Assembly (NCBI RefSeq): GCF_009834765.1
Contig: NZ_WVHP01000023.1
Location: 1-64,000, forward strand
Direction of reading: 5' to 3'
Origin: Saccharibacter sp. EH611
GTDB lineage: Bacteria > Pseudomonadota > Alphaproteobacteria > Acetobacterales > Acetobacteraceae
DNA: 64,000 nucleotides
This document shows positions 1-64,000 of the stretch, in pieces. How positions within the stretch are numbered: the stretch's first letter is position 1; each line of letters starts with the position of its first letter. Under the pieces are notes generated by a model. It saw only the letters and a list, made by a program, of their open reading frames with translations. It searched no databases and had not been told where the DNA came from. The translations under genes and the position numbers were made by a program.

Positions 1-3000
1 TCGTGCCACCACCATTGTTCGGCGTCGCATTATGGCTGCCGTCATCAGGCTTGCTGTTCGTGCCGCCACCATTCGTACCGGAGCCACGCACATCAGCAAC
101 CGTCACCTGAGCATTAGTTGCCGTATACGTAAGTTCAGGCTTTAAATACGGATACGCCCCCTGAACATTAGATTGATACCCCCCAAAATGGGTCAGAAGA
201 CCGCCACTAGCCTGCACGAGATTATAAACGTTACCACTTTGCATGGGGCGGTTATCGAGCACATTAAACGATGCCTTTGCTCCGCTTAAATCGGCTTTCC
301 CTGACACGAGAACGTTATCCGCATTTCCATCTTTCGCTTCTGCATAGAACGTCGATCCATTCGACATAGTGAGGTTCCCATTGACACGCAGAGTGCCAAT
401 CGCATGCGCCCCATCCCTGTTCCCTGGAGCTAATGTCCCAGAAACTGTTGTGTTGCCTCCCACAGTTCCATTACCAGAAAGCGTAGCTCCCTGAGCGACC
501 GACATTGAGGAAGTCTTCTCATCACCTAGGGTATTATTGACCACCATCGTGCCTGCTTGCACAGACGTATTCCCGCCAAAGCTGCGACCATCCCCTGTAT
601 AATACAGAGTACCGCTTCCGGTCTTATCAAACTCCCCCTGCCCCTTTAGGGTGCTCTGTAATGTATTGGCAGATGTCGCTGCAGCGTCATTCTCCGCCGC
701 TCCATCTTGAGCGATATTGAACTTACCATTTTGTTGAACATCAATGGTACCAGACCCGAAGCTCCCACTAGTCCCAGACAACCCTGCATTTGGAGCAACC
801 GTTATAAGCTCTGCATTTCTTAAATGACTATCAACGGCCATAGTCCCCTCTTGAACCGTTGCATTCCCGGTGAAAGCACTGCCATCACCAGCATAATGCA
901 ACGTTCCACTGCCTGTTTTTTTAAACTCTCCCTGTCCTTTAAGTGTTGTCTTGAGCGTATCGGTTGACGTTGTATGGCCTGCCTCTGTACTCGCAGTATT
1001 CTGTGCAAGTGACGCAAGCAGCGATGTGTTGGCTATATTACTCCGTGTCATTAAACGCGATAATGACACACTGTGTAGAGCTGAAGAACTCTTCCTCAAA
1101 CGTGAAACTTCAAGTGTATTGGTCGCAACATTATTACTTGTTACGGGATTTGTTGCTGCGCTTCCTGTCGGTGCTCCCTGAGCAACTGTCAGCGTCGCGT
1201 TCTTTTGAACATCTATAACGCCAGAGCCAAAGCTATTCGTCGTGCCAGAAAGACCAGCCCCTTGAGAGACAGTAATGAGCCCTGCATTCCGGAGGTTCCC
1301 ATCAACGGCCATGCTCCCAGATTGAACGTTCGCTGTCCCCGTAAAGCTGCTGCCATCACCAGCGTAATGCAACGCTCCATCGCCGGTTTTATTAAAGAGA
1401 CCCTCGCCCTTTAAGACCGTTTGCGATGTATTTGCTACACTCCCAGCATCAGAAGATGACGGTGAAAGATCAAAGGTCGCGTTCTTTTGAACGTCCACAA
1501 CGCCAGAGCCAAAGCTATTCGTCGTGCCAGAAAGACCAGCCCCTTGAGAGACGGTGATGAGCCCTGCATTCCGAAGGTTCCCATCAACAGCCATGCTGCC
1601 CGATTGAACGTTCGCTGTTCCCGTAAAGCCGCTGCCATCACCAGCGTAATGCAACGCTCCATCGCCGGTTTTATTAAAATTCCCCTGTCCCTTAAGAACA
1701 GATTTCAAGGTATTTGCTTCTGTCTGTCCATCAGGCGATGACGAATGATTGTCTTGTTTTGTCTGATCAATGGTAAACTTAGCGCCCTGTTGTACATCGA
1801 CAGTTCCAGAGCCAAAGCTCCTTCCGCTTCCATACAACCCGGCTTTTGGGGCAATCGAGATGACTGACGCGCCACTTAAATTACCATAAACCACCATAGC
1901 CCCAGCTTGCACAGTAGCATTACCAGAGAAGCCGCTTCCGTCCCCACAGAGGTCTCTTGATCTACATCCAGATTAGCATTTTTTTGAACGTTAATTGTTC
2001 CCGTTCCAAAACTACCAGCTGTTCCAGAAATCTGGCCTTGTTCAATATCTGTTCCACCAGAATATGTATTCTGGCCTTTCCCTGCAAGATAACCTTCATT
2101 CGCTGCATTTCCTGTGGCTAATGCACCTAAGGTCAACGTTCCTTCTGATGTCTTTTTAAACCCACCTGTTCCTGTTAATTGACCGGCAAGGACAATATTA
2201 TGTTTATTTGTATCAATTGTTGAAAATATAGTGTCATTCGTCTTTTGAAAGTTCAAATCCATCGAGGCGTATAAATCACCTCCAATAGCCTGAAGAGTGC
2301 CTCCATTTAAGGAAAAAGTCCCACGTTGGCCAAGTGATGTATTGTTGAAGTTAACAATAGCATCATGAGAAGCATCCGCTCCTTGACCTAAAACTTGTAA
2401 AATACCGCCTTCATTAAGGTTCACATCACCATGTACGGCTCCAGCATTGGGAACACCATTTTGCTCCGGCGCCCCCAAAGTCACCTTAGACGTTGTGACA
2501 ACCCCACCACGGTCAATATTAACCGTGCCATTACCACGAGAATTAACCCATAAGGCTAAGTTACTACTGGACGCATTTAAAAGAGAATACCCATCTTGGG
2601 CTGTTTTATCCTCTTTCAGGCCAACAAGAAGCTGAGCAGCCTTATTGGTGCTATCTCAACCTCCAACCGTTAACGTACCGTTCCCTGCAACAATACCATT
2701 CCAAAAATTATTGCCAAAACCTGCAAACCCTAATGTCACAAGCGGGGCAGAAAGCATCGCGCCATTTGTAACAGAAACCGTCCCTTGGATCTTTCCAAGT
2801 CCGCCTTCTAAGTCTCGTTTAGCCGCATCAGTTAACGCTGCAGCACCACCTGCGGCGTATTCCCCACCACGCACAAACCAATCAGCAGAAGCCACACCAA
2901 GTAAGCTATTAACTGTTACCTTTGTTCCTGGCCCCGATACATTGATAATACCATCGGTTGGCTGATGTCCGCTTGCTTTATCCGTCGTCGTAATGCCAGC

Positions 3001-3827
3001 TTGCAAATCACGGAATACCGTCATTTGAGTACCGTTTGTAATATTCAACGTAGCAGGCTGTGCTGACGTCGTCCCAATCCAAACCAAATTTCCTTCAACA
3101 CGTGGCGCATGATCAAGCGTAAGAGTGCCATTATCAATAATAAGAACCGAGCTTTGATACTTGGCTTGATTTGCCGTTATCGTGCCAGAAAAGGTACTCT
3201 CAAAAGGCTTCCCATCAATTCCCCCTGCGGGCCGCAAATCAATCTGCGCAGAATCACCCAAGATAACAGTACCGCTACCTCTCAAGCCCCCTAGTGCGAC
3301 ACCGCTGCTGGAAAGCGCCGTATTACGCCATCCGTTACTGCCACTGACATCAAGGACACCATCCTTATAAACCTCTGCATAGGAGGTGTTTGGTAGAGTT
3401 CCATTTGTTGTTTGTATGAGATCTGTTTCATTTCCTTTATCATCATATGTATTCGCATTCCCAACGATACGTAATGTACCTTGTTTAATAATTGTCGCGC
3501 CACCCTGATAATTAACACAGTTATATGATGGCGAGCATGATCTGGTCTCATTACTTACAAGTTCTGTGGTCCCAGGCCCGTCTTGAACAAGGTTAATATT
3601 TGACCCACTGTTAAAAATGACCCCACCATGATCAACCTGTTTCAGCACTGAGTTAGCAGCAGGTGAATACGTAACCGTTGATCCATCATTTGTTACATAG
3701 GGGGATCAGATGGAAGCGCTTGTGCCTGTGCCCTATTCAACGTCGCAAAAGCACCGCCCACCCCAGCACATAAGCAGAGATAAGATGTCGACATTAACAG
3801 TCTATGCATGCGTCGCTGAGAGGGCAT
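1..3827 (-). pseudogene. Autotransporter-type repeat adhesin gene, broken, 3' end outside window
   Basis: The minus strand encodes a signal peptide from the ATG at 3827 (preceded by AGGAGAG), then over 1,200 residues of Gly/Ser/Thr/Asn-rich beta-strand repeats (GDGSxFTG, LRNAGLITVSQGAGLSG and FGSGxxDVQ themes) typical of autotransporter passenger domains. Three lesions split it. (1) The signal peptide runs into a stop just after a five-C tract at 3700-3704, and one more base there would join it to the passenger frame. (2) An in-frame TGA lies at 2656-2658 with the repeat frame continuing on both sides. (3) A frame change near 1950 joins DVDQET directly to GDGSGFSGNA and drops the spacer found in the other repeats. 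From about 1950 to base 1 the frame stays open and leaves the window, so no barrel domain is seen. The family would be secreted to the cell surface. It is most likely a decaying gene, although sequencing errors or phase variation could explain part of this. Confidence 0.75.
1197..1678 (-). repeat. Two near-identical 282-bp-period direct repeats in the autotransporter gene
   Basis: The block at about 1197-1396 recurs at 1479-1678 with only scattered differences, an offset of 282 bases or 94 codons. Each copy encodes the same passenger unit, covering the AGLITVSQGAGLSG and FGSGVxDVQKNAT themes. The period is a multiple of three, so gain or loss of a unit by recombination would keep the frame. 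More diverged copies of the unit lie on both sides. Confidence 0.85.
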
Positions 3828-4041
3828 CCTATACTCTCCTACTTTTTACGATCAGACAACAGCTGTCCAAAAAGAATTAGACATAATATAAAACTTCTAA
3901 TGAATATCTATTCCAAGATCTCTACTAAATCAATATTCTTTGTTCTCTTAGAAAGAGGAAATATGCACATAAGACTAAATGTAATAAGTTATTAAACTTT
4001 GCACTCTTGTTCTTGCATGAGATTCTCACTATTAATTCCCC

Positions 4042-4047
4042 TATAAT
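4042..4047 (+). promoter_or_regulatory. Probable -10 element upstream of dinB
   Basis: A perfect TATAAT lies 60 bases before the dinB start codon. No convincing -35 hexamer sits at normal spacing; the nearest TTG-containing hexamer, TTGCAT at 4013-4018, is 23 bases away. The leader implied by this -10 contains the 16-bp palindrome at 4074-4089. Confidence 0.4.
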
Positions 4048-4073
4048 GTAAGAAATCCTTTGTACCCATTGAA

Positions 4074-4089
4074 GAGTAGAGCTCTACTC
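4074..4089. promoter_or_regulatory. 16-bp perfect palindrome in the dinB leader
   Basis: GAGTAGAGCTCTACTC reads identically on both strands. It lies about 30 bases downstream of the TATAAT element and 17 bases before the dinB start, where a repressor would block transcription or a hairpin would block ribosomes. It does not match the alphaproteobacterial SOS box (GTTC-N7-GTTC), so the binding factor is unknown. Confidence 0.45.
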
Positions 4090-4106
4090 CCTCTGTTCCC
4101 CCTATC

Positions 4107-5207
4107 ATGATCCACGAATCTATCCCTCCTGTGACAAGACGTATCCTCCATATTGATATGGATGCCTTTTACGCCTCCATCGAACAACGCGATAATCCCA
4201 CTTTACGTCAGCGACCTGTTGCAGTGGGGCGGTCTGAATCACGTGGTGTCGTCGCCGCTGCGAGTTACGAAGCACGCCGCTATGGTGTTCGCTCAGCTAT
4301 GCCGTCACGCACAGCGCAGCGCCTCTGTCCTGATTTGATTTTTATTCAACCACACCCAGAAAAATACCGCGCTGTTTCAGCACAAATACACGCCATTTTT
4401 TCCCACTATACGCCTCTTATTCAACCACTAGCCCTTGATGAAGCCGCTCTGGACGTCACTGATTACCTCGGGAACTTTGGCTCAGCCACTGCCATTGCAG
4501 AAGCCATTAGACGCGATATTGCCCAACAAACTCAACTGACTGCTTCGGCTGGCGTCTCTTATAATCGTTTCCTCGCTAAACTCGCTTCCGACCGAAATAA
4601 ACCTAACGGCCTTTTCGTTATCACCCCAAAACAAGGGCCCGCTTTTGCCGCCTCCCTTCCTGTAGAAGCCTTCCATGGGATCGGCCCTGCAACGACAGCA
4701 AAAATGCATGCTTTAGGCGTTCGTACTGGAGCTGACCTCAAGCGCTGTTCTATGGAGCTCTTACGTGCCCATTTTGGGAGCTCGGCTTCCTTTTACTATC
4801 ATATTGCCCGCGGTATTGATCACCGCCCTGTCGAACCCCATCGCCCACGCAAATCTATCGGCAATGAAACAACATTTCGTCAAGACAGTAACGACCTCAC
4901 AACACTTCTCACAATCCTTGAGCAACTCACCGTCAAAGTTTGGGCATCTTGCCTACAACGCAAACTAACAGGCTGCACAGTGACGGTTAAAATACGAACA
5001 AATGACTTCCAAACCAGCACGCGTGCTCGAACACTTCATGATCCCATTAACAATCAGCACATGCTTTTTGTAGCAGGAAAACATATCTTAGAGAGCTTCT
5101 TCCCACTTCCGCGCCCTGTCCGTCTGCTCGGCATTACCGTCTCAGGGTTAGTGCCACAAGACAAGGCGGATACACAGCTCCGCCTGTCTTTCCTTGATCC
5201 CTCTTAA
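4107..5207 (+). CDS. dinB: DNA polymerase IV (Y-family translesion polymerase)
   Basis: This 366-residue protein synthesises DNA past damaged template bases at low fidelity. The palm motif HIDMDAFYAS holds the first catalytic aspartate (D17), and LALDEAALDVT holds the D111/E112 pair. SAGVSYNRFLAKLASD and the helix-hairpin-helix GIGPATTAKM follow in the usual order. The C-terminus QLRLSF resembles the sliding-clamp-binding peptide of the family. Residue 114 is alanine where most family members have tyrosine (DEAYLDVT). Length is normal for the family. No clear ribosome-binding site precedes the ATG, but the next in-frame ATG would remove the catalytic N-terminus. The gene converges with the glycerate kinase gene, six bases away. 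Confidence 0.95.
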   Translation: MIHESIPPVTRRILHIDMDAFYASIEQRDNPTLRQRPVAVGRSESRGVVAAASYEARRYGVRSAMPSRTAQRLCPDLIFIQPHPEKYRAVSAQIHAIFSHYTPLIQPLALDEAALDVTDYLGNFGSATAIAEAIRRDIAQQTQLTASAGVSYNRFLAKLASDRNKPNGLFVITPKQGPAFAASLPVEAFHGIGPATTAKMHALGVRTGADLKRCSMELLRAHFGSSASFYYHIARGIDHRPVEPHRPRKSIGNETTFRQDSNDLTTLLTILEQLTVKVWASCLQRKLTGCTVTVKIRTNDFQTSTRARTLHDPINNQHMLFVAGKHILESFFPLPRPVRLLGITVSGLVPQDKADTQLRLSFLDPS

Positions 5208-5213
5208 TCACTT

Positions 5214-6365
5214 TTAACAAGACGCCGCCAACGCCTGCCCAACACGCACAGTTCGTGCAATATTCTCTGCAGAACGACATACATTCTCTCGTGCTTCTTT
5301 TAAAGCCTCTTCCAATGAACAGGGCCGCTGCACCGCAGGGAAAAAGGCATCAATCCCCTCATCATAAACTGCTTCAGCCCCTACTTTCACTCCCCCAGCT
5401 AAAGCGATCACCGGCTTCCCGTGCACTTTTGCCAAGCGTGCAATCCCAACAGGCACCTTGCCGCTTGCTGTCTGACGATCAAGCGATCCCTCACCCGTAA
5501 TCACAAGATCTACTGTTTTAAAAACGTCATCCAGCTTCATCTGTTTCGCAATAAGGTCGATCCCCGGTTGAAAGTGCGCGTCTGTGAACGCCATTAATCC
5601 AGCCCCCAAACCACCAGCGGCCCCAGCCCCTGGTTGTTCTGCAATTTGTCGTCCCGTATCACGTTCAATCAATTGTGCGTAATGCCGCAGCCCTGCTTCA
5701 AGCTGTTCAATATCAGAAGCACTCGCACCTTTTTGCGGGCCAAAAACATGAGATGCCCCAGAAGGGCCTAGTAGAGGATTAGTCACATCACAGGCACACT
5801 CAAGTCGTGTTTCTTTCAAACGTTCATCCAAACCCGACAGATCGATACGGTCTAAATCTGCCAGAGCAGCCCCACCAACGGGAAGCAGGCGTCCATCACG
5901 CTGGTAGAATTTCACACCCAACGCTTGAGCAAAACCAGCACCACCATCATTGGTCGCGCTTCCGCCCAGACCAAGAACAATATGACGGTACCCATGATCC
6001 AAAGCAGCACGCACAAGCTCCCCTACACCATATGTCGTGGTGCGCAATGGATCGCGTTTATGAGCAGGTAATGTGCCTAATCCAGCTGTTTCTGCCATAT
6101 CAATAACGGCCGTCTTATTATCTCCCGTCACACCGAAAGATGCTGTTACAGGCTGCCCTAAGACGCCACTCACCTTTTGCCTGACCAAATGCCCCTGTGT
6201 CGCCTCAACAAGGGCCTGAATTGTTCCTTCACCACCATCCGCAATGGGAAACGACACATACTGAGCAGCAGGGAAAATCTTACGGAAGCCACACTCAACT
6301 TCACGAGAAACCTCCAACGAGGAGAGGCTTTCTTTAAATGAATCACAGATAAGAGCAATTTTCAT
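5214..6365 (-). CDS. Glycerate 2-kinase (GarK/GlxK family)
   Basis: The 383-residue product matches the GarK-type glycerate kinase family, which phosphorylates D-glycerate with ATP and feeds it into lower glycolysis as 2-phosphoglycerate. Visible family features are the N-terminus KIALICDSFKESLSS, the FPIADGGEGT loop, GLGGSATNDGG for nucleotide/substrate binding, the PGAGAAGGLGAG stretch, and VITGEGSLDRQTASGKVP near the C-terminus. Length is normal. The gene stands alone, convergent with dinB and separated by about 160 bases from the next minus-strand gene upstream. Whether it should be named garK or glxK cannot be decided from sequence. Confidence 0.9.
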   Translation of the reverse strand: MKIALICDSFKESLSSLEVSREVECGFRKIFPAAQYVSFPIADGGEGTIQALVEATQGHLVRQKVSGVLGQPVTASFGVTGDNKTAVIDMAETAGLGTLPAHKRDPLRTTTYGVGELVRAALDHGYRHIVLGLGGSATNDGGAGFAQALGVKFYQRDGRLLPVGGAALADLDRIDLSGLDERLKETRLECACDVTNPLLGPSGASHVFGPQKGASASDIEQLEAGLRHYAQLIERDTGRQIAEQPGAGAAGGLGAGLMAFTDAHFQPGIDLIAKQMKLDDVFKTVDLVITGEGSLDRQTASGKVPVGIARLAKVHGKPVIALAGGVKVGAEAVYDEGIDAFFPAVQRPCSLEEALKEARENVCRSAENIARTVRVGQALAASC

Positions 6366-6525
6366 GATCTAGTCATCTCACACAAAATGATGTCGTCAAT
6401 AAAACTTGAGTAACCATAAAAACAGAAATTTGTAGATTTCAGAGTTATTATGAAAAATAAAATTACCCGTTTTTACACATGCATGAAAATATCATCTCAT
6501 AATTCTTCATGACACGCTCTTTTTC

Positions 6526-7077
6526 CTATCTCCTAGGAACTAATTCAAAATATGAGAAATCTCCATTCTTCCACTCATCCTTTGTGTGGTAAATAAGATC
6601 ATACTTTCTGTAAGGATAAGAGGCCTCTTTGCGCATAATAAACTGGTAAAATGATAGTAATTCCGCTCCAAAAACATCAAAAAAATACCGCTTCGCTCCA
6701 TAAGAAGCTGTATGTTTTTCCAATATCTTTTCTAAACCGAAAATCAACAGCGTAGATGACAGCAACCCGACCTTCTCCTTTGCGGCCTGCACCGTTTGCA
6801 TATTTGGAAAGTCATATTGAGGAGGGCCAGCTATCCTCCCATGCCCTGTATCAACGCGCGTAAACTCAAGCCAGTAGCATCCCTCACCATCCTTAATATC
6901 AGAGCGTTTTTTTATTTGCTCCCATAAAGCCGGCATCATACGGAACTCAGCGCGTTGGAATACAGCACCAAAAAATACCCCACTATACCAGAAAGGCAAA
7001 GCTTGCTTTACATCACTCGAAAAAGGGTAAAAATCTCCCATAAGAAATAAGTCTTTTGGTACATCAATCCGTTTCAT
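6526..7077 (-). CDS. Hypothetical protein, partner gene of the Hint-domain protein
   Basis: I do not recognise this family. The ATG at 7077 has GAAGGGG six bases upstream and gives 183 residues; a TTG directly before it is less likely. The protein is soluble-looking, with no signal peptide or membrane segment, and rich in aromatic residues (stretches such as PFWYSGVFFGAVFQ and FFDVFGAELLSFYQF). The gene begins 20 bases after the stop of the large Hint-domain gene on the same strand, so the two are probably co-transcribed. Dedicated partners, including immunity proteins, often sit downstream of Hint-containing secreted proteins, but nothing here proves that role. Confidence 0.65.
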   Translation of the reverse strand: MKRIDVPKDLFLMGDFYPFSSDVKQALPFWYSGVFFGAVFQRAEFRMMPALWEQIKKRSDIKDGEGCYWLEFTRVDTGHGRIAGPPQYDFPNMQTVQAAKEKVGLLSSTLLIFGLEKILEKHTASYGAKRYFFDVFGAELLSFYQFIMRKEASYPYRKYDLIYHTKDEWKNGDFSYFELVPRR

Positions 7078-7097
7078 CAACGGCCCCTTCGTAAATT

Positions 7098-9353
7098 TTA
7101 TTCAGCTAAGACCTTTTGCCCATCTACAGATTCCTGCTCAGTGCAATCGCCTGCAACAACCTCAAGAACAAGCGTATATTTTCTCGTCAATGTAGAAGGT
7201 TGCCGCTTCGGCAAACGCAAAACAGCATGTCCGTTCGTCCAACGATAAGGCCCCGCCTCTCGTTTAAACCAGCCGGGCAAATGATCTGACGTTAGATGGT
7301 CGGTCAAAGCGATTTCTTGCCCTCCTTCCCAAAGAGAAATCATGCCGATTAACCGCCCCAGATAGCGCCGGTCATCAACAAATGGCCCTTCCATCTCACT
7401 CGGCTGCGACACATTCGAGCACAACCACACTGCCGATCCCGCTTCATCAGGAATAGGGAAATATAAAAAGCGACCGCGCTTCTTCATCGGGCTTATGCGG
7501 CGACCATCTTCTAACTCAAGATAGACACCACTCTCCTTCCCATCATCCTTTTGGGCTGCACCTAAAGTTTCTGAAATATGTTCTACAGAATACCGCTGCA
7601 AAAGAACCGCTCGAGCTTCCAGCTTGTGATAAAGAGGTTCCACAAAGCTCCGCTCAACGGCAAGCGGGAAAGCCGAATCTTGCCCCCATTCAAGCTTCCG
7701 AAACGAACTCATATCCACAGTTGGCGCTTGGAGCGGATCATGATCTTCAGAAACAGGATGCCACGTCCCATCGTCGCCTTGATGAAAAAATGTATCTGTA
7801 TCTAGCCAACTCTCAGTCAGAGTATCATTCGCCCAGATGACATCGTGAGAGTCGAGCTCAATATGGTGATAATCATACTCCTTGTAGCTCTCATCATAGC
7901 GAATGGTCTTACCATTCACCAACATCCGTGCCGGGACGAAATATCCATCAAAATAAAAGCAATGCTCGGCCGTTACACGTAAATCTTGAGATGGTACACC
8001 TATGGAAAAAGCATCTTTAACAATCAAAATAGGCCATCCTGCGAAAGAGGATGAACGCCCCTTTTCCACACAAACATGATGCTTTAATACACGCGTTACA
8101 GGACGTGTTCGGGTAAGACCTTCTACGCTATCTCCAACGCATACACGATCCCCAACTTGAAGAGACTCAATCGGTTTGTCACCTTCTTCCGTCCGGATCA
8201 ATGCGCCAGGAAGAAAGCATGAATACATATAGCTTGGGGCGCCACCAACCGCACCAGAATGGATGACATCTTCAATCGTATCGTGATTTCTAGACATCGC
8301 ATCCCAAAAACCCGCGGGAAGATTAGTGTACTGGTACCCTCCTGAACCATTAGGATCGATCTCATCACCAGATAATGTCGGTGTTATGCCATAACTCAGA
8401 AAAGCAGCCACAAAAGCTGGGTAATTACCACTCCCACTATCTCCTGTCGTCATGTTTACCATTTGAGAAAACGTTGATTTATCAGCATCTGATACATCAG
8501 GACTATTCATGACAGCTGTATAAAGCTGAAATGGATCAAACGTCTTCGTATAATCAATAGGACTTGATGTAACAACGTAGACGGCTTTCTGCTGAGAAGA
8601 CGTTAAGTTAATAGTTGGAGCAGAAGTCGCACTGGATGAAGCAACACCGGGGTTCAGCGCTTTCACAACCGTGTAATTATTACCGTCCGGTGTATGGTAT
8701 TGTGACACGAGAGAAACTTGAGTTGGCACCAAGTTGTTTGATGAAATATTTCCTGATACAGTATCCGTAATGGTATCAAATCCGTGCTGCTGCATCAGTG
8801 TATTCAGTTGGGGACTAATCGTCTGCCACTGAAAACCATTTGGGCCGTATGTGAAACTGTTGTTGCCAACGTTCATGCCCTTTAATTTGTTCAGATTATA
8901 AGTCGACGTCACACCGTAAGTCTGTCCATCCGACTGCATCGAAAGTTCTAAATGAGTAGGCGTCAAAGTCCCCAACTGACTGGCCCAATGCCCACCAATC
9001 ATTGCTGGCTCGATTAATGTCCGACCACCTTCCTGAGCACCGTAGTAAAAATACTCTCCTTGGTAATTAGGGTCTGTAACGGGCGATTCAATGACATTAC
9101 TTGCCCAATGGAAACCCGAAAAAGGATCGTATCCATAGCCACCGCTTCCTGCTACACGGTCATTAGACGTACCACTCCCGGCACGGTTGACATTAGGACC
9201 ACCTTGCCCACCATAGGTCGCCGTATCACTAAGCCACGGAGCATTGCGAACCGTCGACTGGGATGAGCTATGATTATCTAAGTCAATACTAAAATACTGT
9301 GGGGGAGATCCATCAGGAGGATAAGTTTTCCCAAAAATATTATAATTGGTCAC
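7098..9353 (-). CDS. Hint (Hedgehog/intein) domain protein
   Basis: The 751-residue product has a central Hint_2-type autoprocessing domain at about residues 379-520. It starts with C379 in SCFLPGALIRTEEG and continues with ESLQVGDRV. The TxxH block follows in LRVTAEHCFYFDG (T461, H464), then VPARMLVNG, and finally the HHIELDSHDVIWAN strand typical of bacterial Hint_2 proteins. In this family the cysteine can drive an N-S acyl shift that cleaves the chain before itself, which here would release a 378-residue N-terminal Gly/Ser/Thr-rich segment of unknown fold. The C-terminal 230 residues, with DDRRYLGRLIGMISL and PYRWTNGHAVLRL, resemble a module I associate with other acetic acid bacterial Hint proteins. 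The start is GTG. There is no signal peptide. Function is unknown. Confidence 0.8.
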   Translation of the reverse strand: MTNYNIFGKTYPPDGSPPQYFSIDLDNHSSSQSTVRNAPWLSDTATYGGQGGPNVNRAGSGTSNDRVAGSGGYGYDPFSGFHWASNVIESPVTDPNYQGEYFYYGAQEGGRTLIEPAMIGGHWASQLGTLTPTHLELSMQSDGQTYGVTSTYNLNKLKGMNVGNNSFTYGPNGFQWQTISPQLNTLMQQHGFDTITDTVSGNISSNNLVPTQVSLVSQYHTPDGNNYTVVKALNPGVASSSATSAPTINLTSSQQKAVYVVTSSPIDYTKTFDPFQLYTAVMNSPDVSDADKSTFSQMVNMTTGDSGSGNYPAFVAAFLSYGITPTLSGDEIDPNGSGGYQYTNLPAGFWDAMSRNHDTIEDVIHSGAVGGAPSYMYSCFLPGALIRTEEGDKPIESLQVGDRVCVGDSVEGLTRTRPVTRVLKHHVCVEKGRSSSFAGWPILIVKDAFSIGVPSQDLRVTAEHCFYFDGYFVPARMLVNGKTIRYDESYKEYDYHHIELDSHDVIWANDTLTESWLDTDTFFHQGDDGTWHPVSEDHDPLQAPTVDMSSFRKLEWGQDSAFPLAVERSFVEPLYHKLEARAVLLQRYSVEHISETLGAAQKDDGKESGVYLELEDGRRISPMKKRGRFLYFPIPDEAGSAVWLCSNVSQPSEMEGPFVDDRRYLGRLIGMISLWEGGQEIALTDHLTSDHLPGWFKREAGPYRWTNGHAVLRLPKRQPSTLTRKYTLVLEVVAGDCTEQESVDGQKVLAE

Positions 9354-9434
9354 AGAAACAACCTGGCCTTAATACCCGAACTAAGGAGAAATGTCAATAT
9401 GATACTGAGATAATTTTAGGAAAACTTATAAACC

Positions 9435-9520
9435 TGGTGGAGGGAGTTGGATTCGAACCAACGTAGGCGTACGCCAGCGGATTTACAGTCCGCCCCCTTT
9501 AGCCACTCGGGCATCCCTCC
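9435..9520 (-). tRNA. tRNA-Tyr (GUA)
   Basis: An 86-base class II tRNA on the minus strand. The GGAGGGA acceptor arm pairs with TCCCTCC and is followed by an encoded CCA. The anticodon loop contains GTA, the variable arm is long, and the GGTTCGAATCC T-arm is intact. Confidence 0.95.
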
Positions 9521-9593
9521 AAAAGGTTGATTGCTTGATAGTAGGCCTTACGCGCTCTGTCAATGCACCTTCTGTCGGATTATAAAGAAATCT

Positions 9594-10412
9594 ATGGCTA
9601 AAAAATCATCACGCACGCGTCTCTCCGTTCCTCCCTCTCAGAACCTTTCCCGTAATCGTTCTGGACGAGGGCCTGATACTCCCAAAAAAGGGAAGTCCTC
9701 TGCTGGCAATGGCTATTGGATTTATGGCATCCATGCTGTTGAGGCTGCTCTGAACAATCCTAACCGCACTATTTACGAACTCCTTGCCACCCGAGAAGCC
9801 GCCCCTTCCCTTCCACATAACAGCAAGCACCAACCAACCCTCGTCGCTCGCGAGCAGCTTGACGCCCTATGTGGCCGTGACGCGGTTCATCAAGGTGTGT
9901 GTCTCCGCGTTGAACCCCTCACCCCCCTTATCATTGCTGAAGCACTTGAACGCCCCGGCCCGATCTTAGTGCTGGACCAAGTGACAGACCCACGCAATAT
10001 CGGTGCGATTCTACGGTCTGCTGCCGCATTTGGAGCCGCGGCTGTCCTTGTCCAAGACCGCAACACCCCGCCCGAAACGGGAACGATGGCCAAAGCCGCT
10101 TCCGGTGGGCTCGACATCGTGCCTCTCATGCGTGAAACGAATCTCTCACGCGCTCTCGCAGGGTTACAACGTGCAGGCTTGTGGGTTGTCGGCCTGGATG
10201 CAGGCGGTCAGCGTTTAAGCCGCGAAACACTCGGCAACCGTCGTGTTGCCCTTGTTTTAGGGGCAGAGGGAGCTGGTTTACGACGTCTCACGCGTGAAAC
10301 CTGCGATGAGATCGCTTCTATTTACATGTCAGGCCCGATGGAGAGCCTCAATGTCTCCAACGCTTCCGCCGTCGCGTTGTATGAGCTCACACGGCCGCTC
10401 TCATCCTCTTAA
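9594..10412 (+). CDS. rlmB: SpoU/TrmH-family rRNA 2'-O-methyltransferase (RlmB-like)
   Basis: The product transfers a methyl group from SAM to a ribose 2'-OH; the closest named family is RlmB, which modifies G2251 of 23S rRNA. The N-terminus is basic and low in complexity, then a substrate-binding domain (GYWIYGIHAVEAAL) leads to the knotted SPOUT domain. Motif 1 is DQVTDPRNIGAILRSAAAFG, motif 2 is VALVLGAEGAGLRRLT, and motif 3 is MESLNVSNASAVALYE. I start at the ATG at 9594 (272 residues), since the upstream TTG at 9531 adds an implausible tail close to the tRNA. The gene ends in a strong bidirectional terminator. Confidence 0.88.
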   Translation: MAKKSSRTRLSVPPSQNLSRNRSGRGPDTPKKGKSSAGNGYWIYGIHAVEAALNNPNRTIYELLATREAAPSLPHNSKHQPTLVAREQLDALCGRDAVHQGVCLRVEPLTPLIIAEALERPGPILVLDQVTDPRNIGAILRSAAAFGAAAVLVQDRNTPPETGTMAKAASGGLDIVPLMRETNLSRALAGLQRAGLWVVGLDAGGQRLSRETLGNRRVALVLGAEGAGLRRLTRETCDEIASIYMSGPMESLNVSNASAVALYELTRPLSSS

Positions 10413-10417
10413 ACGAC

Positions 10418-10450
10418 AAAAGCGGCCCCTCTTTCCGGGGCCGCTTTCCT
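10418..10450. terminator. Bidirectional terminator between rlmB and the OYE gene
   Basis: AAAAGCGGCCCC and GGGGCCGCTTT form an 11-bp stem around a 7-base loop. The A-run and T-run on the two sides let it end both convergent transcripts. Confidence 0.85.
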
Positions 10451-10477
10451 TATCAGCGTCTTTCCTAAAGCAGAAAA

Positions 10478-11566
10478 TTACTGAGCCGTTGGGTAGTCCG
10501 TATATCCTTTTGCGCCATGCCAAGCGCCATACCATGTGCTGATATCGTCCTCATTGAGCGGTAAGTTCTTCTCCAAACGCTCTGCAAGGTCTGGGTTGGC
10601 AATATAATCACGGCCAAAGCTAATCGCGTCAGCACGTCCTTCTGCCACATCAGCTTTCGCTTCCTCTGGTGAGTAGTCCTGGTTCAACACCAATGGCCGT
10701 TTAAAGACTTTACGAATTTCTGGAGAAAGTTTCGGTTGATCTGTTGGAGATTCTAACTGGAATGTGCTCTGGGAGCTGGATTCACGTAGTTCCAACCACG
10801 CAACACCAAGGTCTTGCAACATCTGTGCGGCGGGTACAAAAACCGTCTCCGGCTTGCTGTCCATCGCTCCCTGAATTTCACCATTAGGTGAGAGACGCAC
10901 ACCAACACGCTCAGCCCCAATCGCTGCAATAGCACTCTCTGTTACTTCCCGTAGAAAGCGCAGCCGCTTCTCCGGTGTTCCACCATACTCATCCTCACGA
11001 TGATTCGTGCCGTCACGGAGGAACTCATCCACAAGATAGCCATTAGCCCCGTGAATTTGCACGCCATCAAACCCGGCCTCAATGGCATTACGGGCCGCTT
11101 GACCAAAATCTTTCACGATTTCATGAATCTCATCAACGCTCAGAGCACGCGCTTCTTCATATGACTTTTTACCATCATAGGTATGCGTATATCCTGGCGC
11201 CGTAGATGGTGACGGTGCAACCGGCTGCTCACCTGTGACAGACGAATGGACAAGACGACCCATATGCCAAATCTGGCAAACAATCTTGCCACCCTTCGCA
11301 TGCACAGCCTCTGTAATAGGCTTCCATGCCTCGATCTGCTCTTTCGTCCAAATGCCCGGTGCGTAAATCCATCCCATTGCTTGACGTGAGATAGCCGTCG
11401 CCTCTGAGATAATCACCCCTGCATTGGCACGTTGAGCATAATATTCCGCCATGATCGGAGTTGGCACACCGCTCTTCTCCGCACGTGCACGTGTCAACGG
11501 CGCCATCAACACACGATTTTTTGCGTCAATTGCCCCTAATGAAATCGGGTCAAATAATGTTGGCAT
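10478..11566 (-). CDS. Old Yellow Enzyme family alkene reductase (NemA-like)
   Basis: An FMN enzyme of 362 residues that uses NAD(P)H to reduce activated C=C bonds such as N-ethylmaleimide and enones. TIM-barrel hallmarks are the N-terminal LFDPISLGAIDAKNRVLMAP, the CQIWHMGRLVHSS loop, the ligand-binding H172/N175 pair in IHGANGYLVDEFL, and EDEYGG just after it. I chose the ATG at 11566 because AGGAGG lies eight bases upstream; a longer form from 11587 would include the Shine-Dalgarno itself. The gene diverges from an ArsR-type regulator across a perfect inverted repeat, as for many electrophile-inducible OYE genes, so induction by reactive electrophiles is a reasonable inference. Confidence 0.92.
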   Translation of the reverse strand: MPTLFDPISLGAIDAKNRVLMAPLTRARAEKSGVPTPIMAEYYAQRANAGVIISEATAISRQAMGWIYAPGIWTKEQIEAWKPITEAVHAKGGKIVCQIWHMGRLVHSSVTGEQPVAPSPSTAPGYTHTYDGKKSYEEARALSVDEIHEIVKDFGQAARNAIEAGFDGVQIHGANGYLVDEFLRDGTNHREDEYGGTPEKRLRFLREVTESAIAAIGAERVGVRLSPNGEIQGAMDSKPETVFVPAAQMLQDLGVAWLELRESSSQSTFQLESPTDQPKLSPEIRKVFKRPLVLNQDYSPEEAKADVAEGRADAISFGRDYIANPDLAERLEKNLPLNEDDISTWYGAWHGAKGYTDYPTAQ

Positions 11567-11638
11567 CTCTCGTTCCTCCTGAACCACTTATCCAGCAGCG
11601 CTCCTTTGATTAAAAAGAATCGTGCAGGCGGGCTTATA

Positions 11639-11656
11639 GTTCGATATATTTCGAAC
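11639..11656. promoter_or_regulatory. Inverted-repeat operator between OYE and arsR-type genes
   Basis: GTTCGA and TCGAAC are perfect inverted copies separated by the six bases TATATT. The site lies midway between the divergent OYE and ArsR-type genes, where a winged-helix dimer would bind and control both promoters. Confidence 0.7.
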
Positions 11657-11702
11657 AATTAGACCATTGCACTCTGATGTCAAGAGAGAGATAACGCCGT
11701 TC

Positions 11703-12023
11703 ATGGCCAATACGTACACACACCCCGACCCCCAAGAGTTTAATCTGATCAGCATTCTGCGCGCCATCGCTGATCCTGTGCGCCTAGAATTGATCCGGCA
11801 TTTACATCAACTCGGCGAGGCTAATTGCAGCACACTTCTGGGCTCACGTCCTAAATCAAGCATGTCGCACCATTTCCAGGTACTCCGTGAAAGTGGCATT
11901 CTCCACACACGCATTGATGGCGTTAATCACCGGAATACCCTTCGCTTGGATGATTTGGAAAAACGTTTCCCCGGTTTGATGAACGCCATCTTGGCTGCGT
12001 CTTCAGGGGGCTCCCGACCCTAG
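11703..12023 (+). CDS. ArsR-family transcriptional regulator
   Basis: A 106-residue protein made of a single winged helix-turn-helix, in the order ILRAIADPVRLELIRHL, CSTLLGSRPKSSMSHHFQVL (recognition helix) and GILHTRIDGVNHRNTLRL (wing). The ATG at 11703 is preferred over an upstream TTG at 11667. The protein has only one cysteine and lacks the metal-binding ELCVCDL-type motif of ArsR/SmtB, so it probably senses a redox or organic signal instead of a metal. It is transcribed away from the OYE gene, with the GTTCGA-N6-TCGAAC site between them, and is the likely repressor of that gene. Its last 21 bases overlap the convergent membrane-protein gene. Confidence 0.85.
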   Translation: MANTYTHPDPQEFNLISILRAIADPVRLELIRHLHQLGEANCSTLLGSRPKSSMSHHFQVLRESGILHTRIDGVNHRNTLRLDDLEKRFPGLMNAILAASSGGSRP

Positions 12024-12416
12024 GTCAAATTCCGCTACGATTCGCGCTTGTTCAGGCATCCACAGCACCACTCGACCACCGCCCTGAGGTGCCATCAATG
12101 TTACAGCTAGCGTCCCATCAGAACGGGGAACAACAGCGCGAATCTGCTCTTCACCATGACGAGGCACAGTCAGCATGGCCGGCATCGTCGGAAAAGAGGC
12201 TACAGCCCCTGTCTCTGCATGAGCAGCCGCGCGCTCCGGGTGCGGGTGCATCATGCGACTCACAATGACCCATAACAAAGCCGCTGTGCCGATAACAATC
12301 AGCACTCCCATAAAGATCACGAGCCCTGTGAGCCATTTTGGTGTCGAAAATTGCTGATTCGATTCGCCGTTTGGCCCGCTCTCAGCTAAACCCTGTTCTA
12401 TGTCTGATGCTCCCAT
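12003..12416 (-). CDS. Single-pass membrane protein (resembles DUF6476)
   Basis: This 137-residue protein has a hydrophilic N-terminus of about 27 residues, one strong transmembrane helix (LTGLVIFMGVLIVIGTAALL), a short linker and a C-terminal domain of about 75 residues. The C-terminal pattern (RSDGTLAVTLMAP then GGRVVLWMPEQARIVAEFDL) resembles alphaproteobacterial DUF6476 proteins, which I recall next to rluD. No enzyme motif is visible. It overlaps the ArsR-type gene at its 3' end and the start of rluD, head to head, at its 5' end. The DUF assignment is from memory of the pattern and is not certain. Confidence 0.7.
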   Translation of the reverse strand: MGASDIEQGLAESGPNGESNQQFSTPKWLTGLVIFMGVLIVIGTAALLWVIVSRMMHPHPERAAAHAETGAVASFPTMPAMLTVPRHGEEQIRAVVPRSDGTLAVTLMAPQGGGRVVLWMPEQARIVAEFDLGSGAP

Positions 12417-13431
12417 TTCTGATTCCTTCTCTGATACAACAGAAACGTCCTTCTCTTTCCGTGTAACGGCAGAGCAGGCCGGTCAACGCGCGGATCGCGT
12501 CCTTGCTGACGCTATCGGCACGCTTTCCCGCTCCCGGGTCAAGGCTTTGATTGAAGGCGGGCACTTCCAGTGCGATTCAATAACACGCACAGATCCCTCC
12601 CTCACACTGCGTGAAGGCATGCTTCTCCATCTGATCCAACCCTCAGCAAAGCCTGCACGGCCAATCGCTGAAGATATCCCGCTTTCTATTCTCTATGAAG
12701 ATCGTGACCTAATCGTTCTTGATAAACCCGCAGGTTTGGTCGTCCACCCTGCCCCCGGCAACGAAACAGGAACACTCGTGAACGCTCTGCTCGGCCATTG
12801 CGGCCCCGATTTTGAAGGAATTGGGGGGGAAAAACGCCCAGGAATCGTACATCGACTCGATAAAGATACGTCCGGCGTTATGGTTGTTGCGAAAACACCT
12901 CTTGCCCATGAAGCGCTCTCTAACGCCTTTGCTAACCGTGACATTCAACGAGTCTATCACGCCTTAGCGTGGGGGCTGCTTCCATCAGAGGGCTCGTTTG
13001 AAGGCGCTATCGGGCGCGATAAACGTGACCGAAAACGGATGACCGTCGTAAAACAAGGCGGGAAATATGCTTTGACACATTTCAAAACAAAAGCTATATT
13101 TCATAATTCTGTTTCATTGGTTGAATGCCGTCTTGCAACAGGACGCACTCACCAGATCCGAGTACATCTTTCCCAAGCGGGACATCCATTACTAGGCGAC
13201 CCCACCTATCTACGCCGTATTCCTGCTGCAGCACGTTCTTTACCATCACCATTACGTGAAGCTGGATTAGACTTCCCTCGTCAAGCACTGCACGCGGCGA
13301 CTCTAGGGTTTTACCATCCGCGGCATGGCAGTTTCCTCCATTTCGAGACCCCATTTCCGCAAGATTTACAGGAACTTACATCAATTATGGCAAAAGAATG
13401 CACCAAAGATGGCAAAAAAGTGATAGATTAA
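12400..13431 (+). CDS. rluD: 23S rRNA pseudouridine synthase RluD family
   Basis: The enzyme isomerises uridines in helix 69 of 23S rRNA. The 343-residue chain has an N-terminal S4 RNA-binding domain (residues about 20-85, QRADRVLADAIGTLSRSRVKALIEGG), then the catalytic domain with VLDKPAGLVVHPAPGN and the active-site aspartate D154 in HRLDKDTSGVMVVAKT. RTHQIRVHLSQAGHPLLGDPTY follows. Length and order fit RluD better than RluC or RluA. The start at 12400 overlaps the oppositely transcribed membrane-protein gene by 17 bases, so each promoter must lie inside the other gene. A later start would cut into the region before the S4 domain. Confidence 0.92.
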   Translation: MSDAPISDSFSDTTETSFSFRVTAEQAGQRADRVLADAIGTLSRSRVKALIEGGHFQCDSITRTDPSLTLREGMLLHLIQPSAKPARPIAEDIPLSILYEDRDLIVLDKPAGLVVHPAPGNETGTLVNALLGHCGPDFEGIGGEKRPGIVHRLDKDTSGVMVVAKTPLAHEALSNAFANRDIQRVYHALAWGLLPSEGSFEGAIGRDKRDRKRMTVVKQGGKYALTHFKTKAIFHNSVSLVECRLATGRTHQIRVHLSQAGHPLLGDPTYLRRIPAAARSLPSPLREAGLDFPRQALHAATLGFYHPRHGSFLHFETPFPQDLQELTSIMAKECTKDGKKVID

Positions 13432-13445
13432 GCTTTAATTTGTAT

Positions 13446-13474
13446 TTGACTTATATAGGAAAACCTATTAAACT
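13446..13474 (+). promoter_or_regulatory. Possible sigma-70 promoter and palindrome ahead of rpoH
   Basis: TTGACT at 13446-13451 is followed after 17 bases by TAAACT, a fair -35 with a weak -10. The palindrome ACTTCT-A-AGAAGT (13472-13484) overlaps the -10, and GTCTA/TAGAC (13483-13498) adjoins it. This would give rpoH a leader of about 200 bases. Assignment is by eye. Confidence 0.4.
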
Positions 13475-13683
13475 TCTAAGAAGTCTAGTTGATTAGACGC
13501 ATCGCTAGAACGGATGTTCTTCTCCTTCATACCCTTCTCTTCCAATGAATGTGGTGGGTCTGAACGGAGCTCAGATCCTCACCTATTTGCGTCATTATTG
13601 GAGGGTGAAGCATTCCACCTCTTACTGAATCAGCAAATTTCACTAAGAACGCTTCGCCATCTAAGCGCAAGGAGTCGAAACTT

Positions 13684-14580
13684 ATGAAGTCTCCAATTGC
13701 TATTCCTTCTGTGGGACCAGAAAACAACTTGTCCCGTTATCTACAGGAAATTCGTCGTTTTCCTCTGCTCACAGCTGAGGAAGAACTGGATTTGTCACGC
13801 CGCTGGCGCAAGAGCGAAGATCGTGAAGCAGCCCATCGACTTGTGACATCGCATCTGCGCTTAGTAGCGAAAATCGCTATGAGCTACCGTGGGTATGGAT
13901 TACCCGTGAGCGAGCTTATCAGCGAAGGCAACATTGGGGTCATGCAAGCTGTGCGCCGTTTTGACCCAGAACGCGGCTTCCGCTTAGCAACTTATGCTAT
14001 GTGGTGGATTCGCGCTGCTATGCAGGAATATATTCTGCACAGCTGGTCACTCGTTAAAATGGGAACGACCGCTGCACAGAAAAAATTATTCTTCAATCTG
14101 CGTCGTCTGAAAGGCCAGATGCAGGCCTTCGATGAGGGAGACCTCAAACCAGAGCAGGTACAGCACGTCTCAAAGACACTTGGTGTACCAGAGCATGACG
14201 TTGTTTCTATGAATCAGCGTTTGTCCTCTCCCGATCATAGCCTGAATGCCCCTCTTCGTGCTGATGGCGAACGGGAATGGCAAGACTGGCTCGTTGATGA
14301 TCAGGAAAGCCAAGAAGAAACGCTCGCCAAATCTGAAGAACTCAATGGTCGTAAAGCTCTTCTGGCGGAAGCTATGAAGAACTTAAATGATCGTGAGAGA
14401 CATATTTTAACGGAGCGTCGCCTTAAAGAAGACCCTTCCACATTGGAAGAGCTCTCACATCAGTATCATGTTTCTCGTGAGCGGATCCGTCAGATTGAAG
14501 CGCGCGCTATGGAGAAAATCCAAAAAGCGATGGCCTCTGCTGTTGAAGCACGACGCCGTGAACAAGGACTCGCTGCTTAA
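13684..14580 (+). CDS. rpoH: RNA polymerase heat-shock sigma factor
   Basis: This 298-residue sigma-32 directs RNA polymerase to heat-shock promoters. Region 2 holds LVTSHLRLVAKIAMSYRGYG and the -10-recognising RGFRLATYAMWWIRAAMQEY. The RpoH box QKKLFFNLRRLK, which separates sigma-32 from other group sigmas, is present. Region 4 ends with YHVSRERIRQIEARAMEKIQ, a -35-binding helix-turn-helix. AAGGAG nine bases before the ATG fixes the start. The gene has a long 5' leader and ends in a strong terminator. The dnaJ gene elsewhere in the window would be a plausible target, but I did not look for RpoH promoters systematically. Confidence 0.96.
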   Translation: MKSPIAIPSVGPENNLSRYLQEIRRFPLLTAEEELDLSRRWRKSEDREAAHRLVTSHLRLVAKIAMSYRGYGLPVSELISEGNIGVMQAVRRFDPERGFRLATYAMWWIRAAMQEYILHSWSLVKMGTTAAQKKLFFNLRRLKGQMQAFDEGDLKPEQVQHVSKTLGVPEHDVVSMNQRLSSPDHSLNAPLRADGEREWQDWLVDDQESQEETLAKSEELNGRKALLAEAMKNLNDRERHILTERRLKEDPSTLEELSHQYHVSRERIRQIEARAMEKIQKAMASAVEARRREQGLAA

Positions 14581-14605
14581 AACAAAATCTCCTTTGGAGA
14601 ACGGA

Positions 14606-14639
14606 GAAAGGCCTCAGATAATTCTGAGGCCTTTCTTTA
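14606..14639 (+). terminator. rpoH terminator
   Basis: GAAAGGCCTCAG and CTGAGGCCTTTC form a perfect 12-bp stem with a six-base loop, followed by TTTAT. Confidence 0.9.
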
Positions 14640-14727
14640 TGCTTTGAACCTTTAGCACAGCATTCCACGAGGACAGCCCTTATAGAGATTCCCCACTTAG
14701 GTATGCTCTTGATAAAACGATACTGAC

Positions 14728-14761
14728 AAAAAAAGGGGAGAAGGCCTTTAGGCCCTCCCCC
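14728..14761 (-). terminator. gap-pgk operon terminator
   Basis: On the minus strand a GGGGAG/CTCCCC stem with an inner GGCC/GGCC stem is followed by seven T residues, a standard intrinsic terminator just after pgk. Confidence 0.85.
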
Positions 14762-14790
14762 CTTCTCTCGCACAAGAAGAAGCTTGCTCC

Positions 14791-15984
14791 TTACTTAGCG
14801 CGCAGTACCTCAACACCTGGAAGCACTTTTCCTTCCAGCCATTCGAGGAATGCACCACCAGCTGTGGAGACATAGCTCATCTTGGTATCAACTCCTGCAT
14901 GACGCAGAGCAGAGACTGTATCCCCGCCACCTGCAACCGTCAGAAGCTTACCTTCCTGCGTCAACTTAGCCGCTGCACGAGCAACATCTACCGTTGCACG
15001 GTCGAAAGGCTCAATTTCGAAAGCACCTAGAGGGCCATTCCAGACAAGTGTCTTCAATGTCTCTAAACGCTTTGAAATCAGCTCAGCCGTTTTTGGCCCT
15101 GCATCAAGAATCATGGTGTCATCAGGCACTTGATCCACAGGAACGACAGAAGATTCAGCACCGGCTTTGAATTCACGAGACACAACAGCGTCAACTGGCA
15201 GAACCAAATCGCAGCCTTTTTCCTTAGCACGCGCAGCGATTGTACGAGCTGTCTCGTGCATATCGCCTTCTTGCAAGGACTTACCAACCTTAACGCCTTC
15301 AGCGGCAAGGAAGGTATTGGCCATGGCACCGCCAATGAACAGCACATCCACGCGATCTAAAACGTTACCGATCAGATCAAGCTTCGTGGAAATCTTGGAG
15401 CCACCGATCACAGCCCCAACAGGACGCTTCGGATTTTCCAGCGCTGCAGACAGAGCCTTCAGTTCAGCTTCCATCAAACGACCAGCATACGCTGGCAGCA
15501 GACGCGCCACACCTTCTGTAGAAGCATGAGCACGATGAGCTGCTGAGAACGCATCATCCACATAAAGGTCGCCATTAGCAGCGAGCTCTTTGGAAAATGT
15601 TGGATCGTTCTTTTCTTCGCCTTCATGGAAACGTGTGTTCTCTAAAAGAACAACATCACCATCTTGAAGCTTACCGACAGCATCTGCTGCTTCTGAACCG
15701 ATGCAGTCCTTTGCGAAAGAAACTGGACGGCCCAAAAGTTGAGCAAGACGTTCACCGACAGGTGCCAGAGACATCTCTGGAACAACCTTACCCTTAGGGC
15801 GAGCAAAGTGGCTCAGAAGGACAACTTTCGCGCCCTTCTCAACCAATTCACGAATCGTCGGCAGAACGCGCTCAATGCGGGTTGTGTCCGTGATCTTCCC
15901 GTCATGCATTGGCACATTCAGGTCGGCACGAAGAAGTACGCGTTTACCGCGTACTTCCACATCATTAAGCGTGCGAAAAGCCAT
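14791..15984 (-). CDS. pgk: Phosphoglycerate kinase
   Basis: The enzyme makes ATP from 1,3-bisphosphoglycerate in glycolysis and runs in reverse in gluconeogenesis. At 397 residues it is a normal bacterial Pgk. The N-domain has [22 protein letters not shown] (substrate-binding DLNVP) and [10 protein letters not shown]; the middle has [15 protein letters not shown]; the C-domain has NGPLGAFE and the nucleotide-binding [11 protein letters not shown]. It starts two bases after the gap stop codon, with its GGAG inside the end of gap, so the two are translated from one message that ends at a T-tailed terminator. Confidence 0.97.
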
Positions 15985-15986
15985 AA

Positions 15987-17009
15987 TTAGAGGCTCCCGA
16001 ACAGTGCTGCCGTGTCAGCCATACGGTTTGAGAAGCCCCATTCGTTATCATACCAAGCGCAGATACGAACGAGCTTACCGCCGTCAACCATCGCGGTCTG
16101 TGTCGCATCGAAGGTTGAGGAGTATGGCACATGGTTGAAGTCGTGGCTGACCAGAGCTTCAGTGTTGTAGCCAAGGATACCCTTCAGGCGACCTTCAGAA
16201 GCTTCCTTCAGAGCCGCATTCACTTCGTCCACAGAGCCTGGAAGGTTCTTCGGCACGAAGTCGAGAGATACGAGGGAAACGTTTGGTGTTGGAACACGGA
16301 TTGCCGTGCCATCCAGACGACCCTGCAGCTGTGGCAGTACCAAACCAACGGCACGAGCAGCACCGGTTGACGTTGGGATCATGTTCACAGCAGCGGCACG
16401 TGCACGACGTGGGTCTTTATGCAATGTGTCAATGGTGCGCTGATCACCCGTGTAAGAGTGGATCGTCACCATGTAACCACGCTCGATACCGAACTTCTCA
16501 TCCAGGACAGAAGCCACTGGAGCCAGACAGTTTGTGGTGCAGGACGCGTTAGAAATGACCTTCATATCTGGCGTCAGAGCATCGTTGTTCACACCGAACA
16601 CGATCGTTGCATCAGCTTCTTTACCTGGTGCAGAAATCACGACGCGCTTTGCGCCAGCTTTCAGCAGTGCAGAAGCTTTTTCACGTGTTGTGAAAAGCCC
16701 GGTGCACTCCATGGCAACATCGACACCCTGCAGCGGAACTTCTTCAGGGTTGCGGTTTGATGTCACCTTGATCGGACCGATCTGACGGCCAGAATGTGTC
16801 TTGATAAGAAGATTACCATCGACAACTTCGACATCAGCTGGCAGACGGCCATGCACAGTGTCATATTTCAGGAGGTGCGCATTCGCCTCCACAGAACCGA
16901 GATCATTGATCAGTACCGGCTCTACGTCAGTACGCCCGCTCTCGATAATACCACGTAGCGCTAGACGTCCGATACGCCCGAACCCGTTGATTGCAATTTT
17001 AACGGCCAT
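15987..17009 (-). CDS. gap: Glyceraldehyde-3-phosphate dehydrogenase
   Basis: This 340-residue type I GAPDH oxidises and phosphorylates glyceraldehyde-3-phosphate. The Rossmann start [14 protein letters not shown], the nucleotide-selecting LINDLG, and the active-site C157 in [14 protein letters not shown] are all visible, followed by [21 protein letters not shown] and [12 protein letters not shown] use the ATG at 17009 because GGAGG precedes it by about nine bases; a longer form from 17057 would add a tail not seen in the family. It is the first gene of a gap-pgk operon. Confidence 0.97.
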
Positions 17010-17159
17010 TGGTCGGTTCCTCCGATTAAACTTGGAACTAAAGACAACACTATCCATAGCACCACTGCAACGAAGCGACAGGGGGGTAACGTAAGTTTTT
17101 CATGCATAGCCGCTTCCCTCTTGCTTAACCCTCTACTTCCTGTAAGAATTTCGTGTACT

Positions 17160-17639
17160 ATGGCTAGTTCTGAAAAATTTTTCCCTCAGTGCGTCTCTCT
17201 TCTCACTCTTCCCCTCCTCTTTTCGTTGGTGGGGCTTGGGTTTCAGGGCTGCGCCCCGCTTGACCAGCGCACATTCGACCCTAATGCAGGGAAACCACCC
17301 CACGTGCATGTTGCACAGCCCATGCCACCTAAAAAACAGGCCCCTTTCTTGCAGGTTGTAGAAGGGACACCGGAAAGCGATTATGCTGGTCCTATCGAGA
17401 AAGCCACAAAAATAGCGCTGAATCGTAAACCGAATGTTCTTTTCATCGTACAGGGCATAGCACCTATGCAAAACACGCCGGACAAACAGGCTCAGACTCT
17501 AAACAACCTAACGCAACATCTTGCTGTGCCCGTCACAAACCATATCGTTGCAGCCGGTGCACGCCCTGTCCAAATTGATATGCGTGTCACTACAGACTCC
17601 ACTGCCCACCAAGCTATGGTACGCATCAATGTCCGTTAA
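17160..17639 (+). CDS. Putative lipoprotein, Acetobacteraceae-type
   Basis: A 159-residue protein with an N-terminal hydrophobic segment (CVSLLTLPLLFSLVGLGFQG) ending at a cysteine that begins CAPLDQRTFDPNAGKPP. That is the layout of a lipoprotein, though the lipobox FQGC is not canonical. The mature part holds a proline-rich linker and a domain including YAGPIEKATKIALNRKPNVLF and a C-terminal VQIDMRV strand. I recall similar conserved lipoproteins of unknown function in acetic acid bacteria. The ATG at 17160 is chosen over an upstream TTG. Its stop overlaps the start of the glycosyltransferase gene by 11 bases, suggesting translational coupling. Confidence 0.7.
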   Translation: MASSEKFFPQCVSLLTLPLLFSLVGLGFQGCAPLDQRTFDPNAGKPPHVHVAQPMPPKKQAPFLQVVEGTPESDYAGPIEKATKIALNRKPNVLFIVQGIAPMQNTPDKQAQTLNNLTQHLAVPVTNHIVAAGARPVQIDMRVTTDSTAHQAMVRINVR

Positions 17640-19077
17640 TCGTCCTTCTGCTGCCTGCGCCGTTCTCGTGCGTAATGCACAAACGACCATCCTAGACTGG
17701 CTTGCTTGGCATCTTTCTCTTGGTTTTCAGCGCATCTTCGTTATCGACGCTGGCTCCCATGATGCAACAGAACGGCTTGTCCAACCCTTAACCCAAGACT
17801 GGCCCATTATGTGGGACGCACCGGAACTGCCAGCTGACCTTTCCCCTGAAGAACGCCGTTCAACGCTCCCCCGCCATACACTAAGCCGCATGATTGGTGA
17901 GGAAGAGTGGGTCACTGTTTTAGATGCTGATGAATATCTTGTTCCTGATACAGACCTGCTCACGTTACTAGGTCACGGCAAAAATGCGGCAGGAATCGCT
18001 CTGAATTGGTGTATTTACGGCACATCAGGTCATCGCCAACGACCACGAGGCTCCCTCGTCGCCACATACTCATACCGGGCTCATGAAACATTACCAGACC
18101 ATGGCTTCACGCGTTTGTTGGTTCGGAGCTCATATCTCACATCTCCCGAGCACCAGGCAGCCCCTGAGGATTTAGACATTCCTGCCGAGCGATTAGTCAC
18201 ACCTAATGGAACCCCCGTGCAGGAAGGAGATCGTTCTCCACATTGGGAAGGTGGACGAATCTCTCATTTTATCTGTCCAGCCACACAAGATGCTGCGACG
18301 CTTCCTCCATCATTACGGCTACATTTCGATCGTAATGATGTACATGACCCGGCCCCTGCATCTTTGATCACAGCGGCTCGTCATCGTTTTAATGCATTAT
18401 CGCGCACGCTCTTCAATGCTGGCACACAGGCTTTACGAGCCATGGCGTCACAAGCAGAAGAAATACAAAAACCACCCCAGCCAGATCCCGATCTTGATTT
18501 GCCTGATCGCGCCCAACGGCCTGGATTTTTCTATGAAAGAATGCGCCCATCACGCAAGGATCAGCTGCTGCTCGTCCCACAAGCAGCGCCTCCCTATGGG
18601 ATTACACGGGCTTTCCTTCTGCGTTCAGCAGAAGGCTCCTTGTTAGAAGCCGATCCTGCAGGATCTCATCGACCTGTGATCGCCTTTATACAAGAGCAAA
18701 ATCCGCGACTTCTTTCATTAGTCGCCCGTGATGAGCACGACCTTACTCTGGGAGATATCCCCTGCCCTTATGGCATGGCTACAGTGCTGTCGCGGCGCAC
18801 CCATCGTCTAGAAATCTTCTCTCTTCCCGAAGAGGCAGGACATGGCGAAACGCTTTTTGAAGCCGTTCCTCTACCAGACATGGTACCACCTGATTTTCTC
18901 CCTTTACCGCCTCTAGATTGTCGGCAAGGCCTCAGCCTTAATGGCTTACTGACATGGCTAGAAACACATCCTGAGGCACGCCCTCAAGATATACAGCGCA
19001 CTCTCTGCCTTCTTCTTCATGAAGAGGCATTGCAACTCGGCCAGAATATTCCCGAGTTGATCCCTTTTTTACCGTAA
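17629..19077 (+). CDS. Glycosyltransferase-2-like protein (Glyco_tranf_2_4 type)
   Basis: This 482-residue protein begins with a GT-A-like fold: AACAVLVRNAQTTILDWLAWH, GFQRIFVIDAGSHDATERL, and the DxD-type VTVLDADEYLVP. Such motifs mark pfam13704-type transferases, often found in polysaccharide or surface-glycan loci. The C-terminal 200 residues (from about YERMRPSRKDQ) are not recognised. There are no membrane helices. Starting at the ATG at 17629 removes an upstream tail read out of the lipoprotein gene. The donor and acceptor cannot be told from sequence. It is probably co-expressed with the lipoprotein before it. Confidence 0.75.
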   Translation: MSVNRPSAACAVLVRNAQTTILDWLAWHLSLGFQRIFVIDAGSHDATERLVQPLTQDWPIMWDAPELPADLSPEERRSTLPRHTLSRMIGEEEWVTVLDADEYLVPDTDLLTLLGHGKNAAGIALNWCIYGTSGHRQRPRGSLVATYSYRAHETLPDHGFTRLLVRSSYLTSPEHQAAPEDLDIPAERLVTPNGTPVQEGDRSPHWEGGRISHFICPATQDAATLPPSLRLHFDRNDVHDPAPASLITAARHRFNALSRTLFNAGTQALRAMASQAEEIQKPPQPDPDLDLPDRAQRPGFFYERMRPSRKDQLLLVPQAAPPYGITRAFLLRSAEGSLLEADPAGSHRPVIAFIQEQNPRLLSLVARDEHDLTLGDIPCPYGMATVLSRRTHRLEIFSLPEEAGHGETLFEAVPLPDMVPPDFLPLPPLDCRQGLSLNGLLTWLETHPEARPQDIQRTLCLLLHEEALQLGQNIPELIPFLP

Positions 19078-19102
19078 CAAGAAGATCATAGGTGCAACAC
19101 GA

Positions 19103-19137
19103 CAGATGACCGAAACATACTACCTTTCGGGCATCTG
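19103..19137. terminator. Stable hairpin between convergent genes
   Basis: CAGATG-a-CCGAAA pairs with TTTCGG-g-CATCTG around a nine-base loop. It lies just after the glycosyltransferase stop and before the convergent exonuclease-like gene ends. There is no U-run, so termination or mRNA 3'-end protection is a guess. I see no gene in the rest of this 230-base gap. Confidence 0.4.
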
Positions 19138-19307
19138 CCGGTGCACATGACAAGACACGCCTACGACCTGTACACTGATAGGGCTGTAATGACATGTGCC
19201 CTAAGAAACAAAAGTCTCACTCAGCACAGAACGATCCTGCCTACGTAAACAACCAAATTTTGAGACATAAAAAATATAAAAGGCACTCTCTACGCGCCTT
19301 AGCTCAA

Positions 19308-20393
19308 TCAGAGCACTCCTGAACGCCACGCGATAAGCGCAACAGCGTCGAATCCCACAAGCAATAATGCTCCGATTACCATTCCAGTCACCACAGCTTT
19401 CGTTGTGCCCTGTCGTGTAAAATTTTCGGGGGTATCTGTGAGACGAGCAAGACTGGTACGTAAAGCGCTAAGCTCTTCCTCTCGGGCACGCTCTTCTTCA
19501 CGTTTTTCCCAGTATTGAGCGCTTTCTTGGCGAATATACCGCCCAGCTTCTAAGGGAGATGCAAAAGCATGATCAACAATATGCTGAGCAATCGTACCAC
19601 GCTGCTCTTCAATACGCAGCTCTGTTTCATCCGAATCATGCTGAAACGCCAAAAGTCGGCATGCCTGAGAAAACGCTAGTGTTTTCAACACAGTTACATC
19701 CTCAAGCGTCGCTATAGACCCCTCAGCAGCAACCAACAACACAATGTCCTCTTCTGCATGATGGATATGCCGAGCGAGTCGAGCCGCATCATCAATAGGA
19801 AGAGCCAAACGATGCACCGCTTCTGGACGCCAAAAACCACCAAAATGGCGGCATAAACCTTCTAATGATTGAGCCGAAACCCCAACACCAATAACCAAAA
19901 GCGTCGCATCCCCACGACATGGAAAGGCATGACGCCCAGATGGAAGGTCTCGCAATAAGGTTTGAACCGTATGAGCAGGGGGAGAATTGAGGCGCATACC
20001 GTGCTCGTGAGCACATAATGTAAGCACTTCTAAACGTGCAACCAGATGATCTCGCACCAAACGCGCCCGCATAAACCCGGTTGCACGCACGAGATCTCTT
20101 GGGCGAAGGCCGCTTTCATCCAGTACTGAAAGCGGCACCTCAAGGCGGATTTCAACCCCGCCTTGTTGGTCGATAAGAGGAAGCGATTCATGACGGCGCC
20201 ACGTATCAGGCGGCACCTCGCCTAAACGACCAATAACGGTTAAAGGAATACTCCACTCATCAAAACGCGCACAAATGTCATTCAAACGTCGATCAAACAA
20301 GGCCTGAAATCGTGCCGGTGTCACGACCGCGAGAGACTTAACGTCTCTCGCTTCTATCGAAGAAGGCCGCGAACGTTTTGAAAAAGCTTCCAT
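19308..20393 (-). CDS. Membrane-anchored protein resembling exonuclease VII large subunit
   Basis: The 361-residue product follows the XseA layout loosely. An OB-fold-like N-terminal part (LTVIGRLGEVPP to LVARLEVLTL) is followed by a region with DIVLLVAAEGSIATLEDVTVLKTL, recalling GRGGGSxEDLWxFN. AFQHDSDETEL sits where GHExDxTI lies in the family, and HAFASPLEAGRYI recalls the RAPTPSAAAE stretch. A charged coiled-coil-like stretch (EKREEERAREEELSAL) leads to one C-terminal transmembrane helix (AVVTGMVIGALLLVGFDAVAL). The catalytic residues look degenerate and a membrane anchor is unusual, so nuclease activity is doubtful. The gene lies 23 bases after an amino acid permease gene. The homology is my reading and needs a profile search. 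Confidence 0.5.
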   Translation of the reverse strand: MEAFSKRSRPSSIEARDVKSLAVVTPARFQALFDRRLNDICARFDEWSIPLTVIGRLGEVPPDTWRRHESLPLIDQQGGVEIRLEVPLSVLDESGLRPRDLVRATGFMRARLVRDHLVARLEVLTLCAHEHGMRLNSPPAHTVQTLLRDLPSGRHAFPCRGDATLLVIGVGVSAQSLEGLCRHFGGFWRPEAVHRLALPIDDAARLARHIHHAEEDIVLLVAAEGSIATLEDVTVLKTLAFSQACRLLAFQHDSDETELRIEEQRGTIAQHIVDHAFASPLEAGRYIRQESAQYWEKREEERAREEELSALRTSLARLTDTPENFTRQGTTKAVVTGMVIGALLLVGFDAVALIAWRSGVL

Positions 20394-20416
20394 ACCCCTC
20401 TTGATAGCATCAGCAC

Positions 20417-21769
20417 TTAACGCTCGCTACTATCCCCAATCGGCGTGTTCCGATGATGGAAGAGGGCGGCAACGGCAATGATACTAAGAGCCACGATCCC
20501 AATCCCAGCTTCAAGACGCGTTTCCGGCATCCACGCCATAGCAACGACGATACATGCGAAAAGAACGCAAGCAAGATAGGGAGCAAAATGCCCTTCTGGA
20601 TTGCTCTTAATCCGTGCTGCAACAATGAGGAAGTTATTAAACAACATCAGCACACCCGTCAGACTCAGCATAACAAAATACACTTCATCATGAGACAAGG
20701 TCGATGCGAGGACAACGAGCACACCACCAATGAAGCAAGCGACCACAGCACGGCGAGGAAGCTGGCTTTTTTGATCAACCTTCAAGAAGAATTTTGGCCC
20801 ATCACCGCGCTCTGACATCTCAAAAAGAATACGAGACGTTACATAAAGAGCGGAATTGAGTGAAGACAGAACCGCTGTCAGGATCACGATCCATACAAAC
20901 TCACCGGCAAAAGGAATACCAACTTGGTGTAACACATCAAGGAATGGAGAATTCCCCGCATTCAGCGTTGTCCATGGACGCATGACCAGCACAAGAGCGA
21001 TCGAGACAAGGAAGAAGCCCGCAATACGTACAGCGATCGTACGTGTAATGCGCACAATATTCCCATCTGGATCATCCGACTCAAGAGCAGCAACCGTCAC
21101 AATCTCACTGCCATTCATGGAGAAGAAGATAGTTGGCACAACAGCCAAAACGGCTAGCCAGCCTTTAGGAACTAATCCGCCAAAATCAAAGAGATTATGA
21201 TGAATCGGTACAGCATGCCCTAAGCCCAAGGCTCCCCGGATAATGACCCAAAGTGCAATAGCAACGAAAACACCAATCGCGATCAATTTGATCAGTGAGA
21301 ACCAATATTCAAACTCGCCATACCCTTTAACAGACATCAAGTTAATGGCTGTCATAACCGCCAAAACAATAATTTCTAGCGTCACAACAGGAATGGCAAT
21401 GCCATAGGGCGACAAGAAGTCGTGGATCATATTAGCGCCAAACAGCACCTCTGCACCCAAGACAACAACCCATGTCAGCCAGTATGCCCAACCCGCTAGA
21501 AAGCCAATACGCTCTCCAAGATGAGTGCGAATTTGGGTCATGAACGACCCACTCTCACGACCGCCCTGTAGAGCAAGATCGCGAATAGACAAATTGATCA
21601 AATAGACCAACAAGCCGGAAATAATATAGGATATGAAAACGGCAGGACCCGTCTTCAGAATAGCAGCAGCCGCTCCAATAAAGAAGCCTGCCCCTACCAT
21701 CCCTCCTAAAGAGATCATCAAAATGTGACGAGCGCTTAGCGATGACGCCAGCTTTTCTTGATTCGCCAT
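20417..21769 (-). CDS. Amino acid permease (APC superfamily)
   Basis: A 450-residue inner-membrane transporter with about 12 hydrophobic helices. The first helix carries the APC signature ISLGGMVGAGFFIGAAAAI, and the AAT-like features SGLLVYLINLSIRDLALQ and GYGEFEYWFSLIKLIAIGVFV follow. Proteins of this type import amino acids or related compounds such as D-serine, GABA or proline with protons; the substrate is not readable. GGAAGA lies a few bases before the ATG. The exonuclease VII-like gene follows it closely and may be co-transcribed. Confidence 0.88.
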   Translation of the reverse strand: MANQEKLASSLSARHILMISLGGMVGAGFFIGAAAAILKTGPAVFISYIISGLLVYLINLSIRDLALQGGRESGSFMTQIRTHLGERIGFLAGWAYWLTWVVVLGAEVLFGANMIHDFLSPYGIAIPVVTLEIIVLAVMTAINLMSVKGYGEFEYWFSLIKLIAIGVFVAIALWVIIRGALGLGHAVPIHHNLFDFGGLVPKGWLAVLAVVPTIFFSMNGSEIVTVAALESDDPDGNIVRITRTIAVRIAGFFLVSIALVLVMRPWTTLNAGNSPFLDVLHQVGIPFAGEFVWIVILTAVLSSLNSALYVTSRILFEMSERGDGPKFFLKVDQKSQLPRRAVVACFIGGVLVVLASTLSHDEVYFVMLSLTGVLMLFNNFLIVAARIKSNPEGHFAPYLACVLFACIVVAMAWMPETRLEAGIGIVALSIIAVAALFHHRNTPIGDSSER

Positions 21770-21915
21770 AGCATCTTCCTTTTTCCTCTATTCCGGAAAA
21801 ATATAGCAGCTATGCGCGCAACACATGAAGTGGGTTGACGGCGCAAATCTGCTCCGTCCTCCAAAATCTACCCTAAATAACCGGCCAGAGCCTGAAGGTC
21901 GGTATCAATCAGAAA

Positions 21916-22284
21916 TCAATATCCTCTGAATGCGGCAAAAACTGCCTCATACGTCTCGGGCTTAAAGCCGACCCACACACCACTTTCAGTAGTAACGACA
22001 GGACGGCGTATCACCGTAGGGTTAACCAACATCAAATGTATAGCCTTCCCTTCGTTAAGGCTTTGCTTGTCCTCCTCCGGCAACTGACGAAAAGTCATGC
22101 TCGAACGATTAAGAAGCTTTTCCCATCCTACTAATCTGATCCATCTTGTCAAAATTTCTTGATCGAAACCATCTTTCCTAAGATCGTGGAAACAATACGC
22201 GACATGATGGTCATCAAGCCATTGCATGGATTTTTTAACGGTAGAACAGTTTCGAATCCCGTAAAGGGTTACAGTACAGCCCAT
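21916..22284 (-). CDS. ArsC/YffB-family thioredoxin-fold protein
   Basis: This 122-residue protein begins TVTLYGIRNCSTVKKSMQWLDDHHVAYCFHDLR, the pattern of the YffB/Spx/ArsC group, and ends with the family's NPTVIRRPVV and VGFKPETY. Members include arsenate reductases and thiol-dependent reductases of unknown substrate; the GIRNCSTVKK form is closest to YffB and less like true arsenate reductase. The ATG at 22284 follows AAAGG by four bases; an extended version from 22314 would contain that ribosome-binding site. It has no arsenic-resistance neighbours. Confidence 0.85.
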   Translation of the reverse strand: MGCTVTLYGIRNCSTVKKSMQWLDDHHVAYCFHDLRKDGFDQEILTRWIRLVGWEKLLNRSSMTFRQLPEEDKQSLNEGKAIHLMLVNPTVIRRPVVTTESGVWVGFKPETYEAVFAAFRGY

Positions 22285-22423
22285 GAAACCTTTTCTTTCG
22301 AAGAGACACAGCACAACACAGTACTCTCTCTCCCGGTACGACCCGCAGGTTTGTTTTGACCATATTGGAACACAGAACCCCTTCTTTGTAAGGCTCTAGC
22401 CGAACAAAGCTAGAATAATGATA

Positions 22424-22440
22424 ACGTGATCGTATCACGT
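22424..22440. promoter_or_regulatory. Inverted repeat upstream of the yffB-like gene
   Basis: ACGTGAT and ATCACGT are perfect inverted copies separated by CGT, lying between the end of tRNA-Thr and the yffB-like gene. It could be an operator or a weak tRNA terminator; there is no U-run. Confidence 0.4.
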
Positions 22441-22538
22441 GCCAAAGAAGAAGAACGGTCAGTTGTTACAAAAGCGCAGGGTGACCGCCACCCCACATAA
22501 ATCCTTAAACCATATACCACGCGTAACATGTGATGATA

Positions 22539-22614
<76 letters not shown>

Positions 22615-22624
22615 TGTGTTCCTT

Positions 22625-22654
22625 GGCGGGCTTCCTAGCCTGTTCTAGCCCGCC
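22625..22654 (-). terminator. Hairpin between dksA and tRNA-Thr
   Basis: GGCGGGCT and AGCCCGCC form an eight-bp GC-rich stem just after the dksA stop codon. It has no following U-run, so it may be a processing or 3'-end-protecting structure as much as a terminator. Confidence 0.4.
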
Positions 22655-22665
22655 ATGCAAGCCCC

Positions 22666-23079
22666 TTAATCATCACGATACACTTTTTCGTGTCTTTCAT
22701 GACGCTCTTGAGCCTCTAACGACAGGGTCGCAATCGGACGCGCTTCAAGTCGCTGCAACCCAATTGGTTCACCAGTTTCTTCGCAGAAACCATAGCTCCC
22801 GTCTTCTATACGAGCGAGCGCCATATCAATTTTTACAATCAGTTTACGAGCACGATCTCGCGTACGGAGCTCAAAAGCGCGATCTGTCTCGACCGTCGCA
22901 CGATCCGTCATATCGGCTTCGTGAATACCGCCTTCTGAAAGGCTTGCTAATGTATCACCCGCTTCTCTCAGCAGCTCGCCTCGCCAGTGCAGAAGCTTCT
23001 GGCGAAAATACTCCAGCTGCCGTTCATTCATGAATTCTTCACTATCGGATGGACGATAATCTGGCGAAAGCGTGATCAT
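22666..23079 (-). CDS. dksA: RNA polymerase-binding transcription factor DksA
   Basis: DksA binds the secondary channel of RNA polymerase and, with ppGpp, resets rRNA and amino acid gene transcription. The 137-residue product has the coiled-coil arm (YFRQKLLHWRGELLREAGDTL) with the DMTDRAT-like tip, then the C-terminal YGFCEETGEPIGLQRL and EARPIATLSLEAQERHERHE. Only one of the four zinc cysteines of E. coli DksA remains, as is usual in alphaproteobacteria. The ATG at 23079 has CAGGG eight bases upstream. tRNA-Thr follows on the same strand. Confidence 0.95.
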   Translation of the reverse strand: MITLSPDYRPSDSEEFMNERQLEYFRQKLLHWRGELLREAGDTLASLSEGGIHEADMTDRATVETDRAFELRTRDRARKLIVKIDMALARIEDGSYGFCEETGEPIGLQRLEARPIATLSLEAQERHERHEKVYRDD

Positions 23080-23253
23080 GCGCAATTCCCTGTCCTGGAC
23101 GCATCACCATCACCTCACCGCTCTACCATTGAACGATACAAGAGAAGGTGATCGGTTGGATGTATATCGTCCCACATCCTTTTCGCCAAGGGCTTTACCG
23201 CCAATTAGGGCGCAAAAATCATGGTAAAAAACCGAGGATTGGTCAACCACACT

Positions 23254-24549
23254 CTAATTTTGTGCTAATAAGCGCCTGCTGGCACGCACACGAACCACGC
23301 GGCGGCGTTCCATATCCAACACCTCAAACAGCCATCCTGAAAAGACAACCTTATCACCTTTAGCCGGTACGCGTCTGAGCAATGCCATAATCGCCCCCCC
23401 AAGGGTGTGATAGGTCGCCGAGTCAGGTAATGGTGGAATATCCAGCTTAGACGATACCTCATCAGCTGGCATAACCCCGTCTAACACATACTCCTCCACG
23501 CCTTCTTCACGCCTTAGCGGCTGAAGGGGCACAGATTCTGTGCTATCATCCCCAATAATAGCCTCAAATACGTCTGAAGGCGTCACAATCCCTTCAAAAG
23601 ACCCATACTCATCCAGCACAAAGACAATACCTAAAGAGATCCCCTTCAGGCGCTCAATCATTCCTTGAGCGGTTAAACTATCTGGAATAACGGGCGGAGT
23701 TCTCAACACGGCATCAATCGCCACAGGGAGACCTAATAAAAGGCGATCCATAATGTCTTTGGCTAGAATAACCCCAACGGGATGATCCACGTCGCCATCA
23801 CACACCACGATCCGCCCATAAGAAGACTGACGCAGTTTGCGCACAATGGTCTCTTGAGAAGCGCGACGGTCGATCCAGAAAAGATCATTCCGCGGCGTCA
23901 TAATGGCCCGCACCGGACGGTCTGCTAGACGAAGCAAACGCTCAATAATGGCCCGCTCCTCTGTTTCCAAAATACCGGCACGCATCCCTTCGGCCAAGAC
24001 AGCACGTAGTTCCTCTTCTGTCACACTTTCACGCGCTAAAGGGCCAATCCCCATCAACCGTAAAACACATGAGGACGCTTGGCTAAGAAGCCAAACGATC
24101 GGCTTGGTTGCCCACGCTAAAACAAGCAAAAAGCGGGACAAACGAATCGCGATCGCTTCAGGGCGCTGCAAAGCGATCTGCTTTGGCACCAACTCCCCAA
24201 ATACCAGCATGGCACAGGTAATCAGCGCAACAACAAGGCCTATGGAAAGCTCATCAGCAAAAGGCCGCAATAGCCCAATGGTGCTAATCCAACGGCGCAC
24301 ATGGTCTTCAATTTGGCTTCCCCCAAACGCCCCCTCCACAATGGAGACTAAGGTCATGCCAATTTGCACTGTAGGAAGAAAATTATGAGGCCGTTCAGCT
24401 AACTTTAAAGCCTGCTCAGCACCGGGAACACCCGCACGCGACAGATGAAGCAAACGCGGTTTTTTAGCGGATATTAAAGCCAATTCCCCCGTGGCAAAAA
24501 CACCGTTGAGAACAATTAGGAGAATGACCGTAAGTAATGGAATGACCAT
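23254..24549 (-). CDS. CNNM-CBS-CorC family membrane protein (hemolysin-like)
   Basis: The 431-residue protein has an N-terminal DUF21/CNNM membrane domain (about residues 1-190, several helices, with NGVFATGELALISAKKPRL and MLVFGELVPKQIAL). A pair of CBS domains follows (from VRAIMTPRNDLFWID to DEYGSFEGIVTPSDVFEAI), and a C-terminal CorC_HlyC domain carries EEYVLDGVMPADEV. Such proteins are linked to magnesium or cobalt efflux in bacteria and are often mislabelled hemolysins. It starts 61 bases after hpnH on the same strand and may share its transcript, although no functional link to hopanoids is known to me. Confidence 0.9.
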   Translation of the reverse strand: MVIPLLTVILLIVLNGVFATGELALISAKKPRLLHLSRAGVPGAEQALKLAERPHNFLPTVQIGMTLVSIVEGAFGGSQIEDHVRRWISTIGLLRPFADELSIGLVVALITCAMLVFGELVPKQIALQRPEAIAIRLSRFLLVLAWATKPIVWLLSQASSCVLRLMGIGPLARESVTEEELRAVLAEGMRAGILETEERAIIERLLRLADRPVRAIMTPRNDLFWIDRRASQETIVRKLRQSSYGRIVVCDGDVDHPVGVILAKDIMDRLLLGLPVAIDAVLRTPPVIPDSLTAQGMIERLKGISLGIVFVLDEYGSFEGIVTPSDVFEAIIGDDSTESVPLQPLRREEGVEEYVLDGVMPADEVSSKLDIPPLPDSATYHTLGGAIMALLRRVPAKGDKVVFSGWLFEVLDMERRRVVRVRASRRLLAQN

Positions 24550-24610
24550 GGATGGGAAGCCTAGCAGATAAAGTGATCATACACCTTATCTGCTCGCTTA
24601 TACGCTCCTT

Positions 24611-25798
24611 TTATTCCGCTGCAGAAGACTTCTGAGATTCAACATCCTTACCATTGACCCGCACACGTGGCCCACGGCTTGGCTTGCCCTTTGTTTCCAA
24701 ACGTTCCATCTGCTCAGCAACTTGGGCGTCATACCCGTATTCTGCTGGACGCTGATGAGCCAAAGAAATTTCTGGAACCATCGGCTTCTCAGTTTCTGGC
24801 CCTTTAAGAGCCACCTTGATAAAGTGCCAAGGACGTTTCACGGCATCCATCACAGCGGTTGCTTCGTAACCTGAGTGCACCATGCAGTCAGCGCATTTTT
24901 CGTAAGCACCTGTGCCATAGTCATCCCAAGCTGTGTCTTCCATCAGCTCCTTAAAGGTCTTCGCGTAACCTTCACCGAGCAAATAGCAAGGACGTTGCCA
25001 TCCAAAGACAGTGCGCAATGGTTTCCCCCAGGGGGTGCATTTGTAATTCTCATTCCCCGCCAAGAAGTTGAGGAAAAGCGGAGACTGCGTAAAGCGCCAC
25101 TTCTTCCCTTTCCCGTAACGGAAAATATCACGGAATAACGTCTTGGTTTTCTGACGGTTTAAGAAATGCTCTTGGTCAGGTGCGCGCTCGTACGCATAAC
25201 CCGGGGCCGTCATGACACCATCAACGCCCATTTCCATCACTGAGTCGAAGAAGTCAGCCGCTTTTTTGGGATCAACGCCGTCGAAGAATGTGCAGTTAAT
25301 GGAAACGCGGAAGCCTTTCGATTTCGCCAAACGAATCGCAGCAGCGGCGCGCTCATACACACCATCTTGGCAGACAGACGAATCATGCATTTGCTGGTCG
25401 CCATCCAAATGAACATCCCATGAGAAAAATGGAGAAGGCTTATAATCCTTCAGTTTTTTCTCAAGAAGCAGCGCATTCGTGCACAGATAAACGTATTTTT
25501 TACGCGCAACCAGCCCTTCTACAATCTGGGGCATTTCTTTGTGCAGCAGCGGCTCCCCACCGGCAATGGCAATAATAGGAGCACCCGCTTCAGCGTCAGC
25601 ATCCAAACATTCTTGCAAGCTCATACGCTGGTTAAGAATTTTTGCTGGATAATCAATTTTACCACAGCCCGCGCAAGCCAGATTGCAGCGGAACAGCGGC
25701 TCAAGCATCAACACGAGCGGGTAACGCTTACGCCCTGTCAGATGCTGCTTGAGAACGTACCGTCCAACTCGGACAGCCTGCATTAAGGGTACGGCCAT
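24611..25798 (-). CDS. hpnH: Adenosyl-hopene transferase HpnH (radical SAM)
   Basis: HpnH joins the adenosyl group of SAM to the diploptene side chain, giving adenosylhopane, the first step of side-chain extension in bacteriohopanepolyols. The 395-residue chain carries the radical SAM cluster CxxxCxxC at C38, C42 and C45 (FRCNLACAGCGK), the SAM-binding AIAGGEPLLH, and a cysteine-rich C-terminal part (KCADCMVHSGYEATAV). The start at 25798 has AGAGG six bases upstream. It diverges from the hpnM-hpnI-hpnJ-hpnK run across a 336-base structured gap with a fair promoter on its own strand. Confidence 0.95.
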   Translation of the reverse strand: MAVPLMQAVRVGRYVLKQHLTGRKRYPLVLMLEPLFRCNLACAGCGKIDYPAKILNQRMSLQECLDADAEAGAPIIAIAGGEPLLHKEMPQIVEGLVARKKYVYLCTNALLLEKKLKDYKPSPFFSWDVHLDGDQQMHDSSVCQDGVYERAAAAIRLAKSKGFRVSINCTFFDGVDPKKAADFFDSVMEMGVDGVMTAPGYAYERAPDQEHFLNRQKTKTLFRDIFRYGKGKKWRFTQSPLFLNFLAGNENYKCTPWGKPLRTVFGWQRPCYLLGEGYAKTFKELMEDTAWDDYGTGAYEKCADCMVHSGYEATAVMDAVKRPWHFIKVALKGPETEKPMVPEISLAHQRPAEYGYDAQVAEQMERLETKGKPSRGPRVRVNGKDVESQKSSAAE

Positions 25799-26134
25799 TA
25801 TAATCCTCTGATCACTCTCTAGGGTTGCACTCCGGCGCACCCCGGATCTTTATGCTTAACCTCACGTAACGACCGAGCGGGAAAATCGCACCTCCAGTCA
25901 CATTCCCCAGCACTCGCTGAAGCCGGACCAGGTGCAGCCACGCGTCACCGACTACGGTAAACGCCACGTAATATGGAGATGCTATACAATCTCGAGGATC
26001 GGTCCTTCAATGTCTTATCGCCATATTCTTGCAATAACTGTATCATATCCAACACAGCCCTAGACGTTACTGCCCTTTAGGAGCAGCTTAGTGAGGAGAA
26101 CCCCTTGCGAAAAATCCTACTTAGGAGGAAGAGC
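25799..26134. other. Structured divergent intergenic region between hpnH and hpnM
   Basis: No open frame is convincing in these 336 bases. A minus-strand promoter for hpnH is visible (TTGAAG at 26005-26010, 18-base spacer, TATAGC at 25981-25986). Downstream of it the hpnH leader can fold strongly. GCACCT (25888-25893) plus GTC (25897-25899) pair with GAC (25926-25928) plus AGGTGC (25930-25935), enclosing a CAGC/GCTG hairpin (25908-25919), and TCCGG/CCGGA forms another at 25832-25846. I could not match it to a cobalamin, SAM or SRP RNA consensus. Confidence 0.5.
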
Positions 26135-26803
26135 ATGTGCATGATTCGTTGTTTAATGACTGACACTATCCGTTCAACCCTACTTGCTAGTAGCCTTTTG
26201 GTGGCAGCAAGCGTGCCATTTTACCTGACCGCACCTCACGCAGAAGCCGCGGCCACTGTGAACGACGCAGCACCGAACGTCGCTGTACAGACGCTTTATG
26301 ACGCTCTGCAACGCGCCCAATCTCGTGCAGGCATTCCAGAACGACGCGCCATCATCGCTCCAGCTGTTGACCAAGCCTTTGATCTCAACGCCATTCTGCG
26401 TCGCTCTATTGGCTTACGCTACGATCGTTTGAGTGATGGGGAGCGCACCCAGCTTCTCGGAGCCTTCCGGACATTCACAATCGCACGCTATGCAGCAACC
26501 TTTAAGCCTGGCTCGGAAGCTGCTTTTTCCGTTACGGCCGCCACAGACCCCAACCCAACGGGTGGTGTCATTCTCCACACCTCTCTCCGCGGGAAATCAG
26601 ACCCAGCAAGCGAAGCAACGCCCATCGACTATGTGATGACGCAAACCCCGCAAGGTTGGCGCATTACAGACGTTCTCCTTGACGGGCATATTAGTCAAGT
26701 AGGGGCTCAACGCTCTGATTTTAAAACCATTTTCGGACAAGGCGGCGCACGCGGTCTCGCGCAGTCACTAACGACTAAGGCTGATAATTTCCTACATGAA
26801 TAA
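26135..26803 (+). CDS. hpnM: Hopanoid-associated MlaC/Ttg2D-like protein HpnM
   Basis: A periplasmic protein of 222 residues with a signal peptide (STLLASSLLVAASVPFYLTAPHAEA) followed by an MlaC/Tol_Tol_Ttg2 domain: VQTLYDALQRAQS, the FDLNAILRRSIGLRYDRL stretch and PQGWRITDVLLDGHISQVGAQRSDF. MlaC-type proteins carry lipids across the periplasm, and HpnM is the copy found with hopanoid genes. The ATG at 26135 is fixed by AGGAGG six bases upstream. It is the first gene of the plus-strand hopanoid run. A strong hairpin lies between it and hpnI. Confidence 0.9.
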   Translation: MCMIRCLMTDTIRSTLLASSLLVAASVPFYLTAPHAEAAATVNDAAPNVAVQTLYDALQRAQSRAGIPERRAIIAPAVDQAFDLNAILRRSIGLRYDRLSDGERTQLLGAFRTFTIARYAATFKPGSEAAFSVTAATDPNPTGGVILHTSLRGKSDPASEATPIDYVMTQTPQGWRITDVLLDGHISQVGAQRSDFKTIFGQGGARGLAQSLTTKADNFLHE

Positions 26804-26818
26804 AACCATTCACGCCAC

Positions 26819-26851
26819 GCAGCACTGTCTTCTAAAACAAGGCAGTGCTGC
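26819..26851 (+). terminator. Hairpin between hpnM and hpnI
   Basis: GCAGCACTG and CAGTGCTGC form a nine-bp stem, extended inside by CTT/AAG. Only a short TT follows, so it may weaken read-through into hpnI or stabilise the hpnM message without stopping all transcription. Confidence 0.5.
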
Positions 26852-26912
26852 TTATCCTCACTTTATAGCGCCTCGTTGCCTTCATAGTTCCAAATCAGGG
26901 TAACGTCGCATC

Positions 26913-28181
26913 ATGCTGCCATTTCTTTCGTCTGTATCGTTCATCAGTGGTGCCTTCTCTGTTGCTGGGCAATGTCAGAGCCTTTTGGGCTCTGTTTTGC
27001 TTTCCCGCTTTGTGCATCTCCACAACAAAGAAGAACACTCTGCACCATTTAAAACAGACGATCAGGCAGCCTCTTGGCCCAAAATTAGTGTACTCAAACC
27101 CCTTCATGGGGACGAACCTCTCCTTGAAGATGCGCTAGAGAGCTTCTTTAGGCAAGATTATCCACAATACGAGCTAGTGTTTGGTGTTCAACGCACTGAT
27201 GACCCTGCGCTTGCCATTATCGAACGCCTCCGCACGCGTTATCCAGCACAACCTGTTTTTGTTGTATGCGATTCGACCGATCACGGGCCTAACCGTAAAG
27301 TGGGTAATCTCATCAACATGCAGCAAGCCTGCCATCATGATGTGTTCGTCATCTCGGACTCCGACATTCATGTTGAGCCTCACTATCTGCGCCATATTGC
27401 AACAACCTTGCAGCACTCTGAAACGCAGCTTGTCACGACTCTATACGCAGGTCTCCCGGCCAGTACTCAGCTGGCACGCCTCTTTGGGGCTCATAGCATT
27501 AATGCCAATTTTCTTCCCGGCGTGATGATGTCTCGGCTTTTAGGGCGGCAAGATTGTTTAGGCGCCACCATGGCTCTTACCCGTCAACGCCTTGAAGAAG
27601 TCGGCGGGTTTACATCTCTTGTCAGCCATATTGCGGACGATTCAGAGTTAGGGAATCGTATTCTCCGTCAAGGGGGGGCCATTACCCTGGCTCCAACCTT
27701 GTGCTTGACCACTGTGGCGGAAAATAATTTTCGTGAGCTTATGAGACACGAAATTCGTTGGGGGCGCACTGTGCGCAGCATTGAACCATTCGGTTATGCA
27801 TGCTCTGCCCTGCAACTCCCCCTCTTTTGGGCCACCGTCTGTGTCGCCTTCGCCCCGACTTCTCCCCTTTCATGGGGCCTCTTGGTCGGAGGGTGGCTCT
27901 TGCGCGGATTCACAACGCATCATACAGCCCGTTTGACGAAATGCTCTCTTCCCGGCATTTTCCCCTATCTCGTTTTCCGTGATTGGCTTTCTGCCGCTGT
28001 AATGCTTGCGAGTGCGTGCGGCTCACGCGTTGCATGGCGAGGCCGAACAGTCCATATCACTCGGAAAACAACGCACACATCGTCGCGTCGTCACACACAC
28101 ACCACACCCGACCCTTCCTCTCCGACCGTCAACGGACCCGGCGTCGACAGGTCAGACATCAACAGGAGCGTCCGATCATGA
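26913..28181 (+). CDS. hpnI: Hopanoid glycosyltransferase HpnI
   Basis: HpnI adds N-acetylglucosamine to bacteriohopanetetrol, the first step toward the cyclitol ether. The 422-residue protein has an N-terminal membrane segment, then a GT2 domain with ISVLKPLHGDEPLLEDALESF, the DSDIHVEPHYL metal site, ADDSELGNRILRQG, and HEIRWGRTVR, the QxxRW-like acceptor motif. C-terminal membrane segments follow (LQLPLFWATVCVAF, LLVGGWLLRGF). The last 40 or so residues are rich in Thr, His, Ser and Arg and look unlike the usual short end of the family. The stop codon overlaps the hpnJ start in ATGA. Confidence 0.93.
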   Translation: MLPFLSSVSFISGAFSVAGQCQSLLGSVLLSRFVHLHNKEEHSAPFKTDDQAASWPKISVLKPLHGDEPLLEDALESFFRQDYPQYELVFGVQRTDDPALAIIERLRTRYPAQPVFVVCDSTDHGPNRKVGNLINMQQACHHDVFVISDSDIHVEPHYLRHIATTLQHSETQLVTTLYAGLPASTQLARLFGAHSINANFLPGVMMSRLLGRQDCLGATMALTRQRLEEVGGFTSLVSHIADDSELGNRILRQGGAITLAPTLCLTTVAENNFRELMRHEIRWGRTVRSIEPFGYACSALQLPLFWATVCVAFAPTSPLSWGLLVGGWLLRGFTTHHTARLTKCSLPGIFPYLVFRDWLSAAVMLASACGSRVAWRGRTVHITRKTTHTSSRRHTHTTPDPSSPTVNGPGVDRSDINRSVRS

Positions 28182-29602
28182 TGAGAACTCTTTTCCTTCA
28201 GCCCCCTTCCTTTGATGGATTCGATGGCGGGGCGGGGTCACGTTATCAAGCTAAACGTGAGATTCGCTCTTTCTGGTATCCAACATGGCTCGCACAGCCT
28301 GCGGCACTCGTTCCAGGTTCTCGTCTCATTGACGCTCCACCGGCCAAGATGGGCATGGGACCCATTTTAGAGGATGTGAAAAATCGTGATCTGGTGATCA
28401 TGCACACCTCCACACCGTCGTTTAACTCCGACGTGCGCGTTGCGCGCATGCTCAAGGACGTTAATCCTAAGCTTAAAATTGGGATGGTCGGCGCAAAAGT
28501 GGCCGTACAGCCCAATGAAAGCCTCGCCCAAGGTGAGCCCATTGATTTTGTGGCACGCAATGAATTTGACTTCACCATCAAAGACATTGCTGAAGGTAAG
28601 CCGTTTGCTGAAGTGGACGGAATTACATGGCGCAACGACGATGGCGAGATCATCACCAATAAGGATCGTGAGATCATTGAGGATATGGACTGCCTGCCCT
28701 TCGTGACAGAAGTCTATAAGCGTGACCTCAAGATTGAAGACTACTTCATCGGCTATCTCAAACACCCCTATATTTCCATCTATACAGGGCGTGGTTGTAA
28801 GTCACGATGCTCTTTCTGCCTGTGGCCGCAAACGGTTGGTGGGCACCGTTACCGTACGCGCAGCCCAGAGCATGTCGCAGCAGAAATTCGCCTCGCGAAG
28901 CAATATTTCCCGCAGGTCAAAGAATTCTTCTTCGATGATGACACCTTCACCGATGACCTCCCACGTGCAGAAGCTATTGCTCGTGAGCTTGGGAAGATGA
29001 ACATCACATGGTCTTGTAACGCAAAAGCCAATGTGCCTTACAAGACTCTGAAAATTTTGCGCGATAACGGGCTACGCCTTCTATTGGTCGGGTATGAAAG
29101 CGGCAATCAGCAGATCCTTCACAACATTAAGAAGGGGATGCGCATTGAGGTTGCTCGCGAGTTTACCGAAAATTGCCGTAAGCTCGGGATCAAGATTCAC
29201 GGAACCTTCATTGTTGGCCTTCCGGGGGAAACCAAGGAAACGATTCGCGAATCGATCAACTTTGCTAAAGAGATCAACCCACATACCCTTCAGGTTTCTC
29301 TCGCAGCACCTTATCCGGGCACGTTGCTTCACAAGCAAGCAACAGAAAATGGCTGGTTTAATGAATCTGAAGCTGAGTTGATTGATGATGACGGTGTGCA
29401 GATCGCCCCGCTGCATTATCCTCACCTCTCCCATGAAGAAATCTTCAAGAGTGTTGAGACATTCTACCGGGAGTTCTATTTCCGCCCATCTAAGATTCTC
29501 TCCATCCTCAATGAGATGATCCGTGATCCGCAGATGATGAAACGCCGCTTGCGTGAAGGTGTGGAATTCTTCCAGTTCCTCCGCCAACGTCACACATCCT
29601 AA
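28178..29602 (+). CDS. hpnJ: Hopanoid radical SAM protein HpnJ
   Basis: HpnJ is the B12-type radical SAM protein needed to turn the glucosamine on the hopanoid into the cyclitol by ring contraction. The 474-residue chain has an N-terminal cobalamin-binding-like domain (LVIMHTSTPSFNSDVRVARML) and the iron-sulphur cysteines C207, C211 and C214 in GRGCKSRCSFCLWPQT. FFDDDTFTDDLPRAEAI and KLGIKIHGTFIVGLPGETKE follow. AGGAG nine bases before ATG 28178, and the ATGA overlap with hpnI, decide the start. An intrinsic terminator follows the gene, before hpnK. Confidence 0.94.
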   Translation: MMRTLFLQPPSFDGFDGGAGSRYQAKREIRSFWYPTWLAQPAALVPGSRLIDAPPAKMGMGPILEDVKNRDLVIMHTSTPSFNSDVRVARMLKDVNPKLKIGMVGAKVAVQPNESLAQGEPIDFVARNEFDFTIKDIAEGKPFAEVDGITWRNDDGEIITNKDREIIEDMDCLPFVTEVYKRDLKIEDYFIGYLKHPYISIYTGRGCKSRCSFCLWPQTVGGHRYRTRSPEHVAAEIRLAKQYFPQVKEFFFDDDTFTDDLPRAEAIARELGKMNITWSCNAKANVPYKTLKILRDNGLRLLLVGYESGNQQILHNIKKGMRIEVAREFTENCRKLGIKIHGTFIVGLPGETKETIRESINFAKEINPHTLQVSLAAPYPGTLLHKQATENGWFNESEAELIDDDGVQIAPLHYPHLSHEEIFKSVETFYREFYFRPSKILSILNEMIRDPQMMKRRLREGVEFFQFLRQRHTS

Positions 29603-29633
29603 CAGGCGCGGCGTCTTCACGTTTCACCATGAT

Positions 29634-29669
29634 AAAAGGGGGATGGCCGTGGGGCCTCCCCCTTTTTTT
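29634..29669 (+). terminator. Intrinsic terminator between hpnJ and hpnK
   Basis: AAAAGGGGGA pairs with TCCCCCTTTT, and GGCC pairs with GGCC inside around a four-base loop. The T-run reaches seven. It should end most of the hpnM-hpnI-hpnJ message before hpnK. Confidence 0.85.
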
Positions 29670-29682
29670 AGCGCTTTGATAA

Positions 29683-30537
29683 ATGAGATTTTTAATGGCT
29701 TCTTCTCCTCTCTCTCCCCGCCGCGCCATCATTTCAGCCGATGATTTCGGTATGAGCTATGAAGTTAACGAAGCCATTGAGCGTGCTCATCGTGACGGTG
29801 TACTCACCACGACCAGCCTCATGGTTGCAGCACCCGCTGCTGAAGATGCTCTTAGGCGGGCACGCCGCCTTCCCTCACTCAAGGTCGGTCTGCACCTTGT
29901 CACGATTGAAGGGGATTCAGTCTTGAAGCTTCCCGCCATTACCGATGACGATGGATGGTTCGGCTGCGATCAGCTCAAGCTCGGGGTGGAGTATTTCTTC
30001 TCTCCACGCGCACGGTCTGCCATGAAACGCGAGATTGAAGCACAATTCCGCGCCTTTTCACGTACGGGGCTCATCCTTGATCACGCGAATGCTCATAAGC
30101 ATATGCACCTCCACCCCACTATTGGGCGGATGCTGATTGAAACAGGACAGGCGCATGGCCTTAAAGCGGTGCGTACCCCTGCTGAACCCGCCGCACCGTT
30201 AGGCCTACACGCTTCTTTAGGAGATCGCGCCCTCTGGTACTGGACATACCTGCTCCGTGCCCAACTTCGACGCGCTCACATGAAGACGAATGATTCGTGC
30301 TTTGGATTGCGTTGGTCTGGCCATATGACCCCACAACGCATCCAAAGCCTCATTCCCCGCCTTCCTGCCGGGGTGAGTGAAATTTACTTTCACCCCGCAA
30401 CCGCACAAAATGCCTCAATGGCAACACTCATGCCCGGCTATGATCAGGAAGGAGAACTGGCCGCATTGCTCGCCCCCCAAACGCAGGAACTTCTTGAGCA
30501 ACACGGCATTCAGCCCATCAGCTGGAGTGACCTTTAA
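29683..30537 (+). CDS. hpnK: Hopanoid deacetylase HpnK (YdjC-like)
   Basis: HpnK removes the acetyl group from N-acetylglucosaminyl-bacteriohopanetetrol, giving the glucosamine form that HpnJ uses. The YdjC-type fold shows the metal-binding ADDFGMSYEVNEAI, the HLVTIEGDSVL strand, DHANAHKHMHLHP with clustered histidines, and a late EIYFHPAT. An alternative ATG 12 bases downstream gives MASSPLSPRR and is equally plausible, as neither has a clear ribosome-binding site. The gene follows a strong terminator by 14 bases, so expression may depend on read-through or a weak promoter. It ends overlapping the convergent PfkB gene by four bases. Confidence 0.92.
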   Translation: MRFLMASSPLSPRRAIISADDFGMSYEVNEAIERAHRDGVLTTTSLMVAAPAAEDALRRARRLPSLKVGLHLVTIEGDSVLKLPAITDDDGWFGCDQLKLGVEYFFSPRARSAMKREIEAQFRAFSRTGLILDHANAHKHMHLHPTIGRMLIETGQAHGLKAVRTPAEPAAPLGLHASLGDRALWYWTYLLRAQLRRAHMKTNDSCFGLRWSGHMTPQRIQSLIPRLPAGVSEIYFHPATAQNASMATLMPGYDQEGELAALLAPQTQELLEQHGIQPISWSDL

Positions 30538-31535
30538 ACGCTCAGGTCAAAAGCCTCATCGGGACGAGCCCCTAGGCGAGTAATCACCGCGCCTGCTGCT
30601 TTATTACCGAGATCTACACATTCTGTCAGCGTTTTGTCACGGCTATAACCCGCAAGGAACCCCGCCGCAAACGCATCGCCCGCTCCCGTCGTGTCAACAA
30701 CATTCACCGGCTGTGTAGGCACGTCGTGACGCTCCTGCCCCGTTTGCACAACGGCACCATCAGCACCTCGTGTTACCACCACCTGCGCCACATCTTGAGC
30801 CGCACGCTTAAGCGCCTCATCAAAAGATTCAGTTTCATAAAGGGCTAGAATTTCAGCTTCATTCGCAAAAAGAATATCAATCGATTCTTTTACCAAACGA
30901 CGGAATGCTGCGTGGTGACGCTGAATGCAAAAACTATCAGACAGCGTTAAGGCTGTTTTACGCCCGGCTTTATGCGCAAGCTCTGCCGCACGATAAAACG
31001 CTTCTTGTGCATGTGGACGATCAAAGAGATACCCTTCCAGATACGTCACAGCAGACTGAGCGACAATCTCTTCCTGCACATCGCTCGGTGTGAATTCAAC
31101 GCAAGCTCCCAGATAGGTAAACATGGTGCGCTGCCCATCAGGCGTCACCAACACAATGCAACGCGCTGTTGGAATCACCTCTTGCCCATCCGTTTTTTTC
31201 AGCGGATGAGACGGGAAGGCAATGCTCTGTGCGTGCATATCACGGGTGAAATCATCACCAGCTTGGTCATCTGCGACCTTGCCCAAATAAGCTGTCTGAG
31301 TTCCCATACGCGCGGCAACAACAGCCGTATTGGCAGCAGACCCCCCACCGGATACATGCTCAATAGACACGCGCTGTTGAATTTTCCCCATCGTCTCTGT
31401 GTCGATGAGCGTCATACTGCCAGCTGTTGCCCCGAGCTCTGTGATAACGTTCGTATCAACAGAAGCCAGCATATCAACAATGGCATTACCTACACATAAA
31501 AGATCATAACGTGCTGGTTGAGCAGGATGAGACAT
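30534..31535 (-). CDS. PfkB-family sugar/nucleoside kinase (adenosine kinase-like)
   Basis: The 333-residue ribokinase-fold enzyme has the N-terminal substrate motif (LLCVGNAIVDMLASVD), the GGGSAANTAVVAARMG signature, and the ATP-site PfkB motif DTTGAGDAFAAGFLAGYSR with the catalytic aspartate. The pattern matches the proteins annotated as adenosine kinase in alphaproteobacteria, which phosphorylate adenosine to AMP, but sugars cannot be excluded. Adenosine salvage next to hopanoid genes would make sense, since adenosylhopane processing releases adenine; that link is inference. It converges with hpnK. Confidence 0.85.
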   Translation of the reverse strand: MSHPAQPARYDLLCVGNAIVDMLASVDTNVITELGATAGSMTLIDTETMGKIQQRVSIEHVSGGGSAANTAVVAARMGTQTAYLGKVADDQAGDDFTRDMHAQSIAFPSHPLKKTDGQEVIPTARCIVLVTPDGQRTMFTYLGACVEFTPSDVQEEIVAQSAVTYLEGYLFDRPHAQEAFYRAAELAHKAGRKTALTLSDSFCIQRHHAAFRRLVKESIDILFANEAEILALYETESFDEALKRAAQDVAQVVVTRGADGAVVQTGQERHDVPTQPVNVVDTTGAGDAFAAGFLAGYSRDKTLTECVDLGNKAAGAVITRLGARPDEAFDLSV

Positions 31536-31825
31536 AAGCGTTCCACTTTATCTGATAGAATAAGGAATAAGCCGCACCATACCGCCCCCATCGGCCAAAT
31601 CAACGGATAAGGGACGAATGAACCGAAAAGATCACCATAAGCTCGGAAAAACTCTTTTCTCTCACGAGAGTCGCTTGTCGAACACTATAAGACGCGTATA
31701 AGATTTTCTTCACCTATCCTGTTTATAAATGAGTATATTCATTACCTTATCAGGATATCACTCTGAATCTCGTCCATATTCTTTCCATTACCCCTTGATT
31801 ATGGGGGACATATAGCGAGGTAGCC

Positions 31826-32416
31826 TTGCTTACACCTTCTGCTCAGAACGATAGCTCTACGTCCCACAGTTCTGGGGACTCCACCCCGCAACACCCTACG
31901 ACCCCACAGAGCCCAGGCTCCCTACGAAATGCTAGAGATAATATGTCCCTCTCGACATCCCGCTCTCCGTCCTTAGCGGCACGTGCTCGTCAACGTCCGT
32001 CCGACATCCACCATGATGGACGCCCTAAGCATAATTTCTCCCGCACGCTTGTCATTCATCGTGGCATCCATATTCAAGGGGTCGTCCAAGATGTTGAGAA
32101 ACTGGTCGTGGAAGGGACGATGGAAACCGATCATTTAACAGCCAAAGAACTCGTCATCGCGCATGGTGGCCGCTTCCAAGGCACAGCTGATATTGAAGTC
32201 GCTGAAATTTCCGGAATTCTTGACGGAGAACTCACCGCAAAAGCGAGCCTACAAGTCTGTGCAACGGGACGCCTCAACGGCAATGCGGCCTGTCGTCGTC
32301 TTCAGGTCGAAGATGGGGGTGAGATCAGCGGAAAGATTGAAATGCTCTCAACCATTCCTCAAACTAAAGTCTCTCAAGAAGATGAGACTAACGATGAGCA
32401 CGAAAGTCAGGAGTAA
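31826..32416 (+). CDS. Bactofilin (polymer-forming cytoskeletal protein)
   Basis: Bactofilins self-assemble into filaments that position cell-wall and stalk proteins. The product has a disordered Ser/Thr/Pro-rich N-terminus of about 70 residues. A beta-helix core follows (VIHRGIHIQGVVQDVEKLVV, GTADIEVAEISGILDGEL, LNGNAACRRLQVEDGG), with an acidic tail at the end. The start is a TTG with GAGG five bases upstream, giving 196 residues; the in-frame ATG at 31943 would give a 157-residue protein that still holds the whole core, and both are possible. It is followed by a bidirectional terminator shared with gcrA. Confidence 0.88.
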   Translation: MLTPSAQNDSSTSHSSGDSTPQHPTTPQSPGSLRNARDNMSLSTSRSPSLAARARQRPSDIHHDGRPKHNFSRTLVIHRGIHIQGVVQDVEKLVVEGTMETDHLTAKELVIAHGGRFQGTADIEVAEISGILDGELTAKASLQVCATGRLNGNAACRRLQVEDGGEISGKIEMLSTIPQTKVSQEDETNDEHESQE

Positions 32417-32418
32417 TT

Positions 32419-32450
32419 AAAAAAGCCGCCTTTGAAAGGGCGGCTTTTCC
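32419..32450. terminator. Bidirectional terminator between bactofilin and gcrA
   Basis: AAAAGCCGCC and GGGCGGCTTTT form a GC-rich stem with A and T flanks, usable in both directions by the two convergent genes. Confidence 0.85.
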
Positions 32451-32473
32451 GTCATACTGCTCTAAACTTACGT

Positions 32474-33097
32474 CTAATGGCGTCGATCGCGAATCTTTAC
32501 ATACGCGACAGCCGCATGCTCTGCACAATAAGGCTTACCTGGTAAAGGCGTTGCCCCACAAAAGTGAAACCCCGGCATGCCTGGATCACCATGTGGCCAC
32601 TGACACGATGGCCCCCGGCGCGTTGAGCGATCCATCGCTTCCCGTACACGACGAGGCGGCGCCATCTTCCGTGGCGGTGCAACCGGACGTGTCGGCTCTG
32701 CCGGTGCTGTCGTTGTCCGTGATGCAGGGGACTTTGTAGAAGAAGCAGCCTCTTTCTCACCCGACGCAGCTGCTGGGGAGGGAGGTGCTTCCTTCACAGC
32801 AGAGGTTTTTTTCTCCGCAGAAGACGAAGCACTCTTTCCACCTTCTAAAGGCAAGCTCGCGGTTTCGTCCGTTGTTTTCTTTTTACGTGACGTTGTACTG
32901 CGCTTCCGCGGAGGTGTGCTCCCATCCTCTGAAGAACGATTGCGAATAGGCGACGGACGGGGAGGAAGCTCCAGACGATGCGCCTTTCCAACAACAGCAT
33001 TCTTCGTGATGGAAAGCTGGCGGCCAATCTCAGCCGTTGATAACCCCTGACTCCACAAATCCCGAAGTCTGGCGATCAGTTCCTCTGTCCATTCCAT
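32474..33097 (-). CDS. gcrA: Cell cycle regulator GcrA
   Basis: GcrA is an alphaproteobacterial regulator that binds RNA polymerase sigma-70 and GANTC-methylated promoters. The 207-residue protein has the N-terminal helix-turn-helix WTEELIARLRDLWSQGLSTA and IGRQLSITKNAVVGKAHRL, a long Ser/Pro/Lys-rich linker, and a cysteine- and histidine-rich C-terminal part (CQWPHGDPGMPGFHFCGAT, then YCAEHAAVAYV). The ATG at 33097 lies nine bases after GGAGAGGAG; a GTG further up would extend it unnecessarily. Its presence implies a CcrM-type methylase elsewhere in the genome. Confidence 0.93.
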   Translation of the reverse strand: MEWTEELIARLRDLWSQGLSTAEIGRQLSITKNAVVGKAHRLELPPRPSPIRNRSSEDGSTPPRKRSTTSRKKKTTDETASLPLEGGKSASSSAEKKTSAVKEAPPSPAAASGEKEAASSTKSPASRTTTAPAEPTRPVAPPRKMAPPRRVREAMDRSTRRGPSCQWPHGDPGMPGFHFCGATPLPGKPYCAEHAAVAYVKIRDRRH

Positions 33098-33227
33098 AGC
33101 CTTCGGCTCCTCTCCCACTTAATGATTGATCTCACAATGATCGCACATCGTAAGATATCGTCCTATAATACCACAAAGCAGGCCCTATATCTGTTAACAC
33201 ATTGATACCTGCTCTTTTAAAAACGCG

Positions 33228-34409
33228 TTACGATGTTTCCTCTACATGAAGCTTCCCCTCACAGATAGAGAGAGAAACCTCTCCGGCAAGAAGAGAAAGG
33301 GCTTCTTTTCCAAAAACATCGCGGCGCCAACCATGGAGAACAGGCAGTTCCGTCTCTCCAAGCGCTAAACGCTCTAATTCATCACTCGTGGCCACCAAGC
33401 GAGCTGCCACACGATGTGTTTCACAACGCGCACTCAGTAACACCTTCAAAAGCGCCACAACACCCTGAGCAGGACGTGGGCGTTCTGAGCGTTTTTTATA
33501 CGGCACCGCTGGAAGATCATCCTCAGGGACAGACTCGCCAATCTCAATAGCCTCAAGAAGTTCGTGGCCTAACGCACCAGCGGCAAACTCTGCACTAACG
33601 CCACGAATGCGCGCCAAAGCCTTCGCATGCCGAGGCTTAACAGCGGCGATTTCCAACAAGCTTTCATCCCGCACCAAACGCTGGCGTGGCATATCCACGC
33701 GCTGAGCCGCCAGTTCACGCCATGCAGCGAGCTCACGCAAAATCGCAAGAACACGGCGATTATGCGTACGAGCCTTAAGCTTCTCCCACAAACGGCGTGG
33801 ATCGGGACGAAAAGTCTTTTCCTCGCTCAAAATGGCTTGCTCAGCTTCCACCCAATGCACGCGTTCCTGCGCTTTGAGTTGGTCACGCAGCTGACGATAC
33901 ACATCGCGCAGATGCGTGACATCGGCACTGGCATAAGAAATTTGTGCAGGAGTTAAAGGCCGAGCTGCCCAATCGCTAAAGCGATGGGTTTTATCAATAG
34001 ATTGTCCCGTGATTGACCCAACGAGACTGTCATAACCAACCTGCTCGCCAAACCCAGCAACCATCGCGGCAATTTGCGTGTCAAACACATTAACTGGCAA
34101 ACGCCCAAAAAGATGAAGAAAAATTTCCAGATCCTGCCGTGCCGCGTGGAACACTTTCGTACAGGTCGGCTCAGCCAAAAGCGCTGCTAAAGGCGCTAGA
34201 TCAATACCAGGAGCGCACGCATCAATAATCGCGACGTCCTCTTCACCCCCTAACTGCACCAAGCACAGCTTAGGCCAGTAGGTTTTCTCACGCACAAACT
34301 CAGTATCAATCGTCACAAAAGATTCATGACGAAGCTTCTCACATAAAGACGCAACGGCCTCTGATGTGGTGATCATAACAGGGGCAGGGAAAGCAGGACG
34401 TTTTGACAT
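33228..34409 (-). CDS. rnd: Ribonuclease D
   Basis: A 3'-to-5' exoribonuclease that trims tRNA and other RNA ends. In the 393-residue chain the DEDDy catalytic motifs appear in order: FVTIDTEFVREKTYWP (motif I), VFHAARQDLEIFL (motif II) and SYASADVTHLRDVY (motif III with the tyrosine). HRFSDWAARPL precedes motif III. An HRDC-like helical region follows the nuclease domain. Length is normal. It stands between gcrA and trxA on the same strand with gaps over 100 bases either side. Confidence 0.95.
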   Translation of the reverse strand: MSKRPAFPAPVMITTSEAVASLCEKLRHESFVTIDTEFVREKTYWPKLCLVQLGGEEDVAIIDACAPGIDLAPLAALLAEPTCTKVFHAARQDLEIFLHLFGRLPVNVFDTQIAAMVAGFGEQVGYDSLVGSITGQSIDKTHRFSDWAARPLTPAQISYASADVTHLRDVYRQLRDQLKAQERVHWVEAEQAILSEEKTFRPDPRRLWEKLKARTHNRRVLAILRELAAWRELAAQRVDMPRQRLVRDESLLEIAAVKPRHAKALARIRGVSAEFAAGALGHELLEAIEIGESVPEDDLPAVPYKKRSERPRPAQGVVALLKVLLSARCETHRVAARLVATSDELERLALGETELPVLHGWRRDVFGKEALSLLAGEVSLSICEGKLHVEETS

Positions 34410-34578
34410 AGCTCTTCTTCTACACTGTCATGGCCCATCTGACCACGCTCTCCTCTCTTCGATCCTCACAGAATCTTGAGAAAAAGACAGCTCCCGCAGA
34501 AGAAAATCTCCTACCTCCCCGAATAAAAGCCCCAACGCATGTGCCCATTGGTCTCATAGGCTGTGCGTCATACCTCTT

Positions 34579-34908
34579 TTATGCGCAGTTTTTATCAATC
34601 CATGCTTTAAGCTGGCTTTTGGGCAGAGCCCCAGTTTGTTGAGCAACCAAATTACCATCCTTGAAGAGCATCATTGTCGGAATGCTGCGCACGCCAAACT
34701 TAGTTGGCGTTTCAGGGTTCGCATCGATATCTACCTTAGCAACCCGCACACGCCCCTTATACTCTGCGCCAATTTCTTCAAGCGCAGGTGCTACCATTTT
34801 GCAGGGACCGCACCATTCTGCCCAGAAATCCACCAGAACATACCCGTCAGCTTTTAAAACATCTGCTTCAAAACCCTGATCGGTCACCGCAACGGTATTC
34901 TCACTCAT
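34579..34908 (-). CDS. trxA: Thioredoxin
   Basis: A 109-residue general disulphide reductase with the active site WCGPC (C33, C36) and the family's cis-proline loop ([15 protein letters not shown]). The ATG at 34908 has AAGGA eight bases upstream; a start at 34926 would place the Shine-Dalgarno inside the gene. It follows addA on the same strand after about 100 bases, the addB-addA-trxA order common in alphaproteobacteria. Confidence 0.96.
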
Positions 34909-35007
34909 TACAACCATCCTTTTCAATTCAGCGTCTCACGATCTGGTGAGACTTAAAGATATTGGGCTACTTGTAAAAAAGACAACCGCTATAGTCCACT
35001 ATCCTGT

Positions 35008-38000
35008 TCACAGAGACGACGGCTCTAGCAAACTACGTGGGAGTTCATCCACTTGTGGCCCTTCTGTCCATACGAGAAAACAGCGAATCTCTTTGTCTGG
35101 ATAGACCTGCGCCATGACCGCACGATAGGCCGCCATCTGACGCAGATAAGCCGATGGTGTTTGTGCCACCTCACGTGGAGGCCGTCGGCCCGTTTTGTAA
35201 TCACACAGCCAAACCACGTCATCTTCAAGGCAGAAACGGTCTACTTTCCCCAAAACCACCTGCCCCTCTTGCCCAACAGCTCCTCTCAGCACACCAGAAA
35301 TAGCCTGCTCTGAGCGACTACGAGAGCCAAAGAGCGGCTCTAAACGTGGCTCATCCAGCACAGCAAGAATTTGCTCGCACAGCTGGTTCACATCCTCTTT
35401 TTCCAACTTCCATGCCGGACGTGAAAGCCAATGATAAGCCTTCTTTGCGCGTTCCTGCACCGGCATCTCTGGAAGAAGCTGTAATAACCGATGCACCAGC
35501 CGCCCGCGTTGCATCGCCCTTTGGCGGCTTACCGGCCCATTAGTCATAAAAGACCGCTCTTTAGCGTTCCCTTGCACGACATCCAATGGGGAACGTGCCG
35601 CAGGAGAAGGCCCAAACTCAGCACCATCCGGACGACTCGGTGTTAGAGGCCGCGCTAACGCATCCTCTTGTGGTGCAGGCTCTGCCTGCCAATCTGGCGC
35701 CTGCCCCATCCATGACGGCACTATAGTCGGCGCCTGATGCGGAGTGGATGCTTTTTGGAGAGGAGACGTTTCCGTGCAGCGCTCTTCAAGGGACAAAAGA
35801 GAACCTGCCCACCCTCCCTCAAACGCCGCTTCTTGTACATTCTCAAGCTGAGCGAAGCCTTGTCGGCATTGTTCATACCAGCTGGTCTCCCCAACAGAAC
35901 CACGCGCAGGCTCCCAACCGCAGATAACCAGCATATCGCTCGCACGCGTTAACGCGACGTAAAGCAAGCGATTCTTCTCCCCGCGTGACTGTTCTGCCGC
36001 TTCTTGGGTGATTTGTGCGGTTCGCTGCGTGCCCATCTCTTTTTTCCGTGGCACCCAGAGGGGAACATCCATCCCTCCCTCATGAGGCCAGAGCACGTCA
36101 CGGTCTCTCTCTGTCGTGGATGTCGTATCGGGGAGCACCACTAAACGTGCTTGCAGTCCCTTAGAGCCATGCACGGTCATAATCCGAACCGCATCGACGT
36201 CACTTTCCGGCTCGCGACGTGAGGTCGTCTCACTCGCCTCCAGCCATTGCAAAAACCCTTGCAATGACGGCGCGTGCTGCATCTCATAATTCAGCGCAGC
36301 GTTCAGCAGTTCATCAACAGGCTCTGCTGCTTCCGGCCCTAAACGAGCTAAAAGACGTGCCCGCCCTCCCTGGGCACCAAGGGCTTGAACCAACAGCTGA
36401 TAGGGCGTGTCATAATCCACACGACGATAAAGGGCAGACAGATTCTCCCAAGCGGAACGCCATTCTGCCCGTTCAGCATGACGATCGCGCAATAATGACC
36501 ATAACGATGTTCCCCCTGAGCCAAGCGCTGCCTTTTTTCGGTCATGCGTCGCTAGATCCATCAGGGAATCATCACTCAGCCCACCCAAGGGAGAAGTCAG
36601 CACACTAGCCACACTCAGATCATCTTGAGGAAGCAGCAAAGCGGCACAAAGCGTCATCAAGTCCCGCACGGCAACCTGCTCGGTCAAACCAGATCGAATA
36701 AAGCTTGCTACGGGAACCTGACGGGTCTTCAACGCACGAATAAAAGCCCGCAAGAAGGTTGAGCGCTTGGGCACCAACACCAAAACATCCCCTGCTCGTA
36801 ATGGCGGCTTCCCCAGCTGGGGTGCACGACCAATCTGCGTGCTAATCCATTCTGCCAGAGACTCGGCTAAACGCTGCGGTGCGCTACGCTTATCACTATT
36901 GCGCAAAGGTGCCCGCCAAGGGCTGCTCTCCTTATCTGTATCAGGGTTTTCACCCCCATCTTTGGAAGGCACTAATGGCCAAAGCTCCACCCGACCTCCT
37001 TGACCAGGGCGGGCAGAAACATGCTCTTCCAATGTCTTTGTACCGGCTTCACGCAGTCCGTATGCCGCTATATCCTGCTTAAATACTCCATCCACGACGC
37101 TCAAAACAGGGGCCACCGACCGAAAGGACACTTTCAAACTCGGCTCACGCCATAACAGGCCAGCTCTTATCACGCGTCGCGCAAATTCCTTCCGCCATTT
37201 ATGAAATTGTTCCGGCTCTGCTCCCTGAAAGCTATAGATGGACTGCTTAAAGTCCCCCACCGCGAAGATCGTGCGTGGCCGTGGTGTGTCCTCATGCCGC
37301 CCTTCACCAGAGAAGAAATCGCTAGTGAGAGCCCCTGCAATCTCCCATTGCAACGCCGATGTATCTTGCACCTCATCAAGAAGAAGATGGTCAATCCCGC
37401 CATCAAGCTTATACATTACCCACGCGGCACCGGGGTCACGCAACAAATCCCGGGTATGGGCAATCAGGTCATTATAATCAACCAAACCACGCTGGGTCTT
37501 TTCCTTCTGAAACCGCGACAAGACAGGAACAGAGAGGCCCAACAAAGCCTGATTAACCCGTAAGAGCTGCTGTACACGGATCAGCTCTCGCAACTCTAAT
37601 TGACGCTGCGCTTCTTGCTCCAACGCTTCCACCAACCCCGGGGCCAGAGGCTGAGCCGCTTTTGCAACAATACTGCCCATTTTACGGGGCGTTCCCTTGT
37701 CAGTCAGCAAAAGCCCCAACAACACACCATGTACCCGCTCTTCTACAGGAGTGGCCAGCCAGTCCAAAAGCTGCTGGCCTTTCTTCCGCCCAGCGTCTGA
37801 CATTTTGGGCCATGCTGCGTTGAGCCCTTCCCGAATCGCCTCCTCATTAGGCAAGCGCACAGCCTCACACTCGACCGTCTCTGCGTCTTCATCACCAGCC
37901 TTGAGCAAACGACGATACGCCGCCATCACTTGCTGTGGACGTTGGTTCCATAGCGTCACAAGCGGCTGAAGGCGCGCGATCTTCTCATTAAACCCGGTGA

Positions 38001-38634
38001 CACGCTCCACGACATCACTAAAAGTTGCGACACTCGCAAGGCCCTGCGCATGCGCCGGGTGCAGGCTAAGCTCTTGCTCCAACGCCTGACGGAGAGCAAG
38101 AGCGCTGTCAGTTTCTTCCATCAACGCAAAATGCGGGTCTAGTGCTGCTTCTAACGGGAAACGCCTGAGCAAGGACTGACAGAACGCATGGATCGTCTCC
38201 ACGCGCAACCCACCGGGAAGATCCAACACTTTAAGGAACAAACTCCGGGCTCGCGCTCGTGTATGCTCTGTATCGGGGACATCCAGTGCCCGTAATTCTT
38301 GCCCCAGCTTTTCTGGCTCCAACGACACCCAACGCCCGAGCCGGTCTTGCAGACGGTTCGCCATCTCTGCCGCTGCCGCCTTCGTGTAGGTCAGGCACAA
38401 AATACGCGCCGGATCGGAGCCTTCTAGCAGTACGCGCTCGCCCTCTGGAGTGATGTCCTCCAGCGGCAACATCAAACGCAAAAGCCGGTCAATAAGCAGC
38501 TTCGTCTTCCCAGAGCCTGCTGAAGCTGACACAAAAACAGACGCCCGCGGGTCAGACGCTTCCCGCTGCACCTTATCAGCTTGTGCAATGGCCTCCTGCT
38601 GGCGGCGTTGTGTTGCTGTCAGGCTTTGGCTCAT
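35008..38634 (-). CDS. addA: Double-strand break repair helicase-nuclease AddA
   Basis: The 1,208-residue subunit unwinds and degrades DNA ends with AddB to prepare recombination. Near the N-terminus is Walker A (SASAGSGKTKLLIDRLL, about residues 36-52), followed by other UvrD-family motifs: ARILCLTYTKAAAAEMANRL, the Walker B LLLDEVQDTSALQW, TIFAVGDFKQSIYSFQGA, and VDAVRIMTVHGSKGLQARLV. The C-terminal nuclease domain has VWLCDYKTGRRPP, the catalytic DYKT. Length is typical of alphaproteobacterial AddA. It overlaps addB by four bases (ATGA). Confidence 0.96.
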   Translation of the reverse strand: MSQSLTATQRRQQEAIAQADKVQREASDPRASVFVSASAGSGKTKLLIDRLLRLMLPLEDITPEGERVLLEGSDPARILCLTYTKAAAAEMANRLQDRLGRWVSLEPEKLGQELRALDVPDTEHTRARARSLFLKVLDLPGGLRVETIHAFCQSLLRRFPLEAALDPHFALMEETDSALALRQALEQELSLHPAHAQGLASVATFSDVVERVTGFNEKIARLQPLVTLWNQRPQQVMAAYRRLLKAGDEDAETVECEAVRLPNEEAIREGLNAAWPKMSDAGRKKGQQLLDWLATPVEERVHGVLLGLLLTDKGTPRKMGSIVAKAAQPLAPGLVEALEQEAQRQLELRELIRVQQLLRVNQALLGLSVPVLSRFQKEKTQRGLVDYNDLIAHTRDLLRDPGAAWVMYKLDGGIDHLLLDEVQDTSALQWEIAGALTSDFFSGEGRHEDTPRPRTIFAVGDFKQSIYSFQGAEPEQFHKWRKEFARRVIRAGLLWREPSLKVSFRSVAPVLSVVDGVFKQDIAAYGLREAGTKTLEEHVSARPGQGGRVELWPLVPSKDGGENPDTDKESSPWRAPLRNSDKRSAPQRLAESLAEWISTQIGRAPQLGKPPLRAGDVLVLVPKRSTFLRAFIRALKTRQVPVASFIRSGLTEQVAVRDLMTLCAALLLPQDDLSVASVLTSPLGGLSDDSLMDLATHDRKKAALGSGGTSLWSLLRDRHAERAEWRSAWENLSALYRRVDYDTPYQLLVQALGAQGGRARLLARLGPEAAEPVDELLNAALNYEMQHAPSLQGFLQWLEASETTSRREPESDVDAVRIMTVHGSKGLQARLVVLPDTTSTTERDRDVLWPHEGGMDVPLWVPRKKEMGTQRTAQITQEAAEQSRGEKNRLLYVALTRASDMLVICGWEPARGSVGETSWYEQCRQGFAQLENVQEAAFEGGWAGSLLSLEERCTETSPLQKASTPHQAPTIVPSWMGQAPDWQAEPAPQEDALARPLTPSRPDGAEFGPSPAARSPLDVVQGNAKERSFMTNGPVSRQRAMQRGRLVHRLLQLLPEMPVQERAKKAYHWLSRPAWKLEKEDVNQLCEQILAVLDEPRLEPLFGSRSRSEQAISGVLRGAVGQEGQVVLGKVDRFCLEDDVVWLCDYKTGRRPPREVAQTPSAYLRQMAAYRAVMAQVYPDKEIRCFLVWTEGPQVDELPRSLLEPSSL

Positions 38635-41600
38635 GCGTCATCCTCCGTCGCTGACAAGCGCCATTCATCTACACGGGCAAGCTGTGCATAGTCGGTGTAT
38701 CGCGGCACATGCCCGGCCCAAGGTTGAGAGCGATAAGGCCGCGACGGCGTGTCATAGTCCGTCAGCAAAGCCCGTAACTGCTCTAAGGCCCCTTCAACAA
38801 GCTCTGATAAATTCACCTTACTTTTCGAAGAGGGAACTTCTTTCACTTCTCCCGGCGTTACCCCACCGCTTAGTTTCCAGTAGAGAAGTTGCGTTACCTG
38901 CGCAGGAGGCAGTGACTCAAACGCCCCTCGCCCTAACAAAGCAGCCTCAAGCACCATTTGGGAAGCCCAACCTAAAACAACATCTGTGCCCGTTGGAGGA
39001 GAGCCGGTTTTGTAATCATACACGCGTGCTGTCATCTCTTCTCCTCCATCGCCTGGCTCCAGATCAATACGGTCTGCACGTCCAGCAACAGTGAACGAAC
39101 CTCCAGGAAGATCAGGGAAACGATACTGCGTCGTCACTTCAGTATGAGACGTGACAGACACCTCCCCCTGACAACGCCCTTCTTCTTGTTGCGCTACCCA
39201 ATCCGCAATACGAGCTAAACGCGGGCGCCACCAAGCCTGAAGCGCCGGACGAATCGCCACCTCTTCCAACACCTCATCGCACAAACTGCGCAAAATAGGC
39301 GCTGCCTTCTGAGGCCATGCCTTAGGATAACGGCGGAACATACGCTCCAACGCGCTATGGACGATCATCCCATAATCGGCATGCTCCACCCCTTCTTCCA
39401 AAGGAGAGAGCGCTTTAAGGCGTAAGACATAGCGGGCATAAATCGCATATGGATCTGTTTTGAGGGTATCAATCGCCGTAATACTCAAACGCCGTGGCCG
39501 GAGAGCCAAAGGCGGGCAAGGTTCTGGCGGAGAAACCGGACAAGCGTCTCCTGCGGGCTGATCCAGCTGCTCTTGCCAAAAAAGAGCGGGATGATCCGGC
39601 AGAACCACACCGTCTCCCCGCCCGGCTAAAAACGCCAAAAGCCGTACCAACCAGCGTGCCGGCACAGCTGGGCCGCCCTCTCGCCGCTGCGACCGTGACA
39701 AGATGACATTATCCGCAGCTAACGCCGCCATCGCAAAGTCATGCGCACTCGCGCCAATCTGCCGCTCAGGTGAGAAGAGCCCAACACGCTGGCGCATAGG
39801 GCGGCTCATCCACGGCCCGGAATCCGGCGCGGGTGGCCATACTGTCTCGTTAAGGCCACCTAAGATCACGGTATCAAAGGCCAAAAGGCGCGCCTCCAAC
39901 ACCCCGTAAATAGAGATCCGTGGATGAGCCAGCTCCACCCCTCCTTGATGGCCTCGCAGCCCAGTCAGGGACTTCCCTGCCATCGAAACGGTTAAGAAGC
40001 CCTCAAGCGCCCTAACCGGCTGAGGTGGAAGGTCTTTCGTGTAGGTCAGCAGCTCCACAAGATGCTGAGAGAGCATCGCGCCATCATCACCTTGCCACAG
40101 TCGCACCCCGGGTGGGTCTGCCTCTTCGGAGCTGCCTTCCCCCTCTACAGAAGCGAGGGTTTGGGCACTCGTAATCAACGCCTCCAGCAGATCCGGTACG
40201 GCAACCTTGCCGTCGAGGGACAAAAGCGGCGTAAGAGCGCTCTCCAACCGATCTAAAAACGCCATAAGCGCAACAGCTGGCGATGCATCTTCCTCAGAAG
40301 ACATCTTATCCTGCAGCGCACCATAATGTTGCACCGCAGCTCGCAGCCCTGCGATACCCGGTGCAGGGGCAGGCCCACGCAGCACGGCGCGCTCGAGAAG
40401 GCGCGCTAAAATACGACATTGCCCCGGCGTCATCCCTAACGCCGCAAGCGGATGCTTTAAAACGGACAGTAAGGCAACAGGGGATAGTTCGGCACTAACA
40501 CAAGCCGCGATCAGCCGTAAGAACACCGCTCCCGGCGTTCTGACCAACGGCTCACCCGCACTATCATCGGCATGGATACCAAAACGCACAAGCTCACTGC
40601 GTACACGCTGGGCTAAAGCGCGGTCTGGCGTCACGAGCGCTGCACTTTTCCCCGGTTGAGACGCCACATCACGCAAAATCAAGGCAATGGTTTGTGCTTC
40701 TTGCTGTGAATCATCAGCGGTAAGCAAGCTTAGCCCCGCACAGTCTTCTTCTCCCGTGCGTTCTCCCCAACGGGAAATACCTTGCTCAGGCAGCAATACC
40801 GTGCGCATCAGTGCCTCTCGCCCTGGACGCTTCGGTACCCCCCATTGTTCAATCTCTGCACGACGAACGCCTACATGGGCCAAAAACTCACGAAACAAAG
40901 CTTGAGGATGTGTCTCCGTTAGACTTTCCCATAGGTTTTCAGGAAGTGCGCAATCCACCCCTTGCAAAACCACCACACCACGCGGCAAAGCCGCAACGGC
41001 CTCCAGCACCGTAGCGACCCCAGCAGACCCATCGACAAACCCGACAGCCCATACAGGATGTTCCGGCGGGTTCTCCTGCCAAGCCTTCGCCTGTGCGGCC
41101 AGCAAAGCCACTTGACGGGCGATCAGGTTACTCAGGCCTTCTTCTGCCAGCCATTGAGGCCAAAAGTCCGTCACAATTTGCAAAAACAACAGCGTCTTTT
41201 GCCAATGGTCAGCAAAATCTTCCGCCACGGCATGAGGAAGCCTCTCACTCAACGAGATACCGCAGCGTTCGGCCTCATCCATCAACTCTGCGAGGGCTTG
41301 CGCTAATGGCCAGACACGCTCAATCGTGCCGCCATCCTCTTGCCCAGCCCCCATATGAAAGAGCGGGGCCTTAACAATAAGCTGCGCCAGAATAGCCAAC
41401 CGGCGCGTTGGTTCTACTGCGGGAGCCAGCCCTTCTTCCAACCGCATGGAAAAAAGCGCCTCACCATCCACATCCCCTAAAGCCACGATCGACGGCAGCA
41501 AAGCCGCCCGCCCGTCCAACACACGCAAAAACGCTTCCATCAAAGACCGCGCGGCGCGGCGCCCCGGAACGAGGATGGTGCCAACAGTGCCGCTTTCTGT

Positions 41601-41696
41601 GCCCTCTTTCTCCCCTTGCAGACCAATACGTTCCAGCCAGTTCAACGCCACATGGTCTAAAAAGGGAAGAGACGCAGGGATCGTTGCAATACTCAT
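38631..41696 (-). CDS. addB: Double-strand break repair protein AddB
   Basis: The 1,021-residue partner of AddA is an inactivated helicase with a second nuclease domain. Visible features are the N-terminal VGTILVPGRRAARSLMEAFL, DTVILGGLNETVWPPAPDSG and the C-terminal nuclease motif VYDYKTGSPPTGTDV. In this alphaproteobacterial type the helicase motifs are weak. It overlaps tsaE upstream and addA downstream, each by four bases, so the three are translationally coupled. Confidence 0.94.
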   Translation of the reverse strand: MSIATIPASLPFLDHVALNWLERIGLQGEKEGTESGTVGTILVPGRRAARSLMEAFLRVLDGRAALLPSIVALGDVDGEALFSMRLEEGLAPAVEPTRRLAILAQLIVKAPLFHMGAGQEDGGTIERVWPLAQALAELMDEAERCGISLSERLPHAVAEDFADHWQKTLLFLQIVTDFWPQWLAEEGLSNLIARQVALLAAQAKAWQENPPEHPVWAVGFVDGSAGVATVLEAVAALPRGVVVLQGVDCALPENLWESLTETHPQALFREFLAHVGVRRAEIEQWGVPKRPGREALMRTVLLPEQGISRWGERTGEEDCAGLSLLTADDSQQEAQTIALILRDVASQPGKSAALVTPDRALAQRVRSELVRFGIHADDSAGEPLVRTPGAVFLRLIAACVSAELSPVALLSVLKHPLAALGMTPGQCRILARLLERAVLRGPAPAPGIAGLRAAVQHYGALQDKMSSEEDASPAVALMAFLDRLESALTPLLSLDGKVAVPDLLEALITSAQTLASVEGEGSSEEADPPGVRLWQGDDGAMLSQHLVELLTYTKDLPPQPVRALEGFLTVSMAGKSLTGLRGHQGGVELAHPRISIYGVLEARLLAFDTVILGGLNETVWPPAPDSGPWMSRPMRQRVGLFSPERQIGASAHDFAMAALAADNVILSRSQRREGGPAVPARWLVRLLAFLAGRGDGVVLPDHPALFWQEQLDQPAGDACPVSPPEPCPPLALRPRRLSITAIDTLKTDPYAIYARYVLRLKALSPLEEGVEHADYGMIVHSALERMFRRYPKAWPQKAAPILRSLCDEVLEEVAIRPALQAWWRPRLARIADWVAQQEEGRCQGEVSVTSHTEVTTQYRFPDLPGGSFTVAGRADRIDLEPGDGGEEMTARVYDYKTGSPPTGTDVVLGWASQMVLEAALLGRGAFESLPPAQVTQLLYWKLSGGVTPGEVKEVPSSKSKVNLSELVEGALEQLRALLTDYDTPSRPYRSQPWAGHVPRYTDYAQLARVDEWRLSATEDDA

Positions 41697-42142
41697 ACCC
41701 CAACCCCTTCAAGGCGTTCTGCGTCCCACCCGGTGAGCGTTAAACGCCGCTCTTCTTCGCTCTCACCATAAGCAAGGGTGAGATGAAGAGCATTGGGAGG
41801 GAGATGATCTTCCGCACGTTCAGGCCATTCAACCAGCATAATGCCGTCACACGCCTCGTCCCAATCTAGTTCATACAACCCCTCAGGGCCCGACAACCGC
41901 CATAAATCATAATGGAAAACAGGCCCAGAAGGTGTGTCATAAGGCTGCACCAATGCAAAACTTGGGCTTGGCACATCCAGCGTGGGGTCTTGCGCAAGGG
42001 CCTGCAAAAAAGCCCGGGCAAACGTGCTTTTCCCAGCTCCTAACCCACCCGATAACGCAAAACAGTCCCCTAAACGGGCCCGCTCAGCGAGTTGTTGTGC
42101 CAAGCGTGCCGTGTGAGCTGGGGAAGACAGCGTGATGAGCAT
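41693..42142 (-). CDS. tsaE: tRNA threonylcarbamoyladenosine biosynthesis ATPase TsaE
   Basis: TsaE is the ATPase of the complex that makes t6A37 in ANN-decoding tRNAs. The 149-residue protein has the Walker A loop SGGLGAGKSTFARAF (residues 31-45), PSPSFALVQPY (switch-like region), and FHYDLWRL followed by the ELDW and LVEWPER motifs of the family. The ATG at 42142 is preferred to an upstream TTG. It lies 18 bases after acnA and overlaps addB by four bases, linking tRNA modification, DNA repair and TCA genes in one run. Confidence 0.94.
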   Translation of the reverse strand: MLITLSSPAHTARLAQQLAERARLGDCFALSGGLGAGKSTFARAFLQALAQDPTLDVPSPSFALVQPYDTPSGPVFHYDLWRLSGPEGLYELDWDEACDGIMLVEWPERAEDHLPPNALHLTLAYGESEEERRLTLTGWDAERLEGVGV

Positions 42143-42160
42143 AGAGACCAACCATTCTTC

Positions 42161-44836
42161 TCATGGCTTATGAGCCATATCGCGCAAAACATACGGTAAA
42201 ATACCGCCATGGCGGACATAGGCCAGCTCATCATCAGTATCAACACAACAGGTCAGGCTTACCTGCTGTTGTGCCCCGTCCTCGGAGGTAATCGTCATTG
42301 TGATTGTTCCACGTGGAACAACACGCTCCAACCCTTGAAGCGTCACGCGCTCCGTCCCTGTCAGGCCCAACGTGCGGCGTGTCACACCTTGAGGGAAGGT
42401 GAGCGGGATAACGCCCATTCCGACGAGATTTGCCCGGTGGATACGCTCAAAGCTCTCGGCAATCACCGCCTTCACACCCAACAAGGCTGGGCCTTTAGCC
42501 GCCCAGTCACGTGATGAGCCCATGCCGTAGGCTTTCCCACCAATCACGACGAGCGGAACTGCTCGTTGGCGATAAGTCTCAGACGCCTCGAAAATGCTCA
42601 TCTGCTCCCCGTCAGGGAAAAGACGCGTCACCCCACCTTCCGTACCGGGGGCACTTTCATTTTTCAGCCGAATATTAGCAAAAGTCCCCCGCATCATCAC
42701 ACGGTCATTCCCACGCCGGGCGCCGTAGGAGTTGAAATCTGCCTCCGCAACGCCTTGCTCCCGCAGATACTGTCCCGCTGGAGACGTCGGGGCAATCGCG
42801 CCAGCCGGAGAAATATGATCCGTCGTGATATTATCACCCAACAACGCCAAAATACGCGCATCTGTGATGTCACGCAGCGGCGCACCCTCAGGAGATAAAT
42901 GCGTGAAATAAGGCGGGTTATGGATATAGGTTGAGCGCTCATCCCACGGATACGTCGCCGTCCCTGTTGCCACCGGGACATTCTGCCAGTCTTTCGTGCC
43001 GCGCGTTACTGTCTGGTAACGCTCACGAAAATCCTCACGATGCAACGCAGAACCGAGGAGTTCCGCGATTTCCGCACGACTTGGCCATAAATCAGCAAGC
43101 GTGACAGGGTTCTCCTCCCCATCATGCCCCAATACAGCCTGAGTGATGTCTTCATCCATACGCCCCAACAGGGCATACGCCACCACTAATGGAGGAGACG
43201 CGAGATAATTCGCCTTCACATAAGGAGAAATCCGGCCCTCAAAGTTCCGATTTCCTGACAGAACAGAGGCAACCACAAGGTCATGCTCTGTAATGGCCTG
43301 ACAAACCTCCTCCGCCAAAGGCCCGGAATTGCCAATACATGTCGTGCAGCCATAACCAACCGTCTGAAACCCCAGCGCGTCTAAGTCTTCATCCAGTCCG
43401 GCACGTTTCAGATAATCCGTCACCACACGAGAGCCCGGCGCCAACGACGTCTTCACCCATGGTTTAGGCATCAGCCCCAATGCTCGCGCTTTCCGCGCCA
43501 GAAGTCCCGCCGCCAATAAAAGCTCAGGGTTAGATGTGCTCGTGCAGGACGTGATCGCTGCGATCACGATCGCCCCATCTGTAAGACGGTAGGATTCGCC
43601 TGCAACAGGGGCGCTTACATCACCCCGCCTTTCTTTCTGAGCAGCAGTTTCTTGTAAGAAGCGTTCAAAAGCCGCTCCAGCCTCTGTCAGCGCTAACCTG
43701 TCTTGTGGACGGCGAGGCCCAGCGATAGAGGGCACAATCTCTGACAAATTAATGGACAACGTATCGGTAAAAGTCGGCTCCGGTGCCTCCGACTCATGCC
43801 ACAGCCCTTGTTGGCGCTGATAAGCCTCCACCAACGCCACATGCTCTTGGGAACGGCCCGTCTGATACAAATACTCCACCGTTTTACGATCAACGGGAAA
43901 GAAACCTACCGTAGCACCATATTCTGGTGCCATATTCGCGATCGTTGCACGATCAGCAACTGGTAGTGCCGCTAAAGCTGGCCCAAAGAACTCAACAAAG
44001 CGCCCAACCACTCCTTTAGCACGCAGTTTTTGCGTGATGGTCAACACGAGATCCGTTGCGGTTGTGCCTTCAGGCAGCTGCCCCTCTAAACGCACACCGA
44101 TCACCTCAGGGATCACCATCGTCCCCGTTTGACCAAGCATTGCCGCTTCAGCTTCAATTCCCCCAACACCCCAGCCGAGCACACCAAGACCATTAATCAT
44201 CGTAGTGTGGGAATCCGTGCCAAACACGCTATCGGGGTAAAGGAGATGCTGTCCCTCGGCGTCTGCTGCCTCACACACAACAGGCGCTAGATATTCCAAA
44301 TTAACCTGATGGCAGATGCCCGCTCCTGGTGGCACAACACGGAAACGGTCAAAGGCTTCCTGCCCCCATCGCAGAAAAGCGTAACGCTCTCGGTTCCGCT
44401 CAAATTCACGCGTCATATTCTGCGTTAAAGCATCTTCTTCACCGGATACATCGACTTGCACGGAATGATCAATCACGAGATCAACTGGTACACGCGGATT
44501 CACCTGTTGCGGTTCCGCCCCTAGCGCCACCATACCGTCACGCATCGCCGCAAGATCCACAACCGCAGGAACACCAGTGAAATCTTGCATCAAAATCCGT
44601 GACGGACAAAACGGCACATCATACTCTGTTTTGCCCCGTTTCACCCAGTCTTCAAATCCATGCAGCGCTGCTACTCCGCCATGACGAACGCTGTTTTCCA
44701 ACAAAATCTTCAACGATGTCGGCAAACGTTCCAAGCCTTTGGAACTTTGAAGAAGAGCGGGAATACTGAGCGTGCGATAACGCGCGCCATTGACCGAAAG
44801 TTCACCCCAATAAGGACGCGTCGTTGAAGCTACCAT
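42161..44836 (-). CDS. acnA: Aconitate hydratase A
   Basis: This 891-residue 4Fe-4S enzyme converts citrate to isocitrate in the TCA cycle. The three cluster cysteines lie in AITSCTSTSNPELL and GYGCTTCIGNSGPL. VFGTDSHTTMINGLGVLGWGVGG and YGMGSSRDWAAKGP mark the AcnA/IRP1 type. The order of swivel and core domains is the usual one, with the swivel domain at the C-terminus. AAGGAG seven bases before the ATG fixes the start. It follows the isocitrate dehydrogenase gene by 11 bases, so the two consecutive TCA enzymes share an operon. Confidence 0.97.
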   Translation of the reverse strand: MVASTTRPYWGELSVNGARYRTLSIPALLQSSKGLERLPTSLKILLENSVRHGGVAALHGFEDWVKRGKTEYDVPFCPSRILMQDFTGVPAVVDLAAMRDGMVALGAEPQQVNPRVPVDLVIDHSVQVDVSGEEDALTQNMTREFERNRERYAFLRWGQEAFDRFRVVPPGAGICHQVNLEYLAPVVCEAADAEGQHLLYPDSVFGTDSHTTMINGLGVLGWGVGGIEAEAAMLGQTGTMVIPEVIGVRLEGQLPEGTTATDLVLTITQKLRAKGVVGRFVEFFGPALAALPVADRATIANMAPEYGATVGFFPVDRKTVEYLYQTGRSQEHVALVEAYQRQQGLWHESEAPEPTFTDTLSINLSEIVPSIAGPRRPQDRLALTEAGAAFERFLQETAAQKERRGDVSAPVAGESYRLTDGAIVIAAITSCTSTSNPELLLAAGLLARKARALGLMPKPWVKTSLAPGSRVVTDYLKRAGLDEDLDALGFQTVGYGCTTCIGNSGPLAEEVCQAITEHDLVVASVLSGNRNFEGRISPYVKANYLASPPLVVAYALLGRMDEDITQAVLGHDGEENPVTLADLWPSRAEIAELLGSALHREDFRERYQTVTRGTKDWQNVPVATGTATYPWDERSTYIHNPPYFTHLSPEGAPLRDITDARILALLGDNITTDHISPAGAIAPTSPAGQYLREQGVAEADFNSYGARRGNDRVMMRGTFANIRLKNESAPGTEGGVTRLFPDGEQMSIFEASETYRQRAVPLVVIGGKAYGMGSSRDWAAKGPALLGVKAVIAESFERIHRANLVGMGVIPLTFPQGVTRRTLGLTGTERVTLQGLERVVPRGTITMTITSEDGAQQQVSLTCCVDTDDELAYVRHGGILPYVLRDMAHKP

Positions 44837-44847
44837 GGGTGATCTCC

Positions 44848-45873
44848 TTAGTTTTTCAGTGCAGACAGCAACGCCTCTGTGAAAGCTTTCGTGCCCGCTT
44901 GGCCGCCAAGATCCACCGTTCGCACGCCCTGTTGAACCAACACCTCATCCATCGCACGATCCAACGTTTGCGCGAGGTCTGCTCGGCCCACATGCACCAA
45001 CATCAACGATGCTGCGCTCAGTAACGCAACGGGATTCGCTTTATCCTGACCAGCAATATCAGGAGCTGACCCATGCACGGCTTCAAAAATGGCCATCTTC
45101 TCACCGATATTCGCCCCCGGTGCCATGCCAAGACCACCGACTAAGCCCGCCGTGAGGTCAGACAGAATATCGCCAAACAGGTTGGTCGTTACAATCACAT
45201 CATACGCTTCTGGACGGATGACAAGCTCCATCGCGCACGCATCAACGATACGCTCATCACACGCCACGCGCCCTGCATATTCAGCCGCGACGCGCCGCCC
45301 TTCATGTAGGAAAAGTCCGCTGAGTTTCTTTAGGATATTGGCTTTATGCACCAAGGTTACTTTTTTGCGACCATGCTGCAGGGCATACTCAAACGCATGA
45401 CGCACAATACGGCGACACTCAATGCGCGTATTAAACCCCGCCCCATAAGCAACGGCCTCTGGATCATCCGCGACAGGCATATAATGCTCCATCGCTGCAT
45501 AAAGCCCTTCAATATTTTCCCGCACAACAACGAGATCAACCCCTTCATAACGCCCTCCAGGAAGGCGGGTCTTTGTCGGGCGGATATTAGCGTACAAGCC
45601 AAACATCTGGCGCAATGTCACATTAATGGAGCGAAAGCCTTCCCCGACCGGCGTCGTCAACGGCCCTTTGAGCGCTAACCCCGTGCGACGCAAGCTCTCG
45701 AGTGTTTTGTGAGGAAGCACCTCACCAGTGGCCTCGTAAGCACCAACTCCAGCATGATGCACGTCCCACACAAAAGGCGTGCCAAGAGAATCCAGCACGT
45801 CAATGGTCGCTTGGGTGATCTCAGGACCAATGCCATCACCAGGAATAAGTGTTGCTGGGATTTTCTTAGTCAT
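44848..45873 (-). CDS. NAD-type isocitrate dehydrogenase
   Basis: The 341-residue enzyme oxidatively decarboxylates isocitrate. It belongs to the isocitrate/isopropylmalate dehydrogenase fold: LIPGDGIGPEITQA at the N-terminus, the RSINVTLRQMFGLYANIRP substrate loop with the serine and asparagine of isocitrate dehydrogenases, DLVVVRENIEGLYAAMEH, and VHGSAPDIAGQDKANPVA. The short length and IDH-type substrate loop point to the NAD-dependent class known from acetic acid bacteria, instead of the longer NADP enzyme. Coenzyme choice is inferred. It leads the idh-acnA-tsaE-addB-addA run, with GAGAGG before the ATG. Confidence 0.9.
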   Translation of the reverse strand: MTKKIPATLIPGDGIGPEITQATIDVLDSLGTPFVWDVHHAGVGAYEATGEVLPHKTLESLRRTGLALKGPLTTPVGEGFRSINVTLRQMFGLYANIRPTKTRLPGGRYEGVDLVVVRENIEGLYAAMEHYMPVADDPEAVAYGAGFNTRIECRRIVRHAFEYALQHGRKKVTLVHKANILKKLSGLFLHEGRRVAAEYAGRVACDERIVDACAMELVIRPEAYDVIVTTNLFGDILSDLTAGLVGGLGMAPGANIGEKMAIFEAVHGSAPDIAGQDKANPVALLSAASLMLVHVGRADLAQTLDRAMDEVLVQQGVRTVDLGGQAGTKAFTEALLSALKN

Positions 45874-46038
45874 GAGACCTCTCCTCCATTCTCATTACGA
45901 GGTCTTAAACTGTGAGGGGTGGAAAGCCCTTCTGTCAATTCTCAATCCCAACCAACAGAGTTCATAAACAAATGATGTGTGTTTATTACGTGTAAAAATA
46001 CTACTCCCATGATCAAAAAATGCTTATGAGGGAACATC

Positions 46039-47067
46039 ATGACCTATACAGCTTCTTCCCTCACGACAGATATCGCCATCGTTGGCGCAGGACCAACCGC
46101 TCTTTTCGCCGCTTTCGAAGCCCGTATGCTGCGCCTTGATTGCGTGCTGATGGATGTTCTGGAAAGCGTCGGCGGCCAATGTGCTGCGCTCTATCCCGAA
46201 AAACCCATCTATGACATCCCCGCCCATCCTTCCATCACAGGGGGAGATCTGATTACGGCGTTAGAAGCACAAATCGCCCCCTTTGATATTCCACGTTTGC
46301 TCGGCAGCCGCGTCAGTAGTCTTCAAGGGGAAAGCGGTGCTTTCATCTTAAAAAATGACCGTGGCGATACAGTACATGCCAAAGCGGTGATTATCGCTGC
46401 CGGCGCAGGAGCGTTTGGGCCTAATCGCCCTCCCCTCGAGGGGTTAGAGACGTATGAGCAGAGCCAAGCTGTGCAGTATTATGTCAAGAAACGCTCCGAT
46501 TTCAGCGGAAAAAAGGTCGTTATCGCTGGCGGAGGTGACTCCGCCCTTGATTGGGCCCTCTCGCTCTCCGATGTGGCAGAGCATATCTATCTGCTCCACC
46601 GGCGCGACCGCTTCCGGGGTGCGCCTGAAACACTGGCTCAGGTCGAGGCGAGGGTACGAGACGGGAAGATTGAGAAAGTGGTGCCCTATCAGCTCCACGC
46701 CCTCCATGGTGAACAGGGCACACTTCATCATGTTGAGGTTGCCACGATGAAAGGAGAGAATCGCCATCTGGAAGCGGATGCACTGCTTCCCTTCTACGGC
46801 CTTTCAACGGATCTCGGCCCCATTGCTCAATGGGGAATTCAGACCCATCGCAGCACAATCCCCGTTCAGCACGCAACGTTAGAGACGAGCATTCCCGGCA
46901 TTTTCGCCATTGGCGATGTGGCCAGTTATCCGGGAAAGATGAAGCTTATTCTACAAGGCTTCTCAGAAGCCGCTATGGCCATGCACGCAGCGCACCCCAT
47001 TGCACGACCTGACACTGCTCTCCGTTTTGAGCATTCTACAAGCCTCGGAAAACCCGGCTCTCCATAA
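46039..47067 (+). CDS. Ferredoxin/flavodoxin-NADP reductase type 2 (thioredoxin reductase-like)
   Basis: This 342-residue FAD enzyme passes electrons between NADPH and ferredoxin or flavodoxin. The FAD-binding IVGAGPTALFAAFEA (about 15-29), the VGGQCAALYPEKPIYDIP segment, the NADPH-binding VVIAGGGDSALDWALSL and the late GIFAIGDVASYPGKMKLI are the hallmarks of the TrxR-like FNR2 family. The CxxC of true thioredoxin reductase is absent. GAGGGAAC lies just before the ATG. It is monocistronic, divergent from idh and followed by a strong terminator. Confidence 0.92.
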   Translation: MTYTASSLTTDIAIVGAGPTALFAAFEARMLRLDCVLMDVLESVGGQCAALYPEKPIYDIPAHPSITGGDLITALEAQIAPFDIPRLLGSRVSSLQGESGAFILKNDRGDTVHAKAVIIAAGAGAFGPNRPPLEGLETYEQSQAVQYYVKKRSDFSGKKVVIAGGGDSALDWALSLSDVAEHIYLLHRRDRFRGAPETLAQVEARVRDGKIEKVVPYQLHALHGEQGTLHHVEVATMKGENRHLEADALLPFYGLSTDLGPIAQWGIQTHRSTIPVQHATLETSIPGIFAIGDVASYPGKMKLILQGFSEAAMAMHAAHPIARPDTALRFEHSTSLGKPGSP

Positions 47068-47097
47068 CCGCCTCTCTCCCAAAACGGGTGCATAAAG

Positions 47098-47133
47098 AAA
47101 AGGGCCGCCTTCTAAACAGAAGCGGCCCTTTTT
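47098..47133. terminator. Bidirectional terminator after the FNR gene
   Basis: AAAGGGCCGC and GCGGCCCTTT form a 10-bp stem, extended inside by TTCT/AGAA, with five T residues after it. It can serve both convergent genes. Confidence 0.88.
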
Positions 47134-47149
47134 CGTCAGCGCAAAATAG

Positions 47150-47443
47150 TCACCCAACGGTATTTAAAAACACGACCTGTGACGCGCCACCTTCAACAAG
47201 CGTTTCAATCGCTTTGTTAAACAGCTTCCCATGCTCTGTGCCCATATGTGCTTTAAACGCTTCTTCGTCACGATAGCTTTCTTCCACATGGAAAGACTGC
47301 GGATCATCTTCACGGGTATAGACCACAAAGCGCACACAGCCCGGTTCAGCCCGTACATTATCAGCCAAGGCCGTGAGCAAGCTGGCCACTTTCTCGCGGC
47401 ATTCTGGCAGGGCTCTCATCGTGGCATAAAGATTTTTAGACAT
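47150..47443 (-). CDS. ABM-domain monooxygenase-like protein
   Basis: A 97-residue dimeric alpha/beta-barrel protein of the antibiotic biosynthesis monooxygenase (ABM) superfamily, with LYATMRALPECREKVASLL, EPGCVRFVVYTREDDPQSFHV and EESYRDEEAFKAHMGTEH. The pattern is that of the small quinol monooxygenase YgiN group, which may oxidise quinols or act in detoxification. The ATG at 47443 lies eight bases after AAGGA. It is a lone gene between two terminators. Confidence 0.85.
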   Translation of the reverse strand: MSKNLYATMRALPECREKVASLLTALADNVRAEPGCVRFVVYTREDDPQSFHVEESYRDEEAFKAHMGTEHGKLFNKAIETLVEGGASQVVFLNTVG

Positions 47444-47532
47444 CACAGCATTCCTTCTACGAACGTATCCTCAGCCTACGGCTGTCAGGGAGCGTTTACT
47501 ATAGGCGGCACGTCTTTGCCGTAAAGACAAAG

Positions 47533-47560
47533 AAAAAGGCCGGAAAAACCGGCCTTTCTC
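47533..47560 (-). terminator. typA terminator
   Basis: On the minus strand AAAGGCCGG and CCGGCCTTT flank a five-base loop, followed by TTTTTC, just after the typA stop codon. Confidence 0.85.
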
Positions 47561-47570
47561 AAAACGTCTT

Positions 47571-49391
47571 TTACGCTTTCTTCCCGCGAGCGACGCGTTT
47601 GCGCTCATGAGGATCAAGATAACGTTTCCGTAGACGAATAGCAGAAGGTGTCACCTCCACCAGTTCATCATCTTCAATGTAAGAAATGGCCTGCTCTAGG
47701 CTCATCTTACGTGGTGGAACCAGCTGAAGTGACTCATCCTTACCAGAAGCACGCATGTTGGTGAGTTTCTTCTCACGCACACCGTTCACTTCAAGGTCAT
47801 TCTCACGGGAATGTTCCCCGATGATCATGCCGGTATAGACCTTCTCGCCCGCACCAACGAAGAGCGAACCACGGTCTTGCAATGAGAACAGAGCATAGGT
47901 CGTGGTTGTGCCATCTTCAGCAGAAATCAGCGACCCATTACGGCGACCTTCAATATGCCCTGCATAGGCCTGATAGGAGTGGAACAAACGGTTCATCAAA
48001 CCAGAGCCACGCGTATCAGTCAGGAACTCACCATGATAGCCGATCAACCCGCGTGATGGGATCAAGAAGCTCAGACGAACTTTATCCCCACCAGATGGAC
48101 GCATATCCTGCATCACACCCTTACGCAGAGACATTTTCTCCACAACCACACCAGAATAAGGCTCGTCCACATCGACGATCACTTCTTCATAAGGCTCTTC
48201 ACGCTCACCTGTTTCTTCGTTTTCACGGAACAGAACGCGTGGACGACCAATGGTCAGCTCAAAGCCTTCACGACGCATCGTTTCAATCAACACGCCCAGC
48301 TGAAGCTCACCACGTCCGGCCACTTCAAAGGCTTCGCTCTCAGGGCTTTCCGTCACCTTAATGGCCACGTTGCCTTCAATCTCTTTGAAGAGACGATCGC
48401 GAATTTGACGTGATGTCACCTTCTTACCTTCACGACCACCCAGAGGGCCGTCATTGATGCGGAAGGTCATCGACAAGGTTGGTGGGTCAACTGGTGTAGA
48501 TGGCAGCGGCTCATTCACGGAAGGCTCAGCCAACGTATCAGGAATGGTCGCTTCAGACAGACCCGCAATCGCGACGATATCACCAGCCTTCGCTTCGTCC
48601 ACAGCCACACGTTCTAGGCCACGGAAGGAAAGAAGTTTGGTAACGCGGCCGCTTTCAACAATGCTGCCGTCGCGGCGAATGGCCCGGATTGGATCATTCA
48701 CCTTCAACTTACCCTGCTCGATACGTCCGGTAAGAATACGCCCTAGGAAGTTATCACTTTCCAAAATGGTGGATACCATCGCGAAAGGCTTATTCTCATC
48801 CAAACCTGGGCCCGGCACATGGCGCAGAACCAAGTCGAACAGCGGCTTGAGGTCTTTCTTCGGCCCGTCGAGCTCTTCATCAGCCCAACCTTGGCGACCA
48901 GACGCGTAGAGCATCGGGAAGTCCAGCTGCTCATCATCAGCACCAAGGGAAGCAAACAAATCGAAGATTTCATTATGAACTTCGTCAGGCCGCGCATCAC
49001 CGCGATCTACCTTGTTCACAACGACGATCGGACGAATCCCACGTGCAAGCGCCTTGCCCAGCACGAACTTCGTCTGTGGCAGAGCGCCTTCAGCAGCATC
49101 AACGAGGATCACAGCCCCGTCCACCATGCTGAGGATACGCTCAACCTCACCACCGAAGTCGGCGTGGCCTGGAGTATCAATAATGTTCAGGCGGGTATTA
49201 TCCCACACAACGGACGTGCATTTCGCAAGGATGGTAATCCCGCGTTCACGTTCTAGGTCGTTGCTATCCATCGCACGTTCATCAACGTGCTGATTTTCGC
49301 GAAACGACCCCGACTGCTGGAGGAGCTGGTCAACCAGCGTCGTTTTCCCATGATCGACATGGGCAATAATGGCAATGTTACGAATGTCCAT
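47571..49391 (-). CDS. typA: Ribosome-associated GTPase TypA/BipA
   Basis: A 606-residue translational GTPase of the EF-G family, needed for ribosome assembly and stress or low-temperature growth. The G domain shows AHVDHGKTTLVDQLL (P-loop), ERERGITI (switch), DTPGHADFGGEVER and VVNKVDRGDARP. Later features are the RGELQLGVLIETMRREGFEL domain and the C-terminal MRASGKDESLQLVPPRKMSLE, specific to BipA. The ATG at 49391 is preceded by GGAAG and gives the standard N-terminus MDIRNIAIIAHVD. Confidence 0.96.
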   Translation of the reverse strand: MDIRNIAIIAHVDHGKTTLVDQLLQQSGSFRENQHVDERAMDSNDLERERGITILAKCTSVVWDNTRLNIIDTPGHADFGGEVERILSMVDGAVILVDAAEGALPQTKFVLGKALARGIRPIVVVNKVDRGDARPDEVHNEIFDLFASLGADDEQLDFPMLYASGRQGWADEELDGPKKDLKPLFDLVLRHVPGPGLDENKPFAMVSTILESDNFLGRILTGRIEQGKLKVNDPIRAIRRDGSIVESGRVTKLLSFRGLERVAVDEAKAGDIVAIAGLSEATIPDTLAEPSVNEPLPSTPVDPPTLSMTFRINDGPLGGREGKKVTSRQIRDRLFKEIEGNVAIKVTESPESEAFEVAGRGELQLGVLIETMRREGFELTIGRPRVLFRENEETGEREEPYEEVIVDVDEPYSGVVVEKMSLRKGVMQDMRPSGGDKVRLSFLIPSRGLIGYHGEFLTDTRGSGLMNRLFHSYQAYAGHIEGRRNGSLISAEDGTTTTYALFSLQDRGSLFVGAGEKVYTGMIIGEHSRENDLEVNGVREKKLTNMRASGKDESLQLVPPRKMSLEQAISYIEDDELVEVTPSAIRLRKRYLDPHERKRVARGKKA

Positions 49392-49503
49392 GCGATCTTC
49401 CAGAGAGCGACAAATTAAGACAGAATGAAGCGTCTTCTGCACCGAATTTGCTTATTTTGCAAACCGGTTCATCATTTTTCTTATATTTTGTGGTATCATC
49501 GTC

Positions 49504-49992
49504 ATGACTAAACACACGCCCCAAGGCCCTAAAGCCCCCGGAACAGACGCACTAAGCCAGCTTGGCCAACCAACAACAAACCCAACCAGCCCAGAAGAAG
49601 CGACTCTAGAGCGCGTCCCCTCCCCCCATCAAGGAAAACGCTATGTCGTGCGCTTTACCGCGCCGGAATTTACCTCACTCTGCCCTGTCACCGGGCAACC
49701 AGACTTCGCTCATATCGTTATTGACTACATTCCACGCCAATGGATTGTAGAAAGCAAATCTCTCAAACTCTACCTGACTAGCTTTCGCAATCACGGCGCT
49801 TTCCATGAAGATTGCTCCGTCGCGATCGCCTCACGCCTTGTGGAGCTTCTCGATCCTGAATGGCTGCGAATCGGTGCCTATTGGTATCCACGTGGTGGTA
49901 TTCCTATTGATGTCTTTTGGCAGACCGGCGCTCCACCCGAAGATGTGTGGATTCCCTCTCAAGACGTACCCGGTTATCGTGGACGTGGCTAA
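49504..49992 (+). CDS. queF: NADPH-dependent preQ0 reductase QueF
   Basis: QueF reduces 7-cyano-7-deazaguanine to preQ1 for queuosine in tRNA. The 162-residue product is the short, unimodular type. The active-site C60 lies in [16 protein letters not shown] with D67 after it, [20 protein letters not shown] holds the substrate and NADPH-binding QueF motif, and [18 protein letters not shown] follows. No Shine-Dalgarno is visible; a TATCAT element ends only four bases before the ATG, so the message may be leaderless. I see no preQ1 riboswitch in the 110-base gap. Confidence 0.95.
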
Positions 49993-50034
49993 GTCTTCAC
50001 CCGGTGGGGAAGCCTTTGTGCCTCCCCACCTTTC

Positions 50035-51303
50035 TTAAAAGCCGACTGTTATATCTCCACCAAAGAGAATCCGTCCCCTGCGCGAAAAATCTGCAAAAGG
50101 ACGCGTATTGTTCAACGAGCGATCAAAACGAATCTCGGGACGAATCTGAAGCAACTTCACATGATGGCCTACATGAGGTCGCCACACGGCATTAAGAGAA
50201 AAATCCCCATACGTAGTAGGCGGTGCGGTATAAACACGTGCAGGAAGACCTAAAAGAGCATGCGCATATCCTTGGTCGTCAGGATATTGAGCAACGAGCG
50301 ACCCTGTACTATCGCGATACACTTCCCCACGTGCATTGAACGTCAACGTCGAGGTTGCCGCGTAAGCACCCCACACAACACCACTCCACGTATTCGCATG
50401 CAGCCCTTCATCATGCAGTTGATTGACCTCACCTGTCAGGCTCCATTTTGGTGAAATTTGCCATGTTGCGTTCAAATCATTCCAAAAGCGCTGTGCTGAA
50501 TGCGCTCGTTCTGACCCAAGAGCACGTCGCGCATCTTCAGGGCCCACACGCAAAAGATAGGTAAACGACAGGGCCCCACCAGCCAAAGAAGAGCCACTAA
50601 ACCCTACATAACCGGCCGGCTCCCCATTATTATTACCTTTACCAAAGGACATTTGATTGCCCGCATCAATGCCGAACAATACGGCGTACTGATTCGTCAC
50701 ATGCCACTGGAAATAGCCCCCTACATGCTCAAATGGATTCGAATATTGAGCCGTATAAGACAACGAGTAAAAAGCACGACTCGCCGGATTCAAAACTTCC
50801 ACCCCCATAGGGGAGGAAAAAATTCCGATCTGTCCGTCTAGCCCATTTTTAGTCAGCCACGGCATATGCACAGCAACATTCGCAACTGTTGGCGTCAGCT
50901 GATTTCTATTATTCATCCAGCGGTCAGAAATGCCGGAAATGACATAAGAACGCGCATCCGCCCCGTAAATAATTTGCAGATTCACACCCAGCCCGTACCC
51001 ATCTCCAATAGGATCTACAGGCTTTGTCACTGTCAGAGCAATCTGATTAAGAAGCGGCTGACCGCTATAGGAGGGAAGAAGCTGGCCAAAATTCTGGCCA
51101 TTCTTAGGGTGGCCGGAATTCCCCATGGCACCACCTTCAGCTTGCAGCCCCACATCAACATCTGACAGCCAGCTTTTAGAAGATAACGAAGATACACCCT
51201 CTCCCCTTGCCTTCGGCACTCCTAAAAGAATACTACCAACAACCAAGAGGAGAGCTCCCCCTCGACAATAAAACGTACAGGATAATGTCGAGAGAGCATG
51301 CAC
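50035..51303 (-). CDS. Outer-membrane beta-barrel porin (BBP2-like)
   Basis: The 422-residue protein has a signal peptide (ALLLVVGSILLGVPKARG) and a mature part rich in alternating aromatic/polar strands ending in F (ILFGGDITVGF), a typical outer-membrane barrel. DGQIGIFSSPMGVEVLNPASRAFYSLSYTA and NPFEHVGGYFQWHVTNQYAV resemble the BBP2 (putative beta-barrel porin 2, OmpL-like) family. The substrate is unknown. It follows the OprB-like gene on the same strand after 28 bases, so the two porins are probably expressed together. Confidence 0.72.
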   Translation of the reverse strand: MHALSTLSCTFYCRGGALLLVVGSILLGVPKARGEGVSSLSSKSWLSDVDVGLQAEGGAMGNSGHPKNGQNFGQLLPSYSGQPLLNQIALTVTKPVDPIGDGYGLGVNLQIIYGADARSYVISGISDRWMNNRNQLTPTVANVAVHMPWLTKNGLDGQIGIFSSPMGVEVLNPASRAFYSLSYTAQYSNPFEHVGGYFQWHVTNQYAVLFGIDAGNQMSFGKGNNNGEPAGYVGFSGSSLAGGALSFTYLLRVGPEDARRALGSERAHSAQRFWNDLNATWQISPKWSLTGEVNQLHDEGLHANTWSGVVWGAYAATSTLTFNARGEVYRDSTGSLVAQYPDDQGYAHALLGLPARVYTAPPTTYGDFSLNAVWRPHVGHHVKLLQIRPEIRFDRSLNNTRPFADFSRRGRILFGGDITVGF

Positions 51304-51331
51304 GGTATAACCTTTCGATAACGTTACGTTA

Positions 51332-52975
51332 TCAGAAAGTTATACCAGCTTCCATGTCAAAGAGAAGCACATCTTTGTAGCGGCTTGTCGCCCCTGGTCG
51401 CCAATAATACTGAAAGCCTGGACGAATCAAAAGCCAACGTGCTGGACGATAGCCATAATTCAACTCAAGAGCACTTTCAGTGCCAGGCCTGTACAGGTCT
51501 TTATAACCACTATTCTGCATCCCCCGCACCCAGTGACTCAACTTAGGATTGATCCAGATAATCTTACCACCCAAGCTGATCGTATCATCAGGTCGTCCCG
51601 GAAATGTCCCTTTCCGCACTAAACCAAGCGTCATCAAGTATGGCGCAACTGCCGTGCGTGGATCCCCCCATGTAAAGGAGCCAAAAAAGGCCGTTGAACG
51701 CCGTGGGTCATTCTCATCACGCTCCAACATGCGGTCAAATTGGAACCACCCACCAAAGCGCCCTCGCACTTTAGGAGACTGCACATTCTGAGCGAGCTGT
51801 GCTGGCACTCCATAGGACTTCAATTGAGAGAACACATCATGAACTTCGGTTGTATCCCAGTAGCCACCGATCTTCACATTGGTTTGAAGAGGGCCACTAT
51901 AATCATCCTTACCCCCTTGATGCCAACCTAATTGAAACGGCAGGAACATGCCTGTCGCACCACCAAGGCCAAGATTCCATGCACGTCTACGCTCTGTAAT
52001 TCTTGGGTCAACACTATATGCCCCAAATTGCACGAGATAGTGATCATTCCCAGCGGGATAAAACTTTACCCATGCACCTGGATGAGCACTGGGATAAAAT
52101 CCATAACCCGAGTTCATCGCAATTGATTGCGGCATACCGCAAAGGCCATTATTTTGGAATTGGCAGTACAGATTTCCACCCCAATAAATAGATGACTGCT
52201 CAAAATCATTTTCTGTATTAATTTCGCCGACCTCGGTATCAACATATTTATTCCACCTCATCTCCCACGAAAGCTGTGTTAGATGGCTGTACTGGCCTGC
52301 GCCATAAATCTCTTGAGGACTATTCACCACAGGAAGAGCATTTCCCAGCCCCGTCCCATGCCGATCTGTCATCATGAAATGGATCATCCCAAGAGAGAGA
52401 CCCGTCATTTTCTTAAAATCAATATCAACATTAAACGCGAATTCATCCGCATAACGTCCACCACGTGAACGTCCACCTATGGGGTTAACGGACGTATCCT
52501 CAAAATAACGCCCCCCCATTGAAACCCCATGATCTTGAAGATAGGAACGCCACCCCATAGGATCTCCAAAGACGCCATCTTGCTCAAGCCAATTATCGAA
52601 ACTCGATGGGAGCAGGGTGGTTTGACGCTTTGTCGCAGGGCGCCCCCCCTTCCCAAAATAGGGAGCCATCAAAATGCTTGGCATCGGATAGCTGCTTTCC
52701 GGCAAAAAACCACTATTAAAATCAGCTTCGTCTGCTGGGTGATAAGGCTGAAGCAAAGTAGAACGGCGCAGCTGTGTCGGTCTTGCCTTATACGTACGCC
52801 CTGACGAGGCAGCATCCTGATGCGCGCTATCTGGCGAAGAAGCGTTTTGAGCATTCGCCGTCGTACAGAACGCTAGGGAGACGAGCAGCGCTCGCCCAAT
52901 CATCTTCCAGCAATCACCGTTCATAAACACGCCGTTCTTACTTCTCGTTCCAACTTCCCCACCCAGATACTTCAT
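51332..52975 (-). CDS. OprB-type carbohydrate porin
   Basis: A 547-residue outer-membrane protein. The signal peptide is within MIGRALLVSLAFCTTANA and the barrel starts after a disordered stretch. LQDHGVSMGGRYFEDTSVNPIGG, SWEMRWNKYVDTEVGEIN and GAWVKFYPAGNDHYLVQFGAY follow the OprB pattern (WRSYLQDHGVSMGGRY and the later WNLG), and the protein ends in F. Family members take up sugars and polyols, which suits a sugar-oxidising acetic acid bacterium. The first ATG gives 17 extra residues before the signal peptide; the ATG at 52924 is a good alternative start. Confidence 0.85.
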   Translation of the reverse strand: MKYLGGEVGTRSKNGVFMNGDCWKMIGRALLVSLAFCTTANAQNASSPDSAHQDAASSGRTYKARPTQLRRSTLLQPYHPADEADFNSGFLPESSYPMPSILMAPYFGKGGRPATKRQTTLLPSSFDNWLEQDGVFGDPMGWRSYLQDHGVSMGGRYFEDTSVNPIGGRSRGGRYADEFAFNVDIDFKKMTGLSLGMIHFMMTDRHGTGLGNALPVVNSPQEIYGAGQYSHLTQLSWEMRWNKYVDTEVGEINTENDFEQSSIYWGGNLYCQFQNNGLCGMPQSIAMNSGYGFYPSAHPGAWVKFYPAGNDHYLVQFGAYSVDPRITERRRAWNLGLGGATGMFLPFQLGWHQGGKDDYSGPLQTNVKIGGYWDTTEVHDVFSQLKSYGVPAQLAQNVQSPKVRGRFGGWFQFDRMLERDENDPRRSTAFFGSFTWGDPRTAVAPYLMTLGLVRKGTFPGRPDDTISLGGKIIWINPKLSHWVRGMQNSGYKDLYRPGTESALELNYGYRPARWLLIRPGFQYYWRPGATSRYKDVLLFDMEAGITF

Positions 52976-53047
52976 TTGCAGTCACAAACACCAGCCCCTC
53001 ATAAAAAAGTCTTGAAATTTCTATAATTCAGCACCATCTGAAATCTT

Positions 53048-54586
53048 TTATTTACAACATTTAAAATTCTTTTCATGGTAGCTTTCTAGACGTTTCACAA
53101 ATGGGAAAATACCCACCAAAACGAGACACATAATCCCGGCACCAAAACTTAATTTTGCAAATAGCGGTGCGTAGAATGTTGCACGAATAACATGCTGCTC
53201 GGCCCCCTCAGGAAGGGCAGCAATATTGGCTACCAAACCACCGCCATACATCCCCACTCCCCAAAGCAGATAGAGCGCTCCCATAAGCAAAGCACTGATG
53301 CGAGCTGGTGCATAACGAGCAATAATCGCAAGGCCTAACCCCATCGTCAGCAGTTCCCCAAGGGACATTGCCCCATAAGCAAACACCATTACCCAGGGGG
53401 AGACTTGCGCCTGTGCTGTAGATGCTGCCCACCACAAAACACAACATGCTATCCCGACACAGACATACCCTAAAATAATCTTAACAGGGAACGAGACATC
53501 ACGTCCTGTTCGAGCGCTTCGCTGGTACAACCATGCCAAAATTGGACTCAACGCCATAACCCAAAGCGGGTTCAACGCCTGGAACTGACCTGCCGACATT
53601 GTGAAGATCGGCCATGACCCCAGCGTATAGGTTCCAGACACCGCACGAAGCGCAAACAGCGTCAGAGAGCTTTGCTGTTGTTGGTAAAAGACCAAATACG
53701 CCATGGTTTCGACGCTCAACACATAGCTCAAAAATAGCCCAGCTTTCTCATGAGGTTGCACCTGCTTATAAAGCCATCCCCACAGCAAGATAAGCGCGAC
53801 ACTAAGGATGATGACGCAAAAACGGATGACCGACGGACTCGCCATCAACCACACAGAACCGGCCCAAAGCGCTAAAAACCCTAGAGCACCGGCTACTAAA
53901 GCACGCTTCGTAGGCGCAGGACGCGATATCTCCGCAGCCAAACTCGGCAGGCTTTGCTTTCTCAACGTGAAAAATCGTCCAATCCACCGCGAACACAAGG
54001 CATAATAGGTCAGCCCGATCAACAGTCCCAAAGAACACAGACCAAATGCAACGGCAGAACCATAAAATTGCTGCAACCAAGGAACCAATAACATAGAGAT
54101 GGTTGAGCCGACATTGACCGCCATGTAGTACAGCGTGAATGCTGCATCCAGCGCCGTTCCATCGCCTGCATAGATCTGCTTCACCAATGCTCCAGCATTG
54201 GGCTTAAACAAGCCACTCGCCAGAGCAATGAGCGTCAACGCAGGAAGAAAAAGAGCCGGATGTTGTAGAGAAACAGCCAGTAGGCCATAGCCCAATGTGA
54301 GGCCAATCGCCCCACTTACAAGAGTTGGCCGCGTTCCCAACCATTGATCCCCAACCACACCACCAAGCACAGGCAAGGAATACATAAGAAGCCCTAAGGC
54401 CCCCTGCATGAGGTTTACATGCGTATCGCTCATGCGCAGATGCTGAACCATAAAAATGGTCAGCACCGCCTGCATGCCGTAATAGCCAAAACGCTCCCAC
54501 AGCTCGATGGCCAATACAACGGAGAAGGCACGCCGCCGAGCGGGGCGCAAAGGAAGGGGATAAGGCTCAGACATAAAGAAGGCCAT
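53048..54586 (-). CDS. POT/PTR family peptide transporter
   Basis: The 512-residue, 12-14-helix proton-coupled transporter imports di- and tripeptides. The first helix bears the POT signature ELWERFGYYGMQAVL (ExxERFxYYG), and GALGLLMYSLPVLGGVVGDQWLGTR and IALASGLFKPNAGALVKQIY are the other conserved segments. Related YdgR/DtpA proteins have the same order. A second in-frame ATG 12 bases downstream (MSEPYPLP) is a possible start, and neither has a clear ribosome-binding site. It is separated from the porins by about 70 bases. Confidence 0.9.
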   Translation of the reverse strand: MAFFMSEPYPLPLRPARRRAFSVVLAIELWERFGYYGMQAVLTIFMVQHLRMSDTHVNLMQGALGLLMYSLPVLGGVVGDQWLGTRPTLVSGAIGLTLGYGLLAVSLQHPALFLPALTLIALASGLFKPNAGALVKQIYAGDGTALDAAFTLYYMAVNVGSTISMLLVPWLQQFYGSAVAFGLCSLGLLIGLTYYALCSRWIGRFFTLRKQSLPSLAAEISRPAPTKRALVAGALGFLALWAGSVWLMASPSVIRFCVIILSVALILLWGWLYKQVQPHEKAGLFLSYVLSVETMAYLVFYQQQQSSLTLFALRAVSGTYTLGSWPIFTMSAGQFQALNPLWVMALSPILAWLYQRSARTGRDVSFPVKIILGYVCVGIACCVLWWAASTAQAQVSPWVMVFAYGAMSLGELLTMGLGLAIIARYAPARISALLMGALYLLWGVGMYGGGLVANIAALPEGAEQHVIRATFYAPLFAKLSFGAGIMCLVLVGIFPFVKRLESYHEKNFKCCK

Positions 54587-54628
54587 TTTGTAACAGGTTA
54601 GAAACGACCTTCCTTCCTAGCGCAAATT

Positions 54629-54787
54629 TTACCCGCCGGCGAGACGTAATCCGTGCAAGGTCACGATAGCGTGGAAACCAACCACAACAAAGACGACAAC
54701 AAAAAGGGTGGCAAAAAAGGCCCCGATAAGATCTTGGCGACGCAGCCATCTCACCCACGCCCCCCACCGAACAGACAGCTTCACCAC
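54629..54787 (-). CDS. Small single-pass membrane protein downstream of dnaJ
   Basis: A 52-residue protein starting at GTG, with AAGGGG seven bases upstream. It begins with a basic, tryptophan-rich amphipathic stretch (KLSVRWGAWVRWLRRQD). One transmembrane helix follows (IGAFFATLFVVVFVVVGF), then a short tail (HAIVTLHGLRLAGG). It starts 15 bases after the dnaJ stop, so it is probably in the same message. The arrangement of charged and hydrophobic residues places the N-terminus in the cytoplasm. I know of no named family. A clear ribosome-binding site and spacing argue that it is a real gene. Confidence 0.6.
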   Translation of the reverse strand: MVKLSVRWGAWVRWLRRQDLIGAFFATLFVVVFVVVGFHAIVTLHGLRLAGG

Positions 54788-54802
54788 GCCTGCGCCCCTT
54801 TC

Positions 54803-55702
54803 TTACGCTGCATCATCTCCATGACTTTCCTGCCGGAGAAGCGCTTCAAGCTCAGGGCTCGGCTCACCAATAACCACACGCAGCGTCGCGAAAAGATCAC
54901 CAGCGGCCTGACGACTCGTTTCAGCAATTCCGCGCCCGCGCAAACGCAAGACTGTGCCACTATCTGAATGCGGCTTAACTGTAATTGCCACCGTGCCTTT
55001 TGGTGTCCTGACACGCACTTTTCCGCCTAGGACAGCTGTTTTCAGATCTACGTCAACCGTGACACGAAGATTGCGCCCCTCCCGCGTATAATAAGAATCA
55101 GGGGCCACAAAGACTTTCAAGAGCACATCACCGGCGGGCCCCGGCTGGCCATCACGGCCTGGACGACCGGGAGCGCCTTTACCGCGCAGACGCAATGTCT
55201 GACCGTCTTCAATCCCAGCGGGGATCCTCACGGTCACCTGTCGTCCCTCACCAATACTCAACTCACGCTGTGTTCCTAACGCTGCATCGGTAAAGGAAAT
55301 GCGCAACTCACCTTGTAGGTCTCCACCGCGTTGCGGGCCGCCGCCGCCCCCAAAGCCACCACCAAACATGCTTGAAAAAATATCGCCGAGATCTTCTTGG
55401 TTAAAGCCTCCTTGCCCACCGAAACCAGCGCCAGGGCCGCCTCCAAATCCACCGCCAGCATGACCAAAGGGGGCACGCTCATTGCCATCAGCGTCAATCT
55501 CACCCCGGTCAAAACGAGCGCGCTTCTCCTTATCCCCAACAATTTCGTATGCCTTACTGACAGCCTTGAAGCGTTCCTCTGCCTTCGGGTCATCTGGGTT
55601 ACGGTCTGGATGATACTGTTTCACCAGCTTCCGATAAGCACTGCGAATATCTTTCTCGGATGCCGTCTTGCTCACACCAAGGGTCTTATAAGGATCGCTC
55701 AT
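54803..55702 (-). CDS. DnaJ-family co-chaperone (CbpA-like, no zinc finger)
   Basis: The 299-residue protein has a J domain at residues 1-70 (DPYKTLGVSKTASEKDIRSA) with the HPD motif at 31-33 that triggers DnaK's ATPase. A Gly/Phe-rich linker follows (GGGFGGGPGAGFGGQGGF), then two C-terminal substrate-binding domains (VTVRIPAGIEDGQTLRLRGKG and VTVDVDLKTAVLGGKVRV). There are no CxxCxGxG zinc motifs, so it is CbpA/DnaJ type B. Its start codon overlaps the stop of a 53-residue gene upstream in ATGA, and a small membrane protein follows, suggesting a three-gene operon. Confidence 0.92.
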   Translation of the reverse strand: MSDPYKTLGVSKTASEKDIRSAYRKLVKQYHPDRNPDDPKAEERFKAVSKAYEIVGDKEKRARFDRGEIDADGNERAPFGHAGGGFGGGPGAGFGGQGGFNQEDLGDIFSSMFGGGFGGGGGPQRGGDLQGELRISFTDAALGTQRELSIGEGRQVTVRIPAGIEDGQTLRLRGKGAPGRPGRDGQPGPAGDVLLKVFVAPDSYYTREGRNLRVTVDVDLKTAVLGGKVRVRTPKGTVAITVKPHSDSGTVLRLRGRGIAETSRQAAGDLFATLRVVIGEPSPELEALLRQESHGDDAA

Positions 55703-55860
55703 TTCTTATCCATATCCTTCAGATTACCATCATCAAGCAGGTCAATCAGCACGGCGAGCAGCTCACCACGTGAAAACCCAGTCTCAACCCCCTGCTGTAA
55801 AAGCGTCTGCAGCCTTGGCTCCAGAAAATCTCTGGCGGAATATGGTTCTGCTCCCGGCAT
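55699..55860 (-). CDS. Small acidic protein upstream of dnaJ
   Basis: A 53-residue soluble protein starting at ATG 55860, with GGGAG six bases upstream. It contains YSARDFLEPRLQTLLQQGV, then ETGFSRGELLAVLIDLLDDG and ends in KDMDKK. The overlap with the dnaJ start in ATGA indicates translational coupling, so it could regulate or deliver the chaperone, as CbpM does for CbpA, though it is far shorter than CbpM and I see no homology to it. The helical, leucine-rich pattern suggests a partner-binding helix pair. Function is unknown. Confidence 0.7.
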   Translation of the reverse strand: MPGAEPYSARDFLEPRLQTLLQQGVETGFSRGELLAVLIDLLDDGNLKDMDKK

Positions 55861-55994
55861 TATAATCTCCCTATCCCCAAAATGTGGGGTGTCTTTGCGT
55901 GTGCGTCAATAGAGAGAGAAAACGAGAGGCTCTCTTCAGCATCAATCCACTTTATCTTTTGCCATCCTCGCACTTCATATACAGTGCAACGACT

Positions 55995-56948
55995 ATGTTT
56001 ATGTCCCACCCTCCTCAACAACTTAGTCCATCTCCTCCCACACGTCGTCTTATCATTACAGGAAGCGATGCCCGCTACTTCCCTGTCATGGAAGAGCTCA
56101 TCGCCTCTATTCGTCGTTTCCCAGAAGCGCGCCAAATCGCTATCGGCTGTATTGATGGCGGTCTCACCCCCACCCAAATTCACACTCTTGAAGCACAAGG
56201 GATCCCAGTCCGAGCGCCACATATTCCCAAAGGCATATCAGCACGTGCCCTCAAGAAACGACCAAGCCTCGTGATTGGCCTCTCCAAACTTTGGCTTAAT
56301 CGCCTTTTCCCCGACTATGACACGCTGCTCTGGCTGGATGCGGACGCCTGGGTGCAAGAAAGTTCTGCGCTCGAATTGCTCTTTAGTGCAGCTGAAGGAA
56401 CCACGCCGGCTCTCGCCATGATTCCTGAGCTTTTTGCCCATAAGCCATTCCGCCTTCGCTGGACGCCGTTCAATCTCGCGCAAATACGCTCTATTCTCTA
56501 TAAAAATGCGACTTTAGCGCGCCTTTCACGACGCATTCGACGTCACGTTGCCGTGCGTCCCACATTGAATGGTGGGATTTTTGCCCTCTCGCGCCACGCC
56601 CCTCATTGGGACACTCTTCAACAATGGCAGGGAACCATCTTAAAGCATGGAAAGATTTTCAGCTCCGATCAACTCGCGCTCTCTCTTTGTGCGCATGTTG
56701 ATGGCCTCCCCACAGAACTCCTGCCTGCACGCTGCAACTATCTCGGCCCATGGTTTTTCAACAGCCAAACGGGCTTATTGTGCGAACATACGTACCCACA
56801 TCTGCCTGCTGGAATCATCCATCTTGCCGGATATGATGCAATGCGCCTGAACCCTAAAGCCACAACAACCGTTATTGATGAAACTGGCGCAAAAAGGCAG
56901 ATGAATTTGCGCTTTAGCAGCATCGTCTCACCGTCTAACACAAGATGA
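55995..56948 (+). CDS. Glycosyltransferase-like protein (DxD type)
   Basis: A 317-residue protein whose N-terminal half reads as a GT-A fold: RRLIITGSDARYFPVMEELIASI, then IAIGCIDGGLTPTQIHTLEA, and the metal site DTLLWLDADAWVQES, similar to GT8-like transferases. NGGIFALSRHAPHWDTLQQW and SDQLALSLCAHVDGLPTELLP recall the acceptor side of that group, and GIIHLAGYDAMR ends in a histidine typical of GT8. The ATG at 55995 avoids a long unlikely upstream extension, though a second ATG sits six bases on. It diverges from the dnaJ operon. Donor and acceptor are unknown. Confidence 0.7.
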   Translation: MFMSHPPQQLSPSPPTRRLIITGSDARYFPVMEELIASIRRFPEARQIAIGCIDGGLTPTQIHTLEAQGIPVRAPHIPKGISARALKKRPSLVIGLSKLWLNRLFPDYDTLLWLDADAWVQESSALELLFSAAEGTTPALAMIPELFAHKPFRLRWTPFNLAQIRSILYKNATLARLSRRIRRHVAVRPTLNGGIFALSRHAPHWDTLQQWQGTILKHGKIFSSDQLALSLCAHVDGLPTELLPARCNYLGPWFFNSQTGLLCEHTYPHLPAGIIHLAGYDAMRLNPKATTTVIDETGAKRQMNLRFSSIVSPSNTR

Positions 56949-57117
56949 CGATGAGGCAGCATCTGCGACAGCCCGCACTATAAGGCAACAACATCCACCC
57001 TATAGAGAGTGATGGTGCCTCCTTATTCCAAGCGGAAAGCTGCTGTCACTCCATAAAAAAGCGAAAGCGATGCGGTCATGCTGATCTAAACAGAGCCACC
57101 GGACACGCGCTGAGGAA

Positions 57118-58620
57118 CTAACGCGTGAAAGCCCGCAGCAGCATGCTCTGATTGCCCCGTTCAATAGGCAAACGCGCATCAGCAAGTTCACGCCCTTGCC
57201 AACCGGCCCCCATCGCAACGTAAAGCGTAATGGCATCGGTCAGACGTTTCCCATGAGCTTTCACCGCGTCATCTTGTACCGTCAACGCTGTTTGTTCAGA
57301 GTCCAACACATTAAGATAACCCGTCAAACCAGCCCCAAAAAGCTGCTGTGCTCGATCACGTGCTAAACGTGCCTGACTCGCAGCCTCTTCCTGCTGGTGC
57401 ACATATTCATTATCCTGATGCCAGTCATCTAGCCCATCTTCCACTTCCCGAAAGGCATTCAAAACAACCTGCCGATACTGCAAGCGGCTTGCCTCAGCTT
57501 CAGCACGCGCCTCTGCAATCTGTGCGCTATATTTCCCCCCATGAAGAACCGGCAAAGACATCATCATCATGATATTCCAGCTCATTCCACCAAGCTGGAA
57601 AGCCTGATACATCGCTGATGCATTCGGGTTGAAATTGAGCGGGATATTAAAGTTTGGATAAAGCTGGGCAACAGCTACTCCGATATGAGCCGTACTTTCA
57701 GCATAGCGCCGCTCCGCCTCACGAATATCAGGACGATTAGCCAACACCATCGACGGAATCGTCGAAGGGAACGTAGGCACCTTGGGGAGGGGACGACGCT
57801 CTTCAAGCTCTGGCTCTAACGTGCCGGGCATTTCGCCCATTAACGTCGCGATCGCATGAATCATTCGCTCTTGCTGAGCATGAAGCGGAGGAAGTCGCGC
57901 CCGCTCTGTATGCTCTTCTGTTCGAGCCTGCGCAATCGCTAAGGTATTGCCCACACCATTAGCATACAGCCGCTCTACCATATTCGTGCTTGAATGTGCT
58001 GTGCGGATTGCATTCTCAGTCACAGCAAGACGGCTCTGAATGGTTCGTAACTCGACATAGTCACTGACAAGTTGGCTTAACAATGAAATTAGTAAGCCAC
58101 GCCTTGCCTCAATCGTTTCTTCAACAGCACGTTTACGTTGCTGGACTTGACGAGCAATGCGCCCAAAAACGTCAATTTCCCAGCTGGCCCGTGCACCATA
58201 AGTCAAAACAGAAGCATGAGGATGATTTGTGGGATTTCCGGGCCGGATAGGCCAGTTATCTACATTAATGGAATAGCGACTATCCCCACCGCCGGCATTG
58301 GCATCAAGCTGAGGATACCAATCCGCCTGCGCTTGGCGTCTGAGCGCCTGTTCACTCCAAATATGCTGCGTGGCTGCTTGTAAATCATAGTTTCCTGCAA
58401 TCGTTCGCTCTACGAGACGATTGAGGATAGGGTCGTGAAACTGCCCCCACCATTCTTTTAACGACTTCTCCGTAGCTGCGATTTCCTCTTTCGTCGCCGG
58501 ATGAGGCTGACTCGTAAATTTCTTCGGCAGAACAATGTTATCTGGCTTATAATTTGGCCCCACCATGCATGAGGAAAGTAAACAACAACCAGAAATTAAA
58601 AGGGCAAGGGTACGTTTCAT
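57118..58620 (-). CDS. Outer-membrane efflux lipoprotein, NodT family
   Basis: The 500-residue TolC-like channel has a lipoprotein signal peptide (lipobox LSSC, C18) followed by MVGPNYKPD. ATEKSLKEWWGQFHDPILNRLVERTIAGNYDLQAA and the repeated long coiled-coil segments (about residues 190-250 and 370-420) are hallmarks of the NodT/OprM family. It forms the outer exit of a tripartite pump whose periplasmic adaptor is the HlyD-like gene, one base upstream. The inner-membrane partner is not in this operon. Confidence 0.93.
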   Translation of the reverse strand: MKRTLALLISGCCLLSSCMVGPNYKPDNIVLPKKFTSQPHPATKEEIAATEKSLKEWWGQFHDPILNRLVERTIAGNYDLQAATQHIWSEQALRRQAQADWYPQLDANAGGGDSRYSINVDNWPIRPGNPTNHPHASVLTYGARASWEIDVFGRIARQVQQRKRAVEETIEARRGLLISLLSQLVSDYVELRTIQSRLAVTENAIRTAHSSTNMVERLYANGVGNTLAIAQARTEEHTERARLPPLHAQQERMIHAIATLMGEMPGTLEPELEERRPLPKVPTFPSTIPSMVLANRPDIREAERRYAESTAHIGVAVAQLYPNFNIPLNFNPNASAMYQAFQLGGMSWNIMMMMSLPVLHGGKYSAQIAEARAEAEASRLQYRQVVLNAFREVEDGLDDWHQDNEYVHQQEEAASQARLARDRAQQLFGAGLTGYLNVLDSEQTALTVQDDAVKAHGKRLTDAITLYVAMGAGWQGRELADARLPIERGNQSMLLRAFTR

Positions 58621-58621
58621 A

Positions 58622-59533
58622 TTACAAGTGATTCTGCAGCCATGTCGTCAACAGACCGCTCCCCCCTCTTTTCGCTTCTCCCGCCGCTACAGTCGCTGTC
58701 ATACCAGCAGACAAAATCAGATCTGGAGGCACATCATCAAACTCAATACGAACGGGAATACGCTGTGCTAAACGCACCCATGTAAAGATCGGGCTGACAT
58801 CTGGCAGACCAAGCTTATCGGACACACCGTTCGCATCATTAATACCACGCCCAATGCTTATGACATGCCCTTTGAGAACACGACGATACCCCATCAGTTT
58901 AATACGGGCGACATCCCCAACATGCACACCGTGCATCTTGGTTTCTTCAAAATAGCCATTCACCCAATAACTATGCGCATCAATGACAGCCATACGAGGC
59001 TGACCAGCCTCAACATAATCCCCAACCCGCAAGTTAAGGTTTGTGATGTAACCATCAACGGAGGAATAGACTGTCGAACGTTGCAAATTTAAAATGGCTG
59101 TATCTAGGTCTGACTTAGCTTCCTCTACACGAGCGCGGCGCGTTTCCATCTCAGAGTTAAAGTTGTCTTGCTCTTCACGAGAGACAACACCCCCCAAGCC
59201 TTTGCGACGACGAGCGTTAGAAACACTCAGCTTATAATCTTCCATCACTCCCAATAAGCGGGCTCGCGCTTCATCAATTTTGAGGCGGAAACGTAACGGA
59301 TCGATCGTAAACAGTGGATCGCCGCGATGAACAAACTGGTTATCAATAACGGGAACAGAGACAACCGTCCCTGATACTTCAGGTGCCGCATTCACTACGT
59401 AAACACGAACACGCCCATCACGTGTCCATGGATCTAGGACATAAATATCCCACACAACGTAGCCAAGACCCGCTGCCAAGCAGAGGATGAGGCATGTTAA
59501 CAATGGACGCAAGAAACGGCGAAGCCATATCAT
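58622..59533 (-). CDS. HlyD/EmrA-type membrane fusion protein (AaeA-like)
   Basis: A 303-residue periplasmic adaptor with an N-terminal membrane anchor (LLTCLILCLAAGLGYVVW). The lipoyl/barrel part includes VYVVNAAPEVSGTVVSVPV and DNQFVHRGDPLFTIDP, a helical hairpin region follows, and the second half carries VYSSVDGYITNLNLRVGDYV. The pattern is that of AaeA/EmrA adaptors working with FUSC-type (AaeB) or MFS exporters of aromatic acids or drugs. It is followed by NodT one base later and preceded by DUF1656 15 bases earlier, the usual aaeX-aaeA order. Confidence 0.92.
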   Translation of the reverse strand: MIWLRRFLRPLLTCLILCLAAGLGYVVWDIYVLDPWTRDGRVRVYVVNAAPEVSGTVVSVPVIDNQFVHRGDPLFTIDPLRFRLKIDEARARLLGVMEDYKLSVSNARRRKGLGGVVSREEQDNFNSEMETRRARVEEAKSDLDTAILNLQRSTVYSSVDGYITNLNLRVGDYVEAGQPRMAVIDAHSYWVNGYFEETKMHGVHVGDVARIKLMGYRRVLKGHVISIGRGINDANGVSDKLGLPDVSPIFTWVRLAQRIPVRIEFDDVPPDLILSAGMTATVAAGEAKRGGSGLLTTWLQNHL

Positions 59534-59548
59534 AAGGCGGCCTCCCTG

Positions 59549-59743
59549 CTAAACATACAACACCAGGAGGCAAAGCACACAGACATATAACGCAATCTCA
59601 AAAAGGGCGACGTGCCAAAACCATCCTAAGGCTCCAATCCTCCATAACAAAAAACGGAGCATCAAAGTCACGAAAACGGCAACGACAGCATAAATAGCGA
59701 TGGGGGAAACAAAAATACCAAAGAGATTGACTTCAGCAAGCAT
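59549..59743 (-). CDS. DUF1656 membrane protein (AaeX-like)
   Basis: This 64-residue protein has two transmembrane helices (VSPIAIYAVVAVFVTLMLRF and ALFEIALYVCVLCLLVLYV) and the DUF1656 pattern E-V-N-L-FGIFVSPI. Such small proteins accompany FUSC-type aromatic acid exporters (AaeX-AaeA-AaeB), although their role is unknown. GAGGG lies seven bases before the ATG. It is the first gene of the DUF1656-HlyD-NodT operon here, where the FUSC protein would be expected upstream but is absent. Confidence 0.88.
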   Translation of the reverse strand: MLAEVNLFGIFVSPIAIYAVVAVFVTLMLRFLLWRIGALGWFWHVALFEIALYVCVLCLLVLYV

Positions 59744-60094
59744 TACACATCCCTCTGACCTCCGTCACAACGACGAATTACATGGTCTGCTAACACTTGT
59801 GCCACGCTTCTCCCCAATCCTTAATAAATAGAGCTGATTCCTTTTCATCAGAATCAGCCAAGTCAGTAAGCAGAGGGTAACGAATTAGACGACTATTGAC
59901 TAGTCTGATCTGGACACAGAAAAGGCACTTACCCCCGTCCAGATGAGGGAAAGTGCCTCTCCATTCCTTCAAAAAAGGCAGAATAACGCAATTATTCGTA
60001 CGTCCACCCAATTATTGCGAAGATCTATCACCTTTACGTGATGCTGACATAACCCCCGCACTGTCCTATCTGCCTTAACGGCCCTTGCTCTTTT
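59744..60094. other. Intergenic region with interlocked inverted repeats (pseudoknot candidate)
   Basis: No gene is convincing in these 351 bases. The 5'-to-3' plus-strand order is ATCTGGAC (59908-59915), AGGCACTT (59923-59930), GTCCAGAT (59937-59944), AAGTGCCT (59951-59958). Repeats 1 and 3 are perfect complements, and repeats 2 and 4 likewise. Each partner of one pair lies between the partners of the other, the exact layout of an H-type pseudoknot with two eight-bp stems. A third hairpin, CTGATTC/GAATCAG, and GACTA/TAGTC (59891-59905) lie nearby. On the minus strand this would be in the leader of the DUF1656-HlyD-NodT operon. Confidence 0.6.
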
Positions 60095-60538
60095 TTACGA
60101 CTTCTTACGTGAGAAGAGAGAGCGAACAATCTTAAAAGCCTGACCTCCTGCATAACGACCAACCGGGCCGTTCAGCACACCTAAGACCGTTGACAAGGCA
60201 AAAACTTGCTTCAGTTCTTGAACTTTCCGATCACGCTCCATCCGTGCCTTTTCTTCTGCCACACCAGGGTGACGCGATAAGGACGCGAGAATAACAAAAA
60301 TCAGCACAAAGAGCAGATCAACACCCAAGACACACAAGGCTGAATAAAAAGGCCCTAAATGACAAATTGTCAGGAAAAGAGCCCACAGAACCCCGTGGAA
60401 GGACAACGCGGCAAACCCCAAAAACGCCAGCGCAACAATTGCAAAAGCAGCGCGCAATCCATAGCGCTTTGCACAATGTCCGATAATCTGCCCTTGAGCA
60501 GAAAGAACCTCTTGACCAACTTCAACAGGACTACTCAT
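60095..60538 (-). CDS. Holin-like (phage_holin_3_6 type) membrane protein
   Basis: A 147-residue protein with two transmembrane helices (AAFAIVALAFLGFAALSF and ALCVLGVDLLFVLIFVILA), a charged cytoplasmic stretch (EEKARMERDRKVQELKQVF) and a basic end (RSLFSRKKS). The layout is that of the phage holin 3/6 or Holin-X superfamily, often found as chromosomal copies of unknown role. No endolysin or other phage genes are nearby, so it is unlikely to be a lysis gene. Confidence 0.65.
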   Translation of the reverse strand: MSSPVEVGQEVLSAQGQIIGHCAKRYGLRAAFAIVALAFLGFAALSFHGVLWALFLTICHLGPFYSALCVLGVDLLFVLIFVILASLSRHPGVAEEKARMERDRKVQELKQVFALSTVLGVLNGPVGRYAGGQAFKIVRSLFSRKKS

Positions 60539-60886
60539 GGCGCATCTATAACCTCTTTATGAAGAAAACAGACTTATAAACATAAAGAAGATCACCGAAA
60601 GAGAAAAGCCTTTCTCTCTTTTAATGCAAAAACCATATACTCTGCCTTATCGAAATAAATAATATTTTTATAAAAAATGACCTATTAAATTCCTAATTTT
60701 CTTATAAATCCTTAAATTTCTTACTAACTTTGAGAAAATAAGATAACATTCCTTCGTATAGTATCCTTTTCTCATGTTTGAAAATGATTTTTAGAATAAC
60801 CCTATGATTTTCTACAACAAATCTTGCGAACTTCACAAAATACTCTAAAGTTTATTTTTTATCATCTTCACCTCCTATGCTGCCTT
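60539..60886. other. AT-rich intergenic region
   Basis: This 348-base stretch is clearly richer in A and T than the rest of the window, with long T and A tracts around 60660-60760. I see no open frame, RNA gene or clear repeat in it. It separates two divergent genes and may carry their promoters. Confidence 0.7.
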
Positions 60887-61657
60887 ATGCTTCCCTTTTC
60901 TAAAAAATATTATCAAATGCTTCATTCTCAAAAGAAAATTATAGCATGCCTTATAGGGGGTTTTCTCAGTTTAGCATCACCGTCTTATTGTGCTGTTGGA
61001 ACGGCGGAGCATACCTCACCAGTGCTCGTCGATGAAACACGGCTTATCCTCAACTGCGACCATGGGAAGTTTCAACCGCTCCATTCCCCTACAAACTGCG
61101 AGCAACCTGCCAGATATGCTGAGGATATTTTAGTATGGGATCAAGCACGTTTAAATACACCGCCCAAATGGCAAGATTTGTGGAATGTAGTGCAGCTCCC
61201 CGGGAAAAGAGCTCTTCCCAAAAGCGCACGTCTTACCCTTGAAATTGCTCTTCTTTCTGATGGTGTGCCCCCACAGCGTATTTACAGAACTCTTGCCACA
61301 TCACGCGGCGTCGCCCATGCGTTCCATCGTCTAGACCAATTACGACCTTATATTGTGTGGTGGGACACCCCTTCTAAGGCACGAGACTTAATGCAAAAAA
61401 AGGCTTTTTTGATAGGCGTCACACCCCGTAGAAGCATGGTTCCATCAATGAAAACATCTAATGCCTCTCTTTTTATGAGCGGCACAGCATACACGCCTTA
61501 TACCGCACAATTCTGGACAATCCTTCGGGAAGCAAACGCCGCAGATGTCTCCCCAAACACGCCGATCTCTGATAGAATGCTTGAAATTGACAACCATTTC
61601 TGGACGGTTCATGCACCTGTGCTAGAAGCACGTTTCGCAGCATGGCTTCGCCGTTAA
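60887..61657 (+). CDS. Shortened PotD/YdcS-like solute-binding protein
   Basis: A 256-residue secreted protein with a signal peptide (SQKKIIACLIGGFLSLASPSYC). The mature part resembles the second half of ABC solute-binding proteins for polyamines: PPKWQDLWNVVQLPGKRAL, the LTLEIALLSDGVPPQRIYRTL helix, AFHRLDQLRPYIVWW and the final NHFWTVHAPVLEARFAAWL. The first lobe of the usual fold, about 100 residues, is missing and replaced by a short LNCDHGKFQPLHSP stretch, so ligand binding is doubtful. No ABC permease or ATPase gene is adjacent. A TTG further upstream is a weaker start, and the ATG at 60917 is also possible. Confidence 0.7.
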   Translation: MLPFSKKYYQMLHSQKKIIACLIGGFLSLASPSYCAVGTAEHTSPVLVDETRLILNCDHGKFQPLHSPTNCEQPARYAEDILVWDQARLNTPPKWQDLWNVVQLPGKRALPKSARLTLEIALLSDGVPPQRIYRTLATSRGVAHAFHRLDQLRPYIVWWDTPSKARDLMQKKAFLIGVTPRRSMVPSMKTSNASLFMSGTAYTPYTAQFWTILREANAADVSPNTPISDRMLEIDNHFWTVHAPVLEARFAAWLRR

Positions 61658-61694
61658 GCTTTCATCTTCATCACCCCTAACGATACTGGACTCC

Positions 61695-62186
61695 ATGACT
61701 TCTAACGCGCCCTTTTGGCAAACCACTTCCCTTGATGACATGACAACAGAACAATGGGAGTCTCTTTGCGACGGGTGCGGGCGCTGCTGCCTCAACAAAT
61801 TACGTGACGAAGAAACAGACGCCATTATCTGGACGGACGTTTCATGCCGCCTTCTAGACGGATATAGCTGCCTCTGCTCAGACTATCATCGTCGCCATCG
61901 GCGTGTATCTGATTGCATCACCCTCACGCCGACTATCCTCCGCGAAGCAGATTGGCTCCCCCCTAGCTGCGCCTATCGCCTCCTCCGTGATGGGTTTGAC
62001 CTACCAGACTGGCACCCGCTACGCAGCGGTACGCATGAAACAGTCCATGAAGTGGGCGCATCGGCCCGTGATCGTTGTATCAATGAGCGCGATGCCGGAA
62101 TGCTCGAAGACCATGAGGTTGACTGGCCCGGTGAATGGCCAGAGCATGCTCCGCCTTGTGCGGCACCCCTGTCATCCGACACGTAA
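61695..62186 (+). CDS. YcgN-family cysteine-cluster protein
   Basis: A 163-residue protein with a cysteine-rich zinc or iron-sulphur cluster-like core: WESLCDGCGRCCLNKLRDEE, then SCRLLDGYSCLCSDYHRRHR and SDCITLTP. The arrangement fits the YcgN (UPF0260/YkgJ-like) family, whose function is unknown. No membrane segments. Its 3' end overlaps the upstream out-of-frame extension of the YgjP-like gene, but the likely start of that gene lies 12 bases after this stop. Confidence 0.85.
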   Translation: MTSNAPFWQTTSLDDMTTEQWESLCDGCGRCCLNKLRDEETDAIIWTDVSCRLLDGYSCLCSDYHRRHRRVSDCITLTPTILREADWLPPSCAYRLLRDGFDLPDWHPLRSGTHETVHEVGASARDRCINERDAGMLEDHEVDWPGEWPEHAPPCAAPLSSDT

Positions 62187-62197
62187 TCTGCCTGTTT

Positions 62198-62866
62198 ATG
62201 TTCGCCCCTCCGGTTATTTGGAAGAATGCACCGCGTGCTAAGCGACTTTCGCTACGCATTGATATACAGAGTAAAGCTGTGGTGATTACACTTCCCCCAC
62301 GTGCAAGCCGGAAACAGGGTATCGCACTTTTACACAGCCAAGCACATTGGATCAGCGAAGCTCTCGCAGCGCTTCCCGCGTCTGCTCTGGAAAGACATCA
62401 TGTGCTGTTACACGGGCGCTTCTACCGGCTCCAGCACTCTACAAGCAACGAGACGACACTCACCGCCGACGCCCTTCTCCTCGGTGGTGAATGTTTTGAC
62501 GATAAGCAGCGCCTCCTCAAGAACTTTGTGCATCAGAAAGCCAAAGTGACCTTGCCGGCTCTTATTGAACATTACAGTCGCATCATGGGTCAAAAACCAC
62601 AGAAAATTACTCTGCGCGATACAAAGAGCCGTTGGGGCAGCTGCACGCGCCAAGGACGCCTTATGCTCAACTGGCGCCTGATTATGGCGCCAGACGACAT
62701 TGCTCGCTATGTGATTGTTCACGAACTTGCTCACATGACACATTTCAATCATAGCCCAGCCTTTTGGGCTCATGTGGATCGTTTTTGCCCTGATGGAAAA
62801 AAAGGGCGTCTTAAAGCAGAAAAATATCTTCATCAGAATGGTATTCTTCTTATGCGTATGGTATGA
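62198..62866 (+). CDS. YgjP-like metalloprotease-fold protein (DUF45)
   Basis: A 222-residue protein with the YgjP/M48-like metal site HELAHMTHFNHSPAFWAHVDRF (HExxH plus a third histidine). TLRDTKSRWGSCTRQGRLMLN before it is characteristic of the DUF45 family. The N-terminal half (RAKRLSLRIDIQSKAVVI) forms the usual beta lead-in. Whether it is a peptidase or a nucleic-acid enzyme is not known. The ATG at 62198 gives a normal length; earlier in-frame starts extend through the neighbour gene. Confidence 0.85.
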   Translation: MFAPPVIWKNAPRAKRLSLRIDIQSKAVVITLPPRASRKQGIALLHSQAHWISEALAALPASALERHHVLLHGRFYRLQHSTSNETTLTADALLLGGECFDDKQRLLKNFVHQKAKVTLPALIEHYSRIMGQKPQKITLRDTKSRWGSCTRQGRLMLNWRLIMAPDDIARYVIVHELAHMTHFNHSPAFWAHVDRFCPDGKKGRLKAEKYLHQNGILLMRMV

Positions 62867-62886
62867 GGCTTTCAGCTTCTGGTGTT

Positions 62887-62972
62887 GCGCGCTTGGCGGA
62901 ATGGTAGACGCACGAGACTTAAAATCTCGGGTCCGTAAGGACGTGCGGGTTCAAGTCCCGCAGTGCGCACCA
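62887..62972 (+). tRNA. tRNA-Leu (UAA)
   Basis: An 86-base class II tRNA. The GCGCGCT/AGTGCGC acceptor stem is followed by an encoded CCA. The anticodon loop contains TAA between CGAGA and TCTCG, the variable arm is long, and the T-arm is GCGGGTTCAAGTCCCGC. Confidence 0.95.
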
Positions 62973-63134
62973 GAAGCAATCCCCCCTCCGATAAAACCGT
63001 TCTCTTTAGCGTACATCTGTTATCAGGCCTCACCTAGAGGATGCCTATATTAAGATAATGCTTCTTATTCTCATCTATCCATTCTATCATGGGATGTCTT
63101 CTGCTTTCTCCCATTGATAGGGTTCTGCTTCTTC

Positions 63135-63905
63135 ATGGCACTGACACGCTTTCTGTCCTTCTTTCGCCGTTCACAGAAAGACAACATCCCTACCCCATTG
63201 CCGAATTCCATTCAGGATATTTACCAAAAAGCAGCCAATGGTCATGTTCTTGAACAAGTTTTATGGGGAAAAACCCTTCTCAACAGCCAGTACGTAACCC
63301 CCGACCATAAAAAGGCCTATGACTGGTTCACCATCGCTGCTCAGGCCCATTATGGCCCAGCGCATAATATGCTTGGCCGTTGCGCCCAGTTTGGCTGGGG
63401 ATGTCCGCTGAATCTGCCAACAGCCGTTCAACATTATCGCCGCGCGGCTGAGCTTAACGATTTATGGGGCATGTATAATCTAGCGATCTGCACGATGCGT
63501 GGGCTGGGGACACCCAAAAACATGAAAGAAGCCTTCACGCTTTTTCACCGTGCCGCCCATAAAGGACACCCCAAATCCATGAATCTTCTCGCCCGTTTCA
63601 TAGAAGAAGGCTGGGAAACACCGCGTGACCCTCGCGCTGCTTTGGACTGGTATCGCCGTTCAGCAGAGGGGGGGGATTATCGGGGCCAGCATAATTATGC
63701 AACGATTTTACTCTCCCAAAACCGTCCCCAAGAGGCACTGTCACTCTGGCAGCGCGCTGTGCATGACGCCACGCCAGATATTCTTCTGGCCATGGAACGT
63801 GAACTCAGCCGCCCTCACGCCCCCCAAGACCCCGAGTTAAAAGCGCTTCTGGACGAAAAACTCACGATCCTGCGTGCACAGCAGGAAAACACAGCGTCTT
63901 CTTAA
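63135..63905 (+). CDS. Sel1-repeat protein
   Basis: A 256-residue protein with a short basic N-terminus and about five Sel1-like repeats of 36 residues: [63 protein letters not shown] and [21 protein letters not shown]. Such solenoids mediate protein-protein interactions. The start ATG at 63135 is preferred to an upstream TTG. No signal peptide is clear. The gene converges with moaE and their stop codons overlap by three bases. Confidence 0.82.
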
Positions 63906-64000
63906 CCATGATGGTGGCACGCCACCCATTGAGCCTCACCCCCTATGTAATGTTCTTTCTTCCACACGGGTAAGCGCTCTTTGATGGCATCAATAATAAA
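63902..64000 (-). CDS. moaE: Molybdopterin synthase catalytic subunit MoaE, C-terminal end
   Basis: The last 32 codons of a minus-strand gene lie at the right edge. The peptide [20 protein letters not shown] followed by [11 protein letters not shown] fits the C-terminus of MoaE, which adds sulphur to precursor Z to make molybdopterin; the xxLPVWKKE stretch carries its conserved active-site lysine. The start is outside the window. The identification rests on a short stretch only. Confidence 0.7.

Follow-up and report, generated by a model that had tools for sequence, protein, structure and literature searches.

In the usual view, a genome encodes a single XseA, the large subunit of exonuclease VII, and this is a soluble repair nuclease. 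Its long coiled coil and C-terminal segment carry XseB. Four residues addressed in published mutant work, D155, R205, H238 and D241 (E. coli numbering), are taken here to be the essential catalytic residues of the large subunit. In the window, a stretch of 64,000 nucleotides from Saccharibacter sp. EH611, the minus-strand frame 19308-20393 was examined regarding its relationship to this enzyme. An intact orthologue, 95% identical, is present in Saccharibacter floricola DSM 15669, and the frame is confirmed as a real gene. The features of the locus are listed in Table 1.

With the window protein alone, sequence searches of Pfam, NCBIfam and PDB gave matches at chance level only. Its orthologue from Gluconobacter wancherniae, 39% identical to the window protein, matched PF02601 (Exonuc_VII_L) above the cut-off with an E-value of 1.5e-12. 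This family was found above the cut-off for nine of the 13 Gluconobacter copies of the carrier set, at best with 6e-15. In profile-profile comparison, the tail-anchored family matched canonical XseA of Acetobacteraceae with a probability of 95.7 and an E-value of 8.5e-9, covering both the OB and the nuclease halves. For the eroded members only, the comparison brought the RGGG and GH motifs into register and gave an E-value of 5e-4, though at a probability of just 31. A PDB search with the profile of the RGGG-type members yielded E. coli exonuclease VII (8txr; E 5e-13) as sole match. The same structure was the top match of the AlphaFold model of the window protein (mean pLDDT 77.7, pTM 0.48) with Foldseek (E 1.1e-12) and with VIA-align (Z 14.2, 256 residues, rmsd 15.9); as this whole-length rmsd is high, it is the halves that match 8txr, and their relative arrangement is either different or uncertain. 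Matches to the type II dehydroquinase fold were limited to the alpha/beta core of the nuclease half; they were taken as a common arrangement. A chance resemblance to XseA is ruled out by the PF02601 match of the orthologue and the agreeing profile-profile and fold searches. Profile and structure comparison had been set beforehand as the refutation test of the preliminary description, which claimed a relationship to XseA; the similarity was significant and the claim was not refuted. By descent, the window protein is a paralogue of XseA. A second, normal xseA, which was looked for in the window genome, is present there, as is a normal xseB.

The XseA-like domain order, also claimed beforehand, was found again in the model. 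An N-terminal helix (residues 26-48) is followed by the OB fold, the exonuclease-VII-type nuclease fold, a coil and one C-terminal transmembrane helix; the last two are modelled as a helix from 280 to 319, a break and a helix from 324 to 357. The XseB-carrying coiled coil and the C-terminal segment are missing, and a 40-residue helix and the membrane anchor form the end of the protein. This anchor had been proposed as well and stands as a prediction, with 337-355 as the only strongly hydrophobic stretch. The protein is predicted to have what characterizes tail-anchored proteins, one transmembrane helix at the C-terminus followed by a short tail. Across the 33 proteins examined, plasmid copies included, the strongest hydrophobic segment is without exception C-terminal and the tail after it is predicted to be short at most. 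The part N-terminal of the anchor would be located on the cytoplasmic side.

Table 1 Features of the xseA-like gene and its surroundings in the window
Feature	Position	Strand	Details and evidence
xseA-like gene, tail-anchored (predicted)	19308..20393	-	361 aa, start ATG
OB fold, residues 49-128	20010..20249	-	model strands; XseA OB-fold alignment; OB-fold structures among fold matches
Nuclease-type alpha/beta half, residues 161-279	19557..19913	-	PF02601 alignment via orthologues; 8txr alignment
Juxtamembrane helix, residues 280-320	19434..19556	-	model; RAxxEExxALRxS invariant within close family
C-terminal membrane helix (predicted), residues 324-357	19323..19424	-	hydropathy in all members; model helix
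Codon of G179, at catalytic D155 position	19857..19859	-	alignment, 8txr numbering
Codon of A222, at catalytic R205 position; then A-E-G replacing G-G-G	19728..19730	-	alignment, 8txr numbering
Codons H252 to D255 (HDSD); H252/D255 in H238/D241 columns; then 10-residue insertion	19629..19640	-	alignment
Amino acid permease, 450 aa	20417..21769	-	PF00324, E 4e-73; 23 bp upstream of xseA-like gene, same strand
Terminator-like hairpin directly past xseA-like stop codon	19280..19300	-	count of such matches in region not above shuffles

The residues were numbered by alignment with 8txr, in which the H238A change itself fixes position 238. The altered catalytic motifs noticed in the preliminary description were found in this alignment: two of the four catalytic residues are lost (D155G, R205A) and GGG has become AEG. 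The residue set of an active large subunit is thus incomplete in the window protein, though a histidine and an aspartate stand in the H238 and D241 columns, in a register that is uncertain because of the insertion behind them. For the further claim that the protein is non-catalytic, the residue losses speak in favour and the kept H and D against; judged from its residues, the protein is probably inactive. All four residues are kept in the alignment in two Acetobacteraceae copies, G375 and G427. Three were found in most Gluconobacter and in the two betaproteobacterial plasmid copies; D241 is replaced by N in six tabulated RGGG-type Gluconobacter rows and in both plasmid copies. Between none and two of the four are left in Saccharibacter, the related genera g33, g62 and g71 and a single clade of Gluconobacter (L023, L024, L025, L040), whose loss of the active site may be independent of that in the Saccharibacter group.

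The xseA-like gene was detected in 30 of 397 sampled Acetobacteraceae genomes, belonging to six genera. Flower- and fruit-dwelling acetic acid bacteria are among the carriers. In a second sample, whose scan scores few candidates per genome only, 24 of 24 Gluconobacter and 10 of 11 g33 genomes had the gene, and single copies were found in g43 and g31. Canonical xseA is present in all 30 carriers and xseB in the four tested. With this coexistence, the protein could be a modulator of the cell's own exonuclease VII, which forms mixed oligomers with XseA or competes for DNA and in this way recruits the enzyme to the membrane or inhibits it. This is the strongest rival explanation, and the protein still has the nuclease fold, by which subunits could pair. 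Against it, the window protein is without the long coiled coil and the C-terminal segment of XseA, and the conservation of the single parts does not point to pairing. In canonical XseA the mean pairwise identities of helix, OB fold and nuclease part are similar (0.80-0.83), and in RGGG-type Gluconobacter the two nuclease stretches (0.78 and 0.91) are among the best conserved parts. In the eroded members conservation is flipped: the nuclease stretches are weakly conserved (0.33 and 0.27), and helix (0.59), OB fold (0.49) and coil (0.54) are kept. Hence, with the nuclease half least conserved, a preserved interface is not indicated there. We consider a modulator of exonuclease VII unlikely.

It could also be supposed that the protein is still a membrane nuclease, with a rearranged active site using the remaining H252 and D255 in their catalytic columns. 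The Gluconobacter members with three of the four residues may well be active. This explanation has to account for the loss of the D155 and R205 equivalents and of the GGG loop, for the 10 residues inserted past the H-D stretch and for the more distant Saccharibacter species (G002, L022), where H and D are lost, too. An activity of this kind is quite improbable for the window protein.

In Saccharibacter, Gluconobacter, g33, g62 and g71 the xseA-like gene occupies one conserved place, in most of them with gap, pgk and a gene for a glycosyltransferase nearby. A small open reading frame (17121-17639) without Pfam match is conserved beside the glycosyltransferase gene (17521-19077) in several genera. 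In the window, co-transcription with the amino acid permease is likely, since both genes are on the same strand, the gap is 23 bp and a terminator-like hairpin follows the xseA-like stop codon. According to the preliminary description, the fold would have a new role if a non-catalytic XseA relative at the membrane were co-transcribed with a permease. The adjacency was confirmed here, but a stable partnership was not: in 12 sampled syntenic loci the permease was found upstream in seven (in one with a DUF4186 gene between) and was absent from five, in which the xseA-like gene is kept. Thus, the permease is a frequent neighbour and not a partner. It is upstream and co-directional in every locus that has it, which together with the arrangement in the window would suit a protein serving the permease as regulator or accessory subunit. 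The five loci without permease, and the plasmid and conjugative copies, which no permease adjoins, make such a role very improbable.

For the xseA-like gene, dN/dS was 0.04-0.19 in the close pairs allowing an estimate, with 0.089 for the window pair. Canonical xseA gave 0.01-0.09 in most pairs, with G272/G333 as outlier (0.273). According to these values the xseA-like gene is kept by purifying selection, under a constraint somewhat weaker than that of canonical xseA. A decaying gene without function, as the eroded motifs and an identity below that of canonical xseA in every pair compared might suggest, is hardly conceivable with such values, a full-length, open frame in 30 of 30 carriers and a position conserved across several genera.

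Relatives of the gene were found on mobile elements. The tail-anchored G375 copy (G375:C25, L106:6048-9165) with its complete set of four residues has a relaxase gene (Relaxase + DUF3363) at a distance of 20 bp and lies in a Trb-type conjugation region with TraG, T2SSE ATPase, TrbL, VirB8 and TrbI. For the G427 copy (G427:C3, L107:6252-7570), complete as well, the distance to a tRNA-Gly gene is about 190 bp, possibly an integration scar. The same architecture was found in copies on the plasmids pSTJ1 (Sulfuricystis) and pAZI09 (Azospira). Both plasmid copies (L104:6716-8909, L105:4726-6912) have PRTRC system genes nearby and form a divergent pair with a PD-(D/E)XK nuclease-like gene. A plasmid search with the window protein, a phage search with the G375 copy and searches of viral contigs for the xseA-like gene gave no relatives. 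In class, phylum and Burkholderiales-side searches no short tail-anchored copy was detected beyond Sulfuricystis; the frame length of the other matches points to canonical XseA. One candidate (L120, E 7e-16) was rejected as a canonical XseA of 452 aa.

In the tree, G375 and G427 are placed together, the plasmid copies are deep and the group of Saccharibacter, g33, g62 and g71 is supported by 100/100. The eroded rows form a clade with a support of 67/95, and Gluconobacter as one clade was not rejected (p 0.33). The active site may have been lost once or twice, both being compatible with the tree. With relatives located on plasmids and within a region for conjugative transfer, an entry by mobile elements is probable. 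Such an origin would be the simplest reading of these few copies; the tree is also compatible with transfer in the opposite direction, into mobile elements.

Taken as a whole, it is probable that the window protein is a membrane-tethered, domesticated pseudo-exonuclease, i.e. an eroded XseA paralogue of mobile origin acting as a non-cutting scaffold. A mobile element would have brought the gene into the Gluconobacter-Saccharibacter line, where it came to lie next to gap-pgk. The cutting site would then have eroded in the line of the window, which retained the N-terminal helix, OB fold and juxtamembrane coil. The tail anchor would hold the protein at the inner membrane with its OB and nuclease folds in the cytoplasm, where the OB fold may bind single-stranded nucleic acid or a protein partner. 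As much of the DNA-cutting site is lost and selection yet preserves the gene, a new non-enzymatic job is probable. No binding partner was found in the analysis. Against DNA binding stands the net charge, neutral for the half with helix and OB fold and acidic for the nuclease half; the probably active relatives look alike, and eroded and RGGG-type members are not separated by charge. No match to the anti-phage defence models of PADLOC was obtained for the window protein. A bolder version, possible rather than probable and put forward tentatively, is that a membrane-bound handler of single-stranded DNA from conjugative elements, derived from exonuclease VII, was domesticated in acetic acid bacteria as a pseudo-nuclease acting at the membrane on incoming or outgoing DNA, e.g. 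by holding or excluding transferred single strands.

In a literature search, which left most subscription journals outside its reach, no paper on a tail-anchored form of XseA was found. The tail-anchored branch shows every stage from a complete to an eroded active site and thus offers a clear series for the change from nuclease to pseudo-enzyme. With one complete copy beside a relaxase, the branch also suggests a use of exonuclease VII parts at the membrane, which may concern DNA transfer. Among the closest described proteins are those of pSTJ1 and pAZI09, which are annotated as exodeoxyribonuclease VII large subunit and correspond to the window protein in length, architecture, coil and C-terminal anchor. 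Their identity to it is 21%; D155, R205, H238 and GGG are kept and D241 is N. Both plasmids are mobilizable or conjugative and have the xseA-like gene near PRTRC genes. The exonuclease family phrog_9454 matches RGGG-type relatives with E-values of 1e-10 to 1.6e-17, and the window protein is unmatched. With XseA (PF02601 and the OB fold PF13742; 8txr) the tail-anchored form has the N-terminal helix, the OB fold, the nuclease fold and the motif order in common, and the RGGG and GH motifs are recognisable in tail-anchored orthologues. It differs from XseA by its size of about 350 aa and by the membrane anchor (predicted) replacing the long coiled coil and the C-terminal segment. Furthermore, it comes in addition to canonical xseA, and in the line of the window catalytic residues are lost.
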